Below, piece after piece: positions 1-64,000 of a DNA stretch of 64,000 bases. A model generated the notes under the pieces. It saw nothing but the letters and a program-made list of their open reading frames with translations. It was not told where the DNA came from and did not search any database. The translations under genes were made by a program, and so were the position numbers. The stretch is from Solibacillus sp. R5-41. Lineage in GTDB: Bacteria > Bacillota > Bacilli > Bacillales_A > Planococcaceae. Positions within the stretch are counted from its first letter, which is position 1; the number at the start of each line of letters is the position of its first letter. The DNA lies in contig NZ_CP024123.1 of assembly GCF_002736105.1 (NCBI RefSeq), positions 2,720,001 to 2,784,000 of the forward strand. Direction: 5' to 3'.

Positions 1-212
1 ACGAATGATACTGGTTGTTTTTCAGCCATATGTGAAACATCCTCTCTTTATGTAAACTTGCCAATTAAGGCTTTCATATAGGATTTCTAAGCTTATTATA
101 CTACATTTAGCAAGGTGATGTGTGATTGTAAACACGTTTTTCAAAAATAATTGAATTGCTAAATAAAGTGAAACGTTTTTCCGCAGATGGGCGCTTTCTA
201 TTAGGATTCTAA

Positions 213-333
213 TATAGTTTGGGCTTGTTAGGCTGGCTAAGCACATGAGTCATACAGCTTTGTGCACGACCAAGCCCAACACGATGTTGGTCACTCCGGT
301 GTTGTCACACGACGTGGCGATTTTAGCCTAAGT
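213..333. repeat. dispersed intergenic repeat, family R2 (copy 1)
   Basis: The 374-base stretch before the first gene holds no convincing CDS. Bases 213-333 share blocks with 1709-1790 and 23750-23905: GGCTGGCTAAGCACATGAG, a palindromic AACACGATGTTGGTCACT block, and a GTGGCGG-like tail. Its role is unknown. Confidence 0.55.
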
Positions 334-374
334 TCTCCTTTTAAAGTTTAATGGTGAGCCCTATACGTTATATG

Positions 375-1451
375 TCAAATCGTGTCATTCCATACAAATT
401 GTTCTTGCTGCGTTTCGATTAATTGAATTTCATATTGTGTCAAATATTGCATCGCCGCAAATAAAATGTCCTGCTTTACTTGAAGCATTTCAGCCGTATC
501 ATTTGTACTCACAAAATAGCGAACAATTATGCGGCAAGAGCTCGGGCGTAGTTCATCCATTGCCACATGGATAATATTTTTTAGCGTTTTTGGATGTAAG
601 GCTATTTGTTCATGCAATGAGTTGATAAATTTCACGACGTTTTCTTCATTGTTTTCGCTCGAAACAAATAAATAATGTTCGATTTTACGTTGCTCACGCT
701 TGGTCAAATTATATATTGGACGATTGACTAAATAGGAATTCGGGATATAGACAAGGCCTTTGTCACCTGTTTGAATAATCGTACTCCGTAAATTAATATC
801 CTCTACCGTGCCATCAATTTTTCCATCGCCTGTCATAATCCAATCACCTATTTGAAATGGCTTATCCAGCGCGACACTCATCCCACCAAAAATATGTGCC
901 AGCGTCTCACGAATTCCAAACGCGAGAGCAACTCCCGTCAATCCGATTGCTGTTAAAAAACCTTCCAAATTAAAACTCCATACCGATGCAATGGAAAACA
1001 TCGCAATGACCATTACAATCACTTTGCTGATGCGTAGGAAAAAGGGTGTTAAAATATCTTGATTTTCTCCCGTTTCAAAGCGCGTAGGATTTTTTAAGTA
1101 AAAGCTTAAAATGTCGTACAATGCCTTGAAAATAAAGTAAATATAAACCGATTCTATGAACTTTTGTAGTTTGAGTACATCAAATAACCAAACTTCCAAA
1201 AGCATTGATAACGACATTAATAGAAGCGTAAAGATAAATGCATTCCGGAATGCTGGAAATGTATATTTAGTTATATCGCTTAATACAGGATGCTGCTTTT
1301 TTTCCAGAAATGTCGCCATTTTCATCACAATTGGGCGAACAACAAGAAAAAGCATTAACAAACCAACAATAACGATCAAGATTGCAGCTAAAATATCCGT
1401 CCAAGTTGGTGCCTTAACTGCTGGTATAAACCATTTAATTGAATCCCACAA
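375..1451 (-). CDS. MscS-family mechanosensitive ion channel
   Basis: Small-conductance mechanosensitive channel that releases solutes under membrane tension. The N-terminus has about four hydrophobic segments. The conserved pore helix and beta domain follow as GVALAFGIRETLAHIFGG, DKPFQIGDW and a VEDINLRSTIIQT-type stretch, then VYIPNSYLVNRPIYNLT, all typical of MscS/YkuT proteins. An upstream ATG at 1496 adds 15 residues but has no ribosome site. A GAAGGTGGA motif sits about six bases before the TTG at 1451, so I chose that start (358 aa). The gene appears monocistronic. Family assignment is firm, the start is inferred. Confidence 0.93.
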   Translation of the reverse strand: MWDSIKWFIPAVKAPTWTDILAAILIVIVGLLMLFLVVRPIVMKMATFLEKKQHPVLSDITKYTFPAFRNAFIFTLLLMSLSMLLEVWLFDVLKLQKFIESVYIYFIFKALYDILSFYLKNPTRFETGENQDILTPFFLRISKVIVMVIAMFSIASVWSFNLEGFLTAIGLTGVALAFGIRETLAHIFGGMSVALDKPFQIGDWIMTGDGKIDGTVEDINLRSTIIQTGDKGLVYIPNSYLVNRPIYNLTKREQRKIEHYLFVSSENNEENVVKFINSLHEQIALHPKTLKNIIHVAMDELRPSSCRIIVRYFVSTNDTAEMLQVKQDILFAAMQYLTQYEIQLIETQQEQFVWNDTI

Positions 1452-1496
1452 AAAAATTCCACCTTCTTCATCCCGCAGTAACGGGCAGTAATTCAT

Positions 1497-2180
1497 ATGT
1501 AGTTATAAATAGCGTGTTAGATACACCCTTTCTCCTTCCTCGATTTGAGAAGCGTTAGGGAGATATCTCTACTCACTTTGCTATTTGCGCTTGCATCATA
1601 ACATGAGAGAGCTTATTTTGCCTAACAAAAAATATAGCTTTTCATTTTCATTGAGTATTTTCCGTGTAGAGTTACTAATAAGGAATCTTATATGGATACT
1701 TATAAAGTGTGTAGAGGCTAAGTTGGGTAAGGACAACACGATGTTGGTCACTTAGGCTTTGCCGTGGGAGGCGGCGGTTTCAGATGATTGAAGCTATTTT
1801 TGCTTTCTAAACTCGTTACCTAATGAATTAATTTGTTTGTATGTAATGCCCTCTTTTTTATATTTACTTGTCATTACATCAACATGACTTAAAAAATGAA
1901 CCAATATTAGCAAATGTTAATCAAATAATAATTTGCCTTGATACATTTTTGATTTTCTACTTAAACGGCAGTTACTTCACATTTTTCACTAAGTGTTCAG
2001 TAATTTTGTCTAAAGTTATAGAAATGCCAAACAAATCACTTTAGGTATTTCATCTAATGATAAGGTGCCTAAGGTATTTGCTAATGTTCCTTTATTTTGT
2101 TAATCTTGGTACCATTAGACCATGAAAACTTGAAGGGACTGAACTATGCGTAGATGGCAATATTTTTTATCTAACTGATT
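1497..2180. other. intergenic region without a supported gene
   Basis: About 700 bases separate mscS from the acetyltransferase. The stretch is AT-rich, with stops in all frames on both strands. The only recognisable element is a copy of repeat family R2 at 1709-1790, including AACACGATGTTGGTCACT. Confidence 0.6.
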
Positions 2181-2202
2181 AAAAATATTGGAGGTAAAAG
2201 TA

Positions 2203-2733
2203 TTGATAATAGAACTAAACACCCAAAGATTGCATTTAAGAAGAATGGAAGTTTCAGACTCATATAGCTTGTTTAAAATTTGGTCTGATCCAGATGTAAC
2301 TAAATTCATGAACATCTCTAGCTTTACACATGAAGCTCAAGCAAAAGAAATAATTGAACTCTTTGATGATTTGGCTCAGGCTAATGAAGCAATTCGGTTC
2401 AGCATGATCGAACGAAATTCCAACGAATTAATAGGTACGTGTGGATTCAATTCTATAGACTTTGAAAATGCTAAGACAGAAATTGGTTATGATCTCGCTA
2501 AAGCCTATTGGGGCATGGGGTATGCTCCAGAAGGTATCAGTGCATTACTTAATTATGCTTTCGAAACTTTGAAACTAAATAGAATCGAAGCAAAGGTAGA
2601 ACCTGCGAATGTGAATTCTATCAAGGTTTTAGAAAAGCTTAATTTCACATTTGAAGGAACTCTTAGACAGTACGAAAAATCTAAAGGAAACTTTATTGAC
2701 ATCAAAATGTATTCGCTTTTAAAAACGGATTGA
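2203..2733 (+). CDS. GNAT N-acetyltransferase, RimJ/RimL type
   Basis: Transfers an acetyl group from acetyl-CoA to an amine. The layout is RimJ/RimL-like: N-terminal RLHLRRMEVSD, an IGYDLAKAYWGMGYAPEG acetyl-CoA-binding stretch (residues about 95-115), then RIEAKVEPANVNSIKVLEK, the usual C-terminal N-x-x-S/K-x-x-E-K motif. GGAGG at 2190-2194 lies eight bases before the TTG at 2203. The earlier TTG at 2188 would overlap the ribosome site, so I use 2203 (176 aa). The gene stands alone with a strong terminator behind it. Substrate cannot be told from sequence. Confidence 0.88.
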   Translation: MIIELNTQRLHLRRMEVSDSYSLFKIWSDPDVTKFMNISSFTHEAQAKEIIELFDDLAQANEAIRFSMIERNSNELIGTCGFNSIDFENAKTEIGYDLAKAYWGMGYAPEGISALLNYAFETLKLNRIEAKVEPANVNSIKVLEKLNFTFEGTLRQYEKSKGNFIDIKMYSLLKTD

Positions 2734-2747
2734 TTTAGAATTCCCCG

Positions 2748-2781
2748 GCCTATATCTTTATTGAGATATAGGCTTTTATTT
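2748..2781 (+). terminator. intrinsic terminator of the GNAT gene
   Basis: A perfect 10-bp stem (GCCTATATCT / AGATATAGGC) with a 6-base loop is followed by a T-rich run, 14 bases after the stop codon. Confidence 0.88.
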
Positions 2782-2783
2782 TT

Positions 2784-3029
2784 TTATGACCATATAGTTT
2801 CAGATTTTGTCACAAGTGAAGTTACAACATATTTCAATACATCTCATGTTACTCTTTTTTTATCCTCTAAAGTTTGGCCCGTAAATTTCACATCAAGTAT
2901 CTGCTCTGATAACTTAATATTGCAATCTAAAAACTCTTCTCTTTCACTAATGTTTTCCCCATTTCCTACTGCAACTTTCCTTTCTTGAATTCCATTTAAT
3001 TCAAATGTTATGCTACTAAAAACTGGCAC
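2784..3029 (-). pseudogene. small unrecognised ORF interrupted by one TGA
   Basis: From a GTG at 3029 the minus strand reads 61 codons, meets one TGA, then stays open in the same frame for 19 codons (DVLKYVVTSLVTKSETIWS) to TAA. The composition is protein-like (charged and hydrophobic alternation), suggesting a gene of about 81 aa broken by a point mutation. No good ribosome site is visible, so it may also be a C-terminal remnant. Product not recognised. The other 2734-3086 sequence holds only the upstream terminator and the next gene's promoter region. Confidence 0.35.
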
Positions 3030-3086
3030 AAATGTTCGTATATAGTTATAATTGTTTTATCTTAAAAACAAAAGGAGTCTTGCCTT

Positions 3087-3530
3087 ATGAGTCAAAGAGT
3101 TGCTTACTACGATGTTGCACCTGACGGTATGAAAATTATGATGGATATGGAGAAATATACTAAGAAGTCTACAATTAATCGAGCAACTAGGGAACTTATA
3201 AAAATTAGAGTCTCTCAAATTAATGGGTGTGCTTTCTGCATAGACATGCATACATCTGATGCTCGTAAGATGGGTGAAACTGAACAGCGTATTTATTGTT
3301 TAAATGCTTGGAATGAATGTACTTTTTATACAATTGAAGAGAAAGTTGCTCTAGAACTATGTGAGCATATAACTTTAATTCCTACTAAAAGAGTTCCGGA
3401 TGACCTATATAAACGAGTATGTGATTACTATGACGAGAAACAGTATGTTGACCTTGTTCTAATCATCAATCAAATCAACAGTTGGAATAGAATTTCTATC
3501 GCAATGGGAAATACAGCAATTGAAAAATAA
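3087..3530 (+). CDS. carboxymuconolactone decarboxylase / AhpD-like protein
   Basis: A 147-aa single-domain protein of the CMD/AhpD superfamily, small all-helical proteins often acting as peroxidase-like oxidoreductases. The hallmark C-x-x-C is present in NGCAFCIDMHT (residues about 48-58), with the following histidine and the expected E-x(5)-C-x-x-C-x(3)-H context. AAAGGAG precedes the ATG. Flanked by its own terminator. Physiological substrate unknown. Confidence 0.88.
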   Translation: MSQRVAYYDVAPDGMKIMMDMEKYTKKSTINRATRELIKIRVSQINGCAFCIDMHTSDARKMGETEQRIYCLNAWNECTFYTIEEKVALELCEHITLIPTKRVPDDLYKRVCDYYDEKQYVDLVLIINQINSWNRISIAMGNTAIEK

Positions 3531-3539
3531 TAACTCTTT

Positions 3540-3571
3540 AACGAACATCTAACGGTGTTCGTTTTTTTCTT
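3540..3571 (+). terminator. intrinsic terminator after the CMD gene
   Basis: AACGAACA / TGTTCGTT stem, 8-base loop, followed by TTTTT, ten bases after the CMD stop codon. Confidence 0.85.
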
Positions 3572-3577
3572 CGATGG

Positions 3578-3751
3578 TTACTTTTCTTGCACGATAGCCA
3601 TTACTTTTCCGGCTCCAACCTTGTTTAAATTAAAATAAGCAGCATTAACTTTTTTGTTGTCACATTAATTAGAAAGGAACTCAATTAAAGTTTGCTTGAA
3701 TCCCTTATCATCTGTTCTGATAACAAATGTGTTTTCTAAATTAACTTCCAT
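3578..3751 (-). pseudogene. 58-codon small gene interrupted by one TAA
   Basis: GGGGAGTG precedes an ATG at 3751. The frame reads 28 codons (MEVNLENTFVIRTDDKG...), hits TAA at 3665-3667, then continues in the same frame for 28 codons (CDNKKVNAAYF...AIVQEK) to a second TAA. A strong ribosome site and continuous frame point to an intact small gene broken by one nonsense change, or to a 28-aa protein followed by a decayed tail. Product not recognised. The rest of 3531-3964 shows nothing else. Confidence 0.45.
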
Positions 3752-3964
3752 TTCTTTCACTCCCCTGCATATTTTATTTCAAATGCAACGTATACCCGTC
3801 TTTCCTCATATCATCAGAATTCTAATTCACAATATTACCCAAATCCATTTTAAGCGTTTCGATTGGTTTGAGTACTTGAGGATACTTCATCAATTTTTCA
3901 AATAAAAAAAATCTAAGGATAATAAAAAATCTTCTGAACAAACTATATTTGGGAGGTGAAATTC

Positions 3965-4321
3965 ATGCCAAATAATAATAACAACCAATACGTTAACCAA
4001 ATCAGACAAAAAATCCAACAAGCAGAAGCTAAAAAAAACCAAGCTTCTGGTCGATTTGCAACTCCGAATACAATGAACTCCATGAACGAAGAATTCGGGA
4101 TTGAGACTGACGTTAACCAAGTAAGACAACAACTCCAACAAGCAGAAGCTAAAAAGAATCAGGCTTCTGGTCAATTTACAACTCCGAATACAATGAACTC
4201 CATGAACGAAGAATTCGGGATTGAGACTGACGTTAACCAAGTAAAACAACAACTCCAACAAGCAGAAGCTAAAAAAAATCAAGCTTCTGGTCGATTCGGA
4301 AATAATACTAACAAAAACTAA
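3965..4321 (+). CDS. gamma-type small acid-soluble spore protein (SspE-like)
   Basis: Gamma-SASPs are Gln/Asn-rich forespore proteins degraded at germination to supply amino acids. The 118-aa product consists of repeats around QQAEAKKNQASG and MNEEFGIETDVNQV; the FGIETD-type block resembles the GPR protease cleavage site of SASPs. GGGAGGTG at 3951-3958 lies six bases before the ATG at 3965. The GTG at 3956 overlaps that site and was rejected. The unit here is 40 residues. Normally a forespore (sigma-G) gene; I could not define a promoter. Class firm, symbol withheld. Confidence 0.85.
   Translation: MPNNNNNQYVNQIRQKIQQAEAKKNQASGRFATPNTMNSMNEEFGIETDVNQVRQQLQQAEAKKNQASGQFTTPNTMNSMNEEFGIETDVNQVKQQLQQAEAKKNQASGRFGNNTNKN
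4016..4305 (+). repeat. 120-bp in-frame direct repeats inside the gamma-SASP gene
   Basis: Units begin at about 4016, 4136 and 4256 (the AGCAGAAGCT block recurs at 4021, 4141 and 4261). Two full units and a third partial one are nearly identical in DNA, which suggests recent duplication or homogenisation of a 40-aa module. Confidence 0.9.
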
Positions 4322-4343
4322 ATAAATTAAGTTGATTCATCCT

Positions 4344-4378
4344 AAACCGGCAAGCTTTTTTTTGCCGGTTTTTTTTAT
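4344..4378 (+). terminator. intrinsic terminator of the gamma-SASP gene
   Basis: AAACCGGCAA / TTGCCGGTTT stem followed by a long T run. Confidence 0.9.
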
Positions 4379-4433
4379 TAAATCACTTCTCCCTTTCCTT
4401 CCCACAATTCAAACATCCCTTTATTTTTGGATA

Positions 4434-4471
4434 TAAAAAAGCCTTCTAACTCGTAAAAGTTAGAAGGGCTT
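4434..4471 (-). terminator. intrinsic terminator of accB-accC
   Basis: Read on the minus strand, GCCCTTCTAAC pairs with GTTAGAAGGC, followed by TTTTTT, about 55 bases past the accC stop. Transcription ends here, so the yqhY-nusB genes that follow accC in B. subtilis are not part of this unit. Confidence 0.85.
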
Positions 4472-4524
4472 CTATTGAGATTTCTTTAAATGTTTATTGC
4501 TAAATCCATTGCCGTAATAACGAA

Positions 4525-5889
4525 TTACGCTTTTACAGATGTGTTTAGAATATCATTCTCTTCAAGGAATTTCGTATTGAATTTCGCAGATTTGAATACG
4601 TCATTGTTCATTAAAGCTTGGTGGAAAGGAATTGTTGTGTTAATTCCAGGTCCAGCTACTTCAAATTCTGATAACGCACGGTTCATTTTAGCGATTGCTT
4701 CTTCACGAGTATCCGCATGAACAATTAGTTTCGCAACCATTGAATCATAGTAAGGCGGAATTGTATAACCCGCATAAACAGCTGAATCAACACGTACACC
4801 ATAACCACCTGGTACTACGTAAGTATCTACTGTACCAGCAGAAGGCATAAAGTTTTTATATGCATTTTCAGCATTGATACGGCATTCGATTGCCCAACCA
4901 TTCATTTTAATATCCTCTTGCTTGAATGGAAGTTCTGCGCCTGAAGCAATTTTTAATTGTTGTTGAACTAAGTCAACACCTGTAATCATTTCAGTTACCG
5001 GATGCTCAACTTGGATACGCGTGTTCATTTCCATGAAGTAGAAACGATCTTCTTGATAATCATAGATGAACTCGATTGTACCTGCACCTTCATAGTTACA
5101 AGCTAGTGCCGCTTTTACCGCAGCTTCACCCATTTGAGCACGACGCTCTTCAGATAAAGCTGGAGATGGTGCTTCTTCTACAAGTTTTTGCATACGACGT
5201 TGAACCGTACAGTCACGCTCTCCAAGATGAACAACATTGCCGTGTCCATCTGCAAGCACTTGGATTTCACAGTGACGGAAGTACTCGATAAATTTCTCTA
5301 AGTATACGCCTGGGTTACCGAATGCCGCAGCCGCTTCTTTTTGTGTAATGTCGATACCTTTTACAAGGTCTTCTTCAGTACGTGCTACGCGAATCCCTTT
5401 ACCGCCACCACCAGCAGTTGCTTTAATGATGACTGGGTAACCGATTTTGGCAGCCCATTCTTTACCTGTTTCGATATTAGGAACAATCCCTGTACCTGGC
5501 ACTAAAGGAACGTTAGCCGCTTCCATAGTGTCACGTGCCACGTCTTTAATTCCCATGATTTTAATCGCATCAGAAGATGGACCGATAAATTTAATGCCTG
5601 CATTTTCACATGCTTCTGCAAATGCAGCATTCTCAGCTAAGAAACCATAGCCAGGGTGAATTCCGTCAACGCCTGTTTTTTGTGCAACGCCTAATACGGC
5701 TGGGAAACTTAAATATGAATCTTTAGACAATTTAGGTCCAATGCAATAAGCCTCGTCCGCTAATTTTACGTGTAATGCATCTGCATCTGCTTCAGAATAT
5801 ACTGCAACAGTTTGAATTCCTAGTTCCTTACAGGCACGAATAATACGTACTGCAATTTCACCACGGTTTGCAATTAATACTTTTTTCAT
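4525..5889 (-). CDS. accC: acetyl-CoA carboxylase, biotin carboxylase subunit
   Basis: ATP- and bicarbonate-dependent carboxylation of biotin on AccB, the first half-reaction of malonyl-CoA synthesis. The 454-aa sequence has the N-terminal [19 protein letters not shown] block, the ATP-grasp glycine loop [14 protein letters not shown] (residues about 155-170), the catalytic [14 protein letters not shown] stretch and the C-terminal biotin carboxylase domain, matching the usual length near 450. AGGAG lies 11 bases before the ATG at 5889; an upstream in-frame GTG at 5901 overlaps that site. Fifteen bases follow accB, so the two are one operon. Confidence 0.97.
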
Positions 5890-5904
5890 CGGTATACGCA
5901 CTCC

Positions 5905-6396
5905 TTATTCAGCTTTTACTAAGAATAGAGGTTGACCATATTCTACTAATTGGCCATCTTTAACTAAAACTTCAACAATTTCACCTTTAATTTCAGCTTC
6001 GATCTCGTTGAATAATTTCATTGCTTCAACGATACATACGATTGACTCGTCGCCTACTTTATCGCCCACTTGCACATATGCAGGTGATTCTGGATTTGGA
6101 GATTGATAGAATGTACCAACCATTGGAGAAGTGATTTTGTGTAAGTCTGTTGTGTCAGCTACTGGTGCTGCTGCTACTTCTACTGGTGCTTCCACTTTTG
6201 GAGCTGGTGCTGGTGCTGCTGCTACCGCTACTGGAGCCGGTGCTGCTGCTACTTCTTTTTTAGGTGCTACTACTTCTGTTACCCCACCGTTTTTCTTTAG
6301 CTTTACTTTTGCCCCATCTGCTTCATAAACAAATTCATCAATAGATGATGCATCTACTAATTTAATAATTTCTCTAATTTCTTGAACTTTGAACAT
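5905..6396 (-). CDS. accB: acetyl-CoA carboxylase, biotin carboxyl carrier protein
   Basis: Carries biotin between the biotin carboxylase and carboxyltransferase subunits. The 163-aa product has an N-terminal segment starting [15 protein letters not shown], an Ala/Pro-rich flexible linker (residues about 45-85) and a C-terminal biotinyl domain with the canonical [12 protein letters not shown] motif, whose Lys is biotinylated. The start is supported by AGGGAG upstream. It lies downstream of spoIIIAH as in B. subtilis but has nearly 200 bases of its own upstream DNA, so independent transcription is likely. Confidence 0.97.
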
Positions 6397-6509
6397 TCTG
6401 AACTCTCCCTTTAAACAAAATTAATAATAACACAATTTCTATTTTATAATTTTTCCAATAATTTTGAAATACATTCTTGAAATTTTAATAAAAAATATCA
6501 TAAAATAGA

Positions 6510-6566
6510 GGATAACTGTGTTAAAACAAAAAACTTCAAGTTCTCTGCTATATAACACAGTCATCC
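6510..6566. other. 14-bp inverted repeat between spoIIIAH and accB
   Basis: GGATAACTGTGTTA at 6510-6523 is complementary to TAACACAGTCATCC at 6553-6566 apart from one mismatch, with a 29-base A/T-rich loop. It starts about 27 bases past the spoIIIAH stop. It could end spoIIIA transcription or be a regulatory site for accB. There is no classical T run directly after it. Confidence 0.4.
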
Positions 6567-6592
6567 ATCAATGTATTATTATTAACATATTT

Positions 6593-7129
6593 TCAATAAA
6601 ATGGTTTTATATCAACTGTTACAACTACATTATTATCCAATTCCGTTTTAATTAGGTGAACGATTTCATTCGCCTGTTTTGTAGAAGTTTCATCTGACAT
6701 AACCGTTACGGCTACTTTTTGTTCATCAATACGAACTAATGCGTCGTCATAGCCAAAAGATTTAACAAGCATTTCTAACATCGCTTCAGACGATTCCCGA
6801 TTAATGAGCTGCTCCATTTCATTGAATGCTGCATTTTTTTCTTCTGGCGTATATTCAGCAGATGCCATTTTTTGCTCTAACTGTTCGCGTAATTGACTTC
6901 TTTTATTGCTTAATTCTAAACGCATTTCTTGGAAAAGATCACTTTCTGAGCTTACTGTTTTCGTGATTTCTTGATTGACACCTAAAATATCCGTTTCATT
7001 CAATGTATCATCTGTAAAAATCGTGAGCAGATTTCCTGTATTATTGCTACCAAAGGCATAATATACCCCGATTACTGCCACTAGACTAAATAATGTTAAA
7101 AACCACACTGTACGTTTTTTTACCTTCAC
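6593..7129 (-). CDS. spoIIIAH: stage III sporulation protein AH
   Basis: Mother-cell membrane protein whose YscJ/FliF-like ring-building domain contacts forespore SpoIIQ and joins the two compartments. One N-terminal membrane helix (residues about 8-26), a charged coiled-coil-prone middle (RSQLREQLEQKM...), and a C-terminal domain ending DNNVVVTVDIKPFY, the expected ring fold position. It is 178 aa, shorter than the B. subtilis protein of about 218. Overlaps spoIIIAG by four bases. Confidence 0.9.
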   Translation of the reverse strand: MKVKKRTVWFLTLFSLVAVIGVYYAFGSNNTGNLLTIFTDDTLNETDILGVNQEITKTVSSESDLFQEMRLELSNKRSQLREQLEQKMASAEYTPEEKNAAFNEMEQLINRESSEAMLEMLVKSFGYDDALVRIDEQKVAVTVMSDETSTKQANEIVHLIKTELDNNVVVTVDIKPFY

Positions 7130-7506
7130 TTTTCTTCCTCCTTCATTTGCATAGGGACAATTTGAATGCGATGCGACGGAATTTGCAATGCTGTGCTGAC
7201 CGTAGTTTTCAATAAATTTTTCACAGTCGATTGATGCGCACCTTCTGCAACGATTATGACCCCTGTCATTTTTTGCTCTTTGGAGAGCGTTAAGAAATTG
7301 CCGCTTTCTGTTTCTTGCTCGTAATGAAAATACACTTGAACTTGTCCTACAGACTGAATACCACTTAAAATTTGTGCCAGCTGCTGTTCATCCGTCAATC
7401 GCTCTTGTCCTTTATTTGTTGAATTGAATGTGAATATAAATACTACTATGATTACGACGACGCTCCCAATTAGTAAAAGAGGACGATTCGCTTGTTTTTT
7501 ATCCAC
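7126..7506 (-). CDS. spoIIIAG: stage III sporulation protein AG (short form)
   Basis: Forms a ring in the intermembrane space between mother cell and forespore. One N-terminal helix (LLLIGSVVVIIVVFIF) is followed by a domain with GVIIVAEGAHQSTVKNLL, characteristic of SpoIIIAG. At 126 aa it is much shorter than the roughly 229-aa B. subtilis protein, mainly N-terminally and in the ring insertion. The GTG at 7506 is the best in-frame start found (an in-frame TGA lies upstream), but its G-rich ribosome site is some 16 bases away, so the start is uncertain. Confidence 0.87.
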   Translation of the reverse strand: MDKKQANRPLLLIGSVVVIIVVFIFTFNSTNKGQERLTDEQQLAQILSGIQSVGQVQVYFHYEQETESGNFLTLSKEQKMTGVIIVAEGAHQSTVKNLLKTTVSTALQIPSHRIQIVPMQMKEEEK

Positions 7507-7569
7507 ATGTTTGCGTAATGCGCCCCCCTTTTCATTTTTTCATCTCAATGTATGAGTAGTTTTGATACT

Positions 7570-7704
7570 TTATGCAAATAGGGACAAGAATAAATGAGAG
7601 ACTGAAATATAAAGTGCTAGTTTTACATACACTTGCCACTCCTTTTCTTCTACAAAAAACAATAGACTACTACCGAGCAAAACAATGAGAAGTATATCGA
7701 TCAT
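7570..7704 (-). CDS. spoIIIAF: stage III sporulation protein AF, 44-residue form
   Basis: The ATG at 7704 overlaps the spoIIIAE stop (ATGA) and is preceded by GGAGGT, so it should be translated. The product MIDILLIVLLGSSLLFF...LFLSLFA is 44 aa with two hydrophobic segments around a short charged loop. It sits exactly where spoIIIAF belongs and resembles only its N-terminal hairpin; B. subtilis SpoIIIAF is about 206 aa. No SpoIIIAF-like C-terminal sequence follows in any frame before spoIIIAG. The identity rests on position plus membrane pattern, so it is inferred. Confidence 0.6.
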   Translation of the reverse strand: MIDILLIVLLGSSLLFFVEEKEWQVYVKLALYISVSHLFLSLFA

Positions 7705-8612
7705 GTGTTACCTCCTATCGAAAGCTGCATTAAAACGATACATAACATCACAATAAAAATAATTGAAAAACCAAGCAATAATGCGACGGCACACAGCACC
7801 ATCAAGGTTTTTCCTACATCGTCAAATAGACTACTTATCCGCGTATTCGAAAAAGGTTCCACTAGCGCCCCAATAAACTTAAACATGAGTGCATGCAATA
7901 ATAGAGTCATTGCAGGATAAAATGCTGCACTCCAAACAATCGCCAAAAAGCTAATCCCGAAAATGGTAGAAATAGTTGATTGTGTCTTTTGAAATAAAGA
8001 CAGCCCTTCTACGATTAAATTCCCAATGAGCGGAATATTTTGTTCCACTAATTTTTTTATTGGTGATTTCACCGCATCATTTAACTGAAAAAATGCCACT
8101 CCTGAAAAAGATAATATTGACGTTAGTGCTAATACGGAAGCAACAATAATACTTAAAGCAGAGGACCGAATGAGATCTGCCGCTTTTGAAAATGAAATAG
8201 CGGGATAAATTTTCGTACAAACATCCAAAAATAACGCAATCAAAAGGGAAGGAATTAAAAGTTTTGTGCAAATAAATAGTAAAAAATGAATAACCATTAT
8301 GATGACTGGATTCCAAGCAATAAAGGTAAAAATCGTTGAAACAGCAATGAGCATGGTCGAAATAATCGGAATCATTAGGATAAAAAAGCTTTGAAGTACC
8401 GTAATCAGCTCACTTAATACGAGGAATGCATCCATAATTTTTTGTGCGAACATCGCGATAAAGAGGAGTATAAATAATTGTTCAATAATCGCCGTTTGCT
8501 GTGGTATGACAGCAATTAATAGTAAATAAAGGAAAATGTAGAGAGCTGTGAACGCGATTGATGTAAGAATCGACTGAATCGGCTGTGAAAACATTGACAG
8601 GAAATAATCCAT
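7701..8612 (-). CDS. spoIIIAE: stage III sporulation protein AE (N-terminally short)
   Basis: Polytopic mother-cell membrane protein of the SpoIIIA-SpoIIQ channel, permease-like. The 303 residues carry about seven to eight hydrophobic helices, and the order of loops (SFFILMIPIISTML, WNPVIIMVIHFLLF, FYPAMTLLLHALMFK) follows B. subtilis SpoIIIAE. The N-terminal signal peptide and about 90 residues of external domain of the 399-aa homologue are absent. The start overlaps the spoIIIAD stop (TAATG), so no longer N-terminus is available upstream. Confidence 0.88.
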   Translation of the reverse strand: MDYFLSMFSQPIQSILTSIAFTALYIFLYLLLIAVIPQQTAIIEQLFILLFIAMFAQKIMDAFLVLSELITVLQSFFILMIPIISTMLIAVSTIFTFIAWNPVIIMVIHFLLFICTKLLIPSLLIALFLDVCTKIYPAISFSKAADLIRSSALSIIVASVLALTSILSFSGVAFFQLNDAVKSPIKKLVEQNIPLIGNLIVEGLSLFQKTQSTISTIFGISFLAIVWSAAFYPAMTLLLHALMFKFIGALVEPFSNTRISSLFDDVGKTLMVLCAVALLLGFSIIFIVMLCIVLMQLSIGGNT

Positions 8613-8989
8613 TATTGTAACCTTTCTAGCAATTCCATCACAGATTTAAATGCTGGTTGCAATTCATTGAACCAATACCCAACTAACGTTAATCGAATGG
8701 AAAGTTTCACAACTGTAGAAAATGCTTCATATTCCATTTGATCTAATAGTTCACAAAACAATTCACTTAAAATCAATAAAAATGCGGTAAATAAAAGCCC
8801 TTTTGCATATGGCGCTTTGTTGAACGTTTCTTCAAGCACTTGCCAAAACGGAATTAACTGTCCTCGAACAACGAATTGAACAAATATAAAAAAAAAGACG
8901 ATGAGAATAATCGAATGGAGCCTGTCCATAGATTGTTTAATCAATTGAAGGAGCAATATAAAGACGACACTCGCAAATAATATACTCAT
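8612..8989 (-). CDS. spoIIIAD: stage III sporulation protein AD
   Basis: Small membrane subunit of the SpoIIIA complex. The 125 aa have about four hydrophobic helices with the conserved acidic and charged loops (LILSELFCELLDQMEYEA) of SpoIIIAD. Directly abuts spoIIIAC and overlaps spoIIIAE by one base, so translation is coupled. Length is close to the B. subtilis protein of about 133. Confidence 0.9.
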   Translation of the reverse strand: MSILFASVVFILLLQLIKQSMDRLHSIILIVFFFIFVQFVVRGQLIPFWQVLEETFNKAPYAKGLLFTAFLLILSELFCELLDQMEYEAFSTVVKLSIRLTLVGYWFNELQPAFKSVMELLERLQ

Positions 8990-9199
8990 CTAACTAATGA
9001 CAGATAACCATTGAAAGAATACGACGATTTCGTTAAAAAATAACCGTAAAAATCGTATTAATTCTACTGTTATATAAAGATACGCTACAAAGAATAAAAA
9101 AAATGAAAACTCCTTTTTCCCTAGCTGTTCAAAGAATATATGAAGAAGTGCTATTACTAAACCTACTCCTGCTACTCGAAGCACATCTTGCAATTCCAA
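8990..9199 (-). CDS. spoIIIAC: stage III sporulation protein AC
   Basis: 69-aa membrane protein with two helices (VAGVGLVIALLHIFFEQLGK, then FFLFFVAYLYITVELIR), closely matching SpoIIIAC, including the V-x-G-V-G-x-V start. TTG start at 9199 with GGGGGGAGGG six bases upstream. It is the first gene of the operon here. In B. subtilis spoIIIAA and spoIIIAB come before it, but upstream DNA holds only a dispersed repeat and a nitronate monooxygenase gene. Confidence 0.92.
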   Translation of the reverse strand: MELQDVLRVAGVGLVIALLHIFFEQLGKKEFSFFLFFVAYLYITVELIRFLRLFFNEIVVFFQWLSVIS

Positions 9200-9215
9200 A
9201 AAAGCCCTCCCCCCT

Positions 9216-9245
9216 TACCGAAACTATATGCGTCCTAAATGAATT
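9216..9245 (-). promoter_or_regulatory. possible promoter of the short spoIIIA operon
   Basis: On the minus strand CATATAGT (9223-9230) resembles the sigma-E -10 consensus CATACAAT and lies just before the ribosome site of spoIIIAC. The -35 match is poor. It would let the operon be transcribed without spoIIIAA and AB. Tentative. Confidence 0.3.
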
Positions 9246-9260
9246 TAAGCACTTTTGATT

Positions 9261-9500
9261 TAACTTGCTTCAGCAAAAATTCCTCACTTCTAAAGTGGGG
9301 CGAGGAATGCCAAATTTGCACTGAATTCAGTGTTGATTAAACTCTGGCTAAGAACGCTGCGTCCTGCAGCAACGCCTGAGTGACCAACATAGTATTGGTC
9401 CAAAACCCCAGCGAATGTTACAGATTATTAAGGGGAGTTTTCCGAGCGGAAGCGGACTCGAAAAGAATCTGGACAAGAGTTATCCAAAGCGTAATTGATT
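9261..9500 (+). repeat. dispersed intergenic repeat, family R1 (full copy)
   Basis: About 240 bp starting TAACTTGCTTCAGCA and ending AAAGCGTAATTGATT. Internal blocks shared with other copies are GTGGGG, GAATGCCAA, CTGAGTGACCAACAT, a GGGGAGTTTTCCGAGC...CTCGAAAAGAATCTGGAC hairpin region and the end block. Other copies: 10687-10820, 37683-37757, about 42030-42095, 58795-58979 (inverted) and 59481-59685 (inverted). It occupies the position where spoIIIAA and AB are missing. Confidence 0.85.
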
Positions 9501-9515
9501 GAAATGCGCAAGTAA

Positions 9516-9553
9516 AAACGCAGAAATGAGATATCCATTTCTGCGTTTTTTCG
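9516..9553. terminator. bidirectional terminator downstream of the nitronate monooxygenase gene
   Basis: AAACGCAGAAATG / CATTTCTGCGTTT, 13-bp perfect stem with a 7-base loop and T or A runs on both sides, directly after the minus-strand gene. Confidence 0.88.
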
Positions 9554-9560
9554 ATAATAT

Positions 9561-10571
9561 TCAACTAACTGAAGTTAACTCATCAACAATCTCTTGAACG
9601 GAAGCTTCTTTAGCTAAATAACTATTTTCCCCCATCCAAAGAGATAAATATTCTGGTCTATTTTGCTTAGCACTTTCTTTGCGAATCGCGAGCGTTAAAT
9701 AGTGCTGGACGGGATAAGGTGCGACAACCGCATCCTTTAGCTTTTCTGTAAATTCATTTTTTAAGCCCCGCGCATATTTGCCTGTAAAAGCTTTTGTCAA
9801 AGTGGTTGCCTTTTGCTCCGACTCTAACACCGCACTTTTATGCACATTGCTTACCTCACACTCATGTGCCGTTAATAAAGCTGTTCCAATTTGGACCGCT
9901 GTTGCGCCCATTTCCTGCATTTCTTTCACATGCTCAGCCGTCATAATGCCACCTGCTGCGATGCAATTAATCGACACATTTTTAAGCACATCTCGTAGCA
10001 ATTGTTTTGTCGGAATCAATTCAATCGGATCTGTAAATGAGCCGCGATGTCCACCCGCTTCACATCCTTGTACAACTACCGCATCTAAGCCCGCAGTTTC
10101 AACTGCAATCGCTTCTTCCACAGTAGTTGCAGTTCCGATTAAATAAATGCCATGTGCTTTCAGACGAGTAATTATTTCATCATTTGGAAGACCGAATGTA
10201 AACGAGCAAATTTTAACATCTTCATCGATGATCGCTTGTACTTGTCCATTAAAAACTTCTGTGGAAACAACGCGCTGTGTATTGGATACACCGAGTTCCT
10301 CATAAAAAGGTTGCAATGCGACACGCGCATCTTGTAATACCGAAATGTCAATTTTCGGCTCATCTTGGACAAATAAGTTTACACAAAATCTTTTATCCGT
10401 GAGCGCTTTTACTTGCTGTATGAATTCCTTTGTTTCAGCACCATTTAAATAGCCTGCTCCGATCGATCCTAATATACCCGCTTCACAACATGCCGCTACA
10501 AATTTTGGTGATGTGACACCTGCCATCGGTGCTTGAATCATTGGTTTTCTTAAGGCGAAATTTTGCATCAT
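9561..10571 (-). CDS. nitronate monooxygenase (2-nitropropane dioxygenase family)
   Basis: FMN-dependent TIM-barrel enzyme oxidising alkyl nitronates; relatives include the enoyl-ACP reductase FabK. Typical blocks are QAPMAGVTSPKFVAA at the N-terminus, GSIGAGYLNG, CEAGGHRGSF (catalytic His and phosphate region) and a GGIMTAEHVKEM...VQIGTALLT FMN-binding stretch. AAGGAG precedes the ATG at 10571; the GTG at 10580 is too close to it. The product is 336 aa. It sits between efp and spoIIIAC, flanked by R1 repeats, which looks like an insertion into the conserved efp-spoIIIA order. Confidence 0.9.
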   Translation of the reverse strand: MMQNFALRKPMIQAPMAGVTSPKFVAACCEAGILGSIGAGYLNGAETKEFIQQVKALTDKRFCVNLFVQDEPKIDISVLQDARVALQPFYEELGVSNTQRVVSTEVFNGQVQAIIDEDVKICSFTFGLPNDEIITRLKAHGIYLIGTATTVEEAIAVETAGLDAVVVQGCEAGGHRGSFTDPIELIPTKQLLRDVLKNVSINCIAAGGIMTAEHVKEMQEMGATAVQIGTALLTAHECEVSNVHKSAVLESEQKATTLTKAFTGKYARGLKNEFTEKLKDAVVAPYPVQHYLTLAIRKESAKQNRPEYLSLWMGENSYLAKEASVQEIVDELTSVS

Positions 10572-10686
10572 CAAACTCACTCCTTTATGTAATTATACTT
10601 TATTTTTTACATATTTGGATATAATGTAGGAATGTTTTCTTCCCTTAGTGCATCTTCATAATGTTAGATTAAATTTTGTTTCTAAT

Positions 10687-10820
10687 TTAACTTGCTTCAG
10701 CAGGAGTCCTTCATTTACTTCCGTGGGGAATGAATGCCAAGTATGCCCTCAATTCAATGAAGGTTCAAACGCCTGCTGAACAGGGAATCTCAGGCTAAGA
10801 ACGTCGAGGCATAATTGATA
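10687..10820 (+). repeat. dispersed intergenic repeat, family R1 (internally deleted copy)
   Basis: Begins TTAACTTGCTTCAGCAGGAGTC, keeps GTGGGGAATGAATGCCAA and the ATTCAATG...GGTTCAAAC block, then jumps to the end block GTCGAGGCATAATTGAT. The middle is missing compared with 9261-9500. Confidence 0.85.
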
Positions 10821-10825
10821 CAAAA

Positions 10826-10862
10826 AAAGACAGACAATCGTAGTAATTGTCTGCCTTCTTTC
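10826..10862 (-). terminator. intrinsic terminator of efp
   Basis: On the minus strand CAGACAAT pairs with ATTGTCTG around a 7-base loop and is followed by CTTTTTTTG, just after the efp stop. Confidence 0.88.
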
Positions 10863-10864
10863 TA

Positions 10865-11422
10865 TTAAGCACGTGAAACGTATGAACCTTCTGTTGTGTT
10901 TATGATTAATTTGTCGCCTTGGTTTACGAAGAATGGTACGTTTACCATTAAACCTGTTTGCATTTTTGCAGGTTTTGAACCGCCTGAAGCTGTATCGCCT
11001 TTAATACCTGGCTCAGTTTCTGCTACTTCAAGAACAACTGTGTTTGGTAATTCAAGACCTAACATTTCACCTTGGAAAGATTGGATATGAATTTCCATGT
11101 TTTCTAATAAGTATAATAACTCATCTTTAATTTGTGCTTCAGCTAAAGTTGTTTGATCATAAGACTCCATGTCCATGAATACATGCTCGTCACCTTGTGC
11201 ATATAAATATTGCATTTTACGGTTTTCGATCATTGCTTTTTCTACTTTTTCACCCGCGCGGAACGTTTTTTCTTGTACGTTACCGTTACGTAGGTTACGT
11301 AATTTTGAGCGTACGAAAGCAGCACCTTTACCTGGTTTTACGTGTTGGAATTCTAGTACGCGGAATAAGTTACCGTCAACGATAATCGTTAAACCCGTAC
11401 GGAAATCGTTTACTGAGATCAT
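10865..11422 (-). CDS. efp: translation elongation factor P
   Basis: Relieves ribosomes stalled at polyproline stretches. The 185-aa, three-domain EF-P has the KOW-like N-terminus ([18 protein letters not shown]), the modification loop [14 protein letters not shown], the OB domain and the C-terminal [16 protein letters not shown] signature. Full length. GGAGG lies eight bases upstream of the ATG. Downstream of papA and aroQ in the same direction, as in B. subtilis. Confidence 0.97.
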
Positions 11423-11439
11423 GAGTTTTTTCCTCCAAA

Positions 11440-12498
11440 TTATAAAATGATTAATTGTTTTGTCGAATGCGTTAGTACTTCATTACCCGTTTTAGTGATT
11501 AAAATATCGTCCTCAATTCGAACGCCACCAATTCCAGGTAAATAGACACCAGGCTCAATTGTTACCGCCATATTCGGCTCTAAAACCGTTTCTGAGCGGA
11601 ATGATAATCCAGGTCCTTCATGCACTTCTAAGCCAATTCCGTGACCAGTTGAGTGCCCAAATGCTTCGCCGAAACCTTGTGCTGTTAAATAGTCACGAGC
11701 AATCGCGTCTGCCTCAATACCTGTCATGCCTGGACCTACTTTTTCAAGTGCTAATAACTGAGAGGCTAATACAACATTGTACATCTCCACTAATTTATCT
11801 GAAGGTTGCCCTACTGCAATTGTGCGCGTAATATCTGAAATGTATCCGTTATAGTATGCACCAAAATCAAGCGTTACAAAATCACCTTGCTCAATAATTT
11901 TATCTGTTGCTACGCCATGTGGTAACGCTGAACGTAAACCACTTGCAACGATAATATCAAAAGATGAACTTGTAGCACCTTGTTTACGCATGAAAAATTC
12001 TAATTCATTCGAAACGTCAAGCTCTGTTTGACCAGGTTTAATAAAGTCTAATATATGTGTAAATGCATTGTCTGCAATTTCACACGCAACCTTAATAATA
12101 TTAATCTCTTCAGTTGTCTTAATCAAGCGAATTTTTTCAATTAACCCTGAAAGTGGTACAAAATCTACTTTTACAGCCATTCTGTATACTTCATACATCC
12201 CATAAAGTAGTGCATCTTTCTCAAATCCTAGCGTTTTGATACCCATTAATGCAACTTGATTGCCTACTTCTTCAAAAATCGTTCCTTTATGCTGAACAAT
12301 ACGGAAATCTGTAATTTGTGCTGCTGCTTGCTCTGTATAACGGAAATCTGTAATAAATACCGCGTCATTTTGCGAAACAATCGCAACACCAGCCGTACCT
12401 GTAAAGCCTGTCATGTAACGACGGTTATAATCATTTGTAATTAATAATGCTTCTACACCATTGTCTATTAATGCTTGACGTAATTTTGCTAGTTTCAT
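11440..12498 (-). CDS. papA: M24 family Xaa-Pro aminopeptidase
   Basis: Removes N-terminal residues preceding proline. The 352 aa consist of a creatinase-like N-terminal domain and a pita-bread metallopeptidase domain with the five metal ligands in [16 protein letters not shown] (two Asp), [16 protein letters not shown] (His), [17 protein letters not shown] (two Glu). Corresponds to B. subtilis YqhT/PapA. It ends 17 bases before efp, so the two are co-transcribed, a sensible pairing as both deal with proline-rich sequences. Confidence 0.93.
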
Positions 12499-12515
12499 AT
12501 TCGTTCCCCCTACTT

Positions 12516-12944
12516 TTATCTTTGTAAAAATTTGCGCATTGCTAGTTCATAACCAAATGTGCCAAGACCACAAATTTGGCCTATGCATTCTGCCGCTAAT
12601 TTAGATTCATGACGAAATGCTTCGCGTGCATGAATATTGGAAATATGTACTTCAATTACAGGTACATCTATTGCGGCAATTGCATCTCGCAGCGCAATAG
12701 ATGTATGTGTAAATGCTCCTGGGTTAAAAATAATGCCATCACAACCTCGATCAGCTGCCTCGTGAAGCCAATCTATTAACACACCTTCATGATTTGATTG
12801 GTGAAAATCAATTGTTGCATCAAAATTTGCTGCCAATGCTTCACATTTTACTTTCACATCTGCTAATGTTTCTGAGCCATAAATTTCTGGTTCACGCTTG
12901 CCTAATCGGTTTAAGTTTGGACCATTCAATATTACCAACTTCAT
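12516..12944 (-). CDS. aroQ: type II 3-dehydroquinate dehydratase
   Basis: Third step of the shikimate pathway. The 142-aa type II fold shows [18 protein letters not shown] with the catalytic Tyr, [23 protein letters not shown] and [17 protein letters not shown] with the catalytic His. Equivalent to B. subtilis YqhS. Seventeen bases before papA in the same direction. Confidence 0.96.
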
Positions 12945-13011
12945 AATGAATTCTCCTTTTTCGTTACTCCCCCTATTTTATCACAGACTTTTCAGACATC
13001 AACACTTTCGA

Positions 13012-13419
13012 TTACTTCGACAGTTGATAGCGATAATATTGGGCGGTTTCTGTAAGGACGCGCAGCCCGATGATTACGATGACGATAAAAGGAATCGATA
13101 ATTTTTTAATTGAATCAAGTTCCATCGGCAAATGTAAAATTCGGAACTCCAATAAAATCGCGAATAGCATCCCCGCAATAAGCGAAAAGGCAAACGGTGA
13201 TTTCCCGAGAATTGATCGTGCTAAAAAATAAACTAAACAGACAAGAGCAAACACACCAACAAAAAAAATGAGCCACCTTTCAAACGCATTTGGTTGAATG
13301 GCCTCCCATTTTTTCATAAAGCTAACGGGGCTCCACTTAATCATGTTAAACAAATGAAGCAGCTTTAAACTACCTACAAAATAAATGGTCACAGCGAGTG
13401 ATGTATAAATAATCGACAT
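13012..13419 (-). CDS. yqhR: YqhR-like membrane protein
   Basis: 135-aa protein with four hydrophobic segments, placed between yqhQ and aroQ as YqhR is in B. subtilis. Function unknown. The longer frame begins at 13455, but AGAGGTG lies eight bases before the ATG at 13419 (MSIIYTSLAVTIYF), giving a start at the first helix. The name rests on position plus membrane profile. Confidence 0.75.
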   Translation of the reverse strand: MSIIYTSLAVTIYFVGSLKLLHLFNMIKWSPVSFMKKWEAIQPNAFERWLIFFVGVFALVCLVYFLARSILGKSPFAFSLIAGMLFAILLEFRILHLPMELDSIKKLSIPFIVIVIIGLRVLTETAQYYRYQLSK

Positions 13420-13557
13420 ATCATAAGCACCTCTTTTTTGTTTAAGTTTCACCAAACGAAAAATTTCCTATACCTTTACGTAGTGCTTTTTCATAAAATC
13501 TAGTACAATAATAAAATCAATATTTAGAATCTATTTACAGAGAGTGGTGTACTGCAA

Positions 13558-14496
13558 GTGAGTAATAATGCGCCGGTATACGGTGGACAAGCACTTCTTG
13601 AAGGTGTCATGTTCGCTGGGCAAGATCATATGGTGACAGCGGTTCGTCGTAATGACAACTCCATTGATTATTTCCATATTAAAAAAGAGAAAAAACCGAT
13701 TTTTCAAAAGCTGAAAAAAATTCCTTTTGTCCGTGGTGTCGTTGCCTTAATCGAATCCGCTAGCTTCGGTTCACGTCACCTCCAATTTGCATCGGATCGC
13801 TATGATATCGACCCAGGCGAGGAACATTTAGAAGAAAGCGAAGAACCTTCTAAGTTAATGCTGTTTTTAGGCGTTGCATTCATTGGAGTTTTGACATTTT
13901 TATTTAGTAAATTTGTTTTTACCTTAGTGCCAATGTTTATGGCAGAATTTTTTAAGCCATGGTTCCCAGGTAAAACAGTCCAAATCTTAATTGAATCCGG
14001 CTTTAAACTCATTTTATTACTCGGCTATTTACAAATTATTGCGATGACGCCTTTAATTAAACGTGTATTCCAGTATCACGGTGCCGAGCATAAAGTCATT
14101 AATTGTCACGAAGCAGGGATGGAATTAACAGTAGAAAACGTTCAAAAACAGTCTCGTTTACATTACCGCTGTGGCTCTAGTTTTATTTTATTTACCGTTT
14201 TTGTTGGCATGTTTACATATTTCCTAGTGCCAGTCGATCCTTTATGGGTGCGTTTAGTTAGCCGTATTTTATTAATTCCAGTTGTCCTTGGTATTTCTTT
14301 TGAAGTATTACAAGCAACGAATGCGGTACGTAATGTTCCCGTGCTACGTTATTTAGGCTATCCTGGCTTATGGCTGCAATTATTAACAACAAAAGAGCCC
14401 AAAGATGATATGGTTGAAGTGGCGATTGCTTCATTTAAAAAGCTGCACGAAATCGAAAAAAATCCAGAAGTTGCCGCTACATTAGCACATGATTAA
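13558..14496 (+). CDS. yqhQ: YqhQ-like DUF1385 membrane protein
   Basis: DUF1385 protein of 312 aa. The N-terminal PVYGGQALLEGVMFAG block and the central QYHGAEHKVINCHEAG and LHYRCGSSFILFT motifs are diagnostic; the conserved His/Cys suggest metal or redox chemistry but no activity is established here. About four membrane helices. GTG start; the ribosome site GAGTGGTG is modest. Divergent from yqhR, so the intergenic region carries promoters for both. Confidence 0.93.
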   Translation: MSNNAPVYGGQALLEGVMFAGQDHMVTAVRRNDNSIDYFHIKKEKKPIFQKLKKIPFVRGVVALIESASFGSRHLQFASDRYDIDPGEEHLEESEEPSKLMLFLGVAFIGVLTFLFSKFVFTLVPMFMAEFFKPWFPGKTVQILIESGFKLILLLGYLQIIAMTPLIKRVFQYHGAEHKVINCHEAGMELTVENVQKQSRLHYRCGSSFILFTVFVGMFTYFLVPVDPLWVRLVSRILLIPVVLGISFEVLQATNAVRNVPVLRYLGYPGLWLQLLTTKEPKDDMVEVAIASFKKLHEIEKNPEVAATLAHD

Positions 14497-14510
14497 TTGA
14501 ATGAATTAAT

Positions 14511-14548
14511 AAAAGCTATGCAAATTTTCGTTTGCATAGCTTTTTTAT
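14511..14548 (+). terminator. intrinsic terminator of yqhQ
   Basis: AAAAGCTATGCAAA / TTTGCATAGCTTTT stem followed by TTATCG. Confidence 0.9.
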
Positions 14549-14960
14549 CGATTCTAGTTAATAGAAATTCCATGTCGCTTAACCAATATTCGTACTTCTT
14601 CTTTACTTTTCCAACAAAATGAAGAAGTCGTTATGAAAAAGAAAACTATTTTTTCCCACTTCATCACTCCGAGTTCTAGTCATCTCTTGTGTCTGTTTAA
14701 ATTTCTTGAGTTCAATTATACTTCCTAAAATCTTAGTTAAGTAGTATCACTATTATTAAAATTTATAGTAACTTGTTAAATTATATTGAAAAATTTCAGA
14801 ATCAAAATCATTTTGTTTAATAACGTCAGTTGCTATTTGTACTATTGTAATGTGAAGAAGATTATTAATACAAAATGAAGAAAATTATAATTTAAAAACA
14901 GGGAAACTTGTAACACTTTCCAAGATTGTTAATATAATATCAATATAATATATAAGGAGG
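14549..14960. other. intergenic region without a supported gene
   Basis: About 410 very AT-rich bases with no ORF of protein-like composition and no hairpin beyond the yqhQ terminator. The last 60 bases should hold the promoter of the following gene; I could not assign a sigma class. Confidence 0.5.
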
Positions 14961-14967
14961 TGAGAAT

Positions 14968-15441
14968 ATGCGTGCTTATAGAAATAATAAAGATTATGAA
15001 TATAATGAAGATTACAAATGCAGAGAAGATTACAAATGTAAAGAAGATCACAAATGTAAAGAAGATTGTAAACACAAACATGAATTAAAGCCTATGGTAT
15101 TAACAACAGGTGTATTAAATACTGTTGTTAATCAAACAGCAGCTCATATTGAAGTAGCTAACCTTGATCCAGTTGAAACCTTTCAAGTAAGGATACAAGT
15201 TATTAACTGGAATAGTGGTACTCCAGTAGTTCTGTTAAATCAAGTCGTAACTCTTTTACCGAATCGACATGCTACCTTCAGTCAAAACGTTGCTGCATTC
15301 CATTATGAAGTTAGGATCTTCCATCCTGGAAGTCCGAATGTTATTGCCAATACTTTTGCAATAGATGCAGGGACTTTCACTCTTCCTGGTTTAACTTTCA
15401 ACCAAAAAGACCTTATGAAGTTAGATATACCTTGCATTTGA
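14968..15441 (+). CDS. small protein with charged Cys/Lys repeat head and beta-rich domain
   Basis: 157 aa. Residues about 8-38 repeat the unit EDYKCKEDHKCK in six-residue steps (Tyr/His-Lys-Cys plus acidic pairs), coded by near-identical DNA units. Residues 45-157 are a beta-rich domain (VVNQTAAHIEVANLDP, ETFQVRIQVINWNSGTPV, AFHYEVRIFHPGSPNVI) resembling a family of small Bacilli proteins, possibly spore- or surface-associated. No signal peptide or membrane helix. TAAGGAGGTGAG precedes the ATG, a very strong ribosome site. Function unknown; the head could bind metal or cross-link. Confidence 0.8.
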   Translation: MRAYRNNKDYEYNEDYKCREDYKCKEDHKCKEDCKHKHELKPMVLTTGVLNTVVNQTAAHIEVANLDPVETFQVRIQVINWNSGTPVVLLNQVVTLLPNRHATFSQNVAAFHYEVRIFHPGSPNVIANTFAIDAGTFTLPGLTFNQKDLMKLDIPCI

Positions 15442-15532
15442 TTTTAACTTTTCCAAAAAAGTAAGATGTTGTGTCGAGATATTGCTTTAACTCTAATTAA
15501 ATGAACTTAAGTTAAAATATGTTAGATTCATA

Positions 15533-15586
15533 AAAACAGCCTAATCATTTGATTTGTGTATCAAAGGATTAGGCTGTTTTTATGAA
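15533..15586 (+). terminator. intrinsic terminator of the Cys/Lys-repeat gene
   Basis: A 15-bp AAAAACAGCCTAATC / GATTAGGCTGTTTTT stem with an inner TTTGAT/ATCAAA stem, about 90 bases past the stop codon. Confidence 0.85.
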
Positions 15587-15806
15587 GTGTGTTGTGGGCG
15601 TGAAGCGGTTAATATACGCTCGAAGCATTTTGTGCGTGCTATGGATGAATGGCGAGTTCAATTTCCTAATTGATATATAGTATTTTACAATTTTATCATG
15701 TTTCAATATTTATAAATGTCTCCAAACCGTTTTAAACGACTTTATTGTTACATTCATAGGTTCTTATTTAGTAATTGTAAAAATTTAAATAACTTTATTT
15801 TTACTT

Positions 15807-16102
15807 GAGTTAATTTCATAATTCTCATCCCTTCGGTATCAAGGGTTTCAAACAAATAAAAATGAGGCACCTCCCCAAGTTCGGTATAATGGTAGCGACT
15901 AAACAACCTTATACGAACGGAGCGAATGCCTCATGACTATTGTAAAACAAATTAGCCTTTTTGGCATCCAAGAATTATACGAAATGGAAAGTTCGCACCG
16001 ATTTGATGCGATTTTCGCCACTTTCGACGTACAACCAATCTTTCAACTCTTTTCGAAAAAGTCGTTGCGTGGGGCTCCACGTGAATGTAACTACGGTGCC
16101 AT
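15807..16102 (+). mobile_element. truncated left end of an insertion sequence
   Basis: These 296 bases match 17502-17796 almost exactly, from the terminal GAGTTAATTTCATAATTC through the first 170 bases of the transposase gene. Differences are a one-base length change and substitutions just after the start codon plus one more downstream. Homology stops abruptly at GGTGCCAT. Same orientation as the full copy at 17502-19055. The roughly 220 bases before it show nothing. Confidence 0.92.
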
Positions 16103-16109
16103 TTGGTAG
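15933..16109 (+). pseudogene. transposase fragment (N-terminal 58 residues)
   Basis: Reads MTIVKQISLFGIQELYEMES... from an ATG at 15933, with GGAG ten bases upstream, and keeps the transposase frame until the breakpoint, where it ends GAIW-stop. It preserves the probable ancestral start, which the complete copy downstream has lost. Confidence 0.88.
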
Positions 16110-16236
16110 AAGGTATACTGCATTTGACGCTTACCACTATTTGATTACTAACTTAAATTAAATACCGGTCTTGAATTGTAGGTAATTGTTTTTGCACCCG
16201 GTGCAGTTCATCAAGTGCCCTCTTTCCTATCTTCAA

Positions 16237-17418
16237 TCACGTATCCATTGAAATATAATCCCATTCTTCATCCCGATGTCCTAACATCCAGAACAATCCC
16301 CTGCGTCTTTCCGTGACAATTCTTTCATCTATATTTGCTGGAGCTTCTTGTCCTTGTATTCGACTATTTACACAAGCCCAGTGCAATCTATAGATTTTGT
16401 CCGCTTCATCCACAATCTCTTCCTTGTTCCGCATTGCCGTTGTACCATAAAATTGCTCGAACGACTCACAGCTTGAAACAACTTGAATTGCATATTGGCA
16501 ATTGCAAATATCTTCAGGAAAATCGAGTGTATCAACAATCCCCAACGCCCAAATAAGTACCCAGTATGCTTCATATTGCCAGGTAATATCGCCCGCTTCT
16601 TGCTCATTTGGTTCTTTAGCTTGTAAAAAGTTCCGTTCATTATCAGTTAGGAAATCTTCCACACCATATTTCTGCAGCATCGTCATGAAGAAGTCTTTCG
16701 ATTTATGTATATCTCCCTCATGCACGACATCGCAAGCGTATTGAATAACAATTAACAATGCGACAGCTCTTTTTGCGATATCTTCCTGTGTTCTAAACGG
16801 ATATTGCGCTAATGGTAGGAGCTGTGGGAGTGATTTAATAAATGGAATCTCATGTTCATTTAAATACACAATGGTTTTGTTTTTTCTTTGTTCCCCTTCT
16901 TCTGATGTAACTTCAGGTCCCATTATTTTTCTTGTACAACTTTGAGGTCTGAAATGAGCAGGTCCCGATTTCCCATCAGGGTAAACTATAACAAGCCCTT
17001 CTTGATCGAGCAAAGTACCGTTTGGCAAAAAGCCAATCCCGCCTATTTGTGCGAGCAGGTTCGTAAATAACTGCTGCAGTTCTTCATTCATATCCTTCTC
17101 CAATTCGATGGCAATCATCGTATTTAACACAGATATTTGTGTTAAAACTAGCCCTTTAAGTTGCTCATCTTCAAAAGGAATTTCATCATAGAACCCCATC
17201 ATCCCAGGTATATTTTTCTCGAAATAATCTGGTTCTGTATCTTCCGAACTGACCCTTATCGTCATCTTATCTTTGTTAAAAAGCCTTTTGGACTGGATAT
17301 AATATTCATTTTCATTACTCTTAATTCGAAAACCTTTTGCAAAAACATCTAAAATCCCATATTCAATATCTTCAATATCGTTTTTAGAAGCAAATATTGT
17401 GAAATACTTCAAACCCAT
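16237..17418 (-). CDS. DUF4272-containing protein
   Basis: 393 aa, probably cytoplasmic. The C-terminal half shows the DUF4272 pattern: QEDIAKRAVALLIVIQYA, EANEQEAGDITWQYEAYWVLIWALG-like stretch, then DKIYRLHWACVNSRI near the end. The N-terminal 190 residues are not recognised. Function unknown. GAGGAG is only two bases from the ATG at 17418 but eight bases from the TTG at 17412, so the true start may be 17412. The gene lies between a truncated and a complete copy of the same insertion sequence, which suggests it arrived with or was rearranged by it. Confidence 0.82.
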   Translation of the reverse strand: MGLKYFTIFASKNDIEDIEYGILDVFAKGFRIKSNENEYYIQSKRLFNKDKMTIRVSSEDTEPDYFEKNIPGMMGFYDEIPFEDEQLKGLVLTQISVLNTMIAIELEKDMNEELQQLFTNLLAQIGGIGFLPNGTLLDQEGLVIVYPDGKSGPAHFRPQSCTRKIMGPEVTSEEGEQRKNKTIVYLNEHEIPFIKSLPQLLPLAQYPFRTQEDIAKRAVALLIVIQYACDVVHEGDIHKSKDFFMTMLQKYGVEDFLTDNERNFLQAKEPNEQEAGDITWQYEAYWVLIWALGIVDTLDFPEDICNCQYAIQVVSSCESFEQFYGTTAMRNKEEIVDEADKIYRLHWACVNSRIQGQEAPANIDERIVTERRRGLFWMLGHRDEEWDYISMDT

Positions 17419-17501
17419 CTCTCCTCTTGTAGTCCATTGTTTTAATTTAAGATTACGTAAAAAAATTTAGTAAATCGAGTAATATTATACCATTTCTATA
17501 C

Positions 17502-19055
17502 GAGTTAATTTCATAATTCTCATCCCTTCGGTATCAAGGGTTTCAAACAAATAAAAATGAGGCACCTCCCCAAGTTCGGTATAATGGTAGCGACTAAACA
17601 ACCTTATACGAACGGAGCGAATGCCTCATGATGTTGTAAAACAAATTAGCCTTTTTGGCATCCAAGAATTATACGAAATGGAAAGTTCGCTCCGATTTGA
17701 TGCGATTTTCGCCACTTTCGACGTACAACCAATCTTTCAACTCTTTTCGAAAAAGTCGTTGCGTGGGGCTCCACGTGAATGTAACTACGGTGCCATGATT
17801 CAATCCCTCATTATTCGCATTGTAGAACGTATTCCTACAATAAAGGATTTAATTAAACGTTTAGTCAATGATCCTTTATTCCATTTGAATTGCGGTTTTC
17901 TATTCTCAGATGCCGTTCCATCTGAGGCATCTTATTCACGTATGATTCGCGTGATTAGTGAATCATATGTGATGGATTACATGCAGGATGAACTCATTCA
18001 AACAGCCTTTACTGAAGGTTTTCTTGATGATGAGCACCTAGGTTTTGACGCAACACATTTTGAATCTCGTGATGCCTCTAAGCCTTCTGAAAAAAAGGAA
18101 GTCATGCCACCCAAAAAGCTTGGACGTAAATCAAAAGAAGAACACGCTGCCTGGCTCGCCGAACAAGTAGAAATCGAAGCGAAACAAAAGACTTATGAAA
18201 AGAAGCTAGAGGCGCAATTAACCATCCCACTCAATACGCTTTGGCAAGACATTCCCATAAAGCCAAACTGGGGCATCAAGAAAAATAGTGAGGGTAAAAA
18301 CACGTTCTGGTATGGATTTAAGGGTCATCTAGTTGTGTCCACAAAAAGCCAATATATCGTAGCTCGCCTGATGTCTTCAGGCAACTTAAGTGATAGTAAA
18401 GCGGCGATTCCGTTACTCAAAAAGGTAGCGCAATTAGTACCGAACCATTTTACAACCGCGATTTTTGATGCAGGTTATGATTACGAACCTATTTATCGCC
18501 AAGCACTTGATCAAACCATGCGTGTCATCATTCCTTATAATGTCCGTCGAGAAGGCGAAGTGATCGGTTTTGACCAGCATTTCCGACCAACATGTGTGCG
18601 TGAACATAGCTACTGTTACGATAGCTTTGACGAAAAATATCGTACACTCAAATTCACACGTCCAAAGGAATGTGAAACATGTCCATTAAGAAAAGATACG
18701 CTCTGTCAAAAGGTATACAAAATCAAGTGCGAAACGGATATTCGCAAGTACACGTATCCAGCAAGAGGTTCAGAATACTGGAAAAATCTCTATAAAGAAC
18801 GCACTGCCGTTGAAAGAGTAAATGCCTATTTAAAGCAATTCTTTCAATTAAAAAATGTCCGTCACAGAACAGGTAGAAAAGCAAAGTTACATTTCAACCT
18901 GGTGACGTTTGTTTATAATGCCTGCAAATTAGCAATCGATCGCATTAATGCACAATTACAAGAGCAACAGGAAGCTGCATAATTTTTTTAAAACGTAAGT
19001 TTTACACAGGAGAAGTCTAAGCTCTAAAAAAAGATGATTTATGAAATTGATTCAC
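17502..19055 (+). mobile_element. complete insertion sequence with DDE transposase, IS1182-like (tentative)
   Basis: About 1.55 kb. The left end GAGTTAATTTCATAATTCTC is shared with the truncated copy at 15807. The right end around 19033-19055 (reverse complement GTGAATCAATTTCATAAATC) is an imperfect inverted match to it. One transposase gene fills the interior. I could not define a target-site duplication. Family placement is from transposase layout only. Confidence 0.85.
17621..18982 (+). CDS. DDE-type transposase (IS1182-like)
   Basis: 453 aa. N-terminal DNA-binding part (residues 1-110), a Lys-rich insert (about 150-200), then the DDE catalytic core: Asp in HLGFDATHFESRD, Asp in FDAGYDYEPIYR, Glu in KERTAVERVNAYLK. 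A cysteine cluster (CETCPLRKDTLC) precedes the last block, as in IS1182-type enzymes. Compared with the truncated copy, a one-base loss right after the ancestral ATG at 17628 creates ATG-TTG-TAA. The frame is rescued by an upstream ATG at 17621, only three bases after GGAG, so expression may be weak. Confidence 0.93.
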   Translation: MPHDVVKQISLFGIQELYEMESSLRFDAIFATFDVQPIFQLFSKKSLRGAPRECNYGAMIQSLIIRIVERIPTIKDLIKRLVNDPLFHLNCGFLFSDAVPSEASYSRMIRVISESYVMDYMQDELIQTAFTEGFLDDEHLGFDATHFESRDASKPSEKKEVMPPKKLGRKSKEEHAAWLAEQVEIEAKQKTYEKKLEAQLTIPLNTLWQDIPIKPNWGIKKNSEGKNTFWYGFKGHLVVSTKSQYIVARLMSSGNLSDSKAAIPLLKKVAQLVPNHFTTAIFDAGYDYEPIYRQALDQTMRVIIPYNVRREGEVIGFDQHFRPTCVREHSYCYDSFDEKYRTLKFTRPKECETCPLRKDTLCQKVYKIKCETDIRKYTYPARGSEYWKNLYKERTAVERVNAYLKQFFQLKNVRHRTGRKAKLHFNLVTFVYNACKLAIDRINAQLQEQQEAA

Positions 19056-19222
19056 TTAACAATTATTTAACATAAATAAGAATAATTGGAATCAGAAATT
19101 TACATCTACAGAAAATTACTTTTCAATTATAATATTTAGCCTCCCGAAATATAATCGTTGAGTTCACCTCTTTGAAATGGCATAATATACATTAAATGAA
19201 AAGACAAGCTAGGGGGTGTCGC

Positions 19223-20941
19223 ATGAAAATAGTTTTCCAATTTGTAAAGCGATATAAAATTTCAGCCGTTTTTGCACTTATTTTTATGTTGTTAGAGCTC
19301 GCTTTTGAACTCGTCCAGCCATTATTCATGGCCATACTGATTAATGAAGGATTGCTTCAAAATAACTTACATAATGTGGTCTTTTGGGGTGGCTGGTTGT
19401 TCGTCCTGACGATACTATCGTTTATAAGTGGGGTGTCCAATTCCTTCTTCTCCTCTCACGTCGCACAAAGCTTTGCCTATGATTTACGGAAAGCACTTTA
19501 TTCAAAAATTCAATCCTTCACGATGGCGACGTATTTAACGTTTCCAACGTCCGGTTTGATTACACGCTTAACGAGCGATTCGAATCAGGTTACATCGATC
19601 GTATTCATGCTATTGCGCATTGCAATGAGAGCTCCGTTAATGGCAATTGGATCGCTTGTATTGGCCTTTTACGTCAACGCACAGATGGCGCTTATTCTTT
19701 GTGTCAGTACGCCGTTTTTAGTTATTTTTCTCGTTTGGATGATTTCACGAGGCATCAAACTTTTTGCACGCGTTCAGTCTCGCTTAGATGCGGTGAATAA
19801 ACAATTACAGGAAGGCTTACAGGCTGTACGTTTAATTAAGGCGTATATGCGAGGACAGTATGAGGAAAGCCGTTTTCAAGCGGTCGCTGAAAATTTAAAG
19901 TTCGATACGATGAAGGCAACCCGCTTAATGGAAATCGCCCTCCCGATTTTACAATTCGTCTTGAATGTCAGCCTACTTATTGTCATTTGGGTTGGTGCAC
20001 AGCTCATTGATACGAACAGCATTCTTGTTGGGGATTTAGTAGCTGTTGTTAACTATGCATTCCGCATGACTGCTGCGTTTTCAATTTTCTCATTCATCAT
20101 CATCGCTTACGCACGTGCAAAAGCATCTGCTGAGCGCATTGAGTCGATTTTAAACTTGGAGGAAGGTACGGAGGAAGTAACGGAAAATACACTGCCAATG
20201 TTACCGCAAGTTGCGATTCGTTTCGAGCATGTATCTTTTGCCTATCCTTCTGCTACAGAGAACACATTGCAAGACTTAAAATTCTCCGTTGCAGCCGGTG
20301 AAAAAGTGGCCATTATGGGGGCAACAGGGTCGGGAAAATCAACTATTTTGCAGCTAATTGAAAAATTTTATGAAACTACTGAGGGTGAAATTTATATTAA
20401 TGAGCACAACATAAAGGACATTCCATTGCAGCAATTACGCAGTTCCATTGCCTATGTACCGCAGCAATCCCTACTCTTTTCAGGAACAATTTTAGAAAAT
20501 TTACGTTGGGGACAACGCGACGCAACGGAAAAACAGCTCAAAGAAGCGACGAAAAAAGCACAAATTCATGAAGCTATCGAACGTTTTGAGCTCGGCTACG
20601 AAACGGTCATTGGACAAAGAGGTGTGAATTTATCAGGTGGGCAAAAGCAGCGTTTTGCCATTTCTCGGGCACTGTTAAAAGAAGCACCATTACTCATTTT
20701 AGATGATAGTACCTCCGCGCTAGATGTCGCCACGGAAAAACGACTTTGGGAAGCACTGGATACGGAGCAAATGACGATGCTCGTAGTTACGCAAAAAATT
20801 CAAACTGCACAAACAGCAGATCGCATTTTATTACTTCACGAAGGACAAATTAATGCTTTCGGGTCACATGATGAATTGCTTGCTACGAACAGCTTGTACA
20901 AGCAAATTGTCGCGTCCCAACAGGAGGTGCTCGCCGAATGA
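19223..20941 (+). CDS. ABC exporter half-transporter, degenerate-site subunit (YfiB-like)
   Basis: 572 aa: six membrane helices (residues 1-310) fused to an ATPase domain with Walker A GATGSGKS, signature LSGGQKQRFAISRA and Walker B LLILDDSTSALD. The catalytic Glu after Walker B is Asp and the H-loop His is Gln (VVTQKIQT), the pattern of the degenerate half in heterodimeric exporters. AGGGGGTG precedes the ATG at 19223; the ATG at 19196 has no ribosome site. It overlaps the next gene by four bases. Probably a drug or lipid exporter; substrate unknown. Confidence 0.93.
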   Translation: MKIVFQFVKRYKISAVFALIFMLLELAFELVQPLFMAILINEGLLQNNLHNVVFWGGWLFVLTILSFISGVSNSFFSSHVAQSFAYDLRKALYSKIQSFTMATYLTFPTSGLITRLTSDSNQVTSIVFMLLRIAMRAPLMAIGSLVLAFYVNAQMALILCVSTPFLVIFLVWMISRGIKLFARVQSRLDAVNKQLQEGLQAVRLIKAYMRGQYEESRFQAVAENLKFDTMKATRLMEIALPILQFVLNVSLLIVIWVGAQLIDTNSILVGDLVAVVNYAFRMTAAFSIFSFIIIAYARAKASAERIESILNLEEGTEEVTENTLPMLPQVAIRFEHVSFAYPSATENTLQDLKFSVAAGEKVAIMGATGSGKSTILQLIEKFYETTEGEIYINEHNIKDIPLQQLRSSIAYVPQQSLLFSGTILENLRWGQRDATEKQLKEATKKAQIHEAIERFELGYETVIGQRGVNLSGGQKQRFAISRALLKEAPLLILDDSTSALDVATEKRLWEALDTEQMTMLVVTQKIQTAQTADRILLLHEGQINAFGSHDELLATNSLYKQIVASQQEVLAE

Positions 20942-22734
20942 AAATTTTTAACTATGAACCACTCATTACGAAAGAACAACTAAAATCAGCAAGTGGCAAA
21001 AAGAAAAAAGGCGCACGTGCAGAAAACTGGACGTACACGTTAAAGCGCATTTTCGACTTTATTGCTGAGCAAAAAAGTCGCCTCTTCCTTGTGCTATTTC
21101 TCGTGATGATTAGTTCTGTACTGGCGCTCGTCGGACCATTTATTATTGGCCGACTGCTCGATCGTTTCGTTGCAGAAGGCGTCTTTAGTACGCTCGATTA
21201 TTGGCTTTACGGGCTCGTGTTCGTTTACTTTTTATACGGGGCTGCGAGCTATTTCCAAAACTATTTGATGGTAGGTGTCGCCCAACAAACCGTTTTTCGC
21301 ATTCGAACAAGCTTGTATACGCACTTTTTTAAACTACCGTTACGTTTTTTCGACAAACGCAAGCACGGGGAATTAATGAGTCGTGCAACGAATGATATGG
21401 AAACGATTAGCTCGACATTAAATAGCGCTTTCATCCAAGTCTTTTCGAGTATTTTAACGTTAACGGGAACGATTGGCGTCATGCTTTTTTTAAGCCCTGC
21501 CCTGACACTTATTACACTGATCATCGTGCCGATTATGTTTTACGGCATGCGCTGGATCACAAAGCGTACAAGCCTATTATTTAAGCACCAGCAAGCGGCA
21601 ATTGGTGAGTTAAATGGGCTCATTGAGGAATCAATTACGGGACAGCACGTCGTCAAAGCATTTTCACAAGAATCAGAAATGCTACGTCAATTTGAAGAAA
21701 AAAATAAACGCCTTCGCGCAGTAGGTTTTTGGTCGCTAACGTATTCAGGCTTCATACCAAAACTGATGAATACATTGAATGGATTAAGCTTCGCCATTGT
21801 CGCGTTCGTTGGGGGATTATTCGCTTATTACGGACATATTTCGATTGGAACGATTGTGATTTTCACCGAATATGCCCGCCAATTTACTCGACCTTTAAAT
21901 GATTTAGCGAACCAATTTAATACCGTGCTTTCTGCATTAGCAGGTGCGGAACGTGTCTTTTTAATTTTAGATGAAAAAGAAGACAATATTGCAGGAGAAC
22001 ATGTGTCTTTAAGTGGGGATGTTAAGTTTGACAACGTCTCCTTCCAATACGAAGCCGGCGCGAAAACACCGACGTTATCCAATGTTTCCTTTCATATCGA
22101 AGCTGGGCAATCCGTTGCGCTCATCGGTCAAACAGGTGCAGGGAAAACGACGATTATGCAGCTATTAACCGGGCTTTATGAAAAAACAGGTGGCACCATT
22201 TTATTTGACAACGTGCCAATTGAGTCTATTTCGAAAGCTTCATTACGCGAGCAAATGGCTTTCGTGTTGCAAGATCCATTTTTATTTGAAATGTCCATTA
22301 AAGAAAATATTCGCTATGGGCGATTAGATGCAACAGATGAAGATGTCATGGAAGCTGCGAAAAAAGCCAATGCCCATACGTTTATCGAGAAATTACCTGA
22401 TCAATACGACACAGTTTTATCTTCGGATGGCAGTCAAATTTCACAAGGGCAAAAGCAGCTTTTGTCCATTGCACGCGCATTTGTTGCAGACCCTAAAATT
22501 CTGCTTTTAGATGAAGCGACGAGCAGTATTGATACGATTACCGAGCTTCATATTCAGGCAGCACTTGAGAAGTTAATGGAAAACCGCACAAGTTTCATCA
22601 TCGCCCACCGTTTAAATACGATTCGAAAAGTAGATTTCGTCATCGTGTTAAACGAAGGCAAAATTATTGAGCAAGGTCCGCGCCAAAAACTATTAGAGCA
22701 ACAAGGTGTATTTGGACAAATGCTAAACGTATAA
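20938..22734 (+). CDS. ABC exporter half-transporter, catalytic-site subunit (YfiC-like)
   Basis: 598 aa. A charged N-terminal extension (SGKKKKGARAENW) leads into six membrane helices and an ATPase domain with Walker A GQTGAGKT, signature ISQGQKQLLSIARA, Walker B LLLDEATSSID and H-loop IIAHRLNT, all catalytically complete apart from the noncanonical ISQGQ signature. ATGA overlap with the preceding gene means coupled translation. The pair should form a heterodimer with one active and one degenerate ATP site. Lengths (572/598) resemble the B. subtilis YfiB/YfiC pair. Confidence 0.94.
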   Translation: MKIFNYEPLITKEQLKSASGKKKKGARAENWTYTLKRIFDFIAEQKSRLFLVLFLVMISSVLALVGPFIIGRLLDRFVAEGVFSTLDYWLYGLVFVYFLYGAASYFQNYLMVGVAQQTVFRIRTSLYTHFFKLPLRFFDKRKHGELMSRATNDMETISSTLNSAFIQVFSSILTLTGTIGVMLFLSPALTLITLIIVPIMFYGMRWITKRTSLLFKHQQAAIGELNGLIEESITGQHVVKAFSQESEMLRQFEEKNKRLRAVGFWSLTYSGFIPKLMNTLNGLSFAIVAFVGGLFAYYGHISIGTIVIFTEYARQFTRPLNDLANQFNTVLSALAGAERVFLILDEKEDNIAGEHVSLSGDVKFDNVSFQYEAGAKTPTLSNVSFHIEAGQSVALIGQTGAGKTTIMQLLTGLYEKTGGTILFDNVPIESISKASLREQMAFVLQDPFLFEMSIKENIRYGRLDATDEDVMEAAKKANAHTFIEKLPDQYDTVLSSDGSQISQGQKQLLSIARAFVADPKILLLDEATSSIDTITELHIQAALEKLMENRTSFIIAHRLNTIRKVDFVIVLNEGKIIEQGPRQKLLEQQGVFGQMLNV

Positions 22735-22737
22735 GGA

Positions 22738-22780
22738 AAAACGCCGATGCCCATTTATTCAAATGGAACGTCGGCGTATT
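22738..22780. terminator. shared bidirectional terminator
   Basis: ACGCCGATGCCCATTT pairs imperfectly with AAATGGAACGTCGGCGT. The hairpin starts just after the exporter stop and overlaps the last codons of the convergent CPBP gene, so it serves both genes. Confidence 0.8.
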
Positions 22781-23615
22781 TAGATTGAAACGTTAATTTT
22801 CGGAAATTTTTAAAATATTTTAGTGCGATTACAAGCGCAATCAGACAAACGACTACAAACGTAATCCCACTAATACGCAGAATCATTTGCGCCCCTTCTG
22901 TCGTAGGGAGTAACTCGCTAGAACTTTTATTGGCCCAGCAAAATTGAAGAAATCCGAGGATGTTGCTAAAACTATGTACGACGATTGGAACGATAATCGA
23001 TTTCGTTTTCAAATAAGCGTACCCTAACACACAGCCAAAGAAAAAGGCAAAAAGAACCGTTATTGGATTAACATGAATTAAACCAAAAAGAAGCGATGAA
23101 ACGATGATACTTTTTTGCGGGCTCCATTTGAGTGTCAAACGTCTTAATAAGATCCCTCTAAAAAATAGTTCCTCCCATATTGGCGCTAATATACAAATAT
23201 TCACAAAAAATAAAATATACACAATGAGTGGCACATACGCAATTTCTTCTGAACTTAAAAAATTGTAGAAAAAATCTCGAATTTTATTTTCAAGTCGTAA
23301 AAAAACAAACATCAAAACCGCGATACCGCTCGCATAAGCAGCTAATTGAAGGCAGGCAGTAAGCGATAAATACTTCGTCCAACGAGCCCCCGTCATCACT
23401 TCACCAACTCGAGCTTCACTATACGTAAACCGATGCTTATTTGATTGATATAGCACATAGAGCATTAAACAAATCGAAATGAAAAGTGTAATCCATTCTT
23501 GCTTACTTGGTGAATATGGGAAAAGCGTAGAAAGAATTGCAATACCAATAAATATGCCTATTGCATATAAAATGAACCATCGAATTTTGAATTGTTTCAA
23601 CTGAAGTAATTCCAA
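22755..23615 (-). CDS. CPBP family intramembrane metalloprotease
   Basis: 286-aa membrane protein with about eight helices. The CAAX-protease/bacteriocin-processing motifs are intact: PIWEELFFRG (motif 1, EExxxR), FGLIHVNP (motif 2, F-x3-H) and VHSFSNILG (motif 3). In other bacteria such proteins process peptides or confer bacteriocin self-protection; no peptide gene is visible here. Convergent with the ABC exporter. Confidence 0.9.
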   Translation of the reverse strand: MELLQLKQFKIRWFILYAIGIFIGIAILSTLFPYSPSKQEWITLFISICLMLYVLYQSNKHRFTYSEARVGEVMTGARWTKYLSLTACLQLAAYASGIAVLMFVFLRLENKIRDFFYNFLSSEEIAYVPLIVYILFFVNICILAPIWEELFFRGILLRRLTLKWSPQKSIIVSSLLFGLIHVNPITVLFAFFFGCVLGYAYLKTKSIIVPIVVHSFSNILGFLQFCWANKSSSELLPTTEGAQMILRISGITFVVVCLIALVIALKYFKNFRKLTFQSKYADVPFE

Positions 23616-23749
23616 TTTTTCTCACCCCTACTTCATTGTATCAAAAAATGGCAATAATATTCCAGATTCCCACCAAAATATGCGCTCGACAAAATGAAAT
23701 TCTTGTGAAGATGTAAATTTTCTATTATGGATTCTAATAAAATATGTAC

Positions 23750-23905
23750 ATTTTAGGCTGGCTAAGCACATGAGCTGCACAGCTTTGAAGTCACAAATTT
23801 GTACGACTCACCTTTGTGCTTTGTGCAAGGCCAGCCTCTGTGAAAGTTTAGACTTTTGTAGCTTTTGCATTTTGTGCGCCGCTACCGTGGCAGGCGGCGT
23901 ATTCT
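23750..23905 (+). repeat. dispersed intergenic repeat, family R2 (longest copy)
   Basis: Begins TTTTAGGCTGGCTAAGCACATGAG, as at 213-250, contains CAGCTTTG...TTTGTGC blocks and ends near GCCGCTACCGTGGCAGGCGGCG. The 560-base gap between the protease and the esterase holds this repeat and an R3 element, no gene. Confidence 0.7.
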
Positions 23906-23918
23906 TATAATCTAAAAG

Positions 23919-24060
23919 AAAAAGCTGTGCCGAAATTCCCAATAAAAATTGGATTTTCCAACACAGCTATTTTTATTAATTAATAAATCAAACTAACCCT
24001 CGCCATCGCTTCACAGTGCGTAGAGTGTATGTGCAATACAAAGGGATGTTGGTGGGTTTA
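23919..24060 (+). repeat. dispersed intergenic repeat, family R3, with terminator-like hairpin (copy 1)
   Basis: AAAAAGCTGTG...CACAGCTATTTTT hairpin (23919-23976), followed by a CGCTTCACAGTGCGTAGAGTG block and ...GGTGGGTTTA. The same order recurs at 37277-37395; the trailing block recurs at 35238-35310. Confidence 0.7.
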
Positions 24061-24065
24061 AGTAA

Positions 24066-24101
24066 ATGGCTAGGTCCTATTATTGTAGAACCTAGCCTTT
24101 A
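24066..24101. terminator. likely terminator of the esterase gene
   Basis: GGCTAGGT / ACCTAGCC stem with a 15-base loop, about 75 bases past the minus-strand esterase stop. A/T runs on both sides are modest. Confidence 0.55.
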
Positions 24102-24174
24102 TAGTTGTCTTCAAATAGTTTTTTTCTTTAACGTACCCGTTAGCACAATAAGGTTTGTCAAAAATAGTATCCTA

Positions 24175-24993
24175 TTAATGAATACCAAGATGCTTTTCAA
24201 ACCAATTGCAAGCTTTAAGCTTCATAAAATAATTAAATTGGTGATCGACAAAGGGCATGCTGAGTCGAAGATTTCCTTGCTGCTCAGCGTACAATGGTAA
24301 CAACTTTTCATAGAGTTCTAATGAATAAGTAAATAGTGAATCTGTATCTTGATCACCATTGATAATTAGTAATGGTTTTGGAGAAAAATTATTCAACTTT
24401 TCATATGGATCAATCATTTGGAAATACTCTGTTCTTTTTGCTATTTCTTTCTCTGCATTCTGAATCGGTTCTCTCCATTGTTCATAAGTACCAGTTGATA
24501 GGATACTATCTTTCCATGCTTTTGAAAAAGATGGCTTTCCAGCTATTGGAACCGCAACTTTTATATTAGGGTTATTAGCTGCGATATAAAATGTTGCATA
24601 TCCTCCCATAGAAAAACCTGATATTCCTATTTTATTCTCATCTATCTCATCTCTACGTTTAAAATATTCAATGAGACTTTGTATATCAAATGCAGACTGT
24701 TCTATTACTTCATGCATATGAACATAAGAATCAAGTCCAGTATCTGGTGGAAATACTTTAGAAAATTTGTTAGTTTCGGTGTTCGTTTTCCTCATACCAT
24801 GGTCTTTGCAGTCGATACTAACGTAATAAAACCCTTTTTTGGCAAGCATATATCCAAAATCTAATGCTTGCTCACGGTCTCCCCCGTATCCATGAAGATA
24901 AAAGATTAGTGGGCAATTCTTTAATTCACTTTGATAAATACTTAAAATCGGTATGTTATTCACTTTGCGATCGTCCATTATTATTTTTGTCAT
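24175..24993 (-). CDS. alpha/beta-hydrolase, esterase (YitV-like)
   Basis: 272-aa serine hydrolase. HGYGGDREQA forms the oxyanion region, GISGFSMGGYATF holds the nucleophilic Ser, LLIINGDQDTDSLF the Asp, and MPFVDHQFN the His, so the triad is complete. No signal peptide. AGAGGT lies seven bases before the ATG at 24993, better than the upstream ATG at 25050. It follows the RND transporter gene by 65 bases and may be co-transcribed. Substrate unknown. Confidence 0.88.
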   Translation of the reverse strand: MTKIIMDDRKVNNIPILSIYQSELKNCPLIFYLHGYGGDREQALDFGYMLAKKGFYYVSIDCKDHGMRKTNTETNKFSKVFPPDTGLDSYVHMHEVIEQSAFDIQSLIEYFKRRDEIDENKIGISGFSMGGYATFYIAANNPNIKVAVPIAGKPSFSKAWKDSILSTGTYEQWREPIQNAEKEIAKRTEYFQMIDPYEKLNNFSPKPLLIINGDQDTDSLFTYSLELYEKLLPLYAEQQGNLRLSMPFVDHQFNYFMKLKACNWFEKHLGIH

Positions 24994-25058
24994 TAGTGTT
25001 ACCTCTCTTATTAACAATTCTAAGTACCTACACTCACTAATAATATGCAAATAAAAAA

Positions 25059-28000
25059 CTACACTTTTTCTCTTAGCTGTTTCTTTGCTTTTCGGAAATG
25101 AAGAGATTCGTATACGACTGGAATAACCACAAGTGTCAATAATGTCGCCATTGTTAATCCGCCTATTACCACAACTGCAAGACTACTTGATACTAAACTC
25201 GTAGACTCTGCCTTTTTAAATAATAACGGAATCATCGCGCTAACAGTTGCCATAGCTGTCATCAAGATTGGACGCATTCTTGTTGCTGCCGCTTCTACAA
25301 GCGCATCGCGTATGATCATTGTTTGTTCATTTTGTTTGACACGGTCTAACAATACAATCGCATTTGTCACGACAATACCGATTAACATTAAGGCACCAAG
25401 TAATGCCGTTACATCTACAGTAATACCACTTATTAATAGACCAAGAATGGCGCCAATTGCTGCTAATGGCAGTGAACATAATATTGCAATTGGGGCACGG
25501 AATGTCTTAAAGGTAACAACCATAATTAAGAATACAATGCCAATCGACACAAGCATGGTGATAAATAAATCAGAAAAATCGTCTGCTTGTTGAGCACTTG
25601 CACCACCAATATACACATTCACCCCATCTGAAATTTTCATTCCCTTTGTATCTTTCTCACCAAAAATTGCTTTTGTGATTTCTGCATTGACCTTAGATAG
25701 TTTTTCTGGGTCAACTGTAACCGTAATACGTACATATGAATCGCCATCTTTATGGAATACATTTGATGGTTTCTCTTCCTCTTTTAATGTAGCTACCTTG
25801 GAGATCGGCTCCATCCCTGTAGGTGTAGCCACTAACATATTATTTAAGTCCTTTTTCGTTTCTGGGTTCACAAGAGGCTCTAGCATGATTGATATAGGCT
25901 GTGAATCAATAGTTGCCATACCCATAGGAGTTCGATTTAGATAAATACCTAATTGCTGAGAAATTTGCATTGCACTTCCTTCAGCAGCATTCACTTCAAA
26001 TGAGTAAACCATTTTTTTGGCATCCTGATTGGTCGTTACCTTTTCAACACCTTTTATTCCCTCGATTTTTCCCTTTACGTTTACTGCTGTTTTTTCAATC
26101 TTTGTTAAATCGTCACCCATGACATCGATTGTAATATCGGTAGACGAACCTGACATAAAGGAAGCAGTGTTTACAGTTAGTACTGCACCCTCATATTCTT
26201 TCTTTTGCTTTTCAAGTAGTTCAATGATATGTTCAGTGTCTTTCTTATCCTTTAACATCACCACAAATGTCGCTAGCGTAGGAGAAGCAACACTTCCAAA
26301 ACTCGCTCCACCTTCCGTATTACCAAGCTGTGTGTATTCAAATTCCACTTCATCTCGTGAATGAATGAATTCTTCGAGGCGAAGAGTATTTTCTATTACT
26401 TTTTCAATAGGTGTATCATTTGGGTACTCTAGAGAAACGTTCACGAAATCAGCTGTTGATTTGTCAACTGCTCCTTTCGGCATAGCAACATACGTGCCAA
26501 TTGAACCTACAAACATTAATATAGCAAGGAGGTATACAACCCACTTATGATTTAATGTCCATGTTAATAAACGTGAGAAACGTAATGCTGGTTTATGCAC
26601 AGCGAGTTTACTATTTTTCAATAGTGCTGAACTCATCAGCGGCACAACGGTAACTGCCACAATTAATGATGCAAGTAAAGAATACGTGATGGTTAAGGCG
26701 AATGGCATTAAGAAATCTTGTAAACCGCCACTAACTAATCCGATTGGTAAGAAAACGGCGACAGTTGTTAATGTAGAAGCTAAAATTGCTGTTCCTACTT
26801 CTTTCGTCGCTTCAGTAACAAGACTTACTGAGAATTTCTCCTTTTGCATTTTGCGGAAAATATTCTCAATGACGACAATACTATCATCAACAAGCCTTCC
26901 AACTGCTACCGCTACTCCACCTAATGTCAGAATGTTTAACGTGATGCCTGACATCCATAGTAGAAACAGTGTAAAGGCTAGAGAAAGGGGGATTGAGACA
27001 ATCGTAATAAATGTTGAACGAAGGTTCCTTAAAAATAGCACAATGACGATGGTTGCAAATAGTGCACCCAATAATACTTCCTTCAACATCGTATTCACTG
27101 AACTTTCAATCATATCTGCAGTAGACATTATCAAATCACTTTGGGCGTTACTATATTTTTTATTTATTTTCTTTGTTACTTCTGCAATTTCTTTTCCTAC
27201 ATTTACTGCGTTCGCACTACTTTCTTTTGTCATAATAAGGATTAAGGCATCCTTACCGTTTACACGAGTAAGTGTCGTATTTGGCTTTTTAATGCTTACT
27301 TTTGCAACATCCGCCAGTTTAACAGCTGGAGCAATGGATAGTTGTTCAATGTCTTTCACCGAATTTAACTTTCCAACGACTTTGATGTTACTTGCTTTCC
27401 CGTCAATCGTTTTTTCACCGACTGCTGCAGAAAGGTTTTGCCCCTGTAGTGCTGTCATTATGTTTTCAAGTGATAATTGTTTTTCGGCAAGAAGCTTAGT
27501 ATCTAACTCTAAAGAAACATATGAACTCTCTGTACCAAAGGTTTGCACGTTCGCGACACCTTTAATATCTTTGTACATTGGAATAATCTTTTTCTTCGCA
27601 AATTCGCTGTTGCTTCGTGTTAATTCTTCTTTGAAGGTAATGGAAACCTGTGCGATTGGAATCATAGATGTATTTAATTGAATAATCGAAGGCTTTTGAA
27701 CATTATTCGGGAGTGTCACGGTTGCAAGAGCTTCTTGCACTTCCTGCTTGGCCTCTTTCATATTCGTTTTTGATTCAAAGAAAATATCTATCTTTGAAAA
27801 CCCATCTCCTGTTGTAGAGAAAATAGTTGACTTTCCTTTTACAGAACCCACTGCCATTTCAATTGGTGTTGTGACTTGTTGCTCCATCGAATTAGAATCG
27901 ACCCCTTGCCCCACTGCAACAATCGTTACTTGTGGTTGATCGGCAGTTGGCATAAACTCCATTGGTAATTTTAAATAACTTACAACCCCTAATACTAAAA

Positions 28001-28064
28001 CTAGAACTGTCACTAAAGTAATAGCCGCTTTATTCTTAAAGGACCACTTAGTAAACAAAGACAT
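25059..28064 (-). CDS. RND family efflux transporter (SwrC/AcrB-like)
   Basis: 1001 aa, proton-driven export. Architecture is complete: helix 1, a periplasm-type porter domain (residues about 35-320), helices 2-6 including GGVAVAVGRLVDDSIVVIEN with the paired Asp of the proton relay, helix 7, a second porter domain (about 545-815) and helices 8-12 ending TLVVIPVVYESLHFRKAKKQ. Like B. subtilis SwrC it has no adjacent outer-membrane or adaptor gene. Probably exports amphiphiles such as lipopeptides or drugs. Substrate inferred from family only. Confidence 0.95.
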   Translation of the reverse strand: MSLFTKWSFKNKAAITLVTVLVLVLGVVSYLKLPMEFMPTADQPQVTIVAVGQGVDSNSMEQQVTTPIEMAVGSVKGKSTIFSTTGDGFSKIDIFFESKTNMKEAKQEVQEALATVTLPNNVQKPSIIQLNTSMIPIAQVSITFKEELTRSNSEFAKKKIIPMYKDIKGVANVQTFGTESSYVSLELDTKLLAEKQLSLENIMTALQGQNLSAAVGEKTIDGKASNIKVVGKLNSVKDIEQLSIAPAVKLADVAKVSIKKPNTTLTRVNGKDALILIMTKESSANAVNVGKEIAEVTKKINKKYSNAQSDLIMSTADMIESSVNTMLKEVLLGALFATIVIVLFLRNLRSTFITIVSIPLSLAFTLFLLWMSGITLNILTLGGVAVAVGRLVDDSIVVIENIFRKMQKEKFSVSLVTEATKEVGTAILASTLTTVAVFLPIGLVSGGLQDFLMPFALTITYSLLASLIVAVTVVPLMSSALLKNSKLAVHKPALRFSRLLTWTLNHKWVVYLLAILMFVGSIGTYVAMPKGAVDKSTADFVNVSLEYPNDTPIEKVIENTLRLEEFIHSRDEVEFEYTQLGNTEGGASFGSVASPTLATFVVMLKDKKDTEHIIELLEKQKKEYEGAVLTVNTASFMSGSSTDITIDVMGDDLTKIEKTAVNVKGKIEGIKGVEKVTTNQDAKKMVYSFEVNAAEGSAMQISQQLGIYLNRTPMGMATIDSQPISIMLEPLVNPETKKDLNNMLVATPTGMEPISKVATLKEEEKPSNVFHKDGDSYVRITVTVDPEKLSKVNAEITKAIFGEKDTKGMKISDGVNVYIGGASAQQADDFSDLFITMLVSIGIVFLIMVVTFKTFRAPIAILCSLPLAAIGAILGLLISGITVDVTALLGALMLIGIVVTNAIVLLDRVKQNEQTMIIRDALVEAAATRMRPILMTAMATVSAMIPLLFKKAESTSLVSSSLAVVVIGGLTMATLLTLVVIPVVYESLHFRKAKKQLREKV

Positions 28065-28229
28065 AAAAAAATCCCCTTCCCCTTTTATACTTCATTTGTG
28101 CCGAATAAAAAAAATCTTTTCCTATTTTAGCTCTACACCAAAATAGATACTTGCAACTTACCCACTCCCATTTTTTCGAGCATGGAAAAATGCGGAAAAT
28201 CAGTCTTACGGCTTTGAAAAAAGTATTAT

Positions 28230-28472
28230 TTAGGATTTCTTCTTTGACAGTAAATTCACTAAATTAGATGAAGCCATTAATGAGCCACCAATAGCACCCC
28301 ACTTAAACCCTCCAATAATGCCAAAAATTAACATAAACAATCCTAACACTATACCAATTAATGAACCCATTCGTATTGTCTTCTGACTAGGTTCGGGTCG
28401 CTGAATAGTTACACAAAAAAACTTATTTACTTTGTCAAATGTGTCATTTAATTTACCAACAAATGGTTGCAT
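28230..28472 (-). CDS. small membrane protein, 80 aa
   Basis: Unrecognised. A polar N-terminus (LNDTFDKVNKFFCVTIQRPEPSQK) is followed by two close hydrophobic stretches (MGSLIGIVLGLFMLIFGIIG, WGAIGGSLMASSNLV) and a basic tail LLSKKKS. GAGGAG precedes the start. Seventeen bases after the next upstream gene, so the two small membrane genes form one unit. Confidence 0.65.
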   Translation of the reverse strand: MQPFVGKLNDTFDKVNKFFCVTIQRPEPSQKTIRMGSLIGIVLGLFMLIFGIIGGFKWGAIGGSLMASSNLVNLLSKKKS

Positions 28473-28488
28473 TTTAATATCTCCTCTT

Positions 28489-28704
28489 CTAAAGCATTCT
28501 TATAATAATTTGGATGCTATGGCAAACAATAACTAAAGGGCCGAATACAATACAGATTGTCGCTAACATACTTTTTTTATATCGTTTTTGTCTTATAAAA
28601 CCAAATACGGTTAGGCATATTCCAATCGTAATAGATACTATTGACAGAATTATAAACAGTTGTGCACTAATTGAAGGGATCTGAAAAACACTTTCTATTT
28701 GCAT
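28489..28704 (-). CDS. small membrane protein, 71 aa
   Basis: Unrecognised. Two membrane helices (FIILSIVSITIGICLTVFGF and MLATICIVFGPLVIVCHSI) joined by a basic loop RQKRYKKS. AGGAG lies before the ATG. Lies between an ABC-2 permease gene and the RND transporter, all on the minus strand. Confidence 0.65.
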   Translation of the reverse strand: MQIESVFQIPSISAQLFIILSIVSITIGICLTVFGFIRQKRYKKSMLATICIVFGPLVIVCHSIQIIIRML

Positions 28705-28825
28705 ATCAATTTTTCTCCTTATAACTCATATTTCCAATTAAACTTCTAAATTATTAGCGATTTTTCTCTAGCAGTTTGTTCGAAAGATGGTTTCACACCT
28801 GCTTTTTTATTAACTATACTTCTTA

Positions 28826-29518
28826 TTAAATCGCATCCTCATTCTCAATATTTCGAATGGTAAAGTACGCTATTGCTCCCCCTACAGCTGCGAGCCCTAA
28901 CTGAAATGGAATGAAAGTCACCAATGAGAATGGTGGGTTATAGGAACAGGCTATTGCCACCACGATGAGTGATGAACCAATTGTCGCAGGAACAGAATAA
29001 TTGCGCATGCCAAAATACAATGGTATTAAGCTCATTCCGGCAGAAGCGATAGCAAATAGAACTATGTTTGTGATCTCTCCTATAAATTGATTTCCTGTGA
29101 TTTCAAATGGCACGATTGGAAAATAAGCATTAATAATAGAAAATAGACCAGCAACAATGGTATTCGATAACATCATGGTGATGAACGTTAACAAAGTTAT
29201 CAGCATCAATTTACTAGCAATTAGTTTCTTTCGACTAACAGGGTAAGAGAATAAAACCAAAATAGTTTTGTTTTTATATTCTTCAATAACGATTTTCGCA
29301 ATCAATACAGACGCAAACACAATAAAAATCGCCCTAACGTTGGCACCAATCAATACATATACATCTTGGTAAGCTAACATGGGTAAATCATTTTCTTTTA
29401 GTGCAATAGAAACACCGAAACAAAGAAGAGCTGTCAAAATGATAGTTGCGATAAGCGCGCCTTTTACATACCAACCTAAATTAAATTTCTTCATTTCCAG
29501 TTTTATTAGCTGTAACAT
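28826..29518 (-). CDS. ABC-2 type permease (lantibiotic/bacitracin-resistance type), second subunit
   Basis: 230 aa, six membrane helices. Shares with the neighbouring permease at 29570 the pattern V(I)EEYKNKTI-x-LLF-YP-x-RKKL, an ABC-2 permease loop found in BcrB/SpaE/SpaG-like subunits. The two permeases look like paralogues from a duplication. Should form a heterodimeric channel driven by the ATPase at 30267-31190. Confidence 0.88.
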   Translation of the reverse strand: MLQLIKLEMKKFNLGWYVKGALIATIILTALLCFGVSIALKENDLPMLAYQDVYVLIGANVRAIFIVFASVLIAKIVIEEYKNKTILVLFSYPVSRKKLIASKLMLITLLTFITMMLSNTIVAGLFSIINAYFPIVPFEITGNQFIGEITNIVLFAIASAGMSLIPLYFGMRNYSVPATIGSSLIVVAIACSYNPPFSLVTFIPFQLGLAAVGGAIAYFTIRNIENEDAI

Positions 29519-29569
29519 AGAATTTCCTCCGCCCTTTTCAGCGATATGCTTTAAGCAAACCCAAAATAA

Positions 29570-30274
29570 TTATGTCACATCGATTTGCTCAATTTTACGG
29601 TAAGAAAGATAGGCAATTACAAGGCCTAACATACAAAGTGCAATTGGCACACCAATGAAGTCGAACAAACTAACCTGAACACTGCCATCATTAAAAGATG
29701 AGCTAAGTACGGATCCTATTAATATTGCTGAAGTAATTGTTGCAGGCGTTGATTTTTTTCTCATACCAAAATATAAAGGAATCAGACTTACGCCAGCGAT
29801 CATAAATGAGTTGATAAAAGTAGTAGGAACTATAGCAATGATATCCGGCATACTAACAGGCACTTCAAAGAAACCTATCATTGGATTTAAGATGAAAACG
29901 AACATACTGATGATAAAAGTAGTAATGATCATGCTGAAGAAACAAAACAAAAAGACAATTAAAAGCTTAGCTTGCATTAATTTTTTTCGTTGCAACGGAT
30001 ATGTAAACAATAATTGAATCGTTTTATTTTTATATTCTTCAATGACTACTCGTGATAAAATGACAGCTGAGAATATGGTGAATGTTATTCTTATAAAAAT
30101 ATCCGTTAAAGCCATGTATCCTGCATAATCTGTAAATATCAAATCATCTTCTACTTTAGAAACCCACGTCATAAAACACATAGCTGCAAAAATGGATACA
30201 ATACAGATGGCTACTCCTTTAAAATAACTAGATAATTGATGTTTTTTCCATTCTAGTCTCATCAGTTTAAGCAT
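29570..30274 (-). CDS. ABC-2 type permease (lantibiotic/bacitracin-resistance type), first subunit
   Basis: 234 aa with six helices and the motif RVVIEEYKNKTIQLLFTYP. It overlaps the ATPase gene by eight bases and precedes its paralogue by 51 bases, so the three form one operon. Such transporters remove antimicrobial peptides from the membrane or export small peptides; the actual substrate cannot be told here. Confidence 0.88.
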   Translation of the reverse strand: MLKLMRLEWKKHQLSSYFKGVAICIVSIFAAMCFMTWVSKVEDDLIFTDYAGYMALTDIFIRITFTIFSAVILSRVVIEEYKNKTIQLLFTYPLQRKKLMQAKLLIVFLFCFFSMIITTFIISMFVFILNPMIGFFEVPVSMPDIIAIVPTTFINSFMIAGVSLIPLYFGMRKKSTPATITSAILIGSVLSSSFNDGSVQVSLFDFIGVPIALCMLGLVIAYLSYRKIEQIDVT

Positions 30275-31190
30275 GGATTCCCTCTCCGTTCATTAAATTT
30301 AAGAAAAATTCCTCCAATGAGTTATGCTTTTTATTGATGCTTTCAATCTCAATATCATTCATAATGAGCGCCTTCGAAATTTCTTGCTGTGAAATTGTCA
30401 GTTCATAAATACGAATCATGTGTTCATTCATGATTTTATAATTTTTAATACCAAGTTTATGGTCTAAAATGTAAGTCGCTTTTTTGATATCTAGCACCTT
30501 AAGCTCTATGTACTCGGTCTGTTTGCCATTGATATCTTTCATAGAAACTTCTTTAATTAGCTTGCCATCTTGAATAACACCAATCGTATCAGCCATTTGT
30601 TCCATCTCAGCTAGAATATGGCTTGAAACTAATAAAGTAATACCGTACTCTTTGCATAGTATTTTAAAGAGTTCTCGTAATTCTTTAATACCAATTGGAT
30701 CTAAACCATTGATGGGTTCGTCTAAAATTAACAGTTCTGGTTTTGTCGTAATGGCTCTGGCAATACCTAAGCGTTGTTTCATTCCAAGTGAAAAGTCTTT
30801 TACTTTTTTGTTATCGATATTGTGCAATTTAACAAGATCTAGTGCACGATCAATGCCCGCCTTGTCATAATAGCCCATGTACTCACAATGGAGCTCCAAG
30901 TTTTCCTTCGCTGTCAGTTTTTCATAAAAAATAGGATATTCGATAATCATGCCCATTCTTTTGAGCACTTCATATGATGACTTCGTTAATCGCTCCCCAA
31001 AAATTTCAATCTCACCGCTCGTCGGTTTTACTAAATTCGTTAGCATTTTCATAATTGTCGTTTTACCAGCACCATTTGGCCCTAAAAATCCGTAGATTTC
31101 CCCCTTCTTCACATGCATATTGACACCAGAAACAACCTCTTTTCCTTCAAACACTTTCGTAAGCTGATTTGTTTTTATTAGATAGGTCAT
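30267..31190 (-). CDS. ABC transporter ATPase (BcrA/SpaF-like)
   Basis: 307 aa. Walker A GPNGAGKTT, Q-loop region, signature FSLGMKQRLGIARA, Walker B LLILDEPINGLDP and H-loop SSHILAEMEQM are all intact. The C-terminal 90 residues (KKATYILDHKLGIKNYKI...) match the extension typical of bacitracin/lantibiotic resistance ATPases. First gene of the transporter operon, downstream of a PadR operon and a two-component system, which may control it. Confidence 0.93.
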   Translation of the reverse strand: MTYLIKTNQLTKVFEGKEVVSGVNMHVKKGEIYGFLGPNGAGKTTIMKMLTNLVKPTSGEIEIFGERLTKSSYEVLKRMGMIIEYPIFYEKLTAKENLELHCEYMGYYDKAGIDRALDLVKLHNIDNKKVKDFSLGMKQRLGIARAITTKPELLILDEPINGLDPIGIKELRELFKILCKEYGITLLVSSHILAEMEQMADTIGVIQDGKLIKEVSMKDINGKQTEYIELKVLDIKKATYILDHKLGIKNYKIMNEHMIRIYELTISQQEISKALIMNDIEIESINKKHNSLEEFFLNLMNGEGIHA

Positions 31191-31655
31191 TTTTCATTCC
31201 CCTTTCGCTCTGTATTTTTATTGTACGAAACGATTTTCTCTTTTTTCTTACCCATTCCTTACGAATTTCTTAAGCATATCAATTACGCTTTGCTTTCTTA
31301 CAAAAAAGACTAAAACTACATTCTTCTCAGAAGCTATAGAAGTTGGTACGTATCCAGAGTAAATTATTAAAAATCCATTAACATCAATACCCTTACTTTA
31401 AGCACATGTATTAAACTCATTTAAGTTAAATGGGGTAATGTTAAAATAATGAAAATATAAAGCCTAATTCCTCTCTCTTTTTTAGCGAGGAATTAGGCTT
31501 TTAATCTACAATAATCGCGTCCGATAATAGAATAACTAGGGGATCTAATTATTCAAAAAGCTTTGTCATTTTTCTACTGATAATTTCCATTCAAACATTT
31601 AAATCTAACGATGTTTCATCTTTTTTTAAGATCAAATAAATTACACTCTTTATTT
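31191..31655. other. intergenic region with one bidirectional hairpin terminator
   Basis: 465 bases between the ABC operon and the lipoprotein gene. No ORF is supported. At 31460-31503 a 14-bp perfect stem (AAGCCTAATTCCTC / GAGGAATTAGGCTT) flanked by A and T runs can end transcription in either direction, in particular that of the upstream PadR-DUF1700-lipoprotein operon. Confidence 0.75.
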
Positions 31656-32273
31656 TTAATCGTCCCGTCCAAATGCTTTTGTCTTAATATTTTTCTTATC
31701 AAGAAATTCTTCTATTTTTTTCTGTTCTCTTCCATTCACCACTTCAGATTTATCCACCATTGATCCAATGTTTACTTTTGGAAAAACCCCATTAGCTATG
31801 TCATCTGTAAAATTACTTATGTTATCATCTAGTTCAGAAATAATTTCATTGTAAGTTGTAATGTACTGGCTAATTCTTTCAGACTCTTCTTGATAACCTT
31901 CTGGAAATGTATTATTTAAAATATAGTTAGAAAAGTTCTCATCATTTTCTTTTGTAAGTTTGATAATTTTGTCTAATTTCACTAGTTCTTCTGTAGTTAA
32001 TTCCTCTTCTTCATATATATAATCTTGAAATGGTTCACTAGCATTAGATAATACTTCAGAACTATCTAGATATGTTTTTATGCTAAATTTTATTTCTTCT
32101 TCGGCAATTACACTATTTCGTTTTTCAGAGGTAAAAATAACATCAGGAATCTTAACATCCTGTAAAGAAAGAACTTCATCCTCTTCCTTATCCTCAATAG
32201 CGTCAATATTTTCTCCCTGTGAACATGCGCTTAATATAAACAGAAATAAAAAACTAAAAAACAATTTTCTCAT
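31656..32273 (-). CDS. putative lipoprotein, NDxxF motif type unknown
   Basis: 205 aa. Signal peptide [17 protein letters not shown] with lipobox LSAC, so it should be anchored outside the membrane. The rest is acidic and mostly helical (EEEELTTEELVKLDKI, ERISQYITTYNEIISELDDNI); family not recognised. GGGGAG lies about ten bases before the ATG at 32273, which overlaps the DUF1700 stop (ATGA). Third gene of a PadR-controlled operon. Confidence 0.8.
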   Translation of the reverse strand: MRKLFFSFLFLFILSACSQGENIDAIEDKEEDEVLSLQDVKIPDVIFTSEKRNSVIAEEEIKFSIKTYLDSSEVLSNASEPFQDYIYEEEELTTEELVKLDKIIKLTKENDENFSNYILNNTFPEGYQEESERISQYITTYNEIISELDDNISNFTDDIANGVFPKVNIGSMVDKSEVVNGREQKKIEEFLDKKNIKTKAFGRDD

Positions 32274-32839
32274 AATAATTTCTCTCCCCTTACAATTGAC
32301 ATGTTCCATCTCAAATATTTTATAAATAGTATAGAAGAGAATTTTGCTAGATAATACCCTAGGAATGCTAATAGAAAACCTATACTAAGCCCTTTAATGG
32401 ACTCGAAGATTTCTCCACTTCCAATTGTACTAAATCCATTAACAAATCCCATTACTATTAAGATTAGTGGAGATAGAATCATGATAGGGACCCCAATGAT
32501 ATAAGCTAATGTAAATGGTATAAGTATTAGCAGCATAATTAAAGTCACTGTAATAATTATACAATTAATTACACTTAATCCCATAATCGAAAACAATGCC
32601 GTAAAGATATTTTTAATGCTTTTTCTCTCTTCAACCTTTTTAATAGCATAAACAGCATTTAATTCTTTAGCTATTTGTTTAGGTGAACCAAGGGATTCTA
32701 CAATCTGACTTTCTATTTTCCCTTCCCCTACACCAATCATAAAATATTCCTCATAATCTTGTAAGATTTCTTCTTTTTCATTTTTGGGTAGCTTCCGTAA
32801 ATTCTTTTTTAAAATTAATAAAAATTGTTTTTTACTCAT
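32270..32839 (-). CDS. DUF1700 (HAAS signalling domain) membrane protein
   Basis: 189 aa. The N-terminal 65 residues ([35 protein letters not shown]-like) are the HAAS/DUF1700 helical domain usually encoded next to PadR regulators; the rest is four membrane helices. Overlaps both neighbours by four bases. Likely an envelope-stress or lipid-related signalling partner of the PadR protein, by analogy with other DUF1700 operons. Confidence 0.88.
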
Positions 32840-33153
32840 GTGAAATCTGCCTCCTTAATTAATTGATTTACTCCATCAGAGAATTCCTTCCACTCGTCTA
32901 CTAAATGATATAAGTATGCACGACCTTTATCAGTAAGCCTATAATATTTCCTTGGAGGACCCTCATTGGATTCTTTTAAATATGTTGTAAAATACTCTTC
33001 CCTTGTTAATCTTCTTAATAACGGATAGACAGAACCTTCTGATATTTCAATTTGAGCAGAAATCCTCTGGACGAGTTCATATCCATATCGATCCTTCTTA
33101 TCAAGCAGTACAAGCACGCATAGTTCTAGAACGCCTTTTTTAAATTGCACATT
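32836..33153 (-). CDS. PadR family transcriptional regulator
   Basis: 105 aa winged-helix repressor. [39 protein letters not shown] and a wing with [13 protein letters not shown] are typical PadR blocks. The frame runs up to 33210, but GGGGTGAG lies six bases before TTG at 33153 (MNVQFKKG), the usual PadR N-terminus. It probably represses its own operon (PadR-DUF1700-lipoprotein). The AT-rich region 33211-33325 upstream contains imperfect inverted repeats that could be the operator. Confidence 0.9.
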
Positions 33154-33325
33154 CAACGAAGACTCACCCCAATTCTCTATCGTTATGTATAATTCAATAT
33201 ATGCTACCAAACATTAAACAGTACCAATCTATAAAATATAGTAGATGGTTACACAATAGTAACATATATTGTATAATATTCAATGTATAACCATACTACT
33301 GAGTGTAGAATAATACTTTTTCAAG

Positions 33326-34261
33326 CTAAAACTGTATCCTCTTTAACATGATCGTAAAAATTGTTTTTTCATAGGGTCTACTAAAAAGATGGATTTCTCC
33401 ATCTAGTGCTTCAACTAGCCGCTTCGTAATTGTCAATCCAAGTCCACTACCTTGGTATAAGCGATTTCTTGAATCTTCTAATGTATACATCCGTTCAAAT
33501 ACTTTGTCGATATGTGACTCAGAAATGCCTTTTCCCTTATCCCATATATCAATATAGATATACTTTTCATCACTTCTTAAAGTTATGCCAAGTGTTTTTC
33601 CATCATCCCCATATGTAATGGCATTCGAGATTAAATTATTTAACACCCTACTCAACACTTCTACATTTCCTAGTGCATAGTATTGGTTTTCTGGTATTTC
33701 AATATGGACCGAAAATCCTTTTGCTATAAGTAAATCATAGAATGCTAAAATATTTTGCATACACATTTCATTCATATTGATTCTCGTTAACTCAATTTCT
33801 TTGTCCCCAGATTCTAATTTTGCCAAGTCAAAAAACTTATGAATGAGTTCTATGACTTCATTTGTTTTCGTTTGCACCTTTGTTAGCAATGCTCGCCTTT
33901 CTTCCTCACTCAGTGTGTGATCTGTATGCAAAATTTCCATATATCCAAGGACAACTGTCAGCGGCGTTTTTAAATCATGCGATACATTTGCAAGCATCTT
34001 GCGCATTGAAATCTCTACTTTTAAATAATCAGCCTGCGTTCTTTGCTTAGCTTCTAATAAAAGATTAATGGCCACTAACAGCTTTTGTAGTTGTGCATCA
34101 TCCGTAAACACTAATAATTTTTCGCCAGTTTGCTTTTCTACAATATCCTGCAGCTTTTCATATGTATAATATAAATTCTCACTTTTACTTTTCTGCACGC
34201 GATATTGAAAAAAAATTACACCTACCAAGATGATAATGAGCGTCATTAAAAAAGGAACCAT
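33326..34261 (-). CDS. sensor histidine kinase, short-sensor type
   Basis: 311 aa with a single N-terminal helix (MTLIIILVGVIFF) and no large external domain, so it probably senses within the membrane or with a partner transporter. HisKA H-box ANVSHDLKTPLTVVLG (phospho-His), N-box NNLISNAITYG, G boxes DKGKGIS and GSGLGLTI. Directly follows its response regulator. Similar kinases control peptide-antibiotic ABC transporters; the ABC operon at 28.8-31.2 kb is the obvious candidate target. Confidence 0.92.
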   Translation of the reverse strand: MVPFLMTLIIILVGVIFFQYRVQKSKSENLYYTYEKLQDIVEKQTGEKLLVFTDDAQLQKLLVAINLLLEAKQRTQADYLKVEISMRKMLANVSHDLKTPLTVVLGYMEILHTDHTLSEEERRALLTKVQTKTNEVIELIHKFFDLAKLESGDKEIELTRINMNEMCMQNILAFYDLLIAKGFSVHIEIPENQYYALGNVEVLSRVLNNLISNAITYGDDGKTLGITLRSDEKYIYIDIWDKGKGISESHIDKVFERMYTLEDSRNRLYQGSGLGLTITKRLVEALDGEIHLFSRPYEKTIFTIMLKRIQF

Positions 34262-34262
34262 A

Positions 34263-34958
34263 CTATATCACTTCCATCTTATATCCGATTCCCCATAAGG
34301 TTTTAATATACTTAGGGTTTGAGGGATCATCCTCAACTTTTTCTCTCAGTCTTCTCATATGAACATTAATGACATTTTCATCTCCATAATATTCTTCATT
34401 CCAAATGTAATGATAGATTTGAGCTTTCGTAAATACGCGGTTGCAATTCTTCGAAAACAGCTTTAACAACTCGAACTCTTTGGAAGTGAGTTTAATGACC
34501 TCGTCTTTTTTCCAAGCCGTATAATTGATTGTATCGATTTTCAAATCTCCCACTAGAATAACGTCGTCCTGTTTCTTTAATGGCGCTGAATATTTTGTTG
34601 AACGACGTATGCCTGCCTTCACCCGCGCAGATAATTCAATCATCGAAAATGGTTTGCAAATATAATCATCCGCTCCAAGTCCTAATCCAATCGCCTTGTC
34701 CACATCTGTATCTTTCGCAGACATCATTAAAATAGGAATAGCACTTTTTTCACGAATCAACTTCACAACTTCTAAGCCGTCAATTTTCGGCATCATAATA
34801 TCCAAAATGATTAAATCAAACGACCCTTGCCAAAATTTATTCAGACCAGCCTCTCCATCAGCAGCTGTCTCTACAGTAAAACCCTCTTTTGTTAAATAGG
34901 TTTCTACCATTTCTTGAATCGATACATCATCTTCCACAAGCAATATTTTAGATTGCAT
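34263..34958 (-). CDS. OmpR-family response regulator
   Basis: 231 aa: receiver domain with phospho-acceptor Asp in LIILDIMMP and conserved Lys in DDYICKPFS, then an OmpR winged helix (LTSKEFELLKLFSKN, VHMRRLREKVED). GGGAG is just before the ATG at 34958; the frame is open to 35006. One base separates it from the kinase gene. Confidence 0.94.
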   Translation of the reverse strand: MQSKILLVEDDVSIQEMVETYLTKEGFTVETAADGEAGLNKFWQGSFDLIILDIMMPKIDGLEVVKLIREKSAIPILMMSAKDTDVDKAIGLGLGADDYICKPFSMIELSARVKAGIRRSTKYSAPLKKQDDVILVGDLKIDTINYTAWKKDEVIKLTSKEFELLKLFSKNCNRVFTKAQIYHYIWNEEYYGDENVINVHMRRLREKVEDDPSNPKYIKTLWGIGYKMEVI

Positions 34959-35237
34959 GCTCCCGTCCCCCCTAACTTTTACATACTTAATTATATCGCA
35001 ACACAAATGTTATGTAAAAATTAGGTAATAAACCCAAAATCTATATTCGTATTTATTAAAGTCCACCTTATGCTTCATGAACTTCTGAAAGAAATCAGAA
35101 TGACTTTTCCATGGTAGCTTCTATCCCCACCGCAAGTGATTGGCTGTTTTATCGCAAGTCACTTGTTAATATTTGCAAGTCACCGAAAAACAAAGGACAA
35201 CGAATTCCACCATCGGAAATTCGTTCTTTTTCTTAAT

Positions 35238-35310
35238 ACGAATTCCAACCACGCGACAGCTTCGCAATGTGCAGAGTGTATTTGGCAACACAATGGTGCT
35301 GCTGGGTTTA
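35238..35310 (+). repeat. dispersed intergenic repeat, family R3 (copy 2)
   Basis: TTCCAACCACGCGACAGCTTCGCAATGTG...GGTGCTGCTGGGTTTA, preceded by a terminator-like AACGAATTCC...GGAAATTCGTT hairpin (about 35199-35226). Same block order as at 23919-24060 and 37277-37395. Confidence 0.7.
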
Positions 35311-35500
35311 CTATTCAGATCTGACTCCAGTTAGATCACGCGCTTGCGAATTCCCTATCATATCATGGGTTTTTAGAAACTCTAAAATAGTCTCTTCAGG
35401 GGTAGCTTGAGATGTTTGAGGAAGTGTAATATTTACACCATTGTTTTCTTCAATAATTCGAGGGACTCTAATCTCCGTTCTTTCATATTTTGAAACGCAG
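35311..35500 (-). pseudogene. C-terminal remnant of a schlafen/AlbA-type regulator (tentative)
   Basis: The minus strand is open to TAG at 35311 with protein-like sequence: KYERTEIRVPRIIEENNG, then VNITLPQTSQ and EETILEFLKTHDMIGNSQAR. The P-x-I-x-E-E-N-G-V-x-I-T-L-P tail followed by a short helix-turn-helix resembles the C-terminus of AlbA-2/RecG-like regulators. No start codon or N-terminus remains, so I read it as a decayed fragment. The rest of 35007-35700 holds no gene; a GC-rich hairpin (GCCCCC / GGGGG) followed by TTTTT sits at about 35508-35535. Confidence 0.4.
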
Positions 35501-35730
35501 TGTTTAAGCCCCCTCCCATATCGGGGGACGCTTTTTATTTGAAAGTCCTTGATACAAAAAGAGATTAAAATTGTGAATTTAACTCATACAATTATCAAAT
35601 TCTTTTTCAGCCCCAAAGGAACTGTATTTTTATATTATTCGGAAATAACAAACAAATTGACTTAACGCGAATTTTCTTATATTCTAAGATTTATTTCATA
35701 AGATGAATTTGTTGTTATCACGATTATTGC

Positions 35731-35786
35731 GGGATGGGCATAATGAACGCTTCGCAATGAAGTAGTAGTGGTCATGCTCAGCCCTA
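35731..35786 (+). ncRNA. candidate structured leader RNA upstream of the antiporter gene
   Basis: A compact fold can be drawn: GGG (35731-35733) with CCC (35782-35784), GGGCAT (35736-35741) with ATGCTC (35774-35779, one G-U), and an inner hairpin CTTC-gcaat-GAAG (35750-35762) flanked by 8- and 11-base unpaired stretches. It is followed about 45 bases later by an intrinsic terminator and then the antiporter gene, the arrangement of an attenuating riboswitch. Sodium- and lithium-sensing RNA classes are known upstream of such antiporters, but I cannot assign it to a known class. Confidence 0.4.
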
Positions 35787-35828
35787 CAAAAATTTTCTCG
35801 ATAAATAAAATGCACTCTAGCATATGTG

Positions 35829-35866
35829 GTGCCTCTTCTTTTTAATTTTAGAAGAGGCTCTTATTT
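35829..35866 (+). terminator. terminator-like hairpin in the antiporter leader
   Basis: GCCTCTTCT / AGAAGAGGC stem with a 10-base loop followed by TCTTATTT, 39 bases before the antiporter start. As it precedes the gene it may be an attenuator. Confidence 0.65.
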
Positions 35867-35904
35867 GTATGTTAACTGATGCACACTACTTAAAGGAGGA
35901 AGAA

Positions 35905-37200
35905 ATGCAAAAAGGAAATCCGTGGGCATTAATTCCATTTGTTGTATTTTTAATTTTGTTTATTGGCTCAGGAATTGTATTAAATGATTTTTATGCATTT
36001 CCTGTATTGGTTGCCATTTCGATTGCAAGCGCTGTTGCCCTTTTCATGAACCGCAAAGAAACGATCACAAAAAAAATTGAAACCTTTACGACCGGTGCCG
36101 GGGATTCGAACGTCATGTTAATGGTGATTATTTTCTTACTTGCCGGCGCATTTTCGGAAACCGCAAAAGGAATGGGCGCTATTGAAGCAACGGTAAACTT
36201 TGCACTCTCTATATTGCCACAAAACTTATTAGTTATTGGCTTATTCATAATTGCCTGTTTTATATCTTTAGCAATGGGCACTTCAGTTGGAACGATCGTT
36301 GCCCTCGCCCCAATAGGTTTAGCGATTGGTGAGCAAACTGGACTTTCAATACCACTATTAATGGCTACTGTTATTAGTGGGGCTATGTTTGGCGATAATT
36401 TATCATTTATTTCGGATACAACCATAGCATCGGTACGCTCACAAGGGGCAGAAATGAAAGACAAATTTAAAGTTAACTTTTTCATCGTGTTACCAGCAGC
36501 AATTGTCACATGTGTTATTTTAGCCTTTTTAACGCCGAATTCCACAGCCCAAGTGACACATGCTAGCTTTGATTGGTACAAATTGATTCCTTATTTATTC
36601 GTCATTATTTTTGCTTTGATCGGAGTAAATGTCTTTACAGTATTAACAAGTGGGATCATCCTCGCTGGAACTATTGGCTTAATTGATGGTAGTTATGAGG
36701 TGATGACATTTATCGGCGCAATTGGTGACGGTATGAGCAATATGTTTGAAATGGCGTTTTTAGCAATGTTAATTGCCGGTATGGTCGAGGTCATAAAGCA
36801 TAATGGCGGCATTGATTTTATCGTACATATCGCAACGCGTAAAATTAAGTCGCAAAAGGATGCCCAATTTGCAATGGCAGGTTTAGTTGGTTTAACCGAC
36901 CTTTCAACCGCCAATAATACGATTGCAATTATGATTACTGGGCCATTAGCAAAAAAAATTGCCGATCAATACGATATTGAGCCACGTAAATCCGCAAGCA
37001 TCATCGACATTTTTTCATGTGTCGTTCAAGGTATTATTCCGTACGGTGCACAATTTTTAGCAGCTGCCAGTGTCGCCGGCATTTCCCCTATTTTAATCAT
37101 GCAATATTCGTATTACTCCATTTTAGTGGGTGTCTGCGGAGTCATTGCCATCCTCATCGGTTATCCGAAAACTAAAAATAAACCTATTCAAAAATCGTAA
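35905..37200 (+). CDS. NhaC-type Na+/H+ antiporter family protein
   Basis: 431 aa, about eleven to twelve membrane helices. Characteristic blocks are LAMGTSVGTIVALAPIGLAI, SGAMFGDNLSFISDTTI and LTDLSTANNTIAI, with polar and acidic residues inside helices as expected for cation/proton exchange. AAAGGAGG lies six bases before the ATG at 35905; the frame is open further upstream but runs through the leader terminator. Some family members exchange organic acids, so the substrate is inferred. Confidence 0.88.
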   Translation: MQKGNPWALIPFVVFLILFIGSGIVLNDFYAFPVLVAISIASAVALFMNRKETITKKIETFTTGAGDSNVMLMVIIFLLAGAFSETAKGMGAIEATVNFALSILPQNLLVIGLFIIACFISLAMGTSVGTIVALAPIGLAIGEQTGLSIPLLMATVISGAMFGDNLSFISDTTIASVRSQGAEMKDKFKVNFFIVLPAAIVTCVILAFLTPNSTAQVTHASFDWYKLIPYLFVIIFALIGVNVFTVLTSGIILAGTIGLIDGSYEVMTFIGAIGDGMSNMFEMAFLAMLIAGMVEVIKHNGGIDFIVHIATRKIKSQKDAQFAMAGLVGLTDLSTANNTIAIMITGPLAKKIADQYDIEPRKSASIIDIFSCVVQGIIPYGAQFLAAASVAGISPILIMQYSYYSILVGVCGVIAILIGYPKTKNKPIQKS

Positions 37201-37228
37201 ATGTACTATTCGCATTTACGATTTTTAG
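37189..37228 (+). terminator. intrinsic terminator of the antiporter gene
   Basis: AAAAATCGTAAATG / CATTTACGATTTTT, 14-bp perfect stem that overlaps the stop codon. Confidence 0.9.
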
Positions 37229-37276
37229 CATTACTTGCACCGGGCGCGAAAACAATTCTGACAATTAACTACAATT

Positions 37277-37395
37277 CAAAAAGCTGTGACGAAATTCCCA
37301 ATGAAAATCGGATTTTCGGCACAGCTATTTTTCATTACATTAAACTAACTCCAACCACGCGACAGCCTTGCAATGTGTTGAGTGCTGAGGGTGGA
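37277..37395 (+). repeat. dispersed intergenic repeat, family R3 (copy 3)
   Basis: AAAAAGCTGTG...CACAGCTATTTTT hairpin (about 37277-37332), then CCAACCACGCGACAGCCTTG and CAATGTGTTGAGTG. Close match to 23919-24060. Confidence 0.75.
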
Positions 37396-37469
37396 CAAAA
37401 CTATTAAAATTAAGATGTAGTAGAGTCACCTATTAATAAATATATATCCTTTGAATAATCAAACGATAG

Positions 37470-37640
37470 TTAGTTACCTAAGACCCGAAACATTTCATCC
37501 TTATGTGTTTCTGAAATCTTCTGATCCCATTTGCCACCATGTAAAAACATCATCTTCTCCATGATTTTTATTTTAAGACTTTGCTGTATCACACTTGGAT
37601 ACGAATTAATTTTTCCACTTGGTGGTAAATTAGAAAACTT
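37470..37640 (-). other. possible gene remnant, unrecognised
   Basis: The minus frame ending at 37470 reads SYPSVIQQSLKIKIMEKMM and HGGKWDQKISETHKDEMF before the stop, which looks protein-like. The start lies inside the R1 repeat to its right and no ribosome site is visible, so it is at best the 3' end of a lost gene. Confidence 0.25.
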
Positions 37641-37682
37641 AGAATTCCCGGAAACTGTAATCAAAGCTAAATTTCCAAAAGC

Positions 37683-37757
37683 ACACTGATTTTTAAGGGG
37701 AGCTTTTCGAGCAAGCTCGAAAAAATCTGGACGCAATTATGCCGAGGCGTAATTGAT
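37683..37757 (+). repeat. dispersed intergenic repeat, family R1 (right half only)
   Basis: GATTTTTAAGGGGAGCTTTTCGAGCAAGCTCGAAAAAATCTGGAC followed by GCCGAGGCGTAATTGAT. The CGAGC-AA-GCTCG core is a short palindrome found in all long copies. Confidence 0.85.
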
Positions 37758-38834
37758 CTAAACTTCTATATAAAGCATTTTTTTCTCGAGTCGGTAGCCT
37801 TGAATCGCTTTGAAATAAAAGTAGACACAATAAATACTGAGCACAAAATTGATAATGGTTAAGACCGTCAAAAAATTCCATTGTCGAAACAATTCATTAA
37901 TCTGTAATTGTAGGAGGAAGTTAAACCCATTTACCAAGAATAAAAACCCAAAAATCGTTGTCGACATTTTCAAATTACGCTTCATTCCTTGCAGTCTTTC
38001 TTCAAATACATACGTAATTTTAGGTTCGGGCTCCACCACATTGTATGGCATTGCCCAAATGCTGCTATTCCAATACGATGTATTCGATGTATGCTTTAAT
38101 TGCCAGCCCATCTCTTGGTGAAGTTGATAATAGGAGCTGTTCACCGAGTTTTCATACAATATTTCGTAGCTTATTTTTTCACACGACCTTGGTACAAAAT
38201 AAAAAAACAAATTCGAGGCGCGCTCTAATTCAAAGCCCTCTTCAAATAATTGATTGAGCCATTTTTTCGTATAGTACGGCTGATAAAACCAACCAATGCG
38301 CATTTTCCGTATCGCTTTTTTACTCCGCTGGCTCATCGGCAAACCAAGATATTTTTTCTCCTTTTTACGGAAATACGAATAAACTACCCATATACAGCCG
38401 AATAGAAAGCCATGCACAGCAATAACTGCTAACCAAATCACAGGATAGGAAACACTACCCCATAAAATAGTCATCATCAAAAATGGCAATGTAATAAATG
38501 GAATAAGGAATGATAAAAGGAATACTAGAACCAAAAAATGCGTGCGAAATCTTTTAAACGCTTTTTCTTTCGATGGAAAAATGGTTGCTTGCTCGGACGT
38601 AAATAATGTCCATTTCTTTCTCTGCCAAACAAGTTCCCAGTTCGCCTGTGTTAAACGCTCTGTGTCTGAAGCATAGTCAATTAAATACGTACTTTTCTTT
38701 TTTTCACCTTGTTCAAACTCAAATTGACTCAAATAATTTATCCGTGTAAAATGCTGCCCTTTGCTCGCCATTTCACTAAGCCACTGTTCCGTCTCTTCAA
38801 TTCGGTAACTCCAAAATGGTCGCCATCTTGTCAT
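37758..38834 (-). CDS. DUF2812 membrane protein
   Basis: 358 aa with a repeated two-part layout: a soluble DUF2812 module (WRPFWSYRIEETEQWLSEMA, FEQGEKKKSTYLIDY) and two helices, then a second related soluble stretch (KKWLNQLFEEGFELERAS) and two more helices. Function unknown; usually encoded beside PadR regulators, as here. Overlaps the PadR gene by four bases. Confidence 0.88.
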   Translation of the reverse strand: MTRWRPFWSYRIEETEQWLSEMASKGQHFTRINYLSQFEFEQGEKKKSTYLIDYASDTERLTQANWELVWQRKKWTLFTSEQATIFPSKEKAFKRFRTHFLVLVFLLSFLIPFITLPFLMMTILWGSVSYPVIWLAVIAVHGFLFGCIWVVYSYFRKKEKKYLGLPMSQRSKKAIRKMRIGWFYQPYYTKKWLNQLFEEGFELERASNLFFYFVPRSCEKISYEILYENSVNSSYYQLHQEMGWQLKHTSNTSYWNSSIWAMPYNVVEPEPKITYVFEERLQGMKRNLKMSTTIFGFLFLVNGFNFLLQLQINELFRQWNFLTVLTIINFVLSIYCVYFYFKAIQGYRLEKKMLYIEV

Positions 38835-39154
38835 TGCTTACCCTCCTCAAATTGGATGATATGGTCATGTATTTCTTTAATTCGCCGCATTTCTTGCTGT
38901 AAAATTTGTTGTCCTAATGTTGTGATTTCATAAATAGTTTTACGCTCTTCATCTGAAAAAAGGACAATAAGCTCGTCATTTTGCATCTTCATTAGCGTTC
39001 CATAAATTGTGCCCGATCCAAGCTTTAACCGACCATTCGTGAGCGCTTCGATATTTTTAATTATTCCATAGCCGTGTCGTGGCACTGTTAGTGAAAAGAG
39101 AATATAAAAGGCCGTTTCTGTCATCGGATGATATTTTTTAAACACTTTATCCAT
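38831..39154 (-). CDS. PadR family transcriptional regulator
   Basis: 107 aa. TAFYILFSLTVPRHGYGI, KLGSGTIYGTLMKMQ and ERKTIYEITTLGQQIL give the PadR winged helix and dimerisation helix. GAGGAGGGG precedes the ATG at 39154 (frame open to 39202). Likely autorepressor of the PadR-DUF2812 pair through the palindrome just upstream. Confidence 0.92.
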   Translation of the reverse strand: MDKVFKKYHPMTETAFYILFSLTVPRHGYGIIKNIEALTNGRLKLGSGTIYGTLMKMQNDELIVLFSDEERKTIYEITTLGQQILQQEMRRIKEIHDHIIQFEEGKQ

Positions 39155-39181
39155 AAGCCCCTCCTCTATGTCGTATCTCGA

Positions 39182-39202
39182 ATGTATCACAGCGCGACAC
39201 AT
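39182..39202. promoter_or_regulatory. candidate PadR operator
   Basis: 21-bp imperfect palindrome, ATGTATC at the left edge and GACACAT at the right, matching the ATGT...ACAT pattern bound by PadR proteins. Lies 28 bases upstream of the padR start. Confidence 0.5.
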
Positions 39203-39278
39203 TAATTCAATAATTCCCCATAACTTTTCACTTCTTCATTGCAATGTACCTGTACTTTCCATTACGATAAATGAAACG

Positions 39279-39303
39279 TCAATGAGTAATTCATTCTCAT
39301 TGA
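39279..39303. promoter_or_regulatory. inverted repeat in the divergent promoter region
   Basis: TCAATGAG / CTCATTGA, perfect 8-bp arms 9 bases apart, 22 bases before the response regulator start. Could be an autoregulatory site for the downstream two-component operon. Confidence 0.4.
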
Positions 39304-39325
39304 TCAAAATAAGTAGGTGGCTTAC

Positions 39326-40033
39326 ATGACGCAAATTTTAATTATTGAAGATGAACAGCAAATTGCACGCGTACTGCAATTAGAGCTTGGCTTTGAAGGC
39401 TATGAAACAACGATTGCACACACTGGAACAGCGGGTTTATTGGCGTTTCATGAAGGGAATTTTGAATTAATTTTATTAGATATTATGTTGCCCGAATTAA
39501 ACGGGCTTGAGGTGTTGAAGCGCATCCGCAAGCACAATGAAACGATTCCGGTCATTTTACTTACAGCGAAAGGTGAAATTCAAGATAAAGTAACCGGTCT
39601 TGATTACGGGGCAAATGATTATATGACGAAGCCGTTTGAATTTGATGAATTACTTGCCCGAATCCGTGTCGCACTGCGGTTTTCACTTAAATCGGTTGCT
39701 CCAGAAATACCGACTCATACGTACCAATTTGCCGGCTTAACATTAAATGAAAATACGCGTGAAGTTTGGCGTCAAAACAATCAAATTGACTTAACCCCGC
39801 GTGAATTTGATTTGTTGACACACTTTATCAAGCATCCAAAACTCGTTCAATCACGCGAACAGCTATTGAATTCGGTTTGGGGCTTTGACTATTATGGCGA
39901 TACGAATGTTGTGGATGTGTATGTTCGTTATTTACGTCAAAAAGTCGAAGTGAATTTAAACCTTCCTCCCCTATTACATACCGTTCGCGGCATCGGCTAT
40001 GTATTAAAGGAGCTCGTTACGAATGAAGCTTAA
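39326..40033 (+). CDS. OmpR-family response regulator (YkoG-like)
   Basis: 235 aa. Receiver domain with DEQQ acidic pair, phospho-Asp in LILLDIMLP and Lys in NDYMTKPFE; winged helix with LTPREFDLLTHFIKH and VDVYVRYLRQKVE. GTAGGTGG lies just before the ATG at 39326. Overlaps the kinase gene by 11 bases and is followed by PepSY genes, the arrangement of B. subtilis ykoG-ykoH with PepSY neighbours. Confidence 0.93.
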   Translation: MTQILIIEDEQQIARVLQLELGFEGYETTIAHTGTAGLLAFHEGNFELILLDIMLPELNGLEVLKRIRKHNETIPVILLTAKGEIQDKVTGLDYGANDYMTKPFEFDELLARIRVALRFSLKSVAPEIPTHTYQFAGLTLNENTREVWRQNNQIDLTPREFDLLTHFIKHPKLVQSREQLLNSVWGFDYYGDTNVVDVYVRYLRQKVEVNLNLPPLLHTVRGIGYVLKELVTNEA

Positions 40034-41375
40034 TACAAAGGTCAATATTTTATCGACATTGTTGACGACTGTTATTATGATTGGAAGCTTCACAGGAATT
40101 TATTTTTTATATGAGGAGCTAGCGTATGCGACTGAAGTAGAACAGCTACAGGAACGTGCGTATGAGCTTTCGACAACGGTCAGTTCGCTACAGTCGACGG
40201 ATGACATTAATACCATTTTACAGGCGTATCTTCCGACGAATGGCGCAATCATCGTTAAAGATGAGAAAGGTATAGATTTAAAACACATCCAAATGACATC
40301 GAAAAAGATTGAATTTGCAACGAGCAAGGACGAGTATTACTCAATGAAAGTAATCGACGGCATTCCACATATTGCGATGAATTTCCCACTTATATGGCCG
40401 ACACAGCAAGTCGTCGAGGCAAACTTCATTCAGCCTGTACCGACGATTACGGAAAATTTAAATCGTTTAAAAATAATTTTACTTTTAATAACGCTCATCG
40501 CACTCATTCCTATTTATTTGGCAAGTCAATTATTAATTCGACTTATTGTCAAACCGGTCCAACAATTAACAGCCACGATGGAACGTAATATTCAGCAGTC
40601 AAGCTACGAGCAAATTGCTGTAAAAAAGCAGTCACATGATGAAATCGCTATGATGACCGTCACGTACAATCATTTAATGGCACAACTCGAAGTACATCAT
40701 GAAAAACAGCAGCAGTTTATCGGTAATGCCTCGCATGAATTAAAAACACCCCTGACCGTCATCGAAAGCTACGCCAATTTATTAAAGCGTCGCGGTACAG
40801 AAAATGCAGAGGTAACGAATGAAGCACTTGCTGCCATCATCAATGAAACAGCGATGATGAAGCAGATGATTGAGCAAATGTTGGCATTAGCAAAAACGAG
40901 TGAAGTAGCAAAAGTAAAGCTGTCATTTATCGCATTTCAACCGTTTATAAAAGACATCGCACAAAGCTTTCAACAAGCCTTTCATCGGACGATTATTGTC
41001 GACGTTCCAGATGCCATCATTGGGACGGACGAAGCCAAACTGAAGCAGCTGTTATTTATCTTTTTAGATAATGCACGAAAATATAGTGATGAGGAAATTA
41101 CGATTATTGGGCGGGTCAACGAATTGATCGAAATACAAATTCAAGATAAAGGCAAGGGCATTCCTAAAGAGGATATCCCCCATCTTTTCGAGCGATTTTA
41201 TCGCGTGACGAAAGACCGAAATCGACAAACGGGTGGTGTGGGCATCGGCCTTTCTATTGCCCAGGAAATAGCGAAACAGTTAAAGGCAACGATTGAAGTC
41301 GAAAGCGTGCTCGATCAAGGTACGACGATTAAAATTCAACTCCCTTTAAATCGAGGTGCATCAAGTGAAAATTAA
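40023..41375 (+). CDS. sensor histidine kinase (YkoH-like)
   Basis: 450 aa. Two membrane helices (about 10-30 and 155-180) enclose an external sensor of about 125 residues; HAMP linker, then H-box GNASHELKTPLTVIES, N-box FLDNARKYSDE, G boxes DKGKGIP and GVGIGLSIAQEI. Classical envelope-sensing kinase. Its 3' end overlaps the PepSY gene, so the three are one operon. Confidence 0.94.
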   Translation: MKLNTKVNILSTLLTTVIMIGSFTGIYFLYEELAYATEVEQLQERAYELSTTVSSLQSTDDINTILQAYLPTNGAIIVKDEKGIDLKHIQMTSKKIEFATSKDEYYSMKVIDGIPHIAMNFPLIWPTQQVVEANFIQPVPTITENLNRLKIILLLITLIALIPIYLASQLLIRLIVKPVQQLTATMERNIQQSSYEQIAVKKQSHDEIAMMTVTYNHLMAQLEVHHEKQQQFIGNASHELKTPLTVIESYANLLKRRGTENAEVTNEALAAIINETAMMKQMIEQMLALAKTSEVAKVKLSFIAFQPFIKDIAQSFQQAFHRTIIVDVPDAIIGTDEAKLKQLLFIFLDNARKYSDEEITIIGRVNELIEIQIQDKGKGIPKEDIPHLFERFYRVTKDRNRQTGGVGIGLSIAQEIAKQLKATIEVESVLDQGTTIKIQLPLNRGASSEN

Positions 41376-42012
41376 ACAAATTTTGACGATTATTTCATTT
41401 ATTTTTATTGGTATTTTTATTATGCTTGCCGTGCAGCAGCTCCAAACATCGGCAACTTTAACGAAAGAGCAGATGACCGCCCAAGTCGAAAAGGTGTACC
41501 GTGGCTCTGTCCAATCGTTCATTGAAAAGGATGATTATTATCTCGCATCCTTTGAAAAAAACGGTTCCACATACGAAGTGCAAATCGACCCGTACAATGG
41601 TGAACTGTCGAATATGCAGGCGATTTTCATTGCGGATAAACCAAATGTAGCGGTTAAAGAAGATGATAACGGAAAACCAAATACTAATGTGAAGACTGAT
41701 GATACAACAAAGCCAGATGTCGCTACTAAGTCAACTACTAATACAAAACCTAGTGATACTGCAAAACCTAGTGACAATACACAAAAGGAAACACCTCCAA
41801 AGACAATCAAACCACTGCTTTCAGAGGCACAGGCGAAAGCAATTGCTTTAAAAGAAATTAATGGGCAAGTGGAGTCCGTCGATTATAATGCAACATCGGA
41901 TGGGGGTTATTATTTTATTGAGGTCGAACCAACAAATGAAGATCGTGATGAAGTCATCGTGCAAGTTCACGCCGTAACAGGTAAAATTTTATTGATTCAA
42001 TACGAGGATTAA
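41365..42012 (+). CDS. membrane-anchored PepSY-domain protein
   Basis: 215 aa. One N-terminal helix (ISFIFIGIFIMLAV), a first small PepSY-like unit (VEKVYRGSVQSFIEK...YEVQIDPYNGEL), a low-complexity Thr/Lys/Asp/Pro linker (residues about 95-145) and a second PepSY unit (LSEAQAKAIALKEING...VHAVTGKI). GAGGTG lies six bases before GTG at 41365. PepSY domains are thought to bind or inhibit extracytoplasmic peptidases, so it may modulate the adjacent kinase; inferred. Confidence 0.87.
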   Translation: MKIKQILTIISFIFIGIFIMLAVQQLQTSATLTKEQMTAQVEKVYRGSVQSFIEKDDYYLASFEKNGSTYEVQIDPYNGELSNMQAIFIADKPNVAVKEDDNGKPNTNVKTDDTTKPDVATKSTTNTKPSDTAKPSDNTQKETPPKTIKPLLSEAQAKAIALKEINGQVESVDYNATSDGGYYFIEVEPTNEDRDEVIVQVHAVTGKILLIQYED

Positions 42013-42029
42013 TTTACTTTAGTAGTAGC

Positions 42030-42095
42030 CCTCTCCTTGGAATTGAATGCCAAATTCACACTTAATTCAGTGTGAGTTCAAACTCCTGCTGACCT
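42030..42095 (+). repeat. dispersed intergenic repeat, family R1 (fragment)
   Basis: Shares GAATTGAATGCCAAATTC and ACTTAATTCAGTGTGAGTTCAAACTCC with the left half of the other R1 copies. The flanking end blocks are missing. Confidence 0.6.
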
Positions 42096-42183
42096 TTCTC
42101 ATCAAATTCTAATGTTTCTCTCAGTAAGCTTTCATGTTCGCATTTTATACTAACGTTAGAACAGTGAAAAGGAGCGAAACAAA

Positions 42184-42777
42184 ATGAAAAAGAAATTATT
42201 AGTTATTCCAGCGTTACTAGTAGCAATTGGAGGCGGTGCAGCATTAGCACAAACGGATCTACTCGCTAAGGCGGATGTTAATCCTTCTATCTCAGCCTCT
42301 CAAGCAAAAGAAATTGCCTTAAAACAAGTACAGGGTAAGATTGTCGACTTTGATTATGATGGCGATGACCACACACCCCATTATGAAATTGATGTAGTGA
42401 AGGGCAATGAAAAAATAGAAATTACAGTAAATGCGTTAACAGGAAAAAGCAAAATTACCGAGCGCGAAACGATTCAAACTAAAAATCAAACATCCACACA
42501 AAACAGTACGAACTCAACACCAAATGGACTAATTTCAGAACAAAAAGCAATTCAAATTGCACAAGCAAAAGCACCTGGTACAGTCGTTAAAGTCGAGCTA
42601 GATGAGGATGACAATCAACTGCATTATGATATCAAAATCCAAAACGGCAAAACAGAATACGAATTTGAAATCGATGCGAAAACAGGTAGTATTATTCATT
42701 TTGAAGAAGATTTAGATGATGACGACCGTGATGACGACGATTACGATTATGACAATGATGATGATTTTAACGATTAA
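42184..42777 (+). CDS. secreted PepSY-domain protein with Asp-rich tail
   Basis: 197 aa. Signal peptide MKKKLLVIPALLVAIGGGAALA, PepSY unit 1 (SASQAKEIALKQVQGKIVDF...NALTGKSKI), a Ser/Asn/Thr linker, PepSY unit 2 (ISEQKAIQIAQAKAPG...DAKTGSII) and an acidic tail of about 25 residues, nearly all Asp and Tyr, which could bind cations. AAAGGAG lies nine bases before the ATG. About 170 bases follow the kinase operon, with its own probable promoter; a likely regulon member. Confidence 0.88.
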   Translation: MKKKLLVIPALLVAIGGGAALAQTDLLAKADVNPSISASQAKEIALKQVQGKIVDFDYDGDDHTPHYEIDVVKGNEKIEITVNALTGKSKITERETIQTKNQTSTQNSTNSTPNGLISEQKAIQIAQAKAPGTVVKVELDEDDNQLHYDIKIQNGKTEYEFEIDAKTGSIIHFEEDLDDDDRDDDDYDYDNDDDFND

Positions 42778-42812
42778 TCTATCGGTTCAATAAAAGCAAT
42801 CCAAATAAAAGG

Positions 42813-42850
42813 AAAACCAATCCACGGTTAAAGGTGGATTGGTTTTTTCG
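42813..42850 (+). terminator. intrinsic terminator of the PepSY gene
   Basis: AAAACCAATCCAC / GTGGATTGGTTTT, 13-bp perfect stem, 7-base loop, T run. Confidence 0.92.
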
Positions 42851-42875
42851 TAATGGAAATGAAATATTGATTAGA

Positions 42876-45212
42876 TCAAACTTGAATAAAACTACCTTGC
42901 AAAGCATTTCGTAAAAACGGGCTCGGCTCCCCTACACTGTATAGTTGCAATTCATGCATCGCTCTCGTGCAGGCGGTGTAGAAAATTCTGCGTAAGCTTT
43001 CATCACCGTATACTTTCTCCGATGCATCATAAATGATAACCGCTTCGAATTCAATCCCTTTAGCCAAATAGGACGGGATAACGACAACACCTTGTTCATA
43101 TTCTGGTGAGCCGTTCTTTAACAGCTTTATACCATCAATACTAGATAACGCTTCATAGGCATTCTTACTTTCCTCAGCTGATTTACATATGATAGCAATA
43201 CTAATATAACCGGCACTCTGTAAAGCTGCGACTTTGGATAAAATACTACGGTGAAGCTGTTCATGATCGATTACTTGTGTCAATACCGGCAACGCGCCAT
43301 CTCGTTCAAAAGGAATAATTTTTTCACCATTCGGAACGAGTTTTCGCGTGAAATCAATGATCGGTTTTGTGGATCGATAGCTACGTGTCATATTGATTAC
43401 TGCTGTTTCGTCCTGTCCGTACAAGCTGCTAAGAACGTGGAAATCCACCATTTCACTGGCATGTGCAAAAATCGCCTGATTAAAGTCCCCGAGAACAGTC
43501 ATTCTAGCAGATGGAAATAAACGCTTAATAAATTCGAATTGAAATGGCGAATAGTCCTGCGCCTCGTCAATCAATATGTGCTTGATTGAGCGATTCGTTT
43601 GAAAACCTTGTATTAACTCTTTCATAAGCAAAAACGGTGTAGCATCTTCGTAAAATAATTTACCTTCATCTAGCACTTCTAACGTTGCACGACAAATCGC
43701 GTTCCATTCAGCAGGCGTTTCCCCTTCAATCCACTCATTAATTTGCAACGGATCGGCAAAAAGCTGCTTGTAGATTCCAAGTATATCAACGAAATCAAAC
43801 GCCCGTATACGTTTTCGCAACGGACTCAATTTTTGAGTAACAACCAACCTTTCAAGCGCTTCAGGTTCCATCTCATAATCAGCAATTGAATCACGTGCAA
43901 AACCGCGCTTTTTTGCTAAATAAGTTTGCGCTTTATAATAATCCTCATTGCTAAACAGCTCAATTTCTTCCTGTACCCACGGCTTCATCCGTTCCACTTT
44001 ACCCGCGTCTTTTACAAGCTTCAAAACCCAATCCTTCAAATTTTCAAGCCTGTTTTGAAAGTGGATTGTAGGATCACTGCTATAAAATTTATCCGCGAGT
44101 TGTTGCGCTGTCACAATTGGCTGTCCTCTGAAAATGATATCCTTGAATAACATGCCCCTTACTTCCAGTGACTGCCTATATGCTTTGATCACTTCAAAAA
44201 ACACAGTAGATGCTTTGAACTGGATGCCCGTAACCCTTGACTGGTGCGCAGGTGTATTCGTACCAGTTAAAACATATTCTAACTGATCGTACGGATTTTC
44301 AACTTGAAGCTCGTTGCTCAGTCGATGGTCCAAATATTCCTGAAACGTAACTTGCTGCATATTCTCCTCACCAAGTTCCGGTAACACATTGGATACATAG
44401 CTGTTGAACATAGCATTTGGTGAAAATAAAATAATTTGATCCGCCGTCAAACTTGCACGATATTTGTAAAGTAAATAAGCAATTCGTTGGAGCGCGGCAG
44501 ATGTTTTACCACTACCAGCAGCCCCGTGAACAACGAGCAGTCTCCCATGATCATGACGGATAATTTGGTTTTGCTCCTGTTGAATGGTCGAGACGATACT
44601 GTGCATATGTTTGTCAGTACCATTGCCCAAAACTTGCTGTAAAATTTCATCTCCAATCGTAAGACTCGTATCGAACATCGATTGCAGGACGCCATCTCGA
44701 ACAAGATATTGCCATTTTTTCTTCAATTGTCCTTGAACTATCCCCCCAGGAGTTGCATAGTGGGCAAGGCCCGGCTCGTAATCATAGTAAACACTCGAGA
44801 TCGGTGCTCGCCAATCATAAATAAGGAAGTCTTCACCACTTTCGTCCATTAGTGAAGAAATGCCAATATACACTTGCTCCTGATTTGAATGCCCTTCTTC
44901 CATGAAATCAATGCGGCCGAAATAAGGAATTTTCTGCATACGGTGTAGCGTATCCAATTTTTTGGATGCATGTTTATGTGTGCTTTGACTGACAGACAAT
45001 GCTTGCGTTTCTTGTCTCAAGCTGATAATCGTTTCTAAAAAATCGTCAAAAGTATCGGCGTTTACCTTAATTTCATCCCAAAAATGTTTGCGAATATGAA
45101 TGACTTCGTTGCGGCGCTTAGATGTTTCTTTTTCTAAATGGTTAATTTGCTCTGTAATGACCTCCATTACATCGTCCACTCGTTTTTGCTCCTGCTGAAA
45201 TTGTAAATTCAT
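42876..45212 (-). CDS. helD: RNA polymerase recycling motor HelD
   Basis: 778 aa, matching B. subtilis HelD (about 774). The N-terminal coiled-coil arm (EQKRVDDVMEVITEQINHLEKE) reaches into RNA polymerase; a UvrD/Rep-like ATPase follows with Walker A HGAAGSGKTSAALQR, DEAQDYSPFQ (Walker B), SYRSTKPIIDF and C-terminal VIPSYLAKGIEFEAVII. HelD frees stalled RNA polymerase from nucleic acid. AAGGAG lies eight bases before the ATG at 45212. Confidence 0.95.
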   Translation of the reverse strand: MNLQFQQEQKRVDDVMEVITEQINHLEKETSKRRNEVIHIRKHFWDEIKVNADTFDDFLETIISLRQETQALSVSQSTHKHASKKLDTLHRMQKIPYFGRIDFMEEGHSNQEQVYIGISSLMDESGEDFLIYDWRAPISSVYYDYEPGLAHYATPGGIVQGQLKKKWQYLVRDGVLQSMFDTSLTIGDEILQQVLGNGTDKHMHSIVSTIQQEQNQIIRHDHGRLLVVHGAAGSGKTSAALQRIAYLLYKYRASLTADQIILFSPNAMFNSYVSNVLPELGEENMQQVTFQEYLDHRLSNELQVENPYDQLEYVLTGTNTPAHQSRVTGIQFKASTVFFEVIKAYRQSLEVRGMLFKDIIFRGQPIVTAQQLADKFYSSDPTIHFQNRLENLKDWVLKLVKDAGKVERMKPWVQEEIELFSNEDYYKAQTYLAKKRGFARDSIADYEMEPEALERLVVTQKLSPLRKRIRAFDFVDILGIYKQLFADPLQINEWIEGETPAEWNAICRATLEVLDEGKLFYEDATPFLLMKELIQGFQTNRSIKHILIDEAQDYSPFQFEFIKRLFPSARMTVLGDFNQAIFAHASEMVDFHVLSSLYGQDETAVINMTRSYRSTKPIIDFTRKLVPNGEKIIPFERDGALPVLTQVIDHEQLHRSILSKVAALQSAGYISIAIICKSAEESKNAYEALSSIDGIKLLKNGSPEYEQGVVVIPSYLAKGIEFEAVIIYDASEKVYGDESLRRIFYTACTRAMHELQLYSVGEPSPFLRNALQGSFIQV

Positions 45213-45429
45213 CGCAATCACTCCTTAAAAAAATCAATATGTGGGGGTTGACTAATGAAAAACCATATTATATAATTAACGTAGGGATAATATATAATAC
45301 AAAATTTTATATTGTCTAACTATATAAATTTACCATGATTTCACGTTTGTTTCAATACATTTAACGTGGATTTTTTGCGTTTTCTTACACTTATTTTCTC
45401 CCTCGTTGCTAGGACTATCCTCCAAAATA

Positions 45430-45460
45430 AAAAAGGAATACTAAATGATTTAGTATCCCC
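45430..45460 (-). terminator. intrinsic terminator of the Ntn-hydrolase operon
   Basis: Minus strand GGGATACTAAAT / ATTTAGTATTCC followed by TTTTTTATTTT, about 80 bases past the Ntn gene stop. The remaining 45213-45430 is AT-rich and contains the helD promoter region; nothing else seen. Confidence 0.85.
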
Positions 45461-45539
45461 CAAAAAACTTCATTTCTTTTTAAGAACAATTTTTCATCTA
45501 TGGCGTTATAATAAATTATAAACCCACTATAAAATCCCT

Positions 45540-46247
45540 TTACATATTCCGTCCATCTGACCTTACCCAAACCGTTTCATCCTTGGTAATCTGCACAATA
45601 TCAATATTTCCACCAACTGTTTGAAGTTCTTTACTTTTATTAACGTTTTCTTTTATTACTTCCGCAATCACATTATAAACAAATTCAATTAACTCGTTGT
45701 TACTTTTCTGTATAAGTGCGGCAGCCAACTCATCATTACTAATTGTTGGATTTTGCCCACTAAACTTAATCATATTACTAAAAATTTGCTCATGGTCACT
45801 ACCACTAAATCTAAAACCATATTCATTTAATGGTATTGGATAATTTTTAATATGTTCCCCATCTTTAAATTCCATCGATACAAAGACTAATTTCCCTCCC
45901 TCGGATCCCCCTAGATGTATTTGAGTTGTAAATCCCGTGAAATAACTGCAAAATTTTCTTATGACATATTCAATCGTATCGTTTATCGTCATCTTTTCAC
46001 TGTTGGGATAATGCTCCAATCCATAAACTAAGTCATTAATATCCATATATCTAGAAATAACCTCATTCGTGTCCTTATTGAAAATAAAGCGCGTTAAGCT
46101 TCCAGAAAAAGAAATCGCAACCTTATTCGGTAAAATAAATATCTTTTTACATTGATCATTGTGGACCGGGGTATTTTTCCATGACGCCCTACTATCAATT
46201 GCCATAATGATGGAATCCTTGCCCTTTACGTTTAACGCAACAGTCAT
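45540..46247 (-). CDS. proteasome-beta-like Ntn hydrolase
   Basis: 235 aa. The start MTVALNVKGKDSIIMAIDSRASW mirrors proteasome beta/HslV subunits: Thr2 can become the N-terminal nucleophile after Met removal, with Asp18 and Arg20 of the D-S-R motif and a Lys-containing strand (QCKKIFILPNKVAISFSG) at the Lys33 position. GGSEGGKLVF-like and YGFRFSGSD blocks follow the Ntn fold order. Not HslV by length. No partner ATPase is adjacent; instead four tiny genes precede it on the same strand. AAAGGGG precedes the ATG. Substrate and assembly unknown. Confidence 0.72.
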   Translation of the reverse strand: MTVALNVKGKDSIIMAIDSRASWKNTPVHNDQCKKIFILPNKVAISFSGSLTRFIFNKDTNEVISRYMDINDLVYGLEHYPNSEKMTINDTIEYVIRKFCSYFTGFTTQIHLGGSEGGKLVFVSMEFKDGEHIKNYPIPLNEYGFRFSGSDHEQIFSNMIKFSGQNPTISNDELAAALIQKSNNELIEFVYNVIAEVIKENVNKSKELQTVGGNIDIVQITKDETVWVRSDGRNM

Positions 46248-46347
46248 TAAACCTATCCCCTTTCCCGCAAGATATGGCTATTTTATGATTGCGCGTTTAC
46301 AAATATCAACAGGGATTTACCAGTTGCAAAATATTATGAGTCAAGCG

Positions 46348-46641
46348 TCACATGTTAATGCTACTAATTTTCCTTACTACAGATACTAAAATAGCAATAA
46401 CAAAAACAATCATACTATTTATCATTAAAAAGCCTCCTATTTGCAAGCCATAAAATATTGCAAAACCATCTTTAAGAATAATTATCGCCAATAATCCACC
46501 TATTGAACTAAACAAAGCCGCTAGTAATAATATTGTAAAAGCTGCAGAATATAGACTTTTCTTTTTCCAAAATGTTATACATCCAATAATATTTGCACTC
46601 ACGATAAAAAGGAACATCGTTATTAAGAGAAAATTCTCCAT
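46348..46641 (-). CDS. small membrane protein, 97 aa
   Basis: Unrecognised. Three hydrophobic segments (FLLITMFLFIVSANIIGCI, FTILLLAALFSSIGGLLAII, MINSMIVFVIAILVSVV). AGGGAG is just before the ATG, which follows the previous gene's TAA directly. Probably co-transcribed with the Ntn hydrolase gene 100 bases downstream. Confidence 0.65.
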   Translation of the reverse strand: MENFLLITMFLFIVSANIIGCITFWKKKSLYSAAFTILLLAALFSSIGGLLAIIILKDGFAIFYGLQIGGFLMINSMIVFVIAILVSVVRKISSINM

Positions 46642-46842
46642 TTAACTCCCTACTTTCTTACTATTCTTAAACTTTGAAATTACACTAAATATTATCCAAC
46701 TAATAATTCCGCCCAACACTAAAGGAATTACTGTTAAATAGCTGGTCTCCTTAATAATATTTAGTAAGGCGACTGTTATGATACCACCAAAAAACATGCC
46801 CACGATAATGAATATCCATGTTAAATTTCGTTTAATATTCAT
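46642..46842 (-). CDS. small membrane protein, 66 aa
   Basis: Unrecognised. Basic N-terminus and two helices (WIFIIVGMFFGGIITVALL, YLTVIPLVLGGIISWIIF), basic tail KFKNSKKVGS. GTGAGGAG precedes the ATG. Abuts the 97-aa gene. Confidence 0.65.
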   Translation of the reverse strand: MNIKRNLTWIFIIVGMFFGGIITVALLNIIKETSYLTVIPLVLGGIISWIIFSVISKFKNSKKVGS

Positions 46843-46883
46843 ACTTTATCTCCTCACTCCTATCAATTTATTTCGAGATACTT

Positions 46884-46964
46884 TCAAAGCATTTTATAAA
46901 CACTATATCCAATAAAAATGACGAAAATAATCAAAATTAATTCGCCTATTTCTTTAATGCTCAT
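46884..46964 (-). CDS. possible 26-residue single-helix membrane peptide
   Basis: ATG at 46964 directly follows the TGA of the 43-aa gene, so it could be translated by coupling. MSIKEIGELILIIFVIFIG and SVYKML form one membrane helix. No independent ribosome site; plausible only because its neighbours are small genes in the same direction. Confidence 0.35.
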   Translation of the reverse strand: MSIKEIGELILIIFVIFIGYSVYKML

Positions 46965-47096
46965 TCAAGGAGTATTGGGCATACCTGCTTGTGTACGGTT
47001 AAGATGATCATCGAAATTGCCAGTAGGATTCTTTTTGTGTTCCTCCTGAGTTAAACGTTCCCTTTGTTTTTCAGGTGTTTCTTTATTTGAAGTCAT
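46965..47096 (-). CDS. small charged protein, 43 aa
   Basis: GGAGGG lies six bases before the ATG at 47096. The product (MTSNKETPEKQRERLTQEEH, then KKNPTGNFDDHLNRTQ...NTP) is hydrophilic, with no membrane segment. Unrecognised. First gene of the operon that ends with the Ntn hydrolase. Confidence 0.6.
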   Translation of the reverse strand: MTSNKETPEKQRERLTQEEHKKNPTGNFDDHLNRTQAGMPNTP

Positions 47097-47362
47097 TCAC
47101 AACCCTCCATATATTGGTATATTATTTCTAGATAAATACCCCAAAAACCTTTAATTTAACGCAAAAACGGCACTGTTAAACTCAAACAAACCTTTGGGAA
47201 TTACCCAATAATTACAATGTAATTTTGCGCCCTCATCCATATTGGCATTATAATACTGGAAAAGATAAGCAGCTCCCCGATCTAATGAAGGACGAAATTA
47301 TACAATTCCCATATAATAAATAAAAACTGTTCATACATAGTCATTTAAAGGAGGTTTTAAGT

Positions 47363-47617
47363 TTGCGCGCGTCCATCCTGTTGAGAAAAATCGCTTTAGC
47401 AGCACTCTCGTTTCTCGTTATTACTGTTCTTTATTCTTTCATTTGGTATAAGGAAAGCTTTGATAGACCGGTTTGGATACAAGTTGTGATGATTTTTTGC
47501 TTTTTGATGTTGAGTATCAATAATTTCAAATTAAAGAAATACATGATGGCGTGGCTTTTTGCCGGAATCACGCTAGCTTTTAGCATTAGTATATATTGGA
47601 ATGTTACCGCTGTGTGA
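47363..47617 (+). CDS. small membrane protein, 84 aa
   Basis: TTG start with AAAGGAGG eight bases upstream. Three hydrophobic segments (ALAALSFLVITVLYSFIWY, WIQVVMIFCFLMLSI, WLFAGITLAFSISIYW) separated by short basic loops. Unrecognised. Lies divergently from the Ntn operon and converges on the anti-sigma-like gene. Confidence 0.65.
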   Translation: MRASILLRKIALAALSFLVITVLYSFIWYKESFDRPVWIQVVMIFCFLMLSINNFKLKKYMMAWLFAGITLAFSISIYWNVTAV

Positions 47618-47633
47618 TGCAGGTTTGCCTATC

Positions 47634-47685
47634 AAAAAAGGCGCACAACCGAAAATTCAGCTGTACACCACCACAAGGATGCGCC
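47634..47685. terminator. probable terminator between convergent genes
   Basis: GGCGCA / TGCGCC arms 34 bases apart with a T run on the minus-strand side. The stem is short, so it is only probable. Confidence 0.45.
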
Positions 47686-48566
47686 TACCAAAAAATGTTA
47701 TGAAATATAACGATTAACCATAAACTTTTGATGATGATGTCCATTTTCCTCCAATAATTATTACCATGAAATGTTTCCAGCACAATGTTAATTACTGCCA
47801 ATAGGATGCACAAAAAAACAACATAAAAATAATGAATATTTGGAGTGATAATTACTATAAATAACGTGAAAAGTGACAAGACAATCATTACAATGGATTG
47901 TTTATTTGTCGAATACATTGGAATTTTACGCTTTTTATCAGTTGGTTCACGCATTTTCCGACCAACAAGCCAATCTAACAACAGATACAATGTAGTAGTA
48001 ACGATAATTACGATTATTTTAATACGATCTTTTTCGCTATGCTCAAAACTCGGTATTATGACATCTTTCCCAACCGAAAATAAATGGTCATTCGTTTTAT
48101 CATAAAAATAAGAACCGGATCCGCTATTGTATTCAACAATAATTCGAGATGAGCCATCATGATAATTCAGCCTGTAGGTATTTTGAATAAAGGCATAATC
48201 TGGAATCGACTTCTCTACCAAGATTAGCTTATTCATAAATTGTTCCATATGTGTAAGTGACTCCTGATCGGTAAATTCATCGACTCCCATTTGCCACTTT
48301 GAGTTTGGATTCCCTTCCCCGTAAAGCATATAAATCGCTTCCAGTCGTGGTTCTTCATCGTTTTCACTCGTGATTATTTGTTGCTTTGGCATGGAGGCGA
48401 TGAGAAAGACGATGATGCATAGAACGCCAATAACTGCCGATGGAACTTGCCAATGGAATTTTTTTCGATTGATACGCGATTCTATTTGTTTAAAGTCGTG
48501 TTCTAATTTCGCCGTATCAACTTGAATTTCCGTTAATTGCTGCAATTGTTTTTCCTCATTCATCAT
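47685..48566 (-). CDS. membrane protein, putative anti-sigma factor
   Basis: 293 aa. A cytoplasmic N-terminus (QLTEIQVDTAKLEHDFKQIE), a helix (SAVIGVLCIIVFLIASMP), an external domain of about 110 residues, then four helices (IIVTTTLYLLLDWL and beyond). Not a classical zinc anti-sigma protein. It overlaps the sigma factor gene by 11 bases and follows it, the usual place for an anti-sigma factor; role inferred from that. Confidence 0.68.
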   Translation of the reverse strand: MMNEEKQLQQLTEIQVDTAKLEHDFKQIESRINRKKFHWQVPSAVIGVLCIIVFLIASMPKQQIITSENDEEPRLEAIYMLYGEGNPNSKWQMGVDEFTDQESLTHMEQFMNKLILVEKSIPDYAFIQNTYRLNYHDGSSRIIVEYNSGSGSYFYDKTNDHLFSVGKDVIIPSFEHSEKDRIKIIVIIVTTTLYLLLDWLVGRKMREPTDKKRKIPMYSTNKQSIVMIVLSLFTLFIVIITPNIHYFYVVFLCILLAVINIVLETFHGNNYWRKMDIIIKSLWLIVIFHNIFW

Positions 48567-49032
48567 CTACACCTCCTAGTAATATTCGCAACGCTTTTAA
48601 GCCGCGCGCCGTATTATTTTTCACTTTCGCTTCACTGCAACTTAAAATTTCTGCCGTTTCCTTCACCGAATATTCCTCAATATAGCGCAGCACAATAACT
48701 TCACGGTAACCCCATTTAATTCGTTGCAACGCGGCATATAACTTTTCAAGCTCGTCAGTTTGAATAACGACTTCCTCGGGTAATTTCTCCTGCGCTTCAG
48801 GCTCTGTTTTCAGCTGGAAAAACGATAAAATCTTTTTTCTGCGATAATAATCGTATACAATGTTGCGTGCGATTTTTAGTAAATAAGTTCTTTCGTGCTC
48901 GGTATAATTTTTTTGATAATAGCGGTAAAAGGTTTCCTGCAAAAAATCATGCGCTAATTCTGCATCATTCGTTAAATACCGTATGTACTTGTAAATTGCC
49001 TCATAATGGGCATCAAAAAGCTCACGTCGCAT
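48556..49032 (-). CDS. ECF-type RNA polymerase sigma factor
   Basis: 158 aa with region 2 (FDAHYEAIYKYIRYLTNDAE, DFLQETFYRYYQ), then TYLLKIARNIVYDYYRRKK, and region 4 (RIKWGYREVIVLRYIEEYS, VKETAEILSCSEAKVKNNTARG). An extracytoplasmic-function sigma factor. GGGGGAG lies just before the ATG at 49032; the frame is open to 49113 but lacks a better start. Probably controlled by the membrane protein encoded next. Confidence 0.92.
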   Translation of the reverse strand: MRRELFDAHYEAIYKYIRYLTNDAELAHDFLQETFYRYYQKNYTEHERTYLLKIARNIVYDYYRRKKILSFFQLKTEPEAQEKLPEEVVIQTDELEKLYAALQRIKWGYREVIVLRYIEEYSVKETAEILSCSEAKVKNNTARGLKALRILLGGVDDE

Positions 49033-49116
49033 CCATTCTCCCCCCTCTCCCTTAAAGACGAACGACGCTTCCATTGGAATCACTTTTTCAACAATTATAT
49101 TTTCAACACACAAAAA

Positions 49117-49162
49117 AATCGCCCGAACGAATCATACGTTGTACGATTTCGTTCGGGCTTTT
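49117..49162 (-). terminator. intrinsic terminator of the 64-aa gene
   Basis: GCCCGAACGAA / TTCGTTCGGGC, 11-bp perfect stem with a 16-base loop, A/T runs on both sides. Confidence 0.88.
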
Positions 49163-49186
49163 TGATTGGATGGCGTGGGAAAGAAG

Positions 49187-49381
49187 TTAAACGCCCATTT
49201 TTCTGCGAGTGTTACTTGTTTTTTTCGTTTGCTGGCTCTTCATTTTTTTCGTAGAAGTGTCGCCTTTTGAGTTCCCTTTAGTAGATGCAGATTGATTTTT
49301 TTTGTTTTCAAGCTGCTGTTTAACTAGCTCCTGCAAACTCAATTTCTTTTTTGGTGCTTCTGATTGGTTGTTTTCAGTCAT
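49187..49381 (-). CDS. small basic protein, 64 aa
   Basis: GGAGG lies seven bases before the ATG. The product (MTENNQSEAPKKKLSLQELV...TRRKMGV) has a short helical block SLQELVKQQLENKK and a Ser/Thr/Lys/Gln-rich disordered tail ending in Arg/Lys. Could bind nucleic acid; not recognised. Own terminator. Confidence 0.72.
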   Translation of the reverse strand: MTENNQSEAPKKKLSLQELVKQQLENKKNQSASTKGNSKGDTSTKKMKSQQTKKTSNTRRKMGV

Positions 49382-49569
49382 ATTGTTTTCCTCCTTTTGA
49401 AAGTAGATGTTCTTTAAAATTGAACTACCTTAACTTTAATTGTAAATGACCATTTGTTGTAAATGCAAATAATTCCTTCATCTAGTTCGGGCCGTTGCTT
49501 CCATTGACCGGTCATCCTATGCACTGTTTATTATACTACATAAACGATGCGAACCCCTTACAAATCGTA

Positions 49570-49610
49570 AAAACGCATTCCCGATTTTTTAAAGGGAATG
49601 CGTTTGATTA
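49570..49610 (-). terminator. intrinsic terminator of trhO
   Basis: AAACGCATTCCC / GGGAATGCGTTT, 12-bp stem, just after the trhO stop, with T run on the minus strand. Confidence 0.9.
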
Positions 49611-49613
49611 TTA

Positions 49614-50558
49614 TTATTTTACTTCTAGTAATTGCAGCGCTTGTTGCACTTGCTCTTCTGATAAATTATGGCGCACGATATAACGATTGCGCTCATGCGT
49701 TGTACACTCGATTGTACAGCCACCAAGATGCTTAGCTTCATTTTCCTCAGAGGCAATGATTTGCTTATTACACTCTGGGTTCGCACAATTAATATAGCGC
49801 TCACATGGCTCCCCATCATAGTGATCACGCCCAACTACGACATGCTCCACCTGATTAATTGGCACCGTTAAACGCTCATCAAATACATACATTTGCCCAT
49901 CCCATAGCTGCCCTTTTGCAACAGGATCTTTCCCGTATGTTGCAACACCGCCATGTAATTGACCGACATCGCCGAATCCTTCACGCTTCATCCAGCCTGA
50001 GAATTTCTCACAGCGAATCCCACCTGTACAATACGTTAACACATTTTTACCTTCAAAAAGCTCTTTGTTTTTACGCACCCATTCCGGTGTATCGCGGAAA
50101 TTTTCGACTTCCGGACGAATCGCTCCACGGAAATGACCAACATCATATTCATACGTATTACGCACATCTAAAACTACTGTATTTTCATCTTGCATTTCTT
50201 CTAAAAATTGCTCAGGTGATAAATAACGACCTGTTAATTCATGTGGGTTGACATCTGCTTCTAACCCTAAATGCACTAATTCAGGGCGCGGGCGTACATG
50301 CATTTTCTTGAATGTATGTCCTTCTGCCTCGTCTATTTTAAAAACAATACCGTCGAATAATGGATCGGCTTTCATCATGTCCATATAAGCCATCGTTTGC
50401 TCTTTTGTCCCTGATACCGTGCCATTAATACCTTCTGTCGCAACTAAAATGCGACCTTTTAAACCAATTTCTTTACACGCTTGTAAATGCGCCTCAGAAA
50501 ATGCTGCTGGATCTACAATCGTTGTGTAATGATAATACAATAATACTTGATAATTCAT
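49614..50558 (-). CDS. trhO: tRNA uridine(34) hydroxylase, rhodanese family
   Basis: O2-dependent hydroxylation of U34 in tRNA. The 314 aa comprise an N-terminal acylphosphatase-like UPF0176 domain ([18 protein letters not shown]), a central rhodanese domain with [18 protein letters not shown], and a C-terminal cysteine-rich tail ([17 protein letters not shown]). AGGTGG lies five bases before the ATG at 50558. Confidence 0.94.
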
Positions 50559-50753
50559 ATTTTCCACCTATCATTCATATATTTGCAGGATATACCTGAT
50601 AGTCTAAAACTACCTTACAATAATAAAGCATTTGTGCGAAAATTTCTATCAGTAATAAGGCTGAATTATTTGGGTGATTATTTACTGTTGTGTATGGTAT
50701 ATTTAGGGAAATAATACATTCGAGTTACTATTACATAAAATAGGAGAATGACT

Positions 50754-51389
50754 ATGCGAAAGTTTATCGGAATTGGGTTGATTTTTTTTATAGTTAGTTT
50801 CGTATATATGCTATTTTATGGGACACCGTGGGGGAATGTACAAGCAAAAAGAGAAATTGTCCATTATTTAGAAAATAAATACGGTGAGCCATTTCACGTG
50901 AAGCAACCGAGATTTTGGATAATGGATGGAAATTTTCATGCCGAAGCTTCGCCAGCTGCAAGACCCGATTTGATTTTTATCGTTGGAACCGAACAAGGTG
51001 AGGAAGGTATTCAAGATAGTTATTTACGGGAGTCCTGGCGTTATGAAGGTCATCGTGATGTGGCAGCCATTGTTACTCCTTATTACAAGGCAAAAAAAAT
51101 TTTTGTCGAACTTTATAACCCATCACCACCTATCGATAATGCAGACTTATATGCATATGAAAAGTATAGACAGTTGGATATTATCATTGATTTACAGAAA
51201 ACTTCCATTGCATCAAAGCAAGAGGAAAATATGAAAATCTATCAAGTTTTAATGGCAATCGTACAGCAAGAAATTCCAATAAAAAACCTTAGTTTCTGGT
51301 TTAAAAATGGACTGTTTCGCATTAACAAAACGGAGCTTCTGCAATTGCGAAATGAAACTGAATTATTCACTTATTGGGTGTCTAAATGA
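50754..51389 (+). CDS. membrane-anchored protein, unrecognised
   Basis: 211 aa: one N-terminal helix (IGIGLIFFIVSFVYMLFYG) and an outside domain (IVHYLENKYGEPFHVKQPRF, HRDVAAIVTPYYKAKK...). The YLEKKYGEPF-type opening is common in secreted Bacilli proteins of unknown function. AGGAG precedes the ATG at 50754. Stands alone between trhO and a degenerate region. Confidence 0.75.
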   Translation: MRKFIGIGLIFFIVSFVYMLFYGTPWGNVQAKREIVHYLENKYGEPFHVKQPRFWIMDGNFHAEASPAARPDLIFIVGTEQGEEGIQDSYLRESWRYEGHRDVAAIVTPYYKAKKIFVELYNPSPPIDNADLYAYEKYRQLDIIIDLQKTSIASKQEENMKIYQVLMAIVQQEIPIKNLSFWFKNGLFRINKTELLQLRNETELFTYWVSK

Positions 51390-51420
51390 TTACATATTAC
51401 TAGCAGTTGCATAACGACTA

Positions 51421-51693
51421 TTAGTTTACTTCAATTACAAATGTATAGGATACTTCTCCATTTACCCATTTTGCGAACGCCTCGTAAATAAAACGACCTT
51501 TGTTTGCTGGCACATGCACTTGGTTATTTTTCATTTTAATTTCTCTAAGTCTACCATTTTAATCACATGCGTAAAGGGTTACCTTTGGGTTTTCTTCAAA
51601 CACAATTGTAATGTTAGTATTCGGTTCCAACAGAATGGGGGTTATATTTTCACTCATTTGATATGGAGATGCCGTATCCATTTGTACACTCAC
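51421..51693 (-). pseudogene. small gene interrupted by one TAA, unrecognised
   Basis: From GTG at 51693 (or ATG at 51681) the frame reads MDTASPYQMSENITPILLEP...VTLYACD, meets TAA at 51559-51561, and continues in frame NGRLREIKMKNNQVHVPANK...YTFVIEVN to the final stop. The beta-strand-rich C-terminus resembles an extracytoplasmic domain. One point mutation appears to have broken it, or it is a 3' remnant. Confidence 0.45.
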
Positions 51694-51750
51694 TGTCCCT
51701 AACCCTTTCTTCCTTTCTCATTTGTAAGCGCCCCTCTTCATTTCATACTT

Positions 51751-51933
51751 TTGCTCATTTGCGTGAATCAATCCCACCATGCGATTCTTGTTGCTTCCGG
51801 AGAGACATGGGATATCAGTTTCCTAGCGAATAATCCCGGGATTTGGCCATTCCATTGCCATATGCCACATCATGTCACAAATAACGGAGCACCTGGCGTG
51901 GGTGGCATGTTTACAACAGTTAATTATTGTTAA
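51751..51933 (+). pseudogene. multicopper oxidase C-terminal remnant
   Basis: Reads GETWDISFLANNPGIWPFHC and HMPHHVTNNGAPGVGGMF before the stop. The W-x-F-H-C-H-x-x-x-H copper-ligand motif is that of a multicopper oxidase C-terminal domain. Everything upstream of this last domain segment is missing. The rest of 51390-52108 holds the broken gene above and a terminator. Confidence 0.75.
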
Positions 51934-51951
51934 TAAATTTCCGGATAAAAA

Positions 51952-51986
51952 CAAACCCCGTATTTTAATCAAAATACGAGGTTTTA
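51952..51986 (+). terminator. hairpin terminator after the oxidase remnant
   Basis: AAACCCCGTATTTT / AAAATACGAGGTTTT stem with a 4-base loop, just past the remnant's stop codon. Confidence 0.8.
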
Positions 51987-52108
51987 CTTGTTTACCGCTA
52001 TTCATTATTATAATAAAGATTGTTTCTTCTGGGATGCGAATCTTCTACCCGTTAGTTGGAGTACAATTTTTCAATGCCTCTAATTACGATGACTATGTAT
52101 AACGTGGC

Positions 52109-53020
52109 TTAAACGAAGTAACTAATTAATAATCCAACTGATAATAGGAAGCAAAAAATCGTATTTGTTAGCGCTGTTGATTTCATTGCTACACGCATAA
52201 ACTGAGGTTCCTTTGCTCCCTTTCGAAAACTTTGAATTGCAGAGATCGGCTTTTTCACACCTAGGAACAAAACCAATGACCAGGGACTTATATACCCCAT
52301 TAATACGATGATTAAAATCCAAACAAAGGAAAATGAAAACGCAATAGCTAGAAACTTAACCGCTTTTTCTCTCCCAAGGAGTATAGGCAACGTTTTTCTT
52401 CCACCTTTAATATCTTCTTCAATATCACGGATGTTATTGGACATGTTGATGGCCCCTACTAAAATCCCAACCGGAATGGAAATTAATAGACTCTCAACTG
52501 TTATATTATTTGTTTGAATAAAGAAAGCAATTAATACAAAGCCTGTACCCATTGATAATCCAGAAAATAACTCGCCAAATGGCGTATACGCAATCGGTAA
52601 TGGACCGCCTGTGTATAAATAGCCAATTGCCATCCCGCATAAACCGATGACCGCTAACCACCATGTACTATTCATACAAATATACACACCGATAAATGCT
52701 GCCACAATATACAATAAAAACGCAACAGTTAAAACATTTTTCGGCTTTAATCCATGACGGACGATTCCACCACCAATACCAACAGAATCAGCAGTATCTA
52801 ATCCACGTTTAAAATCATAATACTCATTAAATAGATTGGTTGCAATTTGCAATGCTAAACACGAGAGTATCATGCCAATAAATAGAAACCAATTTATCTC
52901 AGTTTCATAAAGTGCTGCAACTGTCCCTAATATGACAGGGGCAAACGTCGCCGTTAATGTATGAGGGCGGGTCATTGTCCACATTAATTTAGCGGAACTC
53001 ATCTCTTTTTCACTTACCAT
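52109..53020 (-). CDS. menA: 1,4-dihydroxy-2-naphthoate polyprenyltransferase
   Basis: Attaches the isoprenoid tail in menaquinone synthesis. The 303 aa have about eight membrane helices, the UbiA-family first Asp-rich motif NLFNEYYDFKRGLDTADS and second motif NNIRDIEEDIKGGRKTLP, both required for Mg-diphosphate binding. RPHTLTATFAPVILGT is the typical MenA N-terminus. Monocistronic as judged from flanks. Confidence 0.92.
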   Translation of the reverse strand: MVSEKEMSSAKLMWTMTRPHTLTATFAPVILGTVAALYETEINWFLFIGMILSCLALQIATNLFNEYYDFKRGLDTADSVGIGGGIVRHGLKPKNVLTVAFLLYIVAAFIGVYICMNSTWWLAVIGLCGMAIGYLYTGGPLPIAYTPFGELFSGLSMGTGFVLIAFFIQTNNITVESLLISIPVGILVGAINMSNNIRDIEEDIKGGRKTLPILLGREKAVKFLAIAFSFSFVWILIIVLMGYISPWSLVLFLGVKKPISAIQSFRKGAKEPQFMRVAMKSTALTNTIFCFLLSVGLLISYFV

Positions 53021-53164
53021 AAATCGTTATATCCTCCTACGTTTTCAATAATATCGTTAGAAGTATTATTTCTATGTACTTCCTTTTCAAAGGATACATT
53101 ATATCACATATTACCAAACTTCAACTATCCTGCAATGTTAGCTCAATAATATTAATAGAGCATC

Positions 53165-53440
53165 TCACTGATTTCTAAAATCAAACTTATCATCGGGCAC
53201 GTCTAACGAATGTCCATTTATTACTACTGTATCATTGTCTGTCCATTTAATCGTTGCTTCCGATTCACGGTAATTCCAATAAACATTTTTAGTATTATTC
53301 CCTTTGTTATTGAATACTAACTCCCCACGAACAGCATAGGCAGTTGTAGCTCCCCCATTGGTAACATATGCTTTTAACGTGTATTCCCCTGTAGGTGATT
53401 TCTCTTCTGTGAGGTACTCTCCTGTCGGTAAACGGTTCAT
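53165..53440 (-). CDS. DUF5412-like protein, N-terminally truncated
   Basis: 91 aa. NRLPTGEYLTEEKSPTGEYT, NGGATTAYAVRGEL and YWNYRESEATIKWTDNDT match the conserved core of DUF5412 proteins, which normally have an N-terminal membrane helix that is absent here. It lies in the same frame as the upstream VOC gene, separated only by the VOC TAG stop and three sense codons. GGGA lies seven bases before the ATG, so independent translation is possible. Possibly a decaying gene. Confidence 0.65.
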   Translation of the reverse strand: MNRLPTGEYLTEEKSPTGEYTLKAYVTNGGATTAYAVRGELVFNNKGNNTKNVYWNYRESEATIKWTDNDTVVINGHSLDVPDDKFDFRNQ

Positions 53441-53452
53441 ACTAATATCCCG

Positions 53453-53800
53453 CTATTTCTCCCAAAGTTCGACCAGTCGACCTTCAGGATCTTTAATCCA
53501 AATAAACGTTCCAAATTCACTAATCTCTTTTTCCTTTTCAAGAGGTACACCAATATGTTCAAGATGCCTGATAGTCTCGTTTAGATCATGTACTTGGAAA
53601 TTTAACATCACTTGTTGTTCTGTTGGAAAATAGCTGTCATTCTCGGTAAAGAAAGAAAAGATAGTCTCATTTCCTAATTGGGGTTTAATCACAGTCCCAT
53701 TCCAATTTTCTAAATCAATCTTCAACACTTCACCGTACCACTGTTTTACAATATCAATATTCTTAGTTCTCCAAAATATTCCTCCAAAACCTTTTATCAT
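53453..53800 (-). CDS. VOC family (glyoxalase/bleomycin-resistance fold) protein
   Basis: 115 aa, one vicinal-oxygen-chelate module pair: GFGGIFWRTKNIDIVKQWYG at the N-terminus, MLNFQVHDLNETIRHLEHIG in the middle and FIWIKDPEGRLVELWEK at the end, with likely metal ligands at the His and the last Glu. Function could be isomerase, dioxygenase or antibiotic binding; not determinable. Confidence 0.9.
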   Translation of the reverse strand: MIKGFGGIFWRTKNIDIVKQWYGEVLKIDLENWNGTVIKPQLGNETIFSFFTENDSYFPTEQQVMLNFQVHDLNETIRHLEHIGVPLEKEKEISEFGTFIWIKDPEGRLVELWEK

Positions 53801-53888
53801 CGTATCTAACTCCTGTCTGTCTTATATTTTTTAAGTTTAATGTTAAGTTCCTACTTCAACGATACCTCTGCATGAAGATAAAATAGGG

Positions 53889-54755
53889 TTAATTACTACT
53901 TGGATCAACGACTTCGTTAGTTAAGAACAATGGATAGACTTCACGCAAATAATTAGGTATATCACCTTCTTGTATAGTTGCTAATTCTTTAAAAGATACA
54001 CCTTCCCCTAATAGGTATTGTACGATTTCCCAACCAACAAAGTAAACTTCTCTTTCGTTATTAGTTGTTCCGTTGCCAAATGTAAACCTTGTTACCGCTT
54101 CAGATGAAGAATCTTCCAAGAATGGGAGGGTACCTTTAATTATTTCCCATTTATGTTCATTACAGGTCTCGAACCACCCCTTTTTATGTTCAATATAATG
54201 CTCATCTAGATCGCCAGGAACTAAAAATTTACTTACCTGAGTTGCTAATCCTTCTTGTATTATAGTTGAGGCAATTGTTCGTTCCCACTTTGCAGTTAAA
54301 TTTGCAGTATGTGAATGAACTATATGTGTCAGTTCGTGTGATAGTAATATATCAGAATCTCCATTTTCAATAGGAAGGCATAGTGCTAAACGCTTTTCGT
54401 CAAAAGGAGCAACAAAAGGGTTGTTTTCAAATCCGCCAACAAAATAAACAACAACTAAATTAATTGGTTGGTCATAGCCCAACAGTGCTTTTATTTTTGC
54501 TAGGTAATGATTAATTCTCTCCTGATTCGGTTCCCATTGTTCAAGATTTAATAAATGTTCACTGTAGCTTTCCCAAGCTCCTTCTAACAAATTCCTGGCA
54601 ATTACTTTCCCTTCCTCACCAGGAGGAACTGCAGCAAAGTTATAATGTTCTTCCCATAGTGTCCATCTTTTTTCTTTATCAATATCAGACTTGTTAGCCA
54701 TTTGGTAAAAGGCTAAGAACTTAGGTACCAAATTGAGCAATTCAACTTTATCCAA
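53889..54755 (-). CDS. DUF2268-like zinc metalloprotease
   Basis: 288 aa, no signal peptide. The zincin motif SHELTHIVHSH provides HExxH, and TIIQEGLATQVSKF gives the downstream Glu, the order of DUF2268/gluzincin-type proteins. NLVVVYFVGGFENNPF is the typical preceding strand. C-terminal part contains VYFVGWEIVQYLLGEG. Substrate unknown. Between nrdJ and the VOC gene, not obviously in an operon. Confidence 0.82.
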   Translation of the reverse strand: MDKVELLNLVPKFLAFYQMANKSDIDKEKRWTLWEEHYNFAAVPPGEEGKVIARNLLEGAWESYSEHLLNLEQWEPNQERINHYLAKIKALLGYDQPINLVVVYFVGGFENNPFVAPFDEKRLALCLPIENGDSDILLSHELTHIVHSHTANLTAKWERTIASTIIQEGLATQVSKFLVPGDLDEHYIEHKKGWFETCNEHKWEIIKGTLPFLEDSSSEAVTRFTFGNGTTNNEREVYFVGWEIVQYLLGEGVSFKELATIQEGDIPNYLREVYPLFLTNEVVDPSSN

Positions 54756-55066
54756 TAAATCTCACCCCTTAACTCCCATTTCTTTTTGAACTAATCTGTA
54801 GTGCTAATAAATATCAATATGTTTAAATTTCGATAGATTTGTTAATAATTCCTTTAATAATAACATTTTGGAGATAATTATAGTGTTACTATCAAGAGCA
54901 GGGGAAGTATATCACTTAAACGTTGCCTTTTATACTAATGCAACCGTTTCTCTAAGTAATCAATCCTTTTTATTGTGGCATTTAAGCAAATCAGGCGCAT
55001 TATAGTAAGCCCGAAAATATGAAAAAAGCGCCAAACCCTTCATAATCTAGGGTTTGGCGCTTTTGA
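54756..55066. other. intergenic region with nrdJ terminator
   Basis: About 350 bases without a supported gene. At 55022-55066 the stem GCGCCAAACCC / GGGTTTGGCGC with flanking A/T runs is a strong terminator for nrdJ on the minus strand. The rest is AT-rich and featureless apart from the promoter region of the metalloprotease. Confidence 0.8.
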
Positions 55067-55111
55067 TAGTTGTTTATGGGACGAAAAATCTCCACTCACA
55101 AAAAAATTATT

Positions 55112-57679
55112 TTATAAACCACATTTTAGCTGGGCACCACAGTTTGTACATGTGTTACAGCCGCCCATTTCCTCTACCGTACCTTGACGGCATACTGGAC
55201 ATGTGTTTCCTACTTCTGAACCGATTGTTACGTCCGTTTCTGATAGTGGTTTAATTGTATCCACTAATACGACTTGGCGTTTTACTACGACTTCTTCTTG
55301 CTTTAATTCTTCAAATTCCATTTGCTCATCCGTATTAGCTTCTTCGGCTTTTAGCGTTAGTACTTGCGAGTCACGTGAACCGTCCACGTAAACTGTACCG
55401 CCTTTCGCTCCACCTTTATATAAGCGCTCGTAAACACTTTGCACTTGCTCAACTGTATAACCTTTTGGCGCATTCACTGTTTTCGAAATAGATGAGTCGA
55501 TCCAATTTTGGATAATACATTGAACATCGGCATGTGCCTCTGCTGATAATTCCATTGAAGATTTGAACCAGTTTGGTAAATTATTTTCATCCATACCTGG
55601 ATTTGCTTCTAAATATTCTTTCACGATTTCTGCTTTTACTTCGATAAACTTACCTAATCGTCCTGAACGGTAGTAAGTGAAACTGAAGTAAGGCTCAAGA
55701 CCAGTAGCAACTCCGACCATTGTACCAGTTGATCCCGTAGGTGCAACTGTTAATAAGTGCGAATTGCGAATACCGTTTGCGATCACGCCTTCACGAATGT
55801 GCTCCGGCATTTTTTTCATAAAGCCTGTATTTGTAAAGGCTTCGCGTAAACGAGCAGTTTCTGCATCTGTTGCGCCTTGTAAGAACGGGAAGCTGCCGCG
55901 CTCTTTTCCAAGCTCAATTGATTGTTCATAAGCGGCAATCGCGATCGTTTTAAAGATTTCGTCTACAAGCGCATTACCCTCATCTGAACCGTATTCTTTT
56001 TCACAGTAAATAAGTAAATCGGCAAGACCCATAACACCAAGACCAACACGGCGTTCACCAAGTGCTTGCTTTTTATTATCTTCTAAGAAATATGGTGTTG
56101 CGTCAATTACGTTATCTTGCATACGTACGCCCACTTGAACCGTTTGACGTAACGCTTCATAATCAACTGTTTTCGTTTCTTTATTTGCAAACTGCGCTAA
56201 GTTTACCGCAGCTAAGTTACATACTGAATATGGAGCTAATGGTTGTTCTCCACACGGATTCGTTGCAACTACTTGTTGACCATAGCTTCGTGCATTGGTC
56301 ATATCGTTCGCATTGTCGATGAAGAAAATACCTGGCTCGGCAGCATACGTTGCACAAATATTCACTAAGTTCCAAAGCTCTTTTGCTTTAATTGTACGGT
56401 GCGTGCGAACAGGATAGCCTAGCTTTTCCCATTCACGAACATCGCCTACTTCATGCCATTTTTCGTTGTAGATTTTCATTTGCTCTGGTGTGTAATTTGC
56501 CACATCCGGGAAACGTAATGGGAATTCTTCATCATTTTCAACAGCGGCCATAAATTCTTTCGTTAATGTTACAGAAATATTCGCACCTGTTAAAAATTCC
56601 GGATTGTGTACAGAGTATGTACCCCCGTCGCGTAATTTTGTTTCCGCATCACGGATAATTGCTTGACTAAAGCCACCGAAGCCTTCAATGCTTTTATAGT
56701 TAACAATTCCTTGATACATCGCATCTTCTTGCTGTGTTAACGGCTTGAATTTTAGCTTTTCTTTCGCTAAACGGATAATCGATTCATCCGCTGTATTCTC
56801 AATTAAATAACGTAAAATACGTGGGTTTTGCATTTTAGAAATAATAAATTCCACGATATCTGGATGCCAATCTGCTAACATGATCATTTGTGCACCGCGT
56901 CGTGAACCACCTTGCTCTACAAGATGCGTTAATTTCGCAATATCATCCAACCAGCTAACTGAACCAGATGATTTCCCATTAACTCCGCGCGCTAATGTAT
57001 TACGAGGACGTAGCGTTGATCCGTTTGTACCAACACCACCACCACGACTCATAATTTCCATTACTTGCTTACGGTGATCACTAATGCCTTCACGAGAATC
57101 CGCTACAAAAGGCATAACATAACAGTTAAAGAATGTTACTTCAGTTTCAGAACCTGCTCCATAAATGACACGGCCAGCTGGAATAAACTTCAATCCTACA
57201 AGCTGCTCATAAAACTTTCCAAACCATTCTTGACGTTTTTCTTCGGTCTTTTCTACAGATGCTAAACCTGTTGCGTTTCGTTTAGCAATTTGCTCGTAAT
57301 AGATTTCTAAAGGCTTTTCGATAATATCTAATGAACGTACAATAATACCCGTTGCTTGCTCACTCTCGTCCAATACATTTCGATAATCTGCTTCAATCAT
57401 AATCGAGGCCATCTTGTTTTCATGGTCAATCGATTGGATAATTCCAAGGCCACGTGCAGGGAATTTCGGATCTTGTTTGACCGTTAATACGACAAAATCT
57501 CCTGCTTTTAACGTTTTCTTTTCCGTATCCTTAAAAGAATAACGATCAATCATTACAAGGCGAGACACCCCTTTATGCGTAATATGCATATCGGATGTAA
57601 TCGGATGCACCTGCGGGAATTGTTCGATATCTTGATTTAACTGATCAATTTGGATGGTTTGCTCTAATACACTTGCCAT
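55112..57679 (-). CDS. nrdJ: vitamin B12-dependent ribonucleotide reductase
   Basis: Class II enzyme reducing ribonucleotides with adenosylcobalamin, so it needs no oxygen. 855 aa: N-terminal part, SRGGGVGTNGSTLRPR substrate loop, the active-site stretch NPCGEQPLAPYSVCNLAAVN with the conserved Cys/Glu, VAPTGSTGTMVGVATG near residue 660, and a C-terminal zinc ribbon (CPVCRQGTVEEMGGCNTC, then C-x-x-C...KCGL). GGAGG precedes the ATG. Cobalamin must be imported or made by the cell. Confidence 0.95.
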   Translation of the reverse strand: MASVLEQTIQIDQLNQDIEQFPQVHPITSDMHITHKGVSRLVMIDRYSFKDTEKKTLKAGDFVVLTVKQDPKFPARGLGIIQSIDHENKMASIMIEADYRNVLDESEQATGIIVRSLDIIEKPLEIYYEQIAKRNATGLASVEKTEEKRQEWFGKFYEQLVGLKFIPAGRVIYGAGSETEVTFFNCYVMPFVADSREGISDHRKQVMEIMSRGGGVGTNGSTLRPRNTLARGVNGKSSGSVSWLDDIAKLTHLVEQGGSRRGAQMIMLADWHPDIVEFIISKMQNPRILRYLIENTADESIIRLAKEKLKFKPLTQQEDAMYQGIVNYKSIEGFGGFSQAIIRDAETKLRDGGTYSVHNPEFLTGANISVTLTKEFMAAVENDEEFPLRFPDVANYTPEQMKIYNEKWHEVGDVREWEKLGYPVRTHRTIKAKELWNLVNICATYAAEPGIFFIDNANDMTNARSYGQQVVATNPCGEQPLAPYSVCNLAAVNLAQFANKETKTVDYEALRQTVQVGVRMQDNVIDATPYFLEDNKKQALGERRVGLGVMGLADLLIYCEKEYGSDEGNALVDEIFKTIAIAAYEQSIELGKERGSFPFLQGATDAETARLREAFTNTGFMKKMPEHIREGVIANGIRNSHLLTVAPTGSTGTMVGVATGLEPYFSFTYYRSGRLGKFIEVKAEIVKEYLEANPGMDENNLPNWFKSSMELSAEAHADVQCIIQNWIDSSISKTVNAPKGYTVEQVQSVYERLYKGGAKGGTVYVDGSRDSQVLTLKAEEANTDEQMEFEELKQEEVVVKRQVVLVDTIKPLSETDVTIGSEVGNTCPVCRQGTVEEMGGCNTCTNCGAQLKCGL

Positions 57680-57735
57680 CTATAAAGCCTCCTTTTGAAA
57701 ATTACTCTAAATTAATAGTTCCCAACAAAAATCAA

Positions 57736-57772
57736 AATCAAACACAATATATACAATATATTGTGTTTGATT
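57736..57772. promoter_or_regulatory. perfect palindrome upstream of nrdJ, NrdR-box-like
   Basis: 17-bp perfect arms (57736-57752 and 57756-57772) with a 3-base spacer, core CACAATATAT...ATATATTGTG, about 57 bases upstream of nrdJ. The core resembles NrdR boxes (ACAC-WATAT-TGTGT type), which control ribonucleotide reductase genes. On the minus strand it could also act as a terminator for lipM 170 bases upstream, as TTTTGATTTTT follows. Confidence 0.5.
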
Positions 57773-57942
57773 CTTTTATTGGAATCTATATGTTGATTTT
57801 CATTTATTTACTTAAAAAAGATTACAATATAAATTTATTTCAAACAAGGGGTTGATTTTTTTAAAATTTCGTAAACCTCAATAATATCAACGTTTCCCGC
57901 ATTAAAAATATTTTTATAAAAAACAAAACAAACGTTCGTAAC

Positions 57943-58776
57943 TCATTTTCTGAAATTCCAATTGTCTGTCAAGTATTTATTTTGCTCTAACTGTTTCACA
58001 TATTGAAGTTGTTCCGCCGTTAATTCATAAGGAACTAAGTCAATGTCCAGCGCCTCTTCAAACCCTTCTGAGAACGCGCTCACACATTGTTCAATTGTAA
58101 AAGGTGTTGTTGCTAATTGATTCATCGCAACCGCCTTCTCAGGCAATTTTAAACGCATTTTCTCTTTCGCTTCAGGCGTTGCAAAATTAAATAGTGATAA
58201 CAATAATTCTTCATCAAGATCTAATAGAATTGCTCCATGTTGAAGTATAACACCCTTTTGTCGAGTTTGCGCACTACCAGCAACTTTTTTCCCTTCCACA
58301 ACCAATTCATACCAACTTGGCGCGTCAAAACAAACCGCGCTTTTTGGTTTTTTTAAATCAGATAAGCTTTCCTGCGTTTCCGGAACACTAAAATAAGCAT
58401 CTAAACCTAATTTTCTAAACCCAAGTAATAACCCCTCACTCAATACACGATACGCTTCTGTTACTGTTACAGGCATATTTGGATAGTTTTCTGAAACAAT
58501 AATTGAATATGTAAGTTCTTGATCATGTAATACAGCACGTCCACCTGTTGGGCGACGAACAAAACCTAAATTTTGATCCTTCACCGCCTGCAAATTAATA
58601 TCACGCTCGGCTCGTTGAAAGTAACCAATTGATAACGTCGCAGGGTTCCATTCATAAAAACGGATAATTGGTGGCATACTTCCCTCACTATGCCAGTCTA
58701 ATAATGCTTCATCTAATGCCATATTAAAACTCGGACTACACTTACCTGAATTGATAAAATACCACTGTTTTTTCAA
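57943..58776 (-). CDS. lipM: octanoyltransferase LipM
   Basis: Transfers octanoate from acyl carrier protein to GcvH in lipoate synthesis. 277 aa, full length versus B. subtilis (278), closely matching it: [40 protein letters not shown] and the catalytic Cys in [20 protein letters not shown] followed by [17 protein letters not shown]. Divergent from yqhL, as in related bacilli. Followed by about 260 bases with the nrdJ palindrome. Confidence 0.95.
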
Positions 58777-58794
58777 AATCTCATCTCCTATAAT

Positions 58795-58979
58795 TCAATT
58801 ACGCCTCGGCGTATTTGTGTCCAGATTTTTTTCGAGCTCGCTCGAAAAAAAATCTGTGACATCCGCCGGGGCATTAACTTGATTCAGCTGGGTTTTGAAC
58901 CCACATTGAATAAAATTGCATATTTGGCATTCATCCCCCACTTATACAATTAAGGGACTTCTGCTGAAACAAGTTAACT
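58795..58979 (-). repeat. dispersed intergenic repeat, family R1 (inverted copy)
   Basis: Read on the minus strand: GTTAACTTGTTTCAGCAGAAGTC, GTGGGGGATGAATGCCAA, a GGGTTCAAAACCC block, CGAGCGAGCTCG palindrome core with AAATCTGGAC, end block GCCGAGGCGTAATTGA. Fills the lipM-yqhL intergenic space. Confidence 0.88.
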
Positions 58980-59055
58980 ATTTTAGCAAACTGACTCGAC
59001 TAACTCTAATCCATCTCTTATAATAGATGTAGAGAACGAAAGGGGCAATTTAGCA

Positions 59056-59439
59056 GTGACAATACTTTATTCCATTTTAGCTGTTTTAGCGATCATAATC
59101 ATTTATGTAGTAGTCAATTCATATCGCTTAAAAAAAGCTGTAACAAATTTAACACAAGAAGAATTTATTAAAGGCTACCGAAAAGCACAATTAATCGATT
59201 TACGTGAGCCAAAAGAATTCGAAGCAGGACATATTTTAGGTGCCCGTAACATCCCGACAACTCAATTTGGCACACGTCATAAAGAAATTCGTCCAGATTT
59301 ACCGGTCTACCTATATTGCCAAAATTCAGGACGCAGCGCGCGTGCAGCTTTGTCATTAAAGAAAAAAGGATACACTCAAATTTTTCAATTACAAGGCGGC
59401 TTCAAAACTTGGACTGGTAAAGTAAAAGCAAAATCATAA
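59056..59439 (+). CDS. yqhL: membrane-anchored rhodanese-like protein (YqhL)
   Basis: 127 aa: one N-terminal helix (ILAVLAIIIIYVVV) and a single rhodanese domain with LIDLREPKEFEAGHILGARN and active-site loop YLYCQNSGRSARAA (nucleophilic Cys). Probably a sulfur transfer or phosphate-recognition role. GTG start with AAGGGGC upstream. Divergent from lipM. Confidence 0.92.
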   Translation: MTILYSILAVLAIIIIYVVVNSYRLKKAVTNLTQEEFIKGYRKAQLIDLREPKEFEAGHILGARNIPTTQFGTRHKEIRPDLPVYLYCQNSGRSARAALSLKKKGYTQIFQLQGGFKTWTGKVKAKS

Positions 59440-59448
59440 CGAAAATCC

Positions 59449-59478
59449 AGCTCCCTCTTTTGTAGGGAGCTTTCTTTA
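59449..59478 (+). terminator. intrinsic terminator of yqhL
   Basis: AGCTCCCT / AGGGAGCT stem with a 7-base loop followed by TTCTTT. Confidence 0.88.
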
Positions 59479-59480
59479 TA

Positions 59481-59685
59481 TCAATCAAGCCTCGGCTAAC
59501 TCTTGTCCAGATTTCTTCGAGCCTGCTCGAAAAGCTCCTTTTAAAAATCTATGACAGCCGCCAGGAGCATTGGGCCAACACGATGTTGGTCACTCAGGCG
59601 GGGTTTGAGCCCTACTGAATTAAGTGCTGATTTAGTATTTATCCCCCACATATAGAAGGAATGACTTCTGCTGAAGCAAGTTTAA
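59481..59685 (-). repeat. dispersed intergenic repeat, family R1 (inverted, with the CCAACAC palindrome block)
   Basis: Minus strand: ACTTGCTTCAGCAGAAGTC, GTGGGGGATAAATAC, GAGTGACCAACATCGTGTTGG, GGCGGCTGTCATAGATT, GGAGCTTTTCGAGCAGGCTCGAA, ATCTGGAC and end block GCCGAGGCTTGATTGA. The palindromic CCAACA-CG-TGTTGG block is shared with family R2. Confidence 0.88.
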
Positions 59686-59790
59686 TTTGAGTTTCTTCTA
59701 TTATACACGAAGCGGTTAGAAGTCAAATAATTAACATCTAGTAAAACTGGACAATTACAACAATAATAGAGACAAAGGATGGTTATTCAC

Positions 59791-60423
59791 ATGAAAATCG
59801 CCGCGCCAAAAATTGCGAATCATTTACCGATGCGTTCCTTCCATGATTTGCAAATGGAAGAAGAGTTAGAACTTTATGATTGCCAAATTATCGATGATGA
59901 ATTTGAAAATGAACAAATAGACAATTTACGTATTTCCACTGCTCATATAAAGAATTCAAATTTAATCGGTTCCAGCTTATCAAAAGCAGATTTCCTAGAC
60001 GTCATCTTTGAAAACTGCGACTTATCGAATGTACGACTAGACGGTGCGAATATACACCGTGTCCACTTCAAAAATTGTAAATTACTCGGCGTCAATTTTA
60101 CAGATGTGCGCTTTGGCAATGTGACGTTTGAGCACTGTATCGGCAATTTATCGGTTTTTTCACAGTCCAAATTTGATAAAGTGCAATTTGTATCATGCGA
60201 GCTTAAACAAACGGATTTTTACGATTGCACCTTTAAAAACATCGAGTTCCATCATTGCAATATCAATGAAGCTAACCTCGAAGAAACGAAACTTGCTGGT
60301 GTCGACTTAAGTTCATGCACATTTGAAACACTGACGGTTGGCATCCAGTCATTAAAGGGTTGCACCGTTTCTGTACAGCAGGCCACGCTACTCGCCACAC
60401 TTATGGGATTGATTGTTAAATAA
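59791..60423 (+). CDS. pentapeptide-repeat protein
   Basis: 210 aa, soluble. From residue about 45 onward tandem A(D/N)Lxx-like repeats with central F/L: NLIGSSLSKADFLDV, NCDLSNVRLDGANIHRVHF, TDFYDCTFKNIEFHHCN. They should form a right-handed beta helix. Some such proteins mimic DNA and protect gyrase from quinolones; no evidence for that here. ATG at 59791 is preceded by AAAGGATGG; the ATG at 59779 is less well placed. Confidence 0.9.
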   Translation: MKIAAPKIANHLPMRSFHDLQMEEELELYDCQIIDDEFENEQIDNLRISTAHIKNSNLIGSSLSKADFLDVIFENCDLSNVRLDGANIHRVHFKNCKLLGVNFTDVRFGNVTFEHCIGNLSVFSQSKFDKVQFVSCELKQTDFYDCTFKNIEFHHCNINEANLEETKLAGVDLSSCTFETLTVGIQSLKGCTVSVQQATLLATLMGLIVK

Positions 60424-60427
60424 TAAA

Positions 60428-60470
60428 AATAAGCCTATTGAAGATTAATCTCTTCAATAGGCTTATTATA
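60428..60470. terminator. bidirectional terminator between convergent genes
   Basis: AATAAGCCTATTGAAGA pairs with TCTTCAATAGGCTTATT apart from a small bulge, A and T runs on both sides; serves the pentapeptide gene and the convergent methyltransferase gene. Confidence 0.9.
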
Positions 60471-60505
60471 AATTTTAATTGTAGCTTATTTCAAGTGTTC
60501 CAACT

Positions 60506-61015
60506 TCACAAACTTTTTGTCGCTTCTTTTAATGCTTTTCCTTCTATAGGAATCCGAACCGTAAGCATCCACGCGTTTAAGATGGTAAAACAGAGAGCGG
60601 TAAAATAAGCTTGGAACATCAGCGGAATCACTAAAATTTCAAGACATACAATGACGTAATTAGGATGAGGTATAAAGGCATATGGACCTTTTTTGACAAG
60701 CGTTGCCCCTGGTAAAATGAGTATTTTCGTATTCCAAAATGACCCTAAAGACATTAAGCACCAAATTCGCATCAGTTGTAAACCTAGGAAAACTATTAGT
60801 AACAAGTAATCCGGCGTCTGTATTGCGTTCCCGTACATCACTTCAATTATGAGACTGACAAAAAAACTACTATGCAACATAATCATGTAAGGATAATGAG
60901 AAGCCCCTACCTCGTAAGCTCCTTTTGCCCGCATCGTTTTTTCATTGCGTTTCGCTACGACAAGTTCGACTAGTCTTTGCAAGATGATGAGTATGATAAT
61001 AATCGCAAATACCAC
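60506..61015 (-). CDS. isoprenylcysteine carboxyl methyltransferase family protein (YpbQ-like)
   Basis: 169-aa membrane methyltransferase with about four to five helices. The ICMT signature is present: PHPNYVIVCLEI and GPYAFIPHPNY, SAM-binding His/Asn/Tyr. In B. subtilis the equivalent BpsB/YpbQ methylates alkylpyrones made by the adjacent type III polyketide synthase, and the same pair occurs here, one base apart. Confidence 0.9.
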   Translation of the reverse strand: MVFAIIIILIILQRLVELVVAKRNEKTMRAKGAYEVGASHYPYMIMLHSSFFVSLIIEVMYGNAIQTPDYLLLIVFLGLQLMRIWCLMSLGSFWNTKILILPGATLVKKGPYAFIPHPNYVIVCLEILVIPLMFQAYFTALCFTILNAWMLTVRIPIEGKALKEATKSL

Positions 61016-61016
61016 A

Positions 61017-62105
61017 TCAATCCCTCCATTCCAGTAAAACAGCTTCCCCGCTAAAACCAGGACCTAATGCAACTAATAATCCAAGTGTATTGGCTGCCGT
61101 TTCTTTTAACATAAATTGTTCAAGTACATACAGGACCGTTGGCGACGACATATTGCCGTGATACTTTAAAATATCTCGTGAAATGGCAGTGTGAACACTG
61201 TCTAATTGCAGTGCCTCCTCATATGCCTGCAACACTTTTTTCCCCCCAGGATGTGCAACAAAATGATCAATTTGCTCTGGCTGAATGTCATAATCACTTA
61301 ATAATTGATGGATAAATGGACCGAGCCATGTAGCAATAATTACAGGAATGCTTTTAGCAAATACAACATGCAAGCCCCCTTTTTTTACTTGCCAGCCCAT
61401 CACATCCTCAGAATTTGGCATCCACTTTGATTTCCGACCAATAATATGCGGCACCGGCTTGTCCTGCTCTAGTTCCACTTGATCCCCACATATGAGCACA
61501 CAGGCTGCGCCGTCCGCGAACAATGACGTTCCGACGATATTGCTTTTTGTATAGTCATCTTTTTGGAAGGTCAAGCTACATAGCTCAATACAAACGACAA
61601 GCACTTTCGCTTTCGGATACGCTTTGCAATAGTCATAGGCGCGACTTACACCCGCAGCCCCTCCAGCACATCCTAGCCCCCAGATCGGTAGGCGAACCAC
61701 TTCATCCGAAAACGGAAGGATGTTCATGACACGCGCATCGATACTTGGTGTAGAAATGCCTGTACTACTTACGAAAATCAGCGCATCAATGTCTTCTGTT
61801 GTAATAGCCGTTTGTAAAAAAGAGGGATTCGTTAAACATTTTTGAATCACTTCTACGCTATACGCAACTGCTAGATCAACATAAAGTTCATTGCGTTCTT
61901 CAAACGTATGCTCCTCACGATACCATTCAGGTGGAACACAAAAATGACGTGTTTCAATTTCACCGTTTACAAAAACATTTAGCAAACGATCAATTTTAGG
62001 CATTTGCTGTTGAAAAAGCTCTTTCGTTAATTGTTGAATATTCGACTGCGCCAACGAAAAAGGCGGTGTATATGTACCGACAGAAGCTATTTTTGGCAAG
62101 GTCAT
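61017..62105 (-). CDS. type III polyketide synthase (BcsA/BpsA-like)
   Basis: Chalcone-synthase fold making alkylpyrones from long-chain acyl-CoA and malonyl-CoA. Catalytic triad visible: Cys in WGLGCAGGAAGVSRA, His in FVAHPGGKKVL, Asn in YHGNMSSPTVLYV; C-terminal LGPGFSGEAVLLEW is diagnostic. The frame is open to 62201. AAAGGAG lies only two bases from the ATG at 62105 but eight from the TTG at 62099, so the real start may be 62099. Operon with the methyltransferase gene. Confidence 0.92.
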   Translation of the reverse strand: MTLPKIASVGTYTPPFSLAQSNIQQLTKELFQQQMPKIDRLLNVFVNGEIETRHFCVPPEWYREEHTFEERNELYVDLAVAYSVEVIQKCLTNPSFLQTAITTEDIDALIFVSSTGISTPSIDARVMNILPFSDEVVRLPIWGLGCAGGAAGVSRAYDYCKAYPKAKVLVVCIELCSLTFQKDDYTKSNIVGTSLFADGAACVLICGDQVELEQDKPVPHIIGRKSKWMPNSEDVMGWQVKKGGLHVVFAKSIPVIIATWLGPFIHQLLSDYDIQPEQIDHFVAHPGGKKVLQAYEEALQLDSVHTAISRDILKYHGNMSSPTVLYVLEQFMLKETAANTLGLLVALGPGFSGEAVLLEWRD

Positions 62106-62239
62106 GTCTCCTTTTAAAAAATGCATTTCTACCAATATATTAAATGAACGAGAAAAATATAACGTTTTCCTACATGATAATGAGTAAACGGGATGCGTCA
62201 ATTACACAATTGCCTTTCCATATATTTATATCTCACTAA

Positions 62240-62284
62240 TATCCCCCTAGCTCCCCCGATTACGGAACAGCTAGAGGGACAGTT
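62240..62284. other. hairpin between polyketide synthase and coat genes
   Basis: CCCCCTAGCT pairs with AGCTAGAGGG with a 17-base spacer. There is no T run, so it is only possibly a terminator for the coat protein gene. Confidence 0.35.
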
Positions 62285-62342
62285 TAATTTATTGATTCTG
62301 CATGTATGGGAAACAAATCTCCATTAATTAAAATTCACTTTG

Positions 62343-62876
62343 TTATCGGTGACCGTGTGATTTTCCGCATTTGCAATTACAAATATGTGGTCTAAATGGT
62401 GTTCCACACATCGTATGCGTTTCACAACATTCATTTACAACAGATTCCGTATGTGGGAAATGATATTGATGATGCATCATATGTCGATTAATAGTAGTCA
62501 TATGTGAAGGTGAAATGTGTGGTATCACTTCATTTGTCACGATTGTTTGCTCATACTGACGTGTTGGTGATACGCGCGGTGCCTCGAATTGAGTAGGTCC
62601 TGTTTGTGTCGGCAACTGTGTTGGCGATTGCGATTGCATCGGCATCTCCATCGGCATACCCATTGTCATATCCATTGGCATTTGCATTGGCATCTGCATT
62701 GGCATCTGCATTGGCATCTGCATCGGCATTTGCATCGGCATTTGCATCGGCATTTGCATCGGCATTTGCATTGGCATTTGCATTGGCATTTGCATTGGCA
62801 TTTGTTGCTGCGGGAAACCTTGAGTAAATTGCTCACTATTCATGTCAAATTGATTGTACCAATTACCATTATTCAT
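62343..62876 (-). CDS. CotD-like spore coat protein with MPMQ repeats
   Basis: 177 aa. The N-terminal leader (residues 1-25) is followed by about eleven MPMQ repeats (to about residue 70), some degenerate units (MPMDMTMGMPME), and a C-terminal His/Cys-rich domain: TIVTNEVIPHISPSHMTTIN, MMHHQYHFPHTESVV, HICNCKCGKSHGHR. The histidine-rich part resembles inner-coat CotD. The Met-rich tract is unusual and may cross-link or resist oxidation. GGAGG precedes the ATG. Normally a mother-cell (sigma-K) gene; promoter not defined. Confidence 0.82.
   Translation of the reverse strand: MNNGNWYNQFDMNSEQFTQGFPQQQMPMQMPMQMPMQMPMQMPMQMPMQMPMQMPMQMPMQMPMQMPMDMTMGMPMEMPMQSQSPTQLPTQTGPTQFEAPRVSPTRQYEQTIVTNEVIPHISPSHMTTINRHMMHHQYHFPHTESVVNECCETHTMCGTPFRPHICNCKCGKSHGHR
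62640..62805 (-). repeat. 12-bp coding minisatellite (MPMQ array)
   Basis: On the plus strand, units of GGCAT(T/C)TGCAT(C/T) repeat tandemly with third-position changes only, coding about eleven Met-Pro-Met-Gln units. Expected to vary in copy number by slippage. Confidence 0.92.
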
Positions 62877-63028
62877 CTAACGTCCTCCTTCTTGATGAGT
62901 TTTGTATCCTTATTAACATATGAAACGGAAATACAATGAACTATTTGTATGCCTATACGTTTGATGGTACGATTTGAAGGTAGACCATGACGACTAACAA
63001 TATTAAGAAGAATTGGGTGTGGAAACGA

Positions 63029-63736
63029 ATGAATTTACAAACGGTTATGCAAGAGCTAGAGGCTTTAGGTAAGGAACGATCGAAAAAAATGTATCAATCT
63101 AACGGTGCACGTGAGCCACTTTTCGGCACGACGACGGGTTCTATGAAACCAATTGCCAAAATGATTAAAAAAAATCAACCTTTAGCAGAAGAGCTTTACG
63201 CTACGGGCAATTATGACGCCATGTATTTTGCCGGAGTTATCGCGGACCCTGCAGTCATGACGAAGGATGATTTCGAGCGCTGGATTGACGGTGCGTATTT
63301 TTATATGCTATCTGATTACGTCGTTGCTGTGACATTAGCTGAATCGGTTCTTGCCCAAGAAATCGCGGATACATGGATAGAAAGTGGCGAGGAATTAAAA
63401 ATGTCTGCGGGCTGGAGTTGCTATTGCTGGCTTTTAGGTAACCGCAAAGACACTGAATTTTCAGAGCAAAAACTCTTAGGCATGCTTGAAACCGTTAAAA
63501 ATTCGATTCATGATGCGCCGGAACGTACAAAATCTGCGATGAATAATTTCATATACACAACAGGGGTTTCCTTTTTGCCACTACATGAAAAGGCAATGAA
63601 AATCGCCCAAGCAGTCGGTACAGTCGAAATCAAAAAGGTTAATAAAAAAAGTAGTTTTGTGAACGCCTATGAAAGCATTCAGAAAGAAGTAGAAAAAGAA
63701 CGTATTGGTTTCAAACGCAAATATGTAAGATGTTAA
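63029..63736 (+). CDS. DNA alkylation repair protein (AlkD-like HEAT repeats)
   Basis: 235 aa. GAREPLFGTTTGSMKPIAKM, DAMYFAGVIADPAVMTKDDF and WSCYCWLLGNRKD are hallmarks of the alkylation-repair HEAT-repeat family. These are all-helical proteins; catalytic Asp/Trp residues of AlkD proper are only partly discernible, so base-excision activity is not certain. ATG at 63029 chosen over 62987, as GGAA precedes it; the upstream ATG has no ribosome site. Confidence 0.85.
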   Translation: MNLQTVMQELEALGKERSKKMYQSNGAREPLFGTTTGSMKPIAKMIKKNQPLAEELYATGNYDAMYFAGVIADPAVMTKDDFERWIDGAYFYMLSDYVVAVTLAESVLAQEIADTWIESGEELKMSAGWSCYCWLLGNRKDTEFSEQKLLGMLETVKNSIHDAPERTKSAMNNFIYTTGVSFLPLHEKAMKIAQAVGTVEIKKVNKKSSFVNAYESIQKEVEKERIGFKRKYVRC

Positions 63737-63747
63737 GAACACAGAGC

Positions 63748-63782
63748 ATGTTGAATTTATACACATTCAACATGTTTTTTTA
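63748..63782 (+). terminator. intrinsic terminator of the alkylation-repair gene
   Basis: CATGTTGAAT / ATTCAACATG stem with a 6-base loop, followed by TTTTTTT. Confidence 0.92.
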
Positions 63783-63836
63783 TGAAGGTTTTTTTAGGAT
63801 GATTGGAGAATAAATTAATATACGAGGAGGGCTAAA

Positions 63837-64000
63837 ATGGATATCATCAAACTGACTATTATGCCAATTATCGTTGCACTCATAGCAACGGCTATTTTTA
63901 TGAAAATTTATAAAAATAAAGAAAAGGTAGATCATGGCTTTGCCTTCAATTATTTCAAACTATCCTATAGAAGAAAAATGATTCGAACACTTTACTCTTT
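63837..64000 (+). CDS. membrane-anchored protein, partial (runs off the window)
   Basis: GAGGAGGG precedes the ATG at 63837. The first 54 residues (MDIIKLTIMPIIVALIATAI..., then KNKEKVDHGFAFNYFKLSYR) show one N-terminal membrane helix followed by a basic region. Truncated by the end of the window; not recognised. Confidence 0.7.
   Translation, partial: MDIIKLTIMPIIVALIATAIFMKIYKNKEKVDHGFAFNYFKLSYRRKMIRTLYS

Follow-up and report, generated by a model that had tools for sequence, protein, structure and literature searches.

Round-spore soil bacteria (Solibacillus, Lysinibacillus, Sporosarcina and their relatives) probably build a trimmed version of the mother cell-spore 'feeding tube' that dispenses with the motor found indispensable in the textbook species. 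In the genome of Solibacillus sp. R5-41, a single 4.28-Mb contig with an estimated completeness of 99.99%, the spoIIIA operon begins directly with spoIIIAC, and whole-genome searches recognised neither the ATPase SpoIIIAA nor the membrane protein SpoIIIAB. We put at roughly 70% the probability that the SpoIIIA-SpoIIQ (A-Q) complex specified by this operon is reduced but functional, and that it became fixed in this form, lacking the SpoIIIAA/AB motor module, in the ancestor of the Planococcaceae/Caryophanaceae.

The bare gene-absence pattern is already known. The absence of SpoIIIAA, SpoIIIAB and SpoIIIAF has been published (PMC3533761, PMC7924749): in 2012 Galperin and colleagues noted these genes as missing from L. 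sphaericus C3-41 but placed little trust in that genome (PMC3533761), and in 2021 spore formers without AA, AB and AF were listed (PMC7924749). The AA and AB gaps of C3-41 are real, because the same gene set occurs in strain 2362 and in dozens of other genomes. Within the open-licence literature searched, we found no description of five points reported below: the gene for the AF hairpin, the promoter gained by the operon, the coordinated trimming of domains, the selection test and the exact co-inheritance.

Layout of the spoIIIA locus and its trimmed genes

The window, that is, the whole 64-kb stretch of DNA analysed, carries on its minus strand efp, a nitronate monooxygenase gene, a repeat, spoIIIAC, AD, AE, AF, AG and AH (from 9199 down to 6593) and accB, in that order. 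spoIIIAC (8990..9199; 69 aa, TTG start) is now the first gene of the operon; its matches to TIGR02848 (2.5e-7) and PF06686 (9e-4) both fall under the curated cut-offs, and the gene is kept in all 79 complete named loci of the family. The next gene, spoIIIAD (8612..8989; 125 aa), was assigned by its position between AC and AE and by family-wide conservation. Taken alone it gave zero Pfam or NCBIfam matches, which fits earlier reports of AD as 'missing'. It is followed by spoIIIAE (7701..8612; 303 aa; PF09546, 3.9e-23), a mini-spoIIIAF (7570..7704; 44 aa), spoIIIAG (7126..7506; 126 aa; TIGR02830, 2.1e-13; PDB 5wc3 SpoIIIAG, E 9.4e-12) and spoIIIAH (6593..7129; 178 aa; PF12685, 1.9e-24; PDB 3uz0/3tuf SpoIIIAH, E ~1e-29), with accB (5905-6396) flanking the AH end. 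The core membrane genes AC, AD (by position and conservation only) and AE thus stand in order beside accB and efp, and the ring-building AG and AH are both present. The usual AC-to-AH order reported in the preliminary description of this DNA holds, with all six genes on the minus strand.

Between spoIIIAC and efp (10865-11422), that description had seen only a dispersed repeat and the nitronate monooxygenase gene (9561..10580), and this was borne out. The repeat (9255..9560), which lies 5' of the operon promoter and has no part in the mechanism proposed here, was confirmed, and partial copies of it occur at 58917-58977, 59480-59686, 10685-10759, 276-334 and 42045-42073 of the window; neither AA nor AB lies beside the operon. 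The nitronate monooxygenase gene is found at the locus in only part of the family, and in several other genera the spacer between efp and AC measures 110-200 bp, so that both this gene and the repeat seem to have been inserted later. The nitronate monooxygenase was rejected as a functional stand-in for AA/AB, since it is missing from the locus in many genera.

AE, AG and AH had all been called shorter than usual, which is correct for AE and AG; AH, at 178 aa, has nearly the length of the shorter AHs of the outgroups (179-190 aa), and its ring-building domain is intact and full. AE (303 aa vs ~390-410 aa in outgroups) lacks the signal peptide and the ~70-aa exported N-terminal segment of outgroup AE. 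Its profile alignment spans outgroup columns 93-377 of 391, and in the outgroups the missing first ~90 columns comprise a charged segment as well as a helix that resembles a signal peptide; a structure model of AE was all-helical, at moderate confidence only. AG (126 aa vs ~206-241 aa) consists of a plain ring-building motif (alpha-beta-beta-alpha-beta) and lacks the insert of the B. subtilis-type protein. The alignment gap sits at the insert of outgroup AG and of B. subtilis AG (5wc3), which we take to be the 'beta-triangle' of 5wc3, and the structure model likewise showed the bare unit, with 5wc3 as its top Foldseek match at modest TM-scores. GerM was not found in the genome, and in the family it gave a weak single match in only three members. 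The forespore partner is present: a SpoIIQ gene adjoining spoIID matched NF053738 at 1.1e-50, below the curated cut-off, and spoIID and spoIIID are also in the genome. This SpoIIQ is short (218 aa; L104:1156-1812), and the forespore side may have been trimmed too.

AF had been described as lying in its normal place in the operon. The position stands, but the gene encodes only 44 aa, vs 206-262 aa in outgroups, and comprises only the N-terminal transmembrane hairpin of SpoIIIAF: by hhalign, the mini-AF profile aligned to columns 1-49 of the 226 of full-length outgroup AF (probability 93.8%), and the soluble ring domain is missing. Mini-AF is translationally coupled to AE, its start overlapping the AE stop codon as ATGA. 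A hydrophobicity screen recovered an ORF of 44-59 aa in 40 of 41 loci, and the remaining locus (L077) has a 54-aa ORF at the same place that falls just under the screen; with a looser screen that admitted non-standard start codons, an ORF of this type was found in all 79 complete named loci. In Rummeliibacillus and Psychrobacillus (L061-L063, L075, L166-L168) the longest mini-AF frame starts with ATA or GTG at the AE stop, so that the start codon is a putative one. The idea that the AF ring domain has been detached and lies elsewhere was rejected, as PF09581 had no match in the R5-41 genome and one marginal over-cut-off match among 151 family genomes, in a genome (G072) with its spoIIIA operon elsewhere on the contig.

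A -10 box, CATATAGT (9223..9230, minus strand), lies 23 nt 5' of the AC start codon. Boxes of this type, CATAYANT, are sigma-E-type by the general sigma-E consensus. Across the family loci the box lies 18-27 nt 5' of AC and matches at seven or more of eight positions in 38 of 41 loci, perfectly in 31, and in 69 of the 79 named loci at that same threshold. Within the same stretch of 15 outgroup AC genes the match was at most 6/8 (0/15 reaching 7/8), and a perfect match occurred in 0.5% of shuffles. A weak -35-like GCTTAAA is found at 9244-9250, the sigma-E -35 being only loosely matched in the window. The occurrence of the box before AC in the family and not in the outgroups suggests that the operon acquired a promoter of its own, and from the conserved motif we infer that spoIIIAC-AH would be expressed in the mother cell under sigma-E.

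Distribution of SpoIIIAA and SpoIIIAB in the family

Whole-genome HMM searches of the closed R5-41 genome detected neither SpoIIIAA (PF19568) nor SpoIIIAB (PF09548). A first sample of 37 family members likewise yielded no SpoIIIAA, nor did 250 genomes of the order, all of them Planococcaceae/Caryophanaceae as far as listed, and SpoIIIAB did not exceed the cut-off in any of 151 family genomes, 114 of which carry SpoIIIAE. In a sample of 280 genomes from across this one class, all 178 SpoIIIAE-positive genomes outside the family carry SpoIIIAA and all 18 inside it are without; the exceptions to this pairing were one sub-cut-off AE match (G491) and one AA-only genome (G293). Within this sample, loss of AA is a sharply bounded trait of the family lineage.

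The operon was located in a contig scan with an AH alignment, a single-sequence AE query having found nothing. Every one of the 79 complete named loci, which include those of L. sphaericus 2362, L. fusiformis and Ureibacillus thermosphaericus, reads AC-AD-AE-miniAF-AG-AH without AA or AB, and the same trimmed form was found across 13 genera. A comparison with related Planococcaceae, which the preliminary description had proposed together with a genome-wide search for the two genes, accordingly shows the same loss throughout. As judged from recognisable homologues, the missing AA and AB reflect loss rather than relocation, family-wide. AE itself has diverged to ~80 bits, so the search could miss an AB that has diverged strongly and lies elsewhere in the genome.

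Selection, co-inheritance with sporulation and competing explanations

Within the genus, all six operon genes have median dN/dS values of 0.03-0.20, similar to those of efp, accB and the neighbouring oxidase gene. The medians were 0.03 for AC, 0.04 for AE, 0.07 for mini-AF, 0.20 for AG and 0.12 for AH, with 0.09 for each of the comparison genes efp and accB; the pairs are not independent, and the values are descriptive. SpoIVA accompanies SpoIIIAE in 114 of 114 AE-positive family genomes. Spherical or ellipsoidal endospores are described for genera with the operon (PMC6971209). Family members without intact SpoIVA are also without the spoIIIA operon, and three extra SpoIVA matches (G016, G075, G090) are fragments or contain internal stops, all in genomes without AE. 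Elsewhere in the window, at 3956-4321, a 121-aa ORF consists of near-identical ~35-40-aa repeats (QLQQAEAKKNQASG...NTMNSMNEEFGIETDVNQV); it resembles a gamma-type small acid-soluble spore protein and may belong to that family.

The loss of AA and AB, of the projecting domains and of GerM from a complex with a core under strong selection argues for a complex that no longer needs its motor module. We propose that a type II/IV secretion-like module, composed of the ATPase SpoIIIAA and SpoIIIAB, its GspF-like partner in the membrane, was removed from between efp and AC, presumably in a single event, and that several parts projecting into the intermembrane space went as well, namely the N-terminal segment of AE, the ring domain of AF, the insert of AG and GerM. 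A putative sigma-E-type promoter now lies directly 5' of AC. The remainder would be a membrane core of AC, AD, AE and the AF hairpin with plain ring proteins AG and AH facing SpoIIQ. Such a core would most likely work without energy input: as a passive conduit it would let supplies reach the forespore down concentration gradients, and as a septal tether it would keep the two membranes joined; B. subtilis SpoIIIAA would then assemble or gate a larger complex rather than serve as an indispensable pump. Because the co-lost domains disappeared together, they are predicted to work together. The stronger form of this proposal, in which the A-Q complex is a motor-free passive conduit family-wide and AA, AB, the AF ring, the AG insert, the AE N-terminus and GerM formed one dispensable module lost together, is tentative, its chances being somewhat short of even.

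The transport role might instead have been lost, leaving only the engulfment or septal tether (zipper) function with SpoIIQ. Retention of SpoIIQ and the standing of AH as the best conserved ring protein would suit such a complex; however, purifying selection in the operon is strongest on AC, AD and AE, for which no tether role is known, and we regard this alternative as unlikely. Our main rival explanation is that a non-homologous ATPase or membrane protein from elsewhere took over the role of AA/AB, so that the complex continues to be energised. In favour of this, B. subtilis cannot do without AA, and our searches would pick up only proteins related to AA (PF19568) or to the T2SSE family. Yet the efp-AC gap, short as it is in several genera, holds nothing conserved across the family, and AB, the AF ring domain and GerM disappeared alongside AA, which looks more as if a whole module had been taken out than as if one part had been exchanged; a substitute from another ATPase family therefore seems to us quite improbable. 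Replacement by a T2SSE relative was rejected, as the sole T2SSE-family ATPase in the genome is comGA, which is split by an insertion. This competence gene lies outside the window (G000:C1:2814223-2835708; L108, L109) and is interrupted by ~20 kb; the reading frame of its 5' portion continues into a 671-aa ORF, tyrosine-recombinase-like as assigned by eye, which suggests that a mobile element inserted in comGA.

The shrinking genes, together with the complete loss of AE and SpoIVA in some genera of the family, could also be taken for an operon decaying in lineages heading towards loss of sporulation. This is contradicted by the dN/dS values, and the recurrence of one trimmed form in 13 genera, the conserved promoter-like motif, the unbroken association with SpoIVA and the known spore formers among the carriers leave it very little probability. 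Relocation of AA and AB, the other option raised in the preliminary description, is rejected with near certainty for recognisable copies by the negative searches of this genome and of the family. A functional complex in a lineage without the ATPase, as that description had also considered, is favoured by the conservation of the operon, the purifying selection on it and its co-inheritance with SpoIVA.

Comparison with known A-Q complexes

In B. subtilis, deletion of AA, AB, AE or AG lowers sporulation to 0.001-0.003% (PMC12720343), and mutations in the Walker A and B motifs of AA prevent sigma-G activity and reduce spore formation as a null mutation does (PMC2703783). A passive role of the complex would therefore require a lineage-specific change. 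The role of the A-Q complex, and whether SpoIIIAA drives transport through it, are disputed (PMC12720343). A stripped operon in a genuine spore-forming family offers a natural minimal complex in which the need for the motor is directly testable.

The Solibacillus system resembles the B. subtilis SpoIIIAA-AH:SpoIIQ complex in its AC-AH order, its synteny with efp and accB, the ring folds of AG and AH, and the presence of SpoIIQ. It differs in having no AA, AB or GerM, in an AF reduced to the membrane hairpin, in an AG without the insert and an AE without signal peptide and N-terminal segment, and in the promoter motif placed directly before AC. For the C. difficile SpoIIIA-SpoIIQ system a much weaker need for ATP hydrolysis by AA has been reported, a Walker B mutant being mildly affected with a ~3-fold defect (PMC4605598); C. 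difficile keeps AA, whereas here the gene is gone. The published loss of AA, AB, AF, SpoIIM, SpoIIB and GerM in spore-forming Planococcaceae/Lysinibacillus (PMC3533761, PMC7924749) is the same absence pattern as that seen here. In those accounts AF is called absent, whereas a 44-59-aa hairpin gene is present in the genomes analysed here, which corrects the record: SpoIIIAF is not absent, and its membrane hairpin is the part kept by selection.

Follow-up and report, generated by a model that had tools for sequence, protein, structure and literature searches.

The window analysed here, a stretch of 64,000 nt from Solibacillus sp. R5-41 (NZ_CP024123.1, positions 2,720,001-2,784,000 of a 4.28-Mb single-contig genome; the host, of the genus Solibacillus, is a soil bacterium), probably carries a solitary, horizontally exchanged gene, equipped with its own promoter, that encodes an ATPase-independent, proteasome-like threonine hydrolase of an orphan Firmicute kind. 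The gene and its accompanying signals, in window coordinates, are as follows.

45540..46247, minus strand: orphan proteasome-like N-terminal-nucleophile (Ntn) hydrolase, 235 aa (PF00227 above cut-off; Thr2, Asp18, Arg20, Lys35, Gly49; C-terminal TVGGNID strand)
46280..46309, minus strand: promoter-like site of the Ntn gene, TTGATA-18 nt-TAAAAT (consensus match only)
45433..45461, minus strand: terminator-like stem-loop downstream of the Ntn gene, 13 pairs plus T tail (from the sequence)

On profile and motif evidence, the product is an Ntn hydrolase of the proteasome type, in agreement with the first-pass annotation of this DNA, and the 235-aa ORF does have the Met-Thr start noted there, together with the D-S-R and K motifs. 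The Pfam family PF00227 (Proteasome) matched residues 4-51 with an E-value of 2e-6 and 28 bits, against a curated cut-off of 22.4. Used as a single sequence, the protein gave a weak match to solved proteasomes (E 0.02); with a profile that included distant relatives, 214 PDB chain sequences were matched (E up to 0.1; best E 7e-9) and the 60 listed of these were all proteasome subunits, this profile evidence resting partly on relatives that were themselves found via PF00227. AlphaFold, run with alignments of 2 and 3 sequences, returned models of low confidence (mean pLDDT 34.5 and 38.7), and when such a low-confidence model was used in Foldseek, the first 44 matches were all proteasome chains, none of them with an E-value <0.001.

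The catalytic residues are in their expected places. When aligned by profile with the PDB chains, Thr2, Asp18, Lys35 and Gly49 fall on the catalytic Thr1, Asp17, Lys33 and Gly47, with residue 2 coinciding with Thr1 of mature beta subunits and the TVGGNID at the C-terminus with the corresponding strand; the similarity to solved proteasomes is strong over the first ~115 residues only. The K motif is a K34/K35 pair, in which Lys35, rather than Lys34, is the equivalent of Lys33 because one extra residue precedes it. Thr2, Asp18, Arg20, Lys35 and Gly49 are invariant in all five orthologues known to us from the genus, and the values of dN/dS across the ten pairs of these orthologues lie between 0.09 and 0.20; by this measure the gene is kept by purifying selection. 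Ten more distant relatives (G303, G560, G467, G375, G918, G684, G765, G776, a viral contig and an Enterococcus plasmid) all begin Met-Thr or Met-Ser, where the reading for G684 uses the second Met of the ORF. Thus, the catalytic position that the first-pass annotation would have expected in homologues is retained, as Thr2 in five of five orthologues and as Thr or Ser in ten of ten distant relatives.

The start of the Ntn gene looks secure, as one orthologue (G108) has GTG in place of ATG at the same position and a Shine-Dalgarno-like AAAGGGGA lies upstream of the start codon. The promoter-like site belongs to a class of consensus matches of which 15 were found in the region and 11.9 were expected; its -10 element lies inside DNA that is conserved at all five loci, where conservation begins ~75 nt before the start codon. 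The enzyme had previously been placed at the end of a one-direction operon with a shared terminator. The common strand and the terminator-like structure (45461-45433) stand, whereas a single operon with the small genes upstream is not needed, because the gene has a promoter-like site of its own and conservation of the DNA starts there. Read-through into the Ntn gene from upstream genes may nevertheless occur in R5-41. No Rfam structured RNA was matched at 45000-47600.

Five of the 16 Solibacillus genomes yielded an orthologue and the other 11 did not; searches of 250 genomes of the family, 261 of the order and 398 of the class gave none in any other genus. One of the four further carriers is Solibacillus palustris MA9, which was also the only relative returned by the second of two scans of genome contigs, the first having returned none. 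Across the five genomes, the gene occupies at least three unrelated chromosomal sites: the R5-41 site matches that of G062 on just one side, the G108 copy has a separate site, and the copies of G114 and G120 lie at a common site inside a variable stretch of 5-8 kb. Common to all five loci are the Ntn gene and ~75 bp upstream, and in G108, G114 and G120 conservation is limited to the gene and this ~75 bp of promoter DNA. At the nucleotide level, the R5-41 copy is 87 % identical to those of G114 and G120 and 81 % identical to that of G062; for the same genomes the identities of HslU are 78-79 % and 89 %, and those of HslV 83-84 % and 94 %, respectively. The species nearest to R5-41 by its housekeeping genes is therefore the most distant by its Ntn gene, a discordance that points to exchange by horizontal transfer among members of Solibacillus. 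Neither an integrase nor a repeat boundary nor a clean empty site was found at the Ntn loci, and no target-site duplication can be read for the G108 copy, since the DNA next to it lacks conservation in sister genomes. Separately, 56 bp left over from the 3' end of the Ntn gene (L009 1325-1380; 84-86 % identical) lie ~7 kb from the intact copy of G062, which suggests the loss of a second copy.

If the gene is exchanged, it might have come from a phage or a defence system, still serve phage-host or plasmid-host conflict, and have moved as a single gene. We consider this explanation unlikely. The horizontal exchange itself speaks for it, as does the carriage of the proteasome homologues PPH and AAH by phages (PMC8665760), and so do the settings of distant relatives: one is carried by a Paenibacillus-like prophage (L047), others lie in two regions resembling prophages (L061, L062), another comes straight after an operon for type I restriction (L063), and one was found on a plasmid of Enterococcus. 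Against it, no phage, restriction or integrase genes were seen around the Solibacillus copies, no PADLOC defence family was matched, and several relatives (L059, L060) lie between ordinary chromosomal genes. Moreover, tblastn of the R5-41 protein against plasmids and phages gave no match, direct similarity searches of viral contigs gave none either, and further scans for viral relatives yielded one contig only. The earlier proposal of peptide processing or defence accordingly finds no direct support at the R5-41 gene. By analogy a role of such enzymes in genetic conflict is possible, the prophage, restriction and plasmid settings being those of distant relatives only. A related and similarly doubtful idea is that of a single-gene mobile unit, in which the promoter-bearing hydrolase would be self-sufficient cargo that spreads alone by conferring a selectable advantage, for example in conflict with phages or plasmids.

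Two of these settings may be described for their own sake. In the L047 prophage, the orphan Ntn hydrolase stands beside a DUF4917 protein, and this pair (6001-7771) has a recombinase/repressor region on one side and the large terminase on the other. In the restriction setting (L063 207-6801), the gene after hsdS encodes an orphan Ntn hydrolase of the Ser2 type in both G467 and G375, which belong to one genus; in G467, where the hsdR-hsdM-hsdS operon is complete, a gap of ~50 bp separates it from the Ntn gene.

For the solitary hydrolase that we favour, the following course of events would apply. The Ntn gene would be transcribed from its own promoter and the product would then lose its initiator methionine. 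Methionine aminopeptidase removes Met1 when residue 2 is Thr; as this is the case here, removal is expected, and Thr2 would be exposed at the mature N-terminus. Its hydroxyl would attack the amide bond, while Asp18 and Lys35 would tune this nucleophile and Gly49 would form the oxyanion hole, as would correspond to the roles of the Thr, Asp/Lys and Gly residues in proteasome homologues (PMC8665760). As had been noted before, there is no HslU- or Mpa-like ATPase gene among the neighbours searched by family (42876-48566), and the enzyme would act without a dedicated unfoldase; for this reason it probably acts on peptides, on unstructured proteins or on a single specific partner. The gene would be an accessory one, passed among Solibacillus species together with its promoter. 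Family membership, motif spacing, residue invariance, selection, the lack of conserved neighbours and discordant divergence are read from the sequences, and we infer promoter use, Met removal, catalysis, any oligomer and the substrate.

Instead of a general peptidase, the enzyme might be a specific ligase or serve in processing, in the manner of connectase. The lack of an unfoldase nearby would also suit such a role, and the ligase connectase is indeed among the proteasome homologues (PMC8665760). Connectase is marked by a signature insertion between strands 3 and 4 (PMC8665760), and the proteasome profile match of the R5-41 protein crosses this region without a large insertion; judged by the signature insertion only, a connectase-like activity is thus highly improbable.

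The small genes that precede the enzyme, together with a repeat that bears on one of them, are listed below.

46348..46641, minus strand: 97-aa membrane protein gene (neighbour, outside the unit)
46642..46842, minus strand: 66-aa membrane protein gene (neighbour, outside the unit)
46884..47096, minus strand: DUF6366 gene (PF19893, by Pfam profile), split by an in-frame TGA into ORFs of 43 and 26 aa
9420-9499, 37684-37758, 58795-58902 and 59480-59571 of the window, and 9585-9646 and 12134-12250 of L009: copies of a palindromic repeat

The first-pass annotation had counted the 43-aa and 26-aa ORFs as separate proteins. They match positions 1-40 and 47-68 of the PF19893 profile in the same frame with one TGA between them, and at the corresponding place in G062, another Solibacillus, DUF6366 is uninterrupted (L009 9671-9880); they are consequently parts of one gene, in R5-41 a split pseudogene. 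DUF6366 was found in 42 of the 101 genomes sampled from the family, nearly all of which are without the Ntn enzyme. In-frame stops were seen in DUF6366 genes of other family genomes as well (L016, L019, L021), and the family appears to decay repeatedly. Relatives of the 97-aa gene were seen in 30 of the 139 family genomes surveyed; only in R5-41 does the gene stand beside the enzyme: it is absent from the carriers G062, G108 and G120, G114 has a marginal distant match elsewhere, and in five other genomes none of the Ntn, 66-aa and DUF6366 genes was found within 1.5 kb of it. As for the 66-aa gene, its single relative was seen in G062, one of the four other carriers, at the corresponding site, and there the palindromic repeat stands in place of the 5' end. 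This repeat is ~75-108 bp long, resembles a MITE or REP element, and has four copies in the window and two at the G062 locus. Elsewhere in the window (47685-49113), a sigma-factor-like gene (48556-49113) is followed by a membrane protein gene that resembles an anti-sigma factor, and the latter diverges much faster between species (63 % amino acid identity, against 82 % for the sigma-factor-like gene).

On this comparison of genomes, the small genes are unrelated neighbours, two of which are decaying in one genome or other, and the neighbourhood survey that the earlier proposal of a self-standing system had called for shows no conserved linkage in most other carriers. That soluble and membrane miniproteins work together with the hydrolase as a multi-gene system is therefore an idea to which we give almost no credence: all of the genes share a strand, the gaps between them are short and no site resembling a terminator was called there, but DUF6366 is split by a stop and mostly occurs in genomes free of the enzyme, the 97-aa gene adjoins the enzyme in a single genome, and the 66-aa gene is disrupted in the one other carrier that has it.

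The survey of 2021 described 22 subfamilies of proteasome homologues without assigning functions to them (PMC8665760). Against this background, the Solibacillus lineage offers a compact and genetically isolated case, with one gene, no partner, a presence in 5 of 16 species and apparent exchange between them. Since a single gene without a partner is patchily distributed within a genus, it should be straightforward to test, by gain and by loss of function, a relative of the proteasome that has no unfoldase. The locus also illustrates that small genes adjoining such an enzyme can be unrelated neighbours.

Among known systems, the 20S proteasome beta subunit shares with the R5-41 protein the register of its catalytic residues and the C-terminal GG-x-I-D strand; it differs in that the Ntn gene has no alpha subunit or Mpa/PAN nearby, the protein lacks a propeptide, and the Pfam score is only 28 bits. 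HslV (ClpQ) is likewise a proteasome-type Ntn hydrolase with a catalytic Thr at its mature N-terminus; however, HslV pairs with HslU, and the R5-41 Ntn gene has no adjacent HslU. Every Solibacillus genome has HslV at one separate locus, with HslU adjoining it in the five Ntn carriers, and in R5-41 this pair (HslV at C1:960122) lies 1.8 Mb from the Ntn gene. Profile-profile comparison with HslV fails (0.9 % probability, E 0.06), whereas comparison with the orphan Firmicute relatives gives 97 % probability and an E-value of 5e-11 over 190 columns. Identity with HslV was rejected on these grounds: the missing neighbour HslU, the failed profile comparison and the separate HslV/HslU pair. A weak match (E 2e-4) was obtained to PHROG 1040, the peptidase HslV family, which, like PPH and AAH, represents horizontally moved proteasome homologues; PPH, however, is a group I protein of ~140 aa, whereas the R5-41 protein has 235 aa and its gene showed no phage genes in its surroundings. 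Anbu, BPH and connectase resemble it as stand-alone prokaryotic proteasome homologues, and none of the three was among the library matches of the Ntn protein.

The closest resemblance is to the Firmicute clusters FC1-FC5, which are included in the 22 new subfamilies of proteasome homologues (Fuchs, Alva & Lupas, 2021; PMC8665760). These subfamilies are without AAA+ partners or informative contexts and have the same catalytic residues, and FC1-FC5, which fall into group II, lack a propeptide and are often phylogenetically narrow (PMC8665760). The R5-41 protein, compared with them by cluster description only, shares a home in the Bacillota, the Thr/Asp/Lys triad with the oxyanion Gly, a patchy distribution and an uninformative gene context; it differs in that its lineage turned up nowhere but in 5 of the 16 Solibacillus genomes. 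It agrees with the description in being specific to the Bacillota (only Bacillota genomes having been searched) and in having neither a propeptide nor an AAA+ neighbour. By this likeness in description, the R5-41 enzyme fits a known kind, the orphan, ATPase-less bacterial proteasome homologue.
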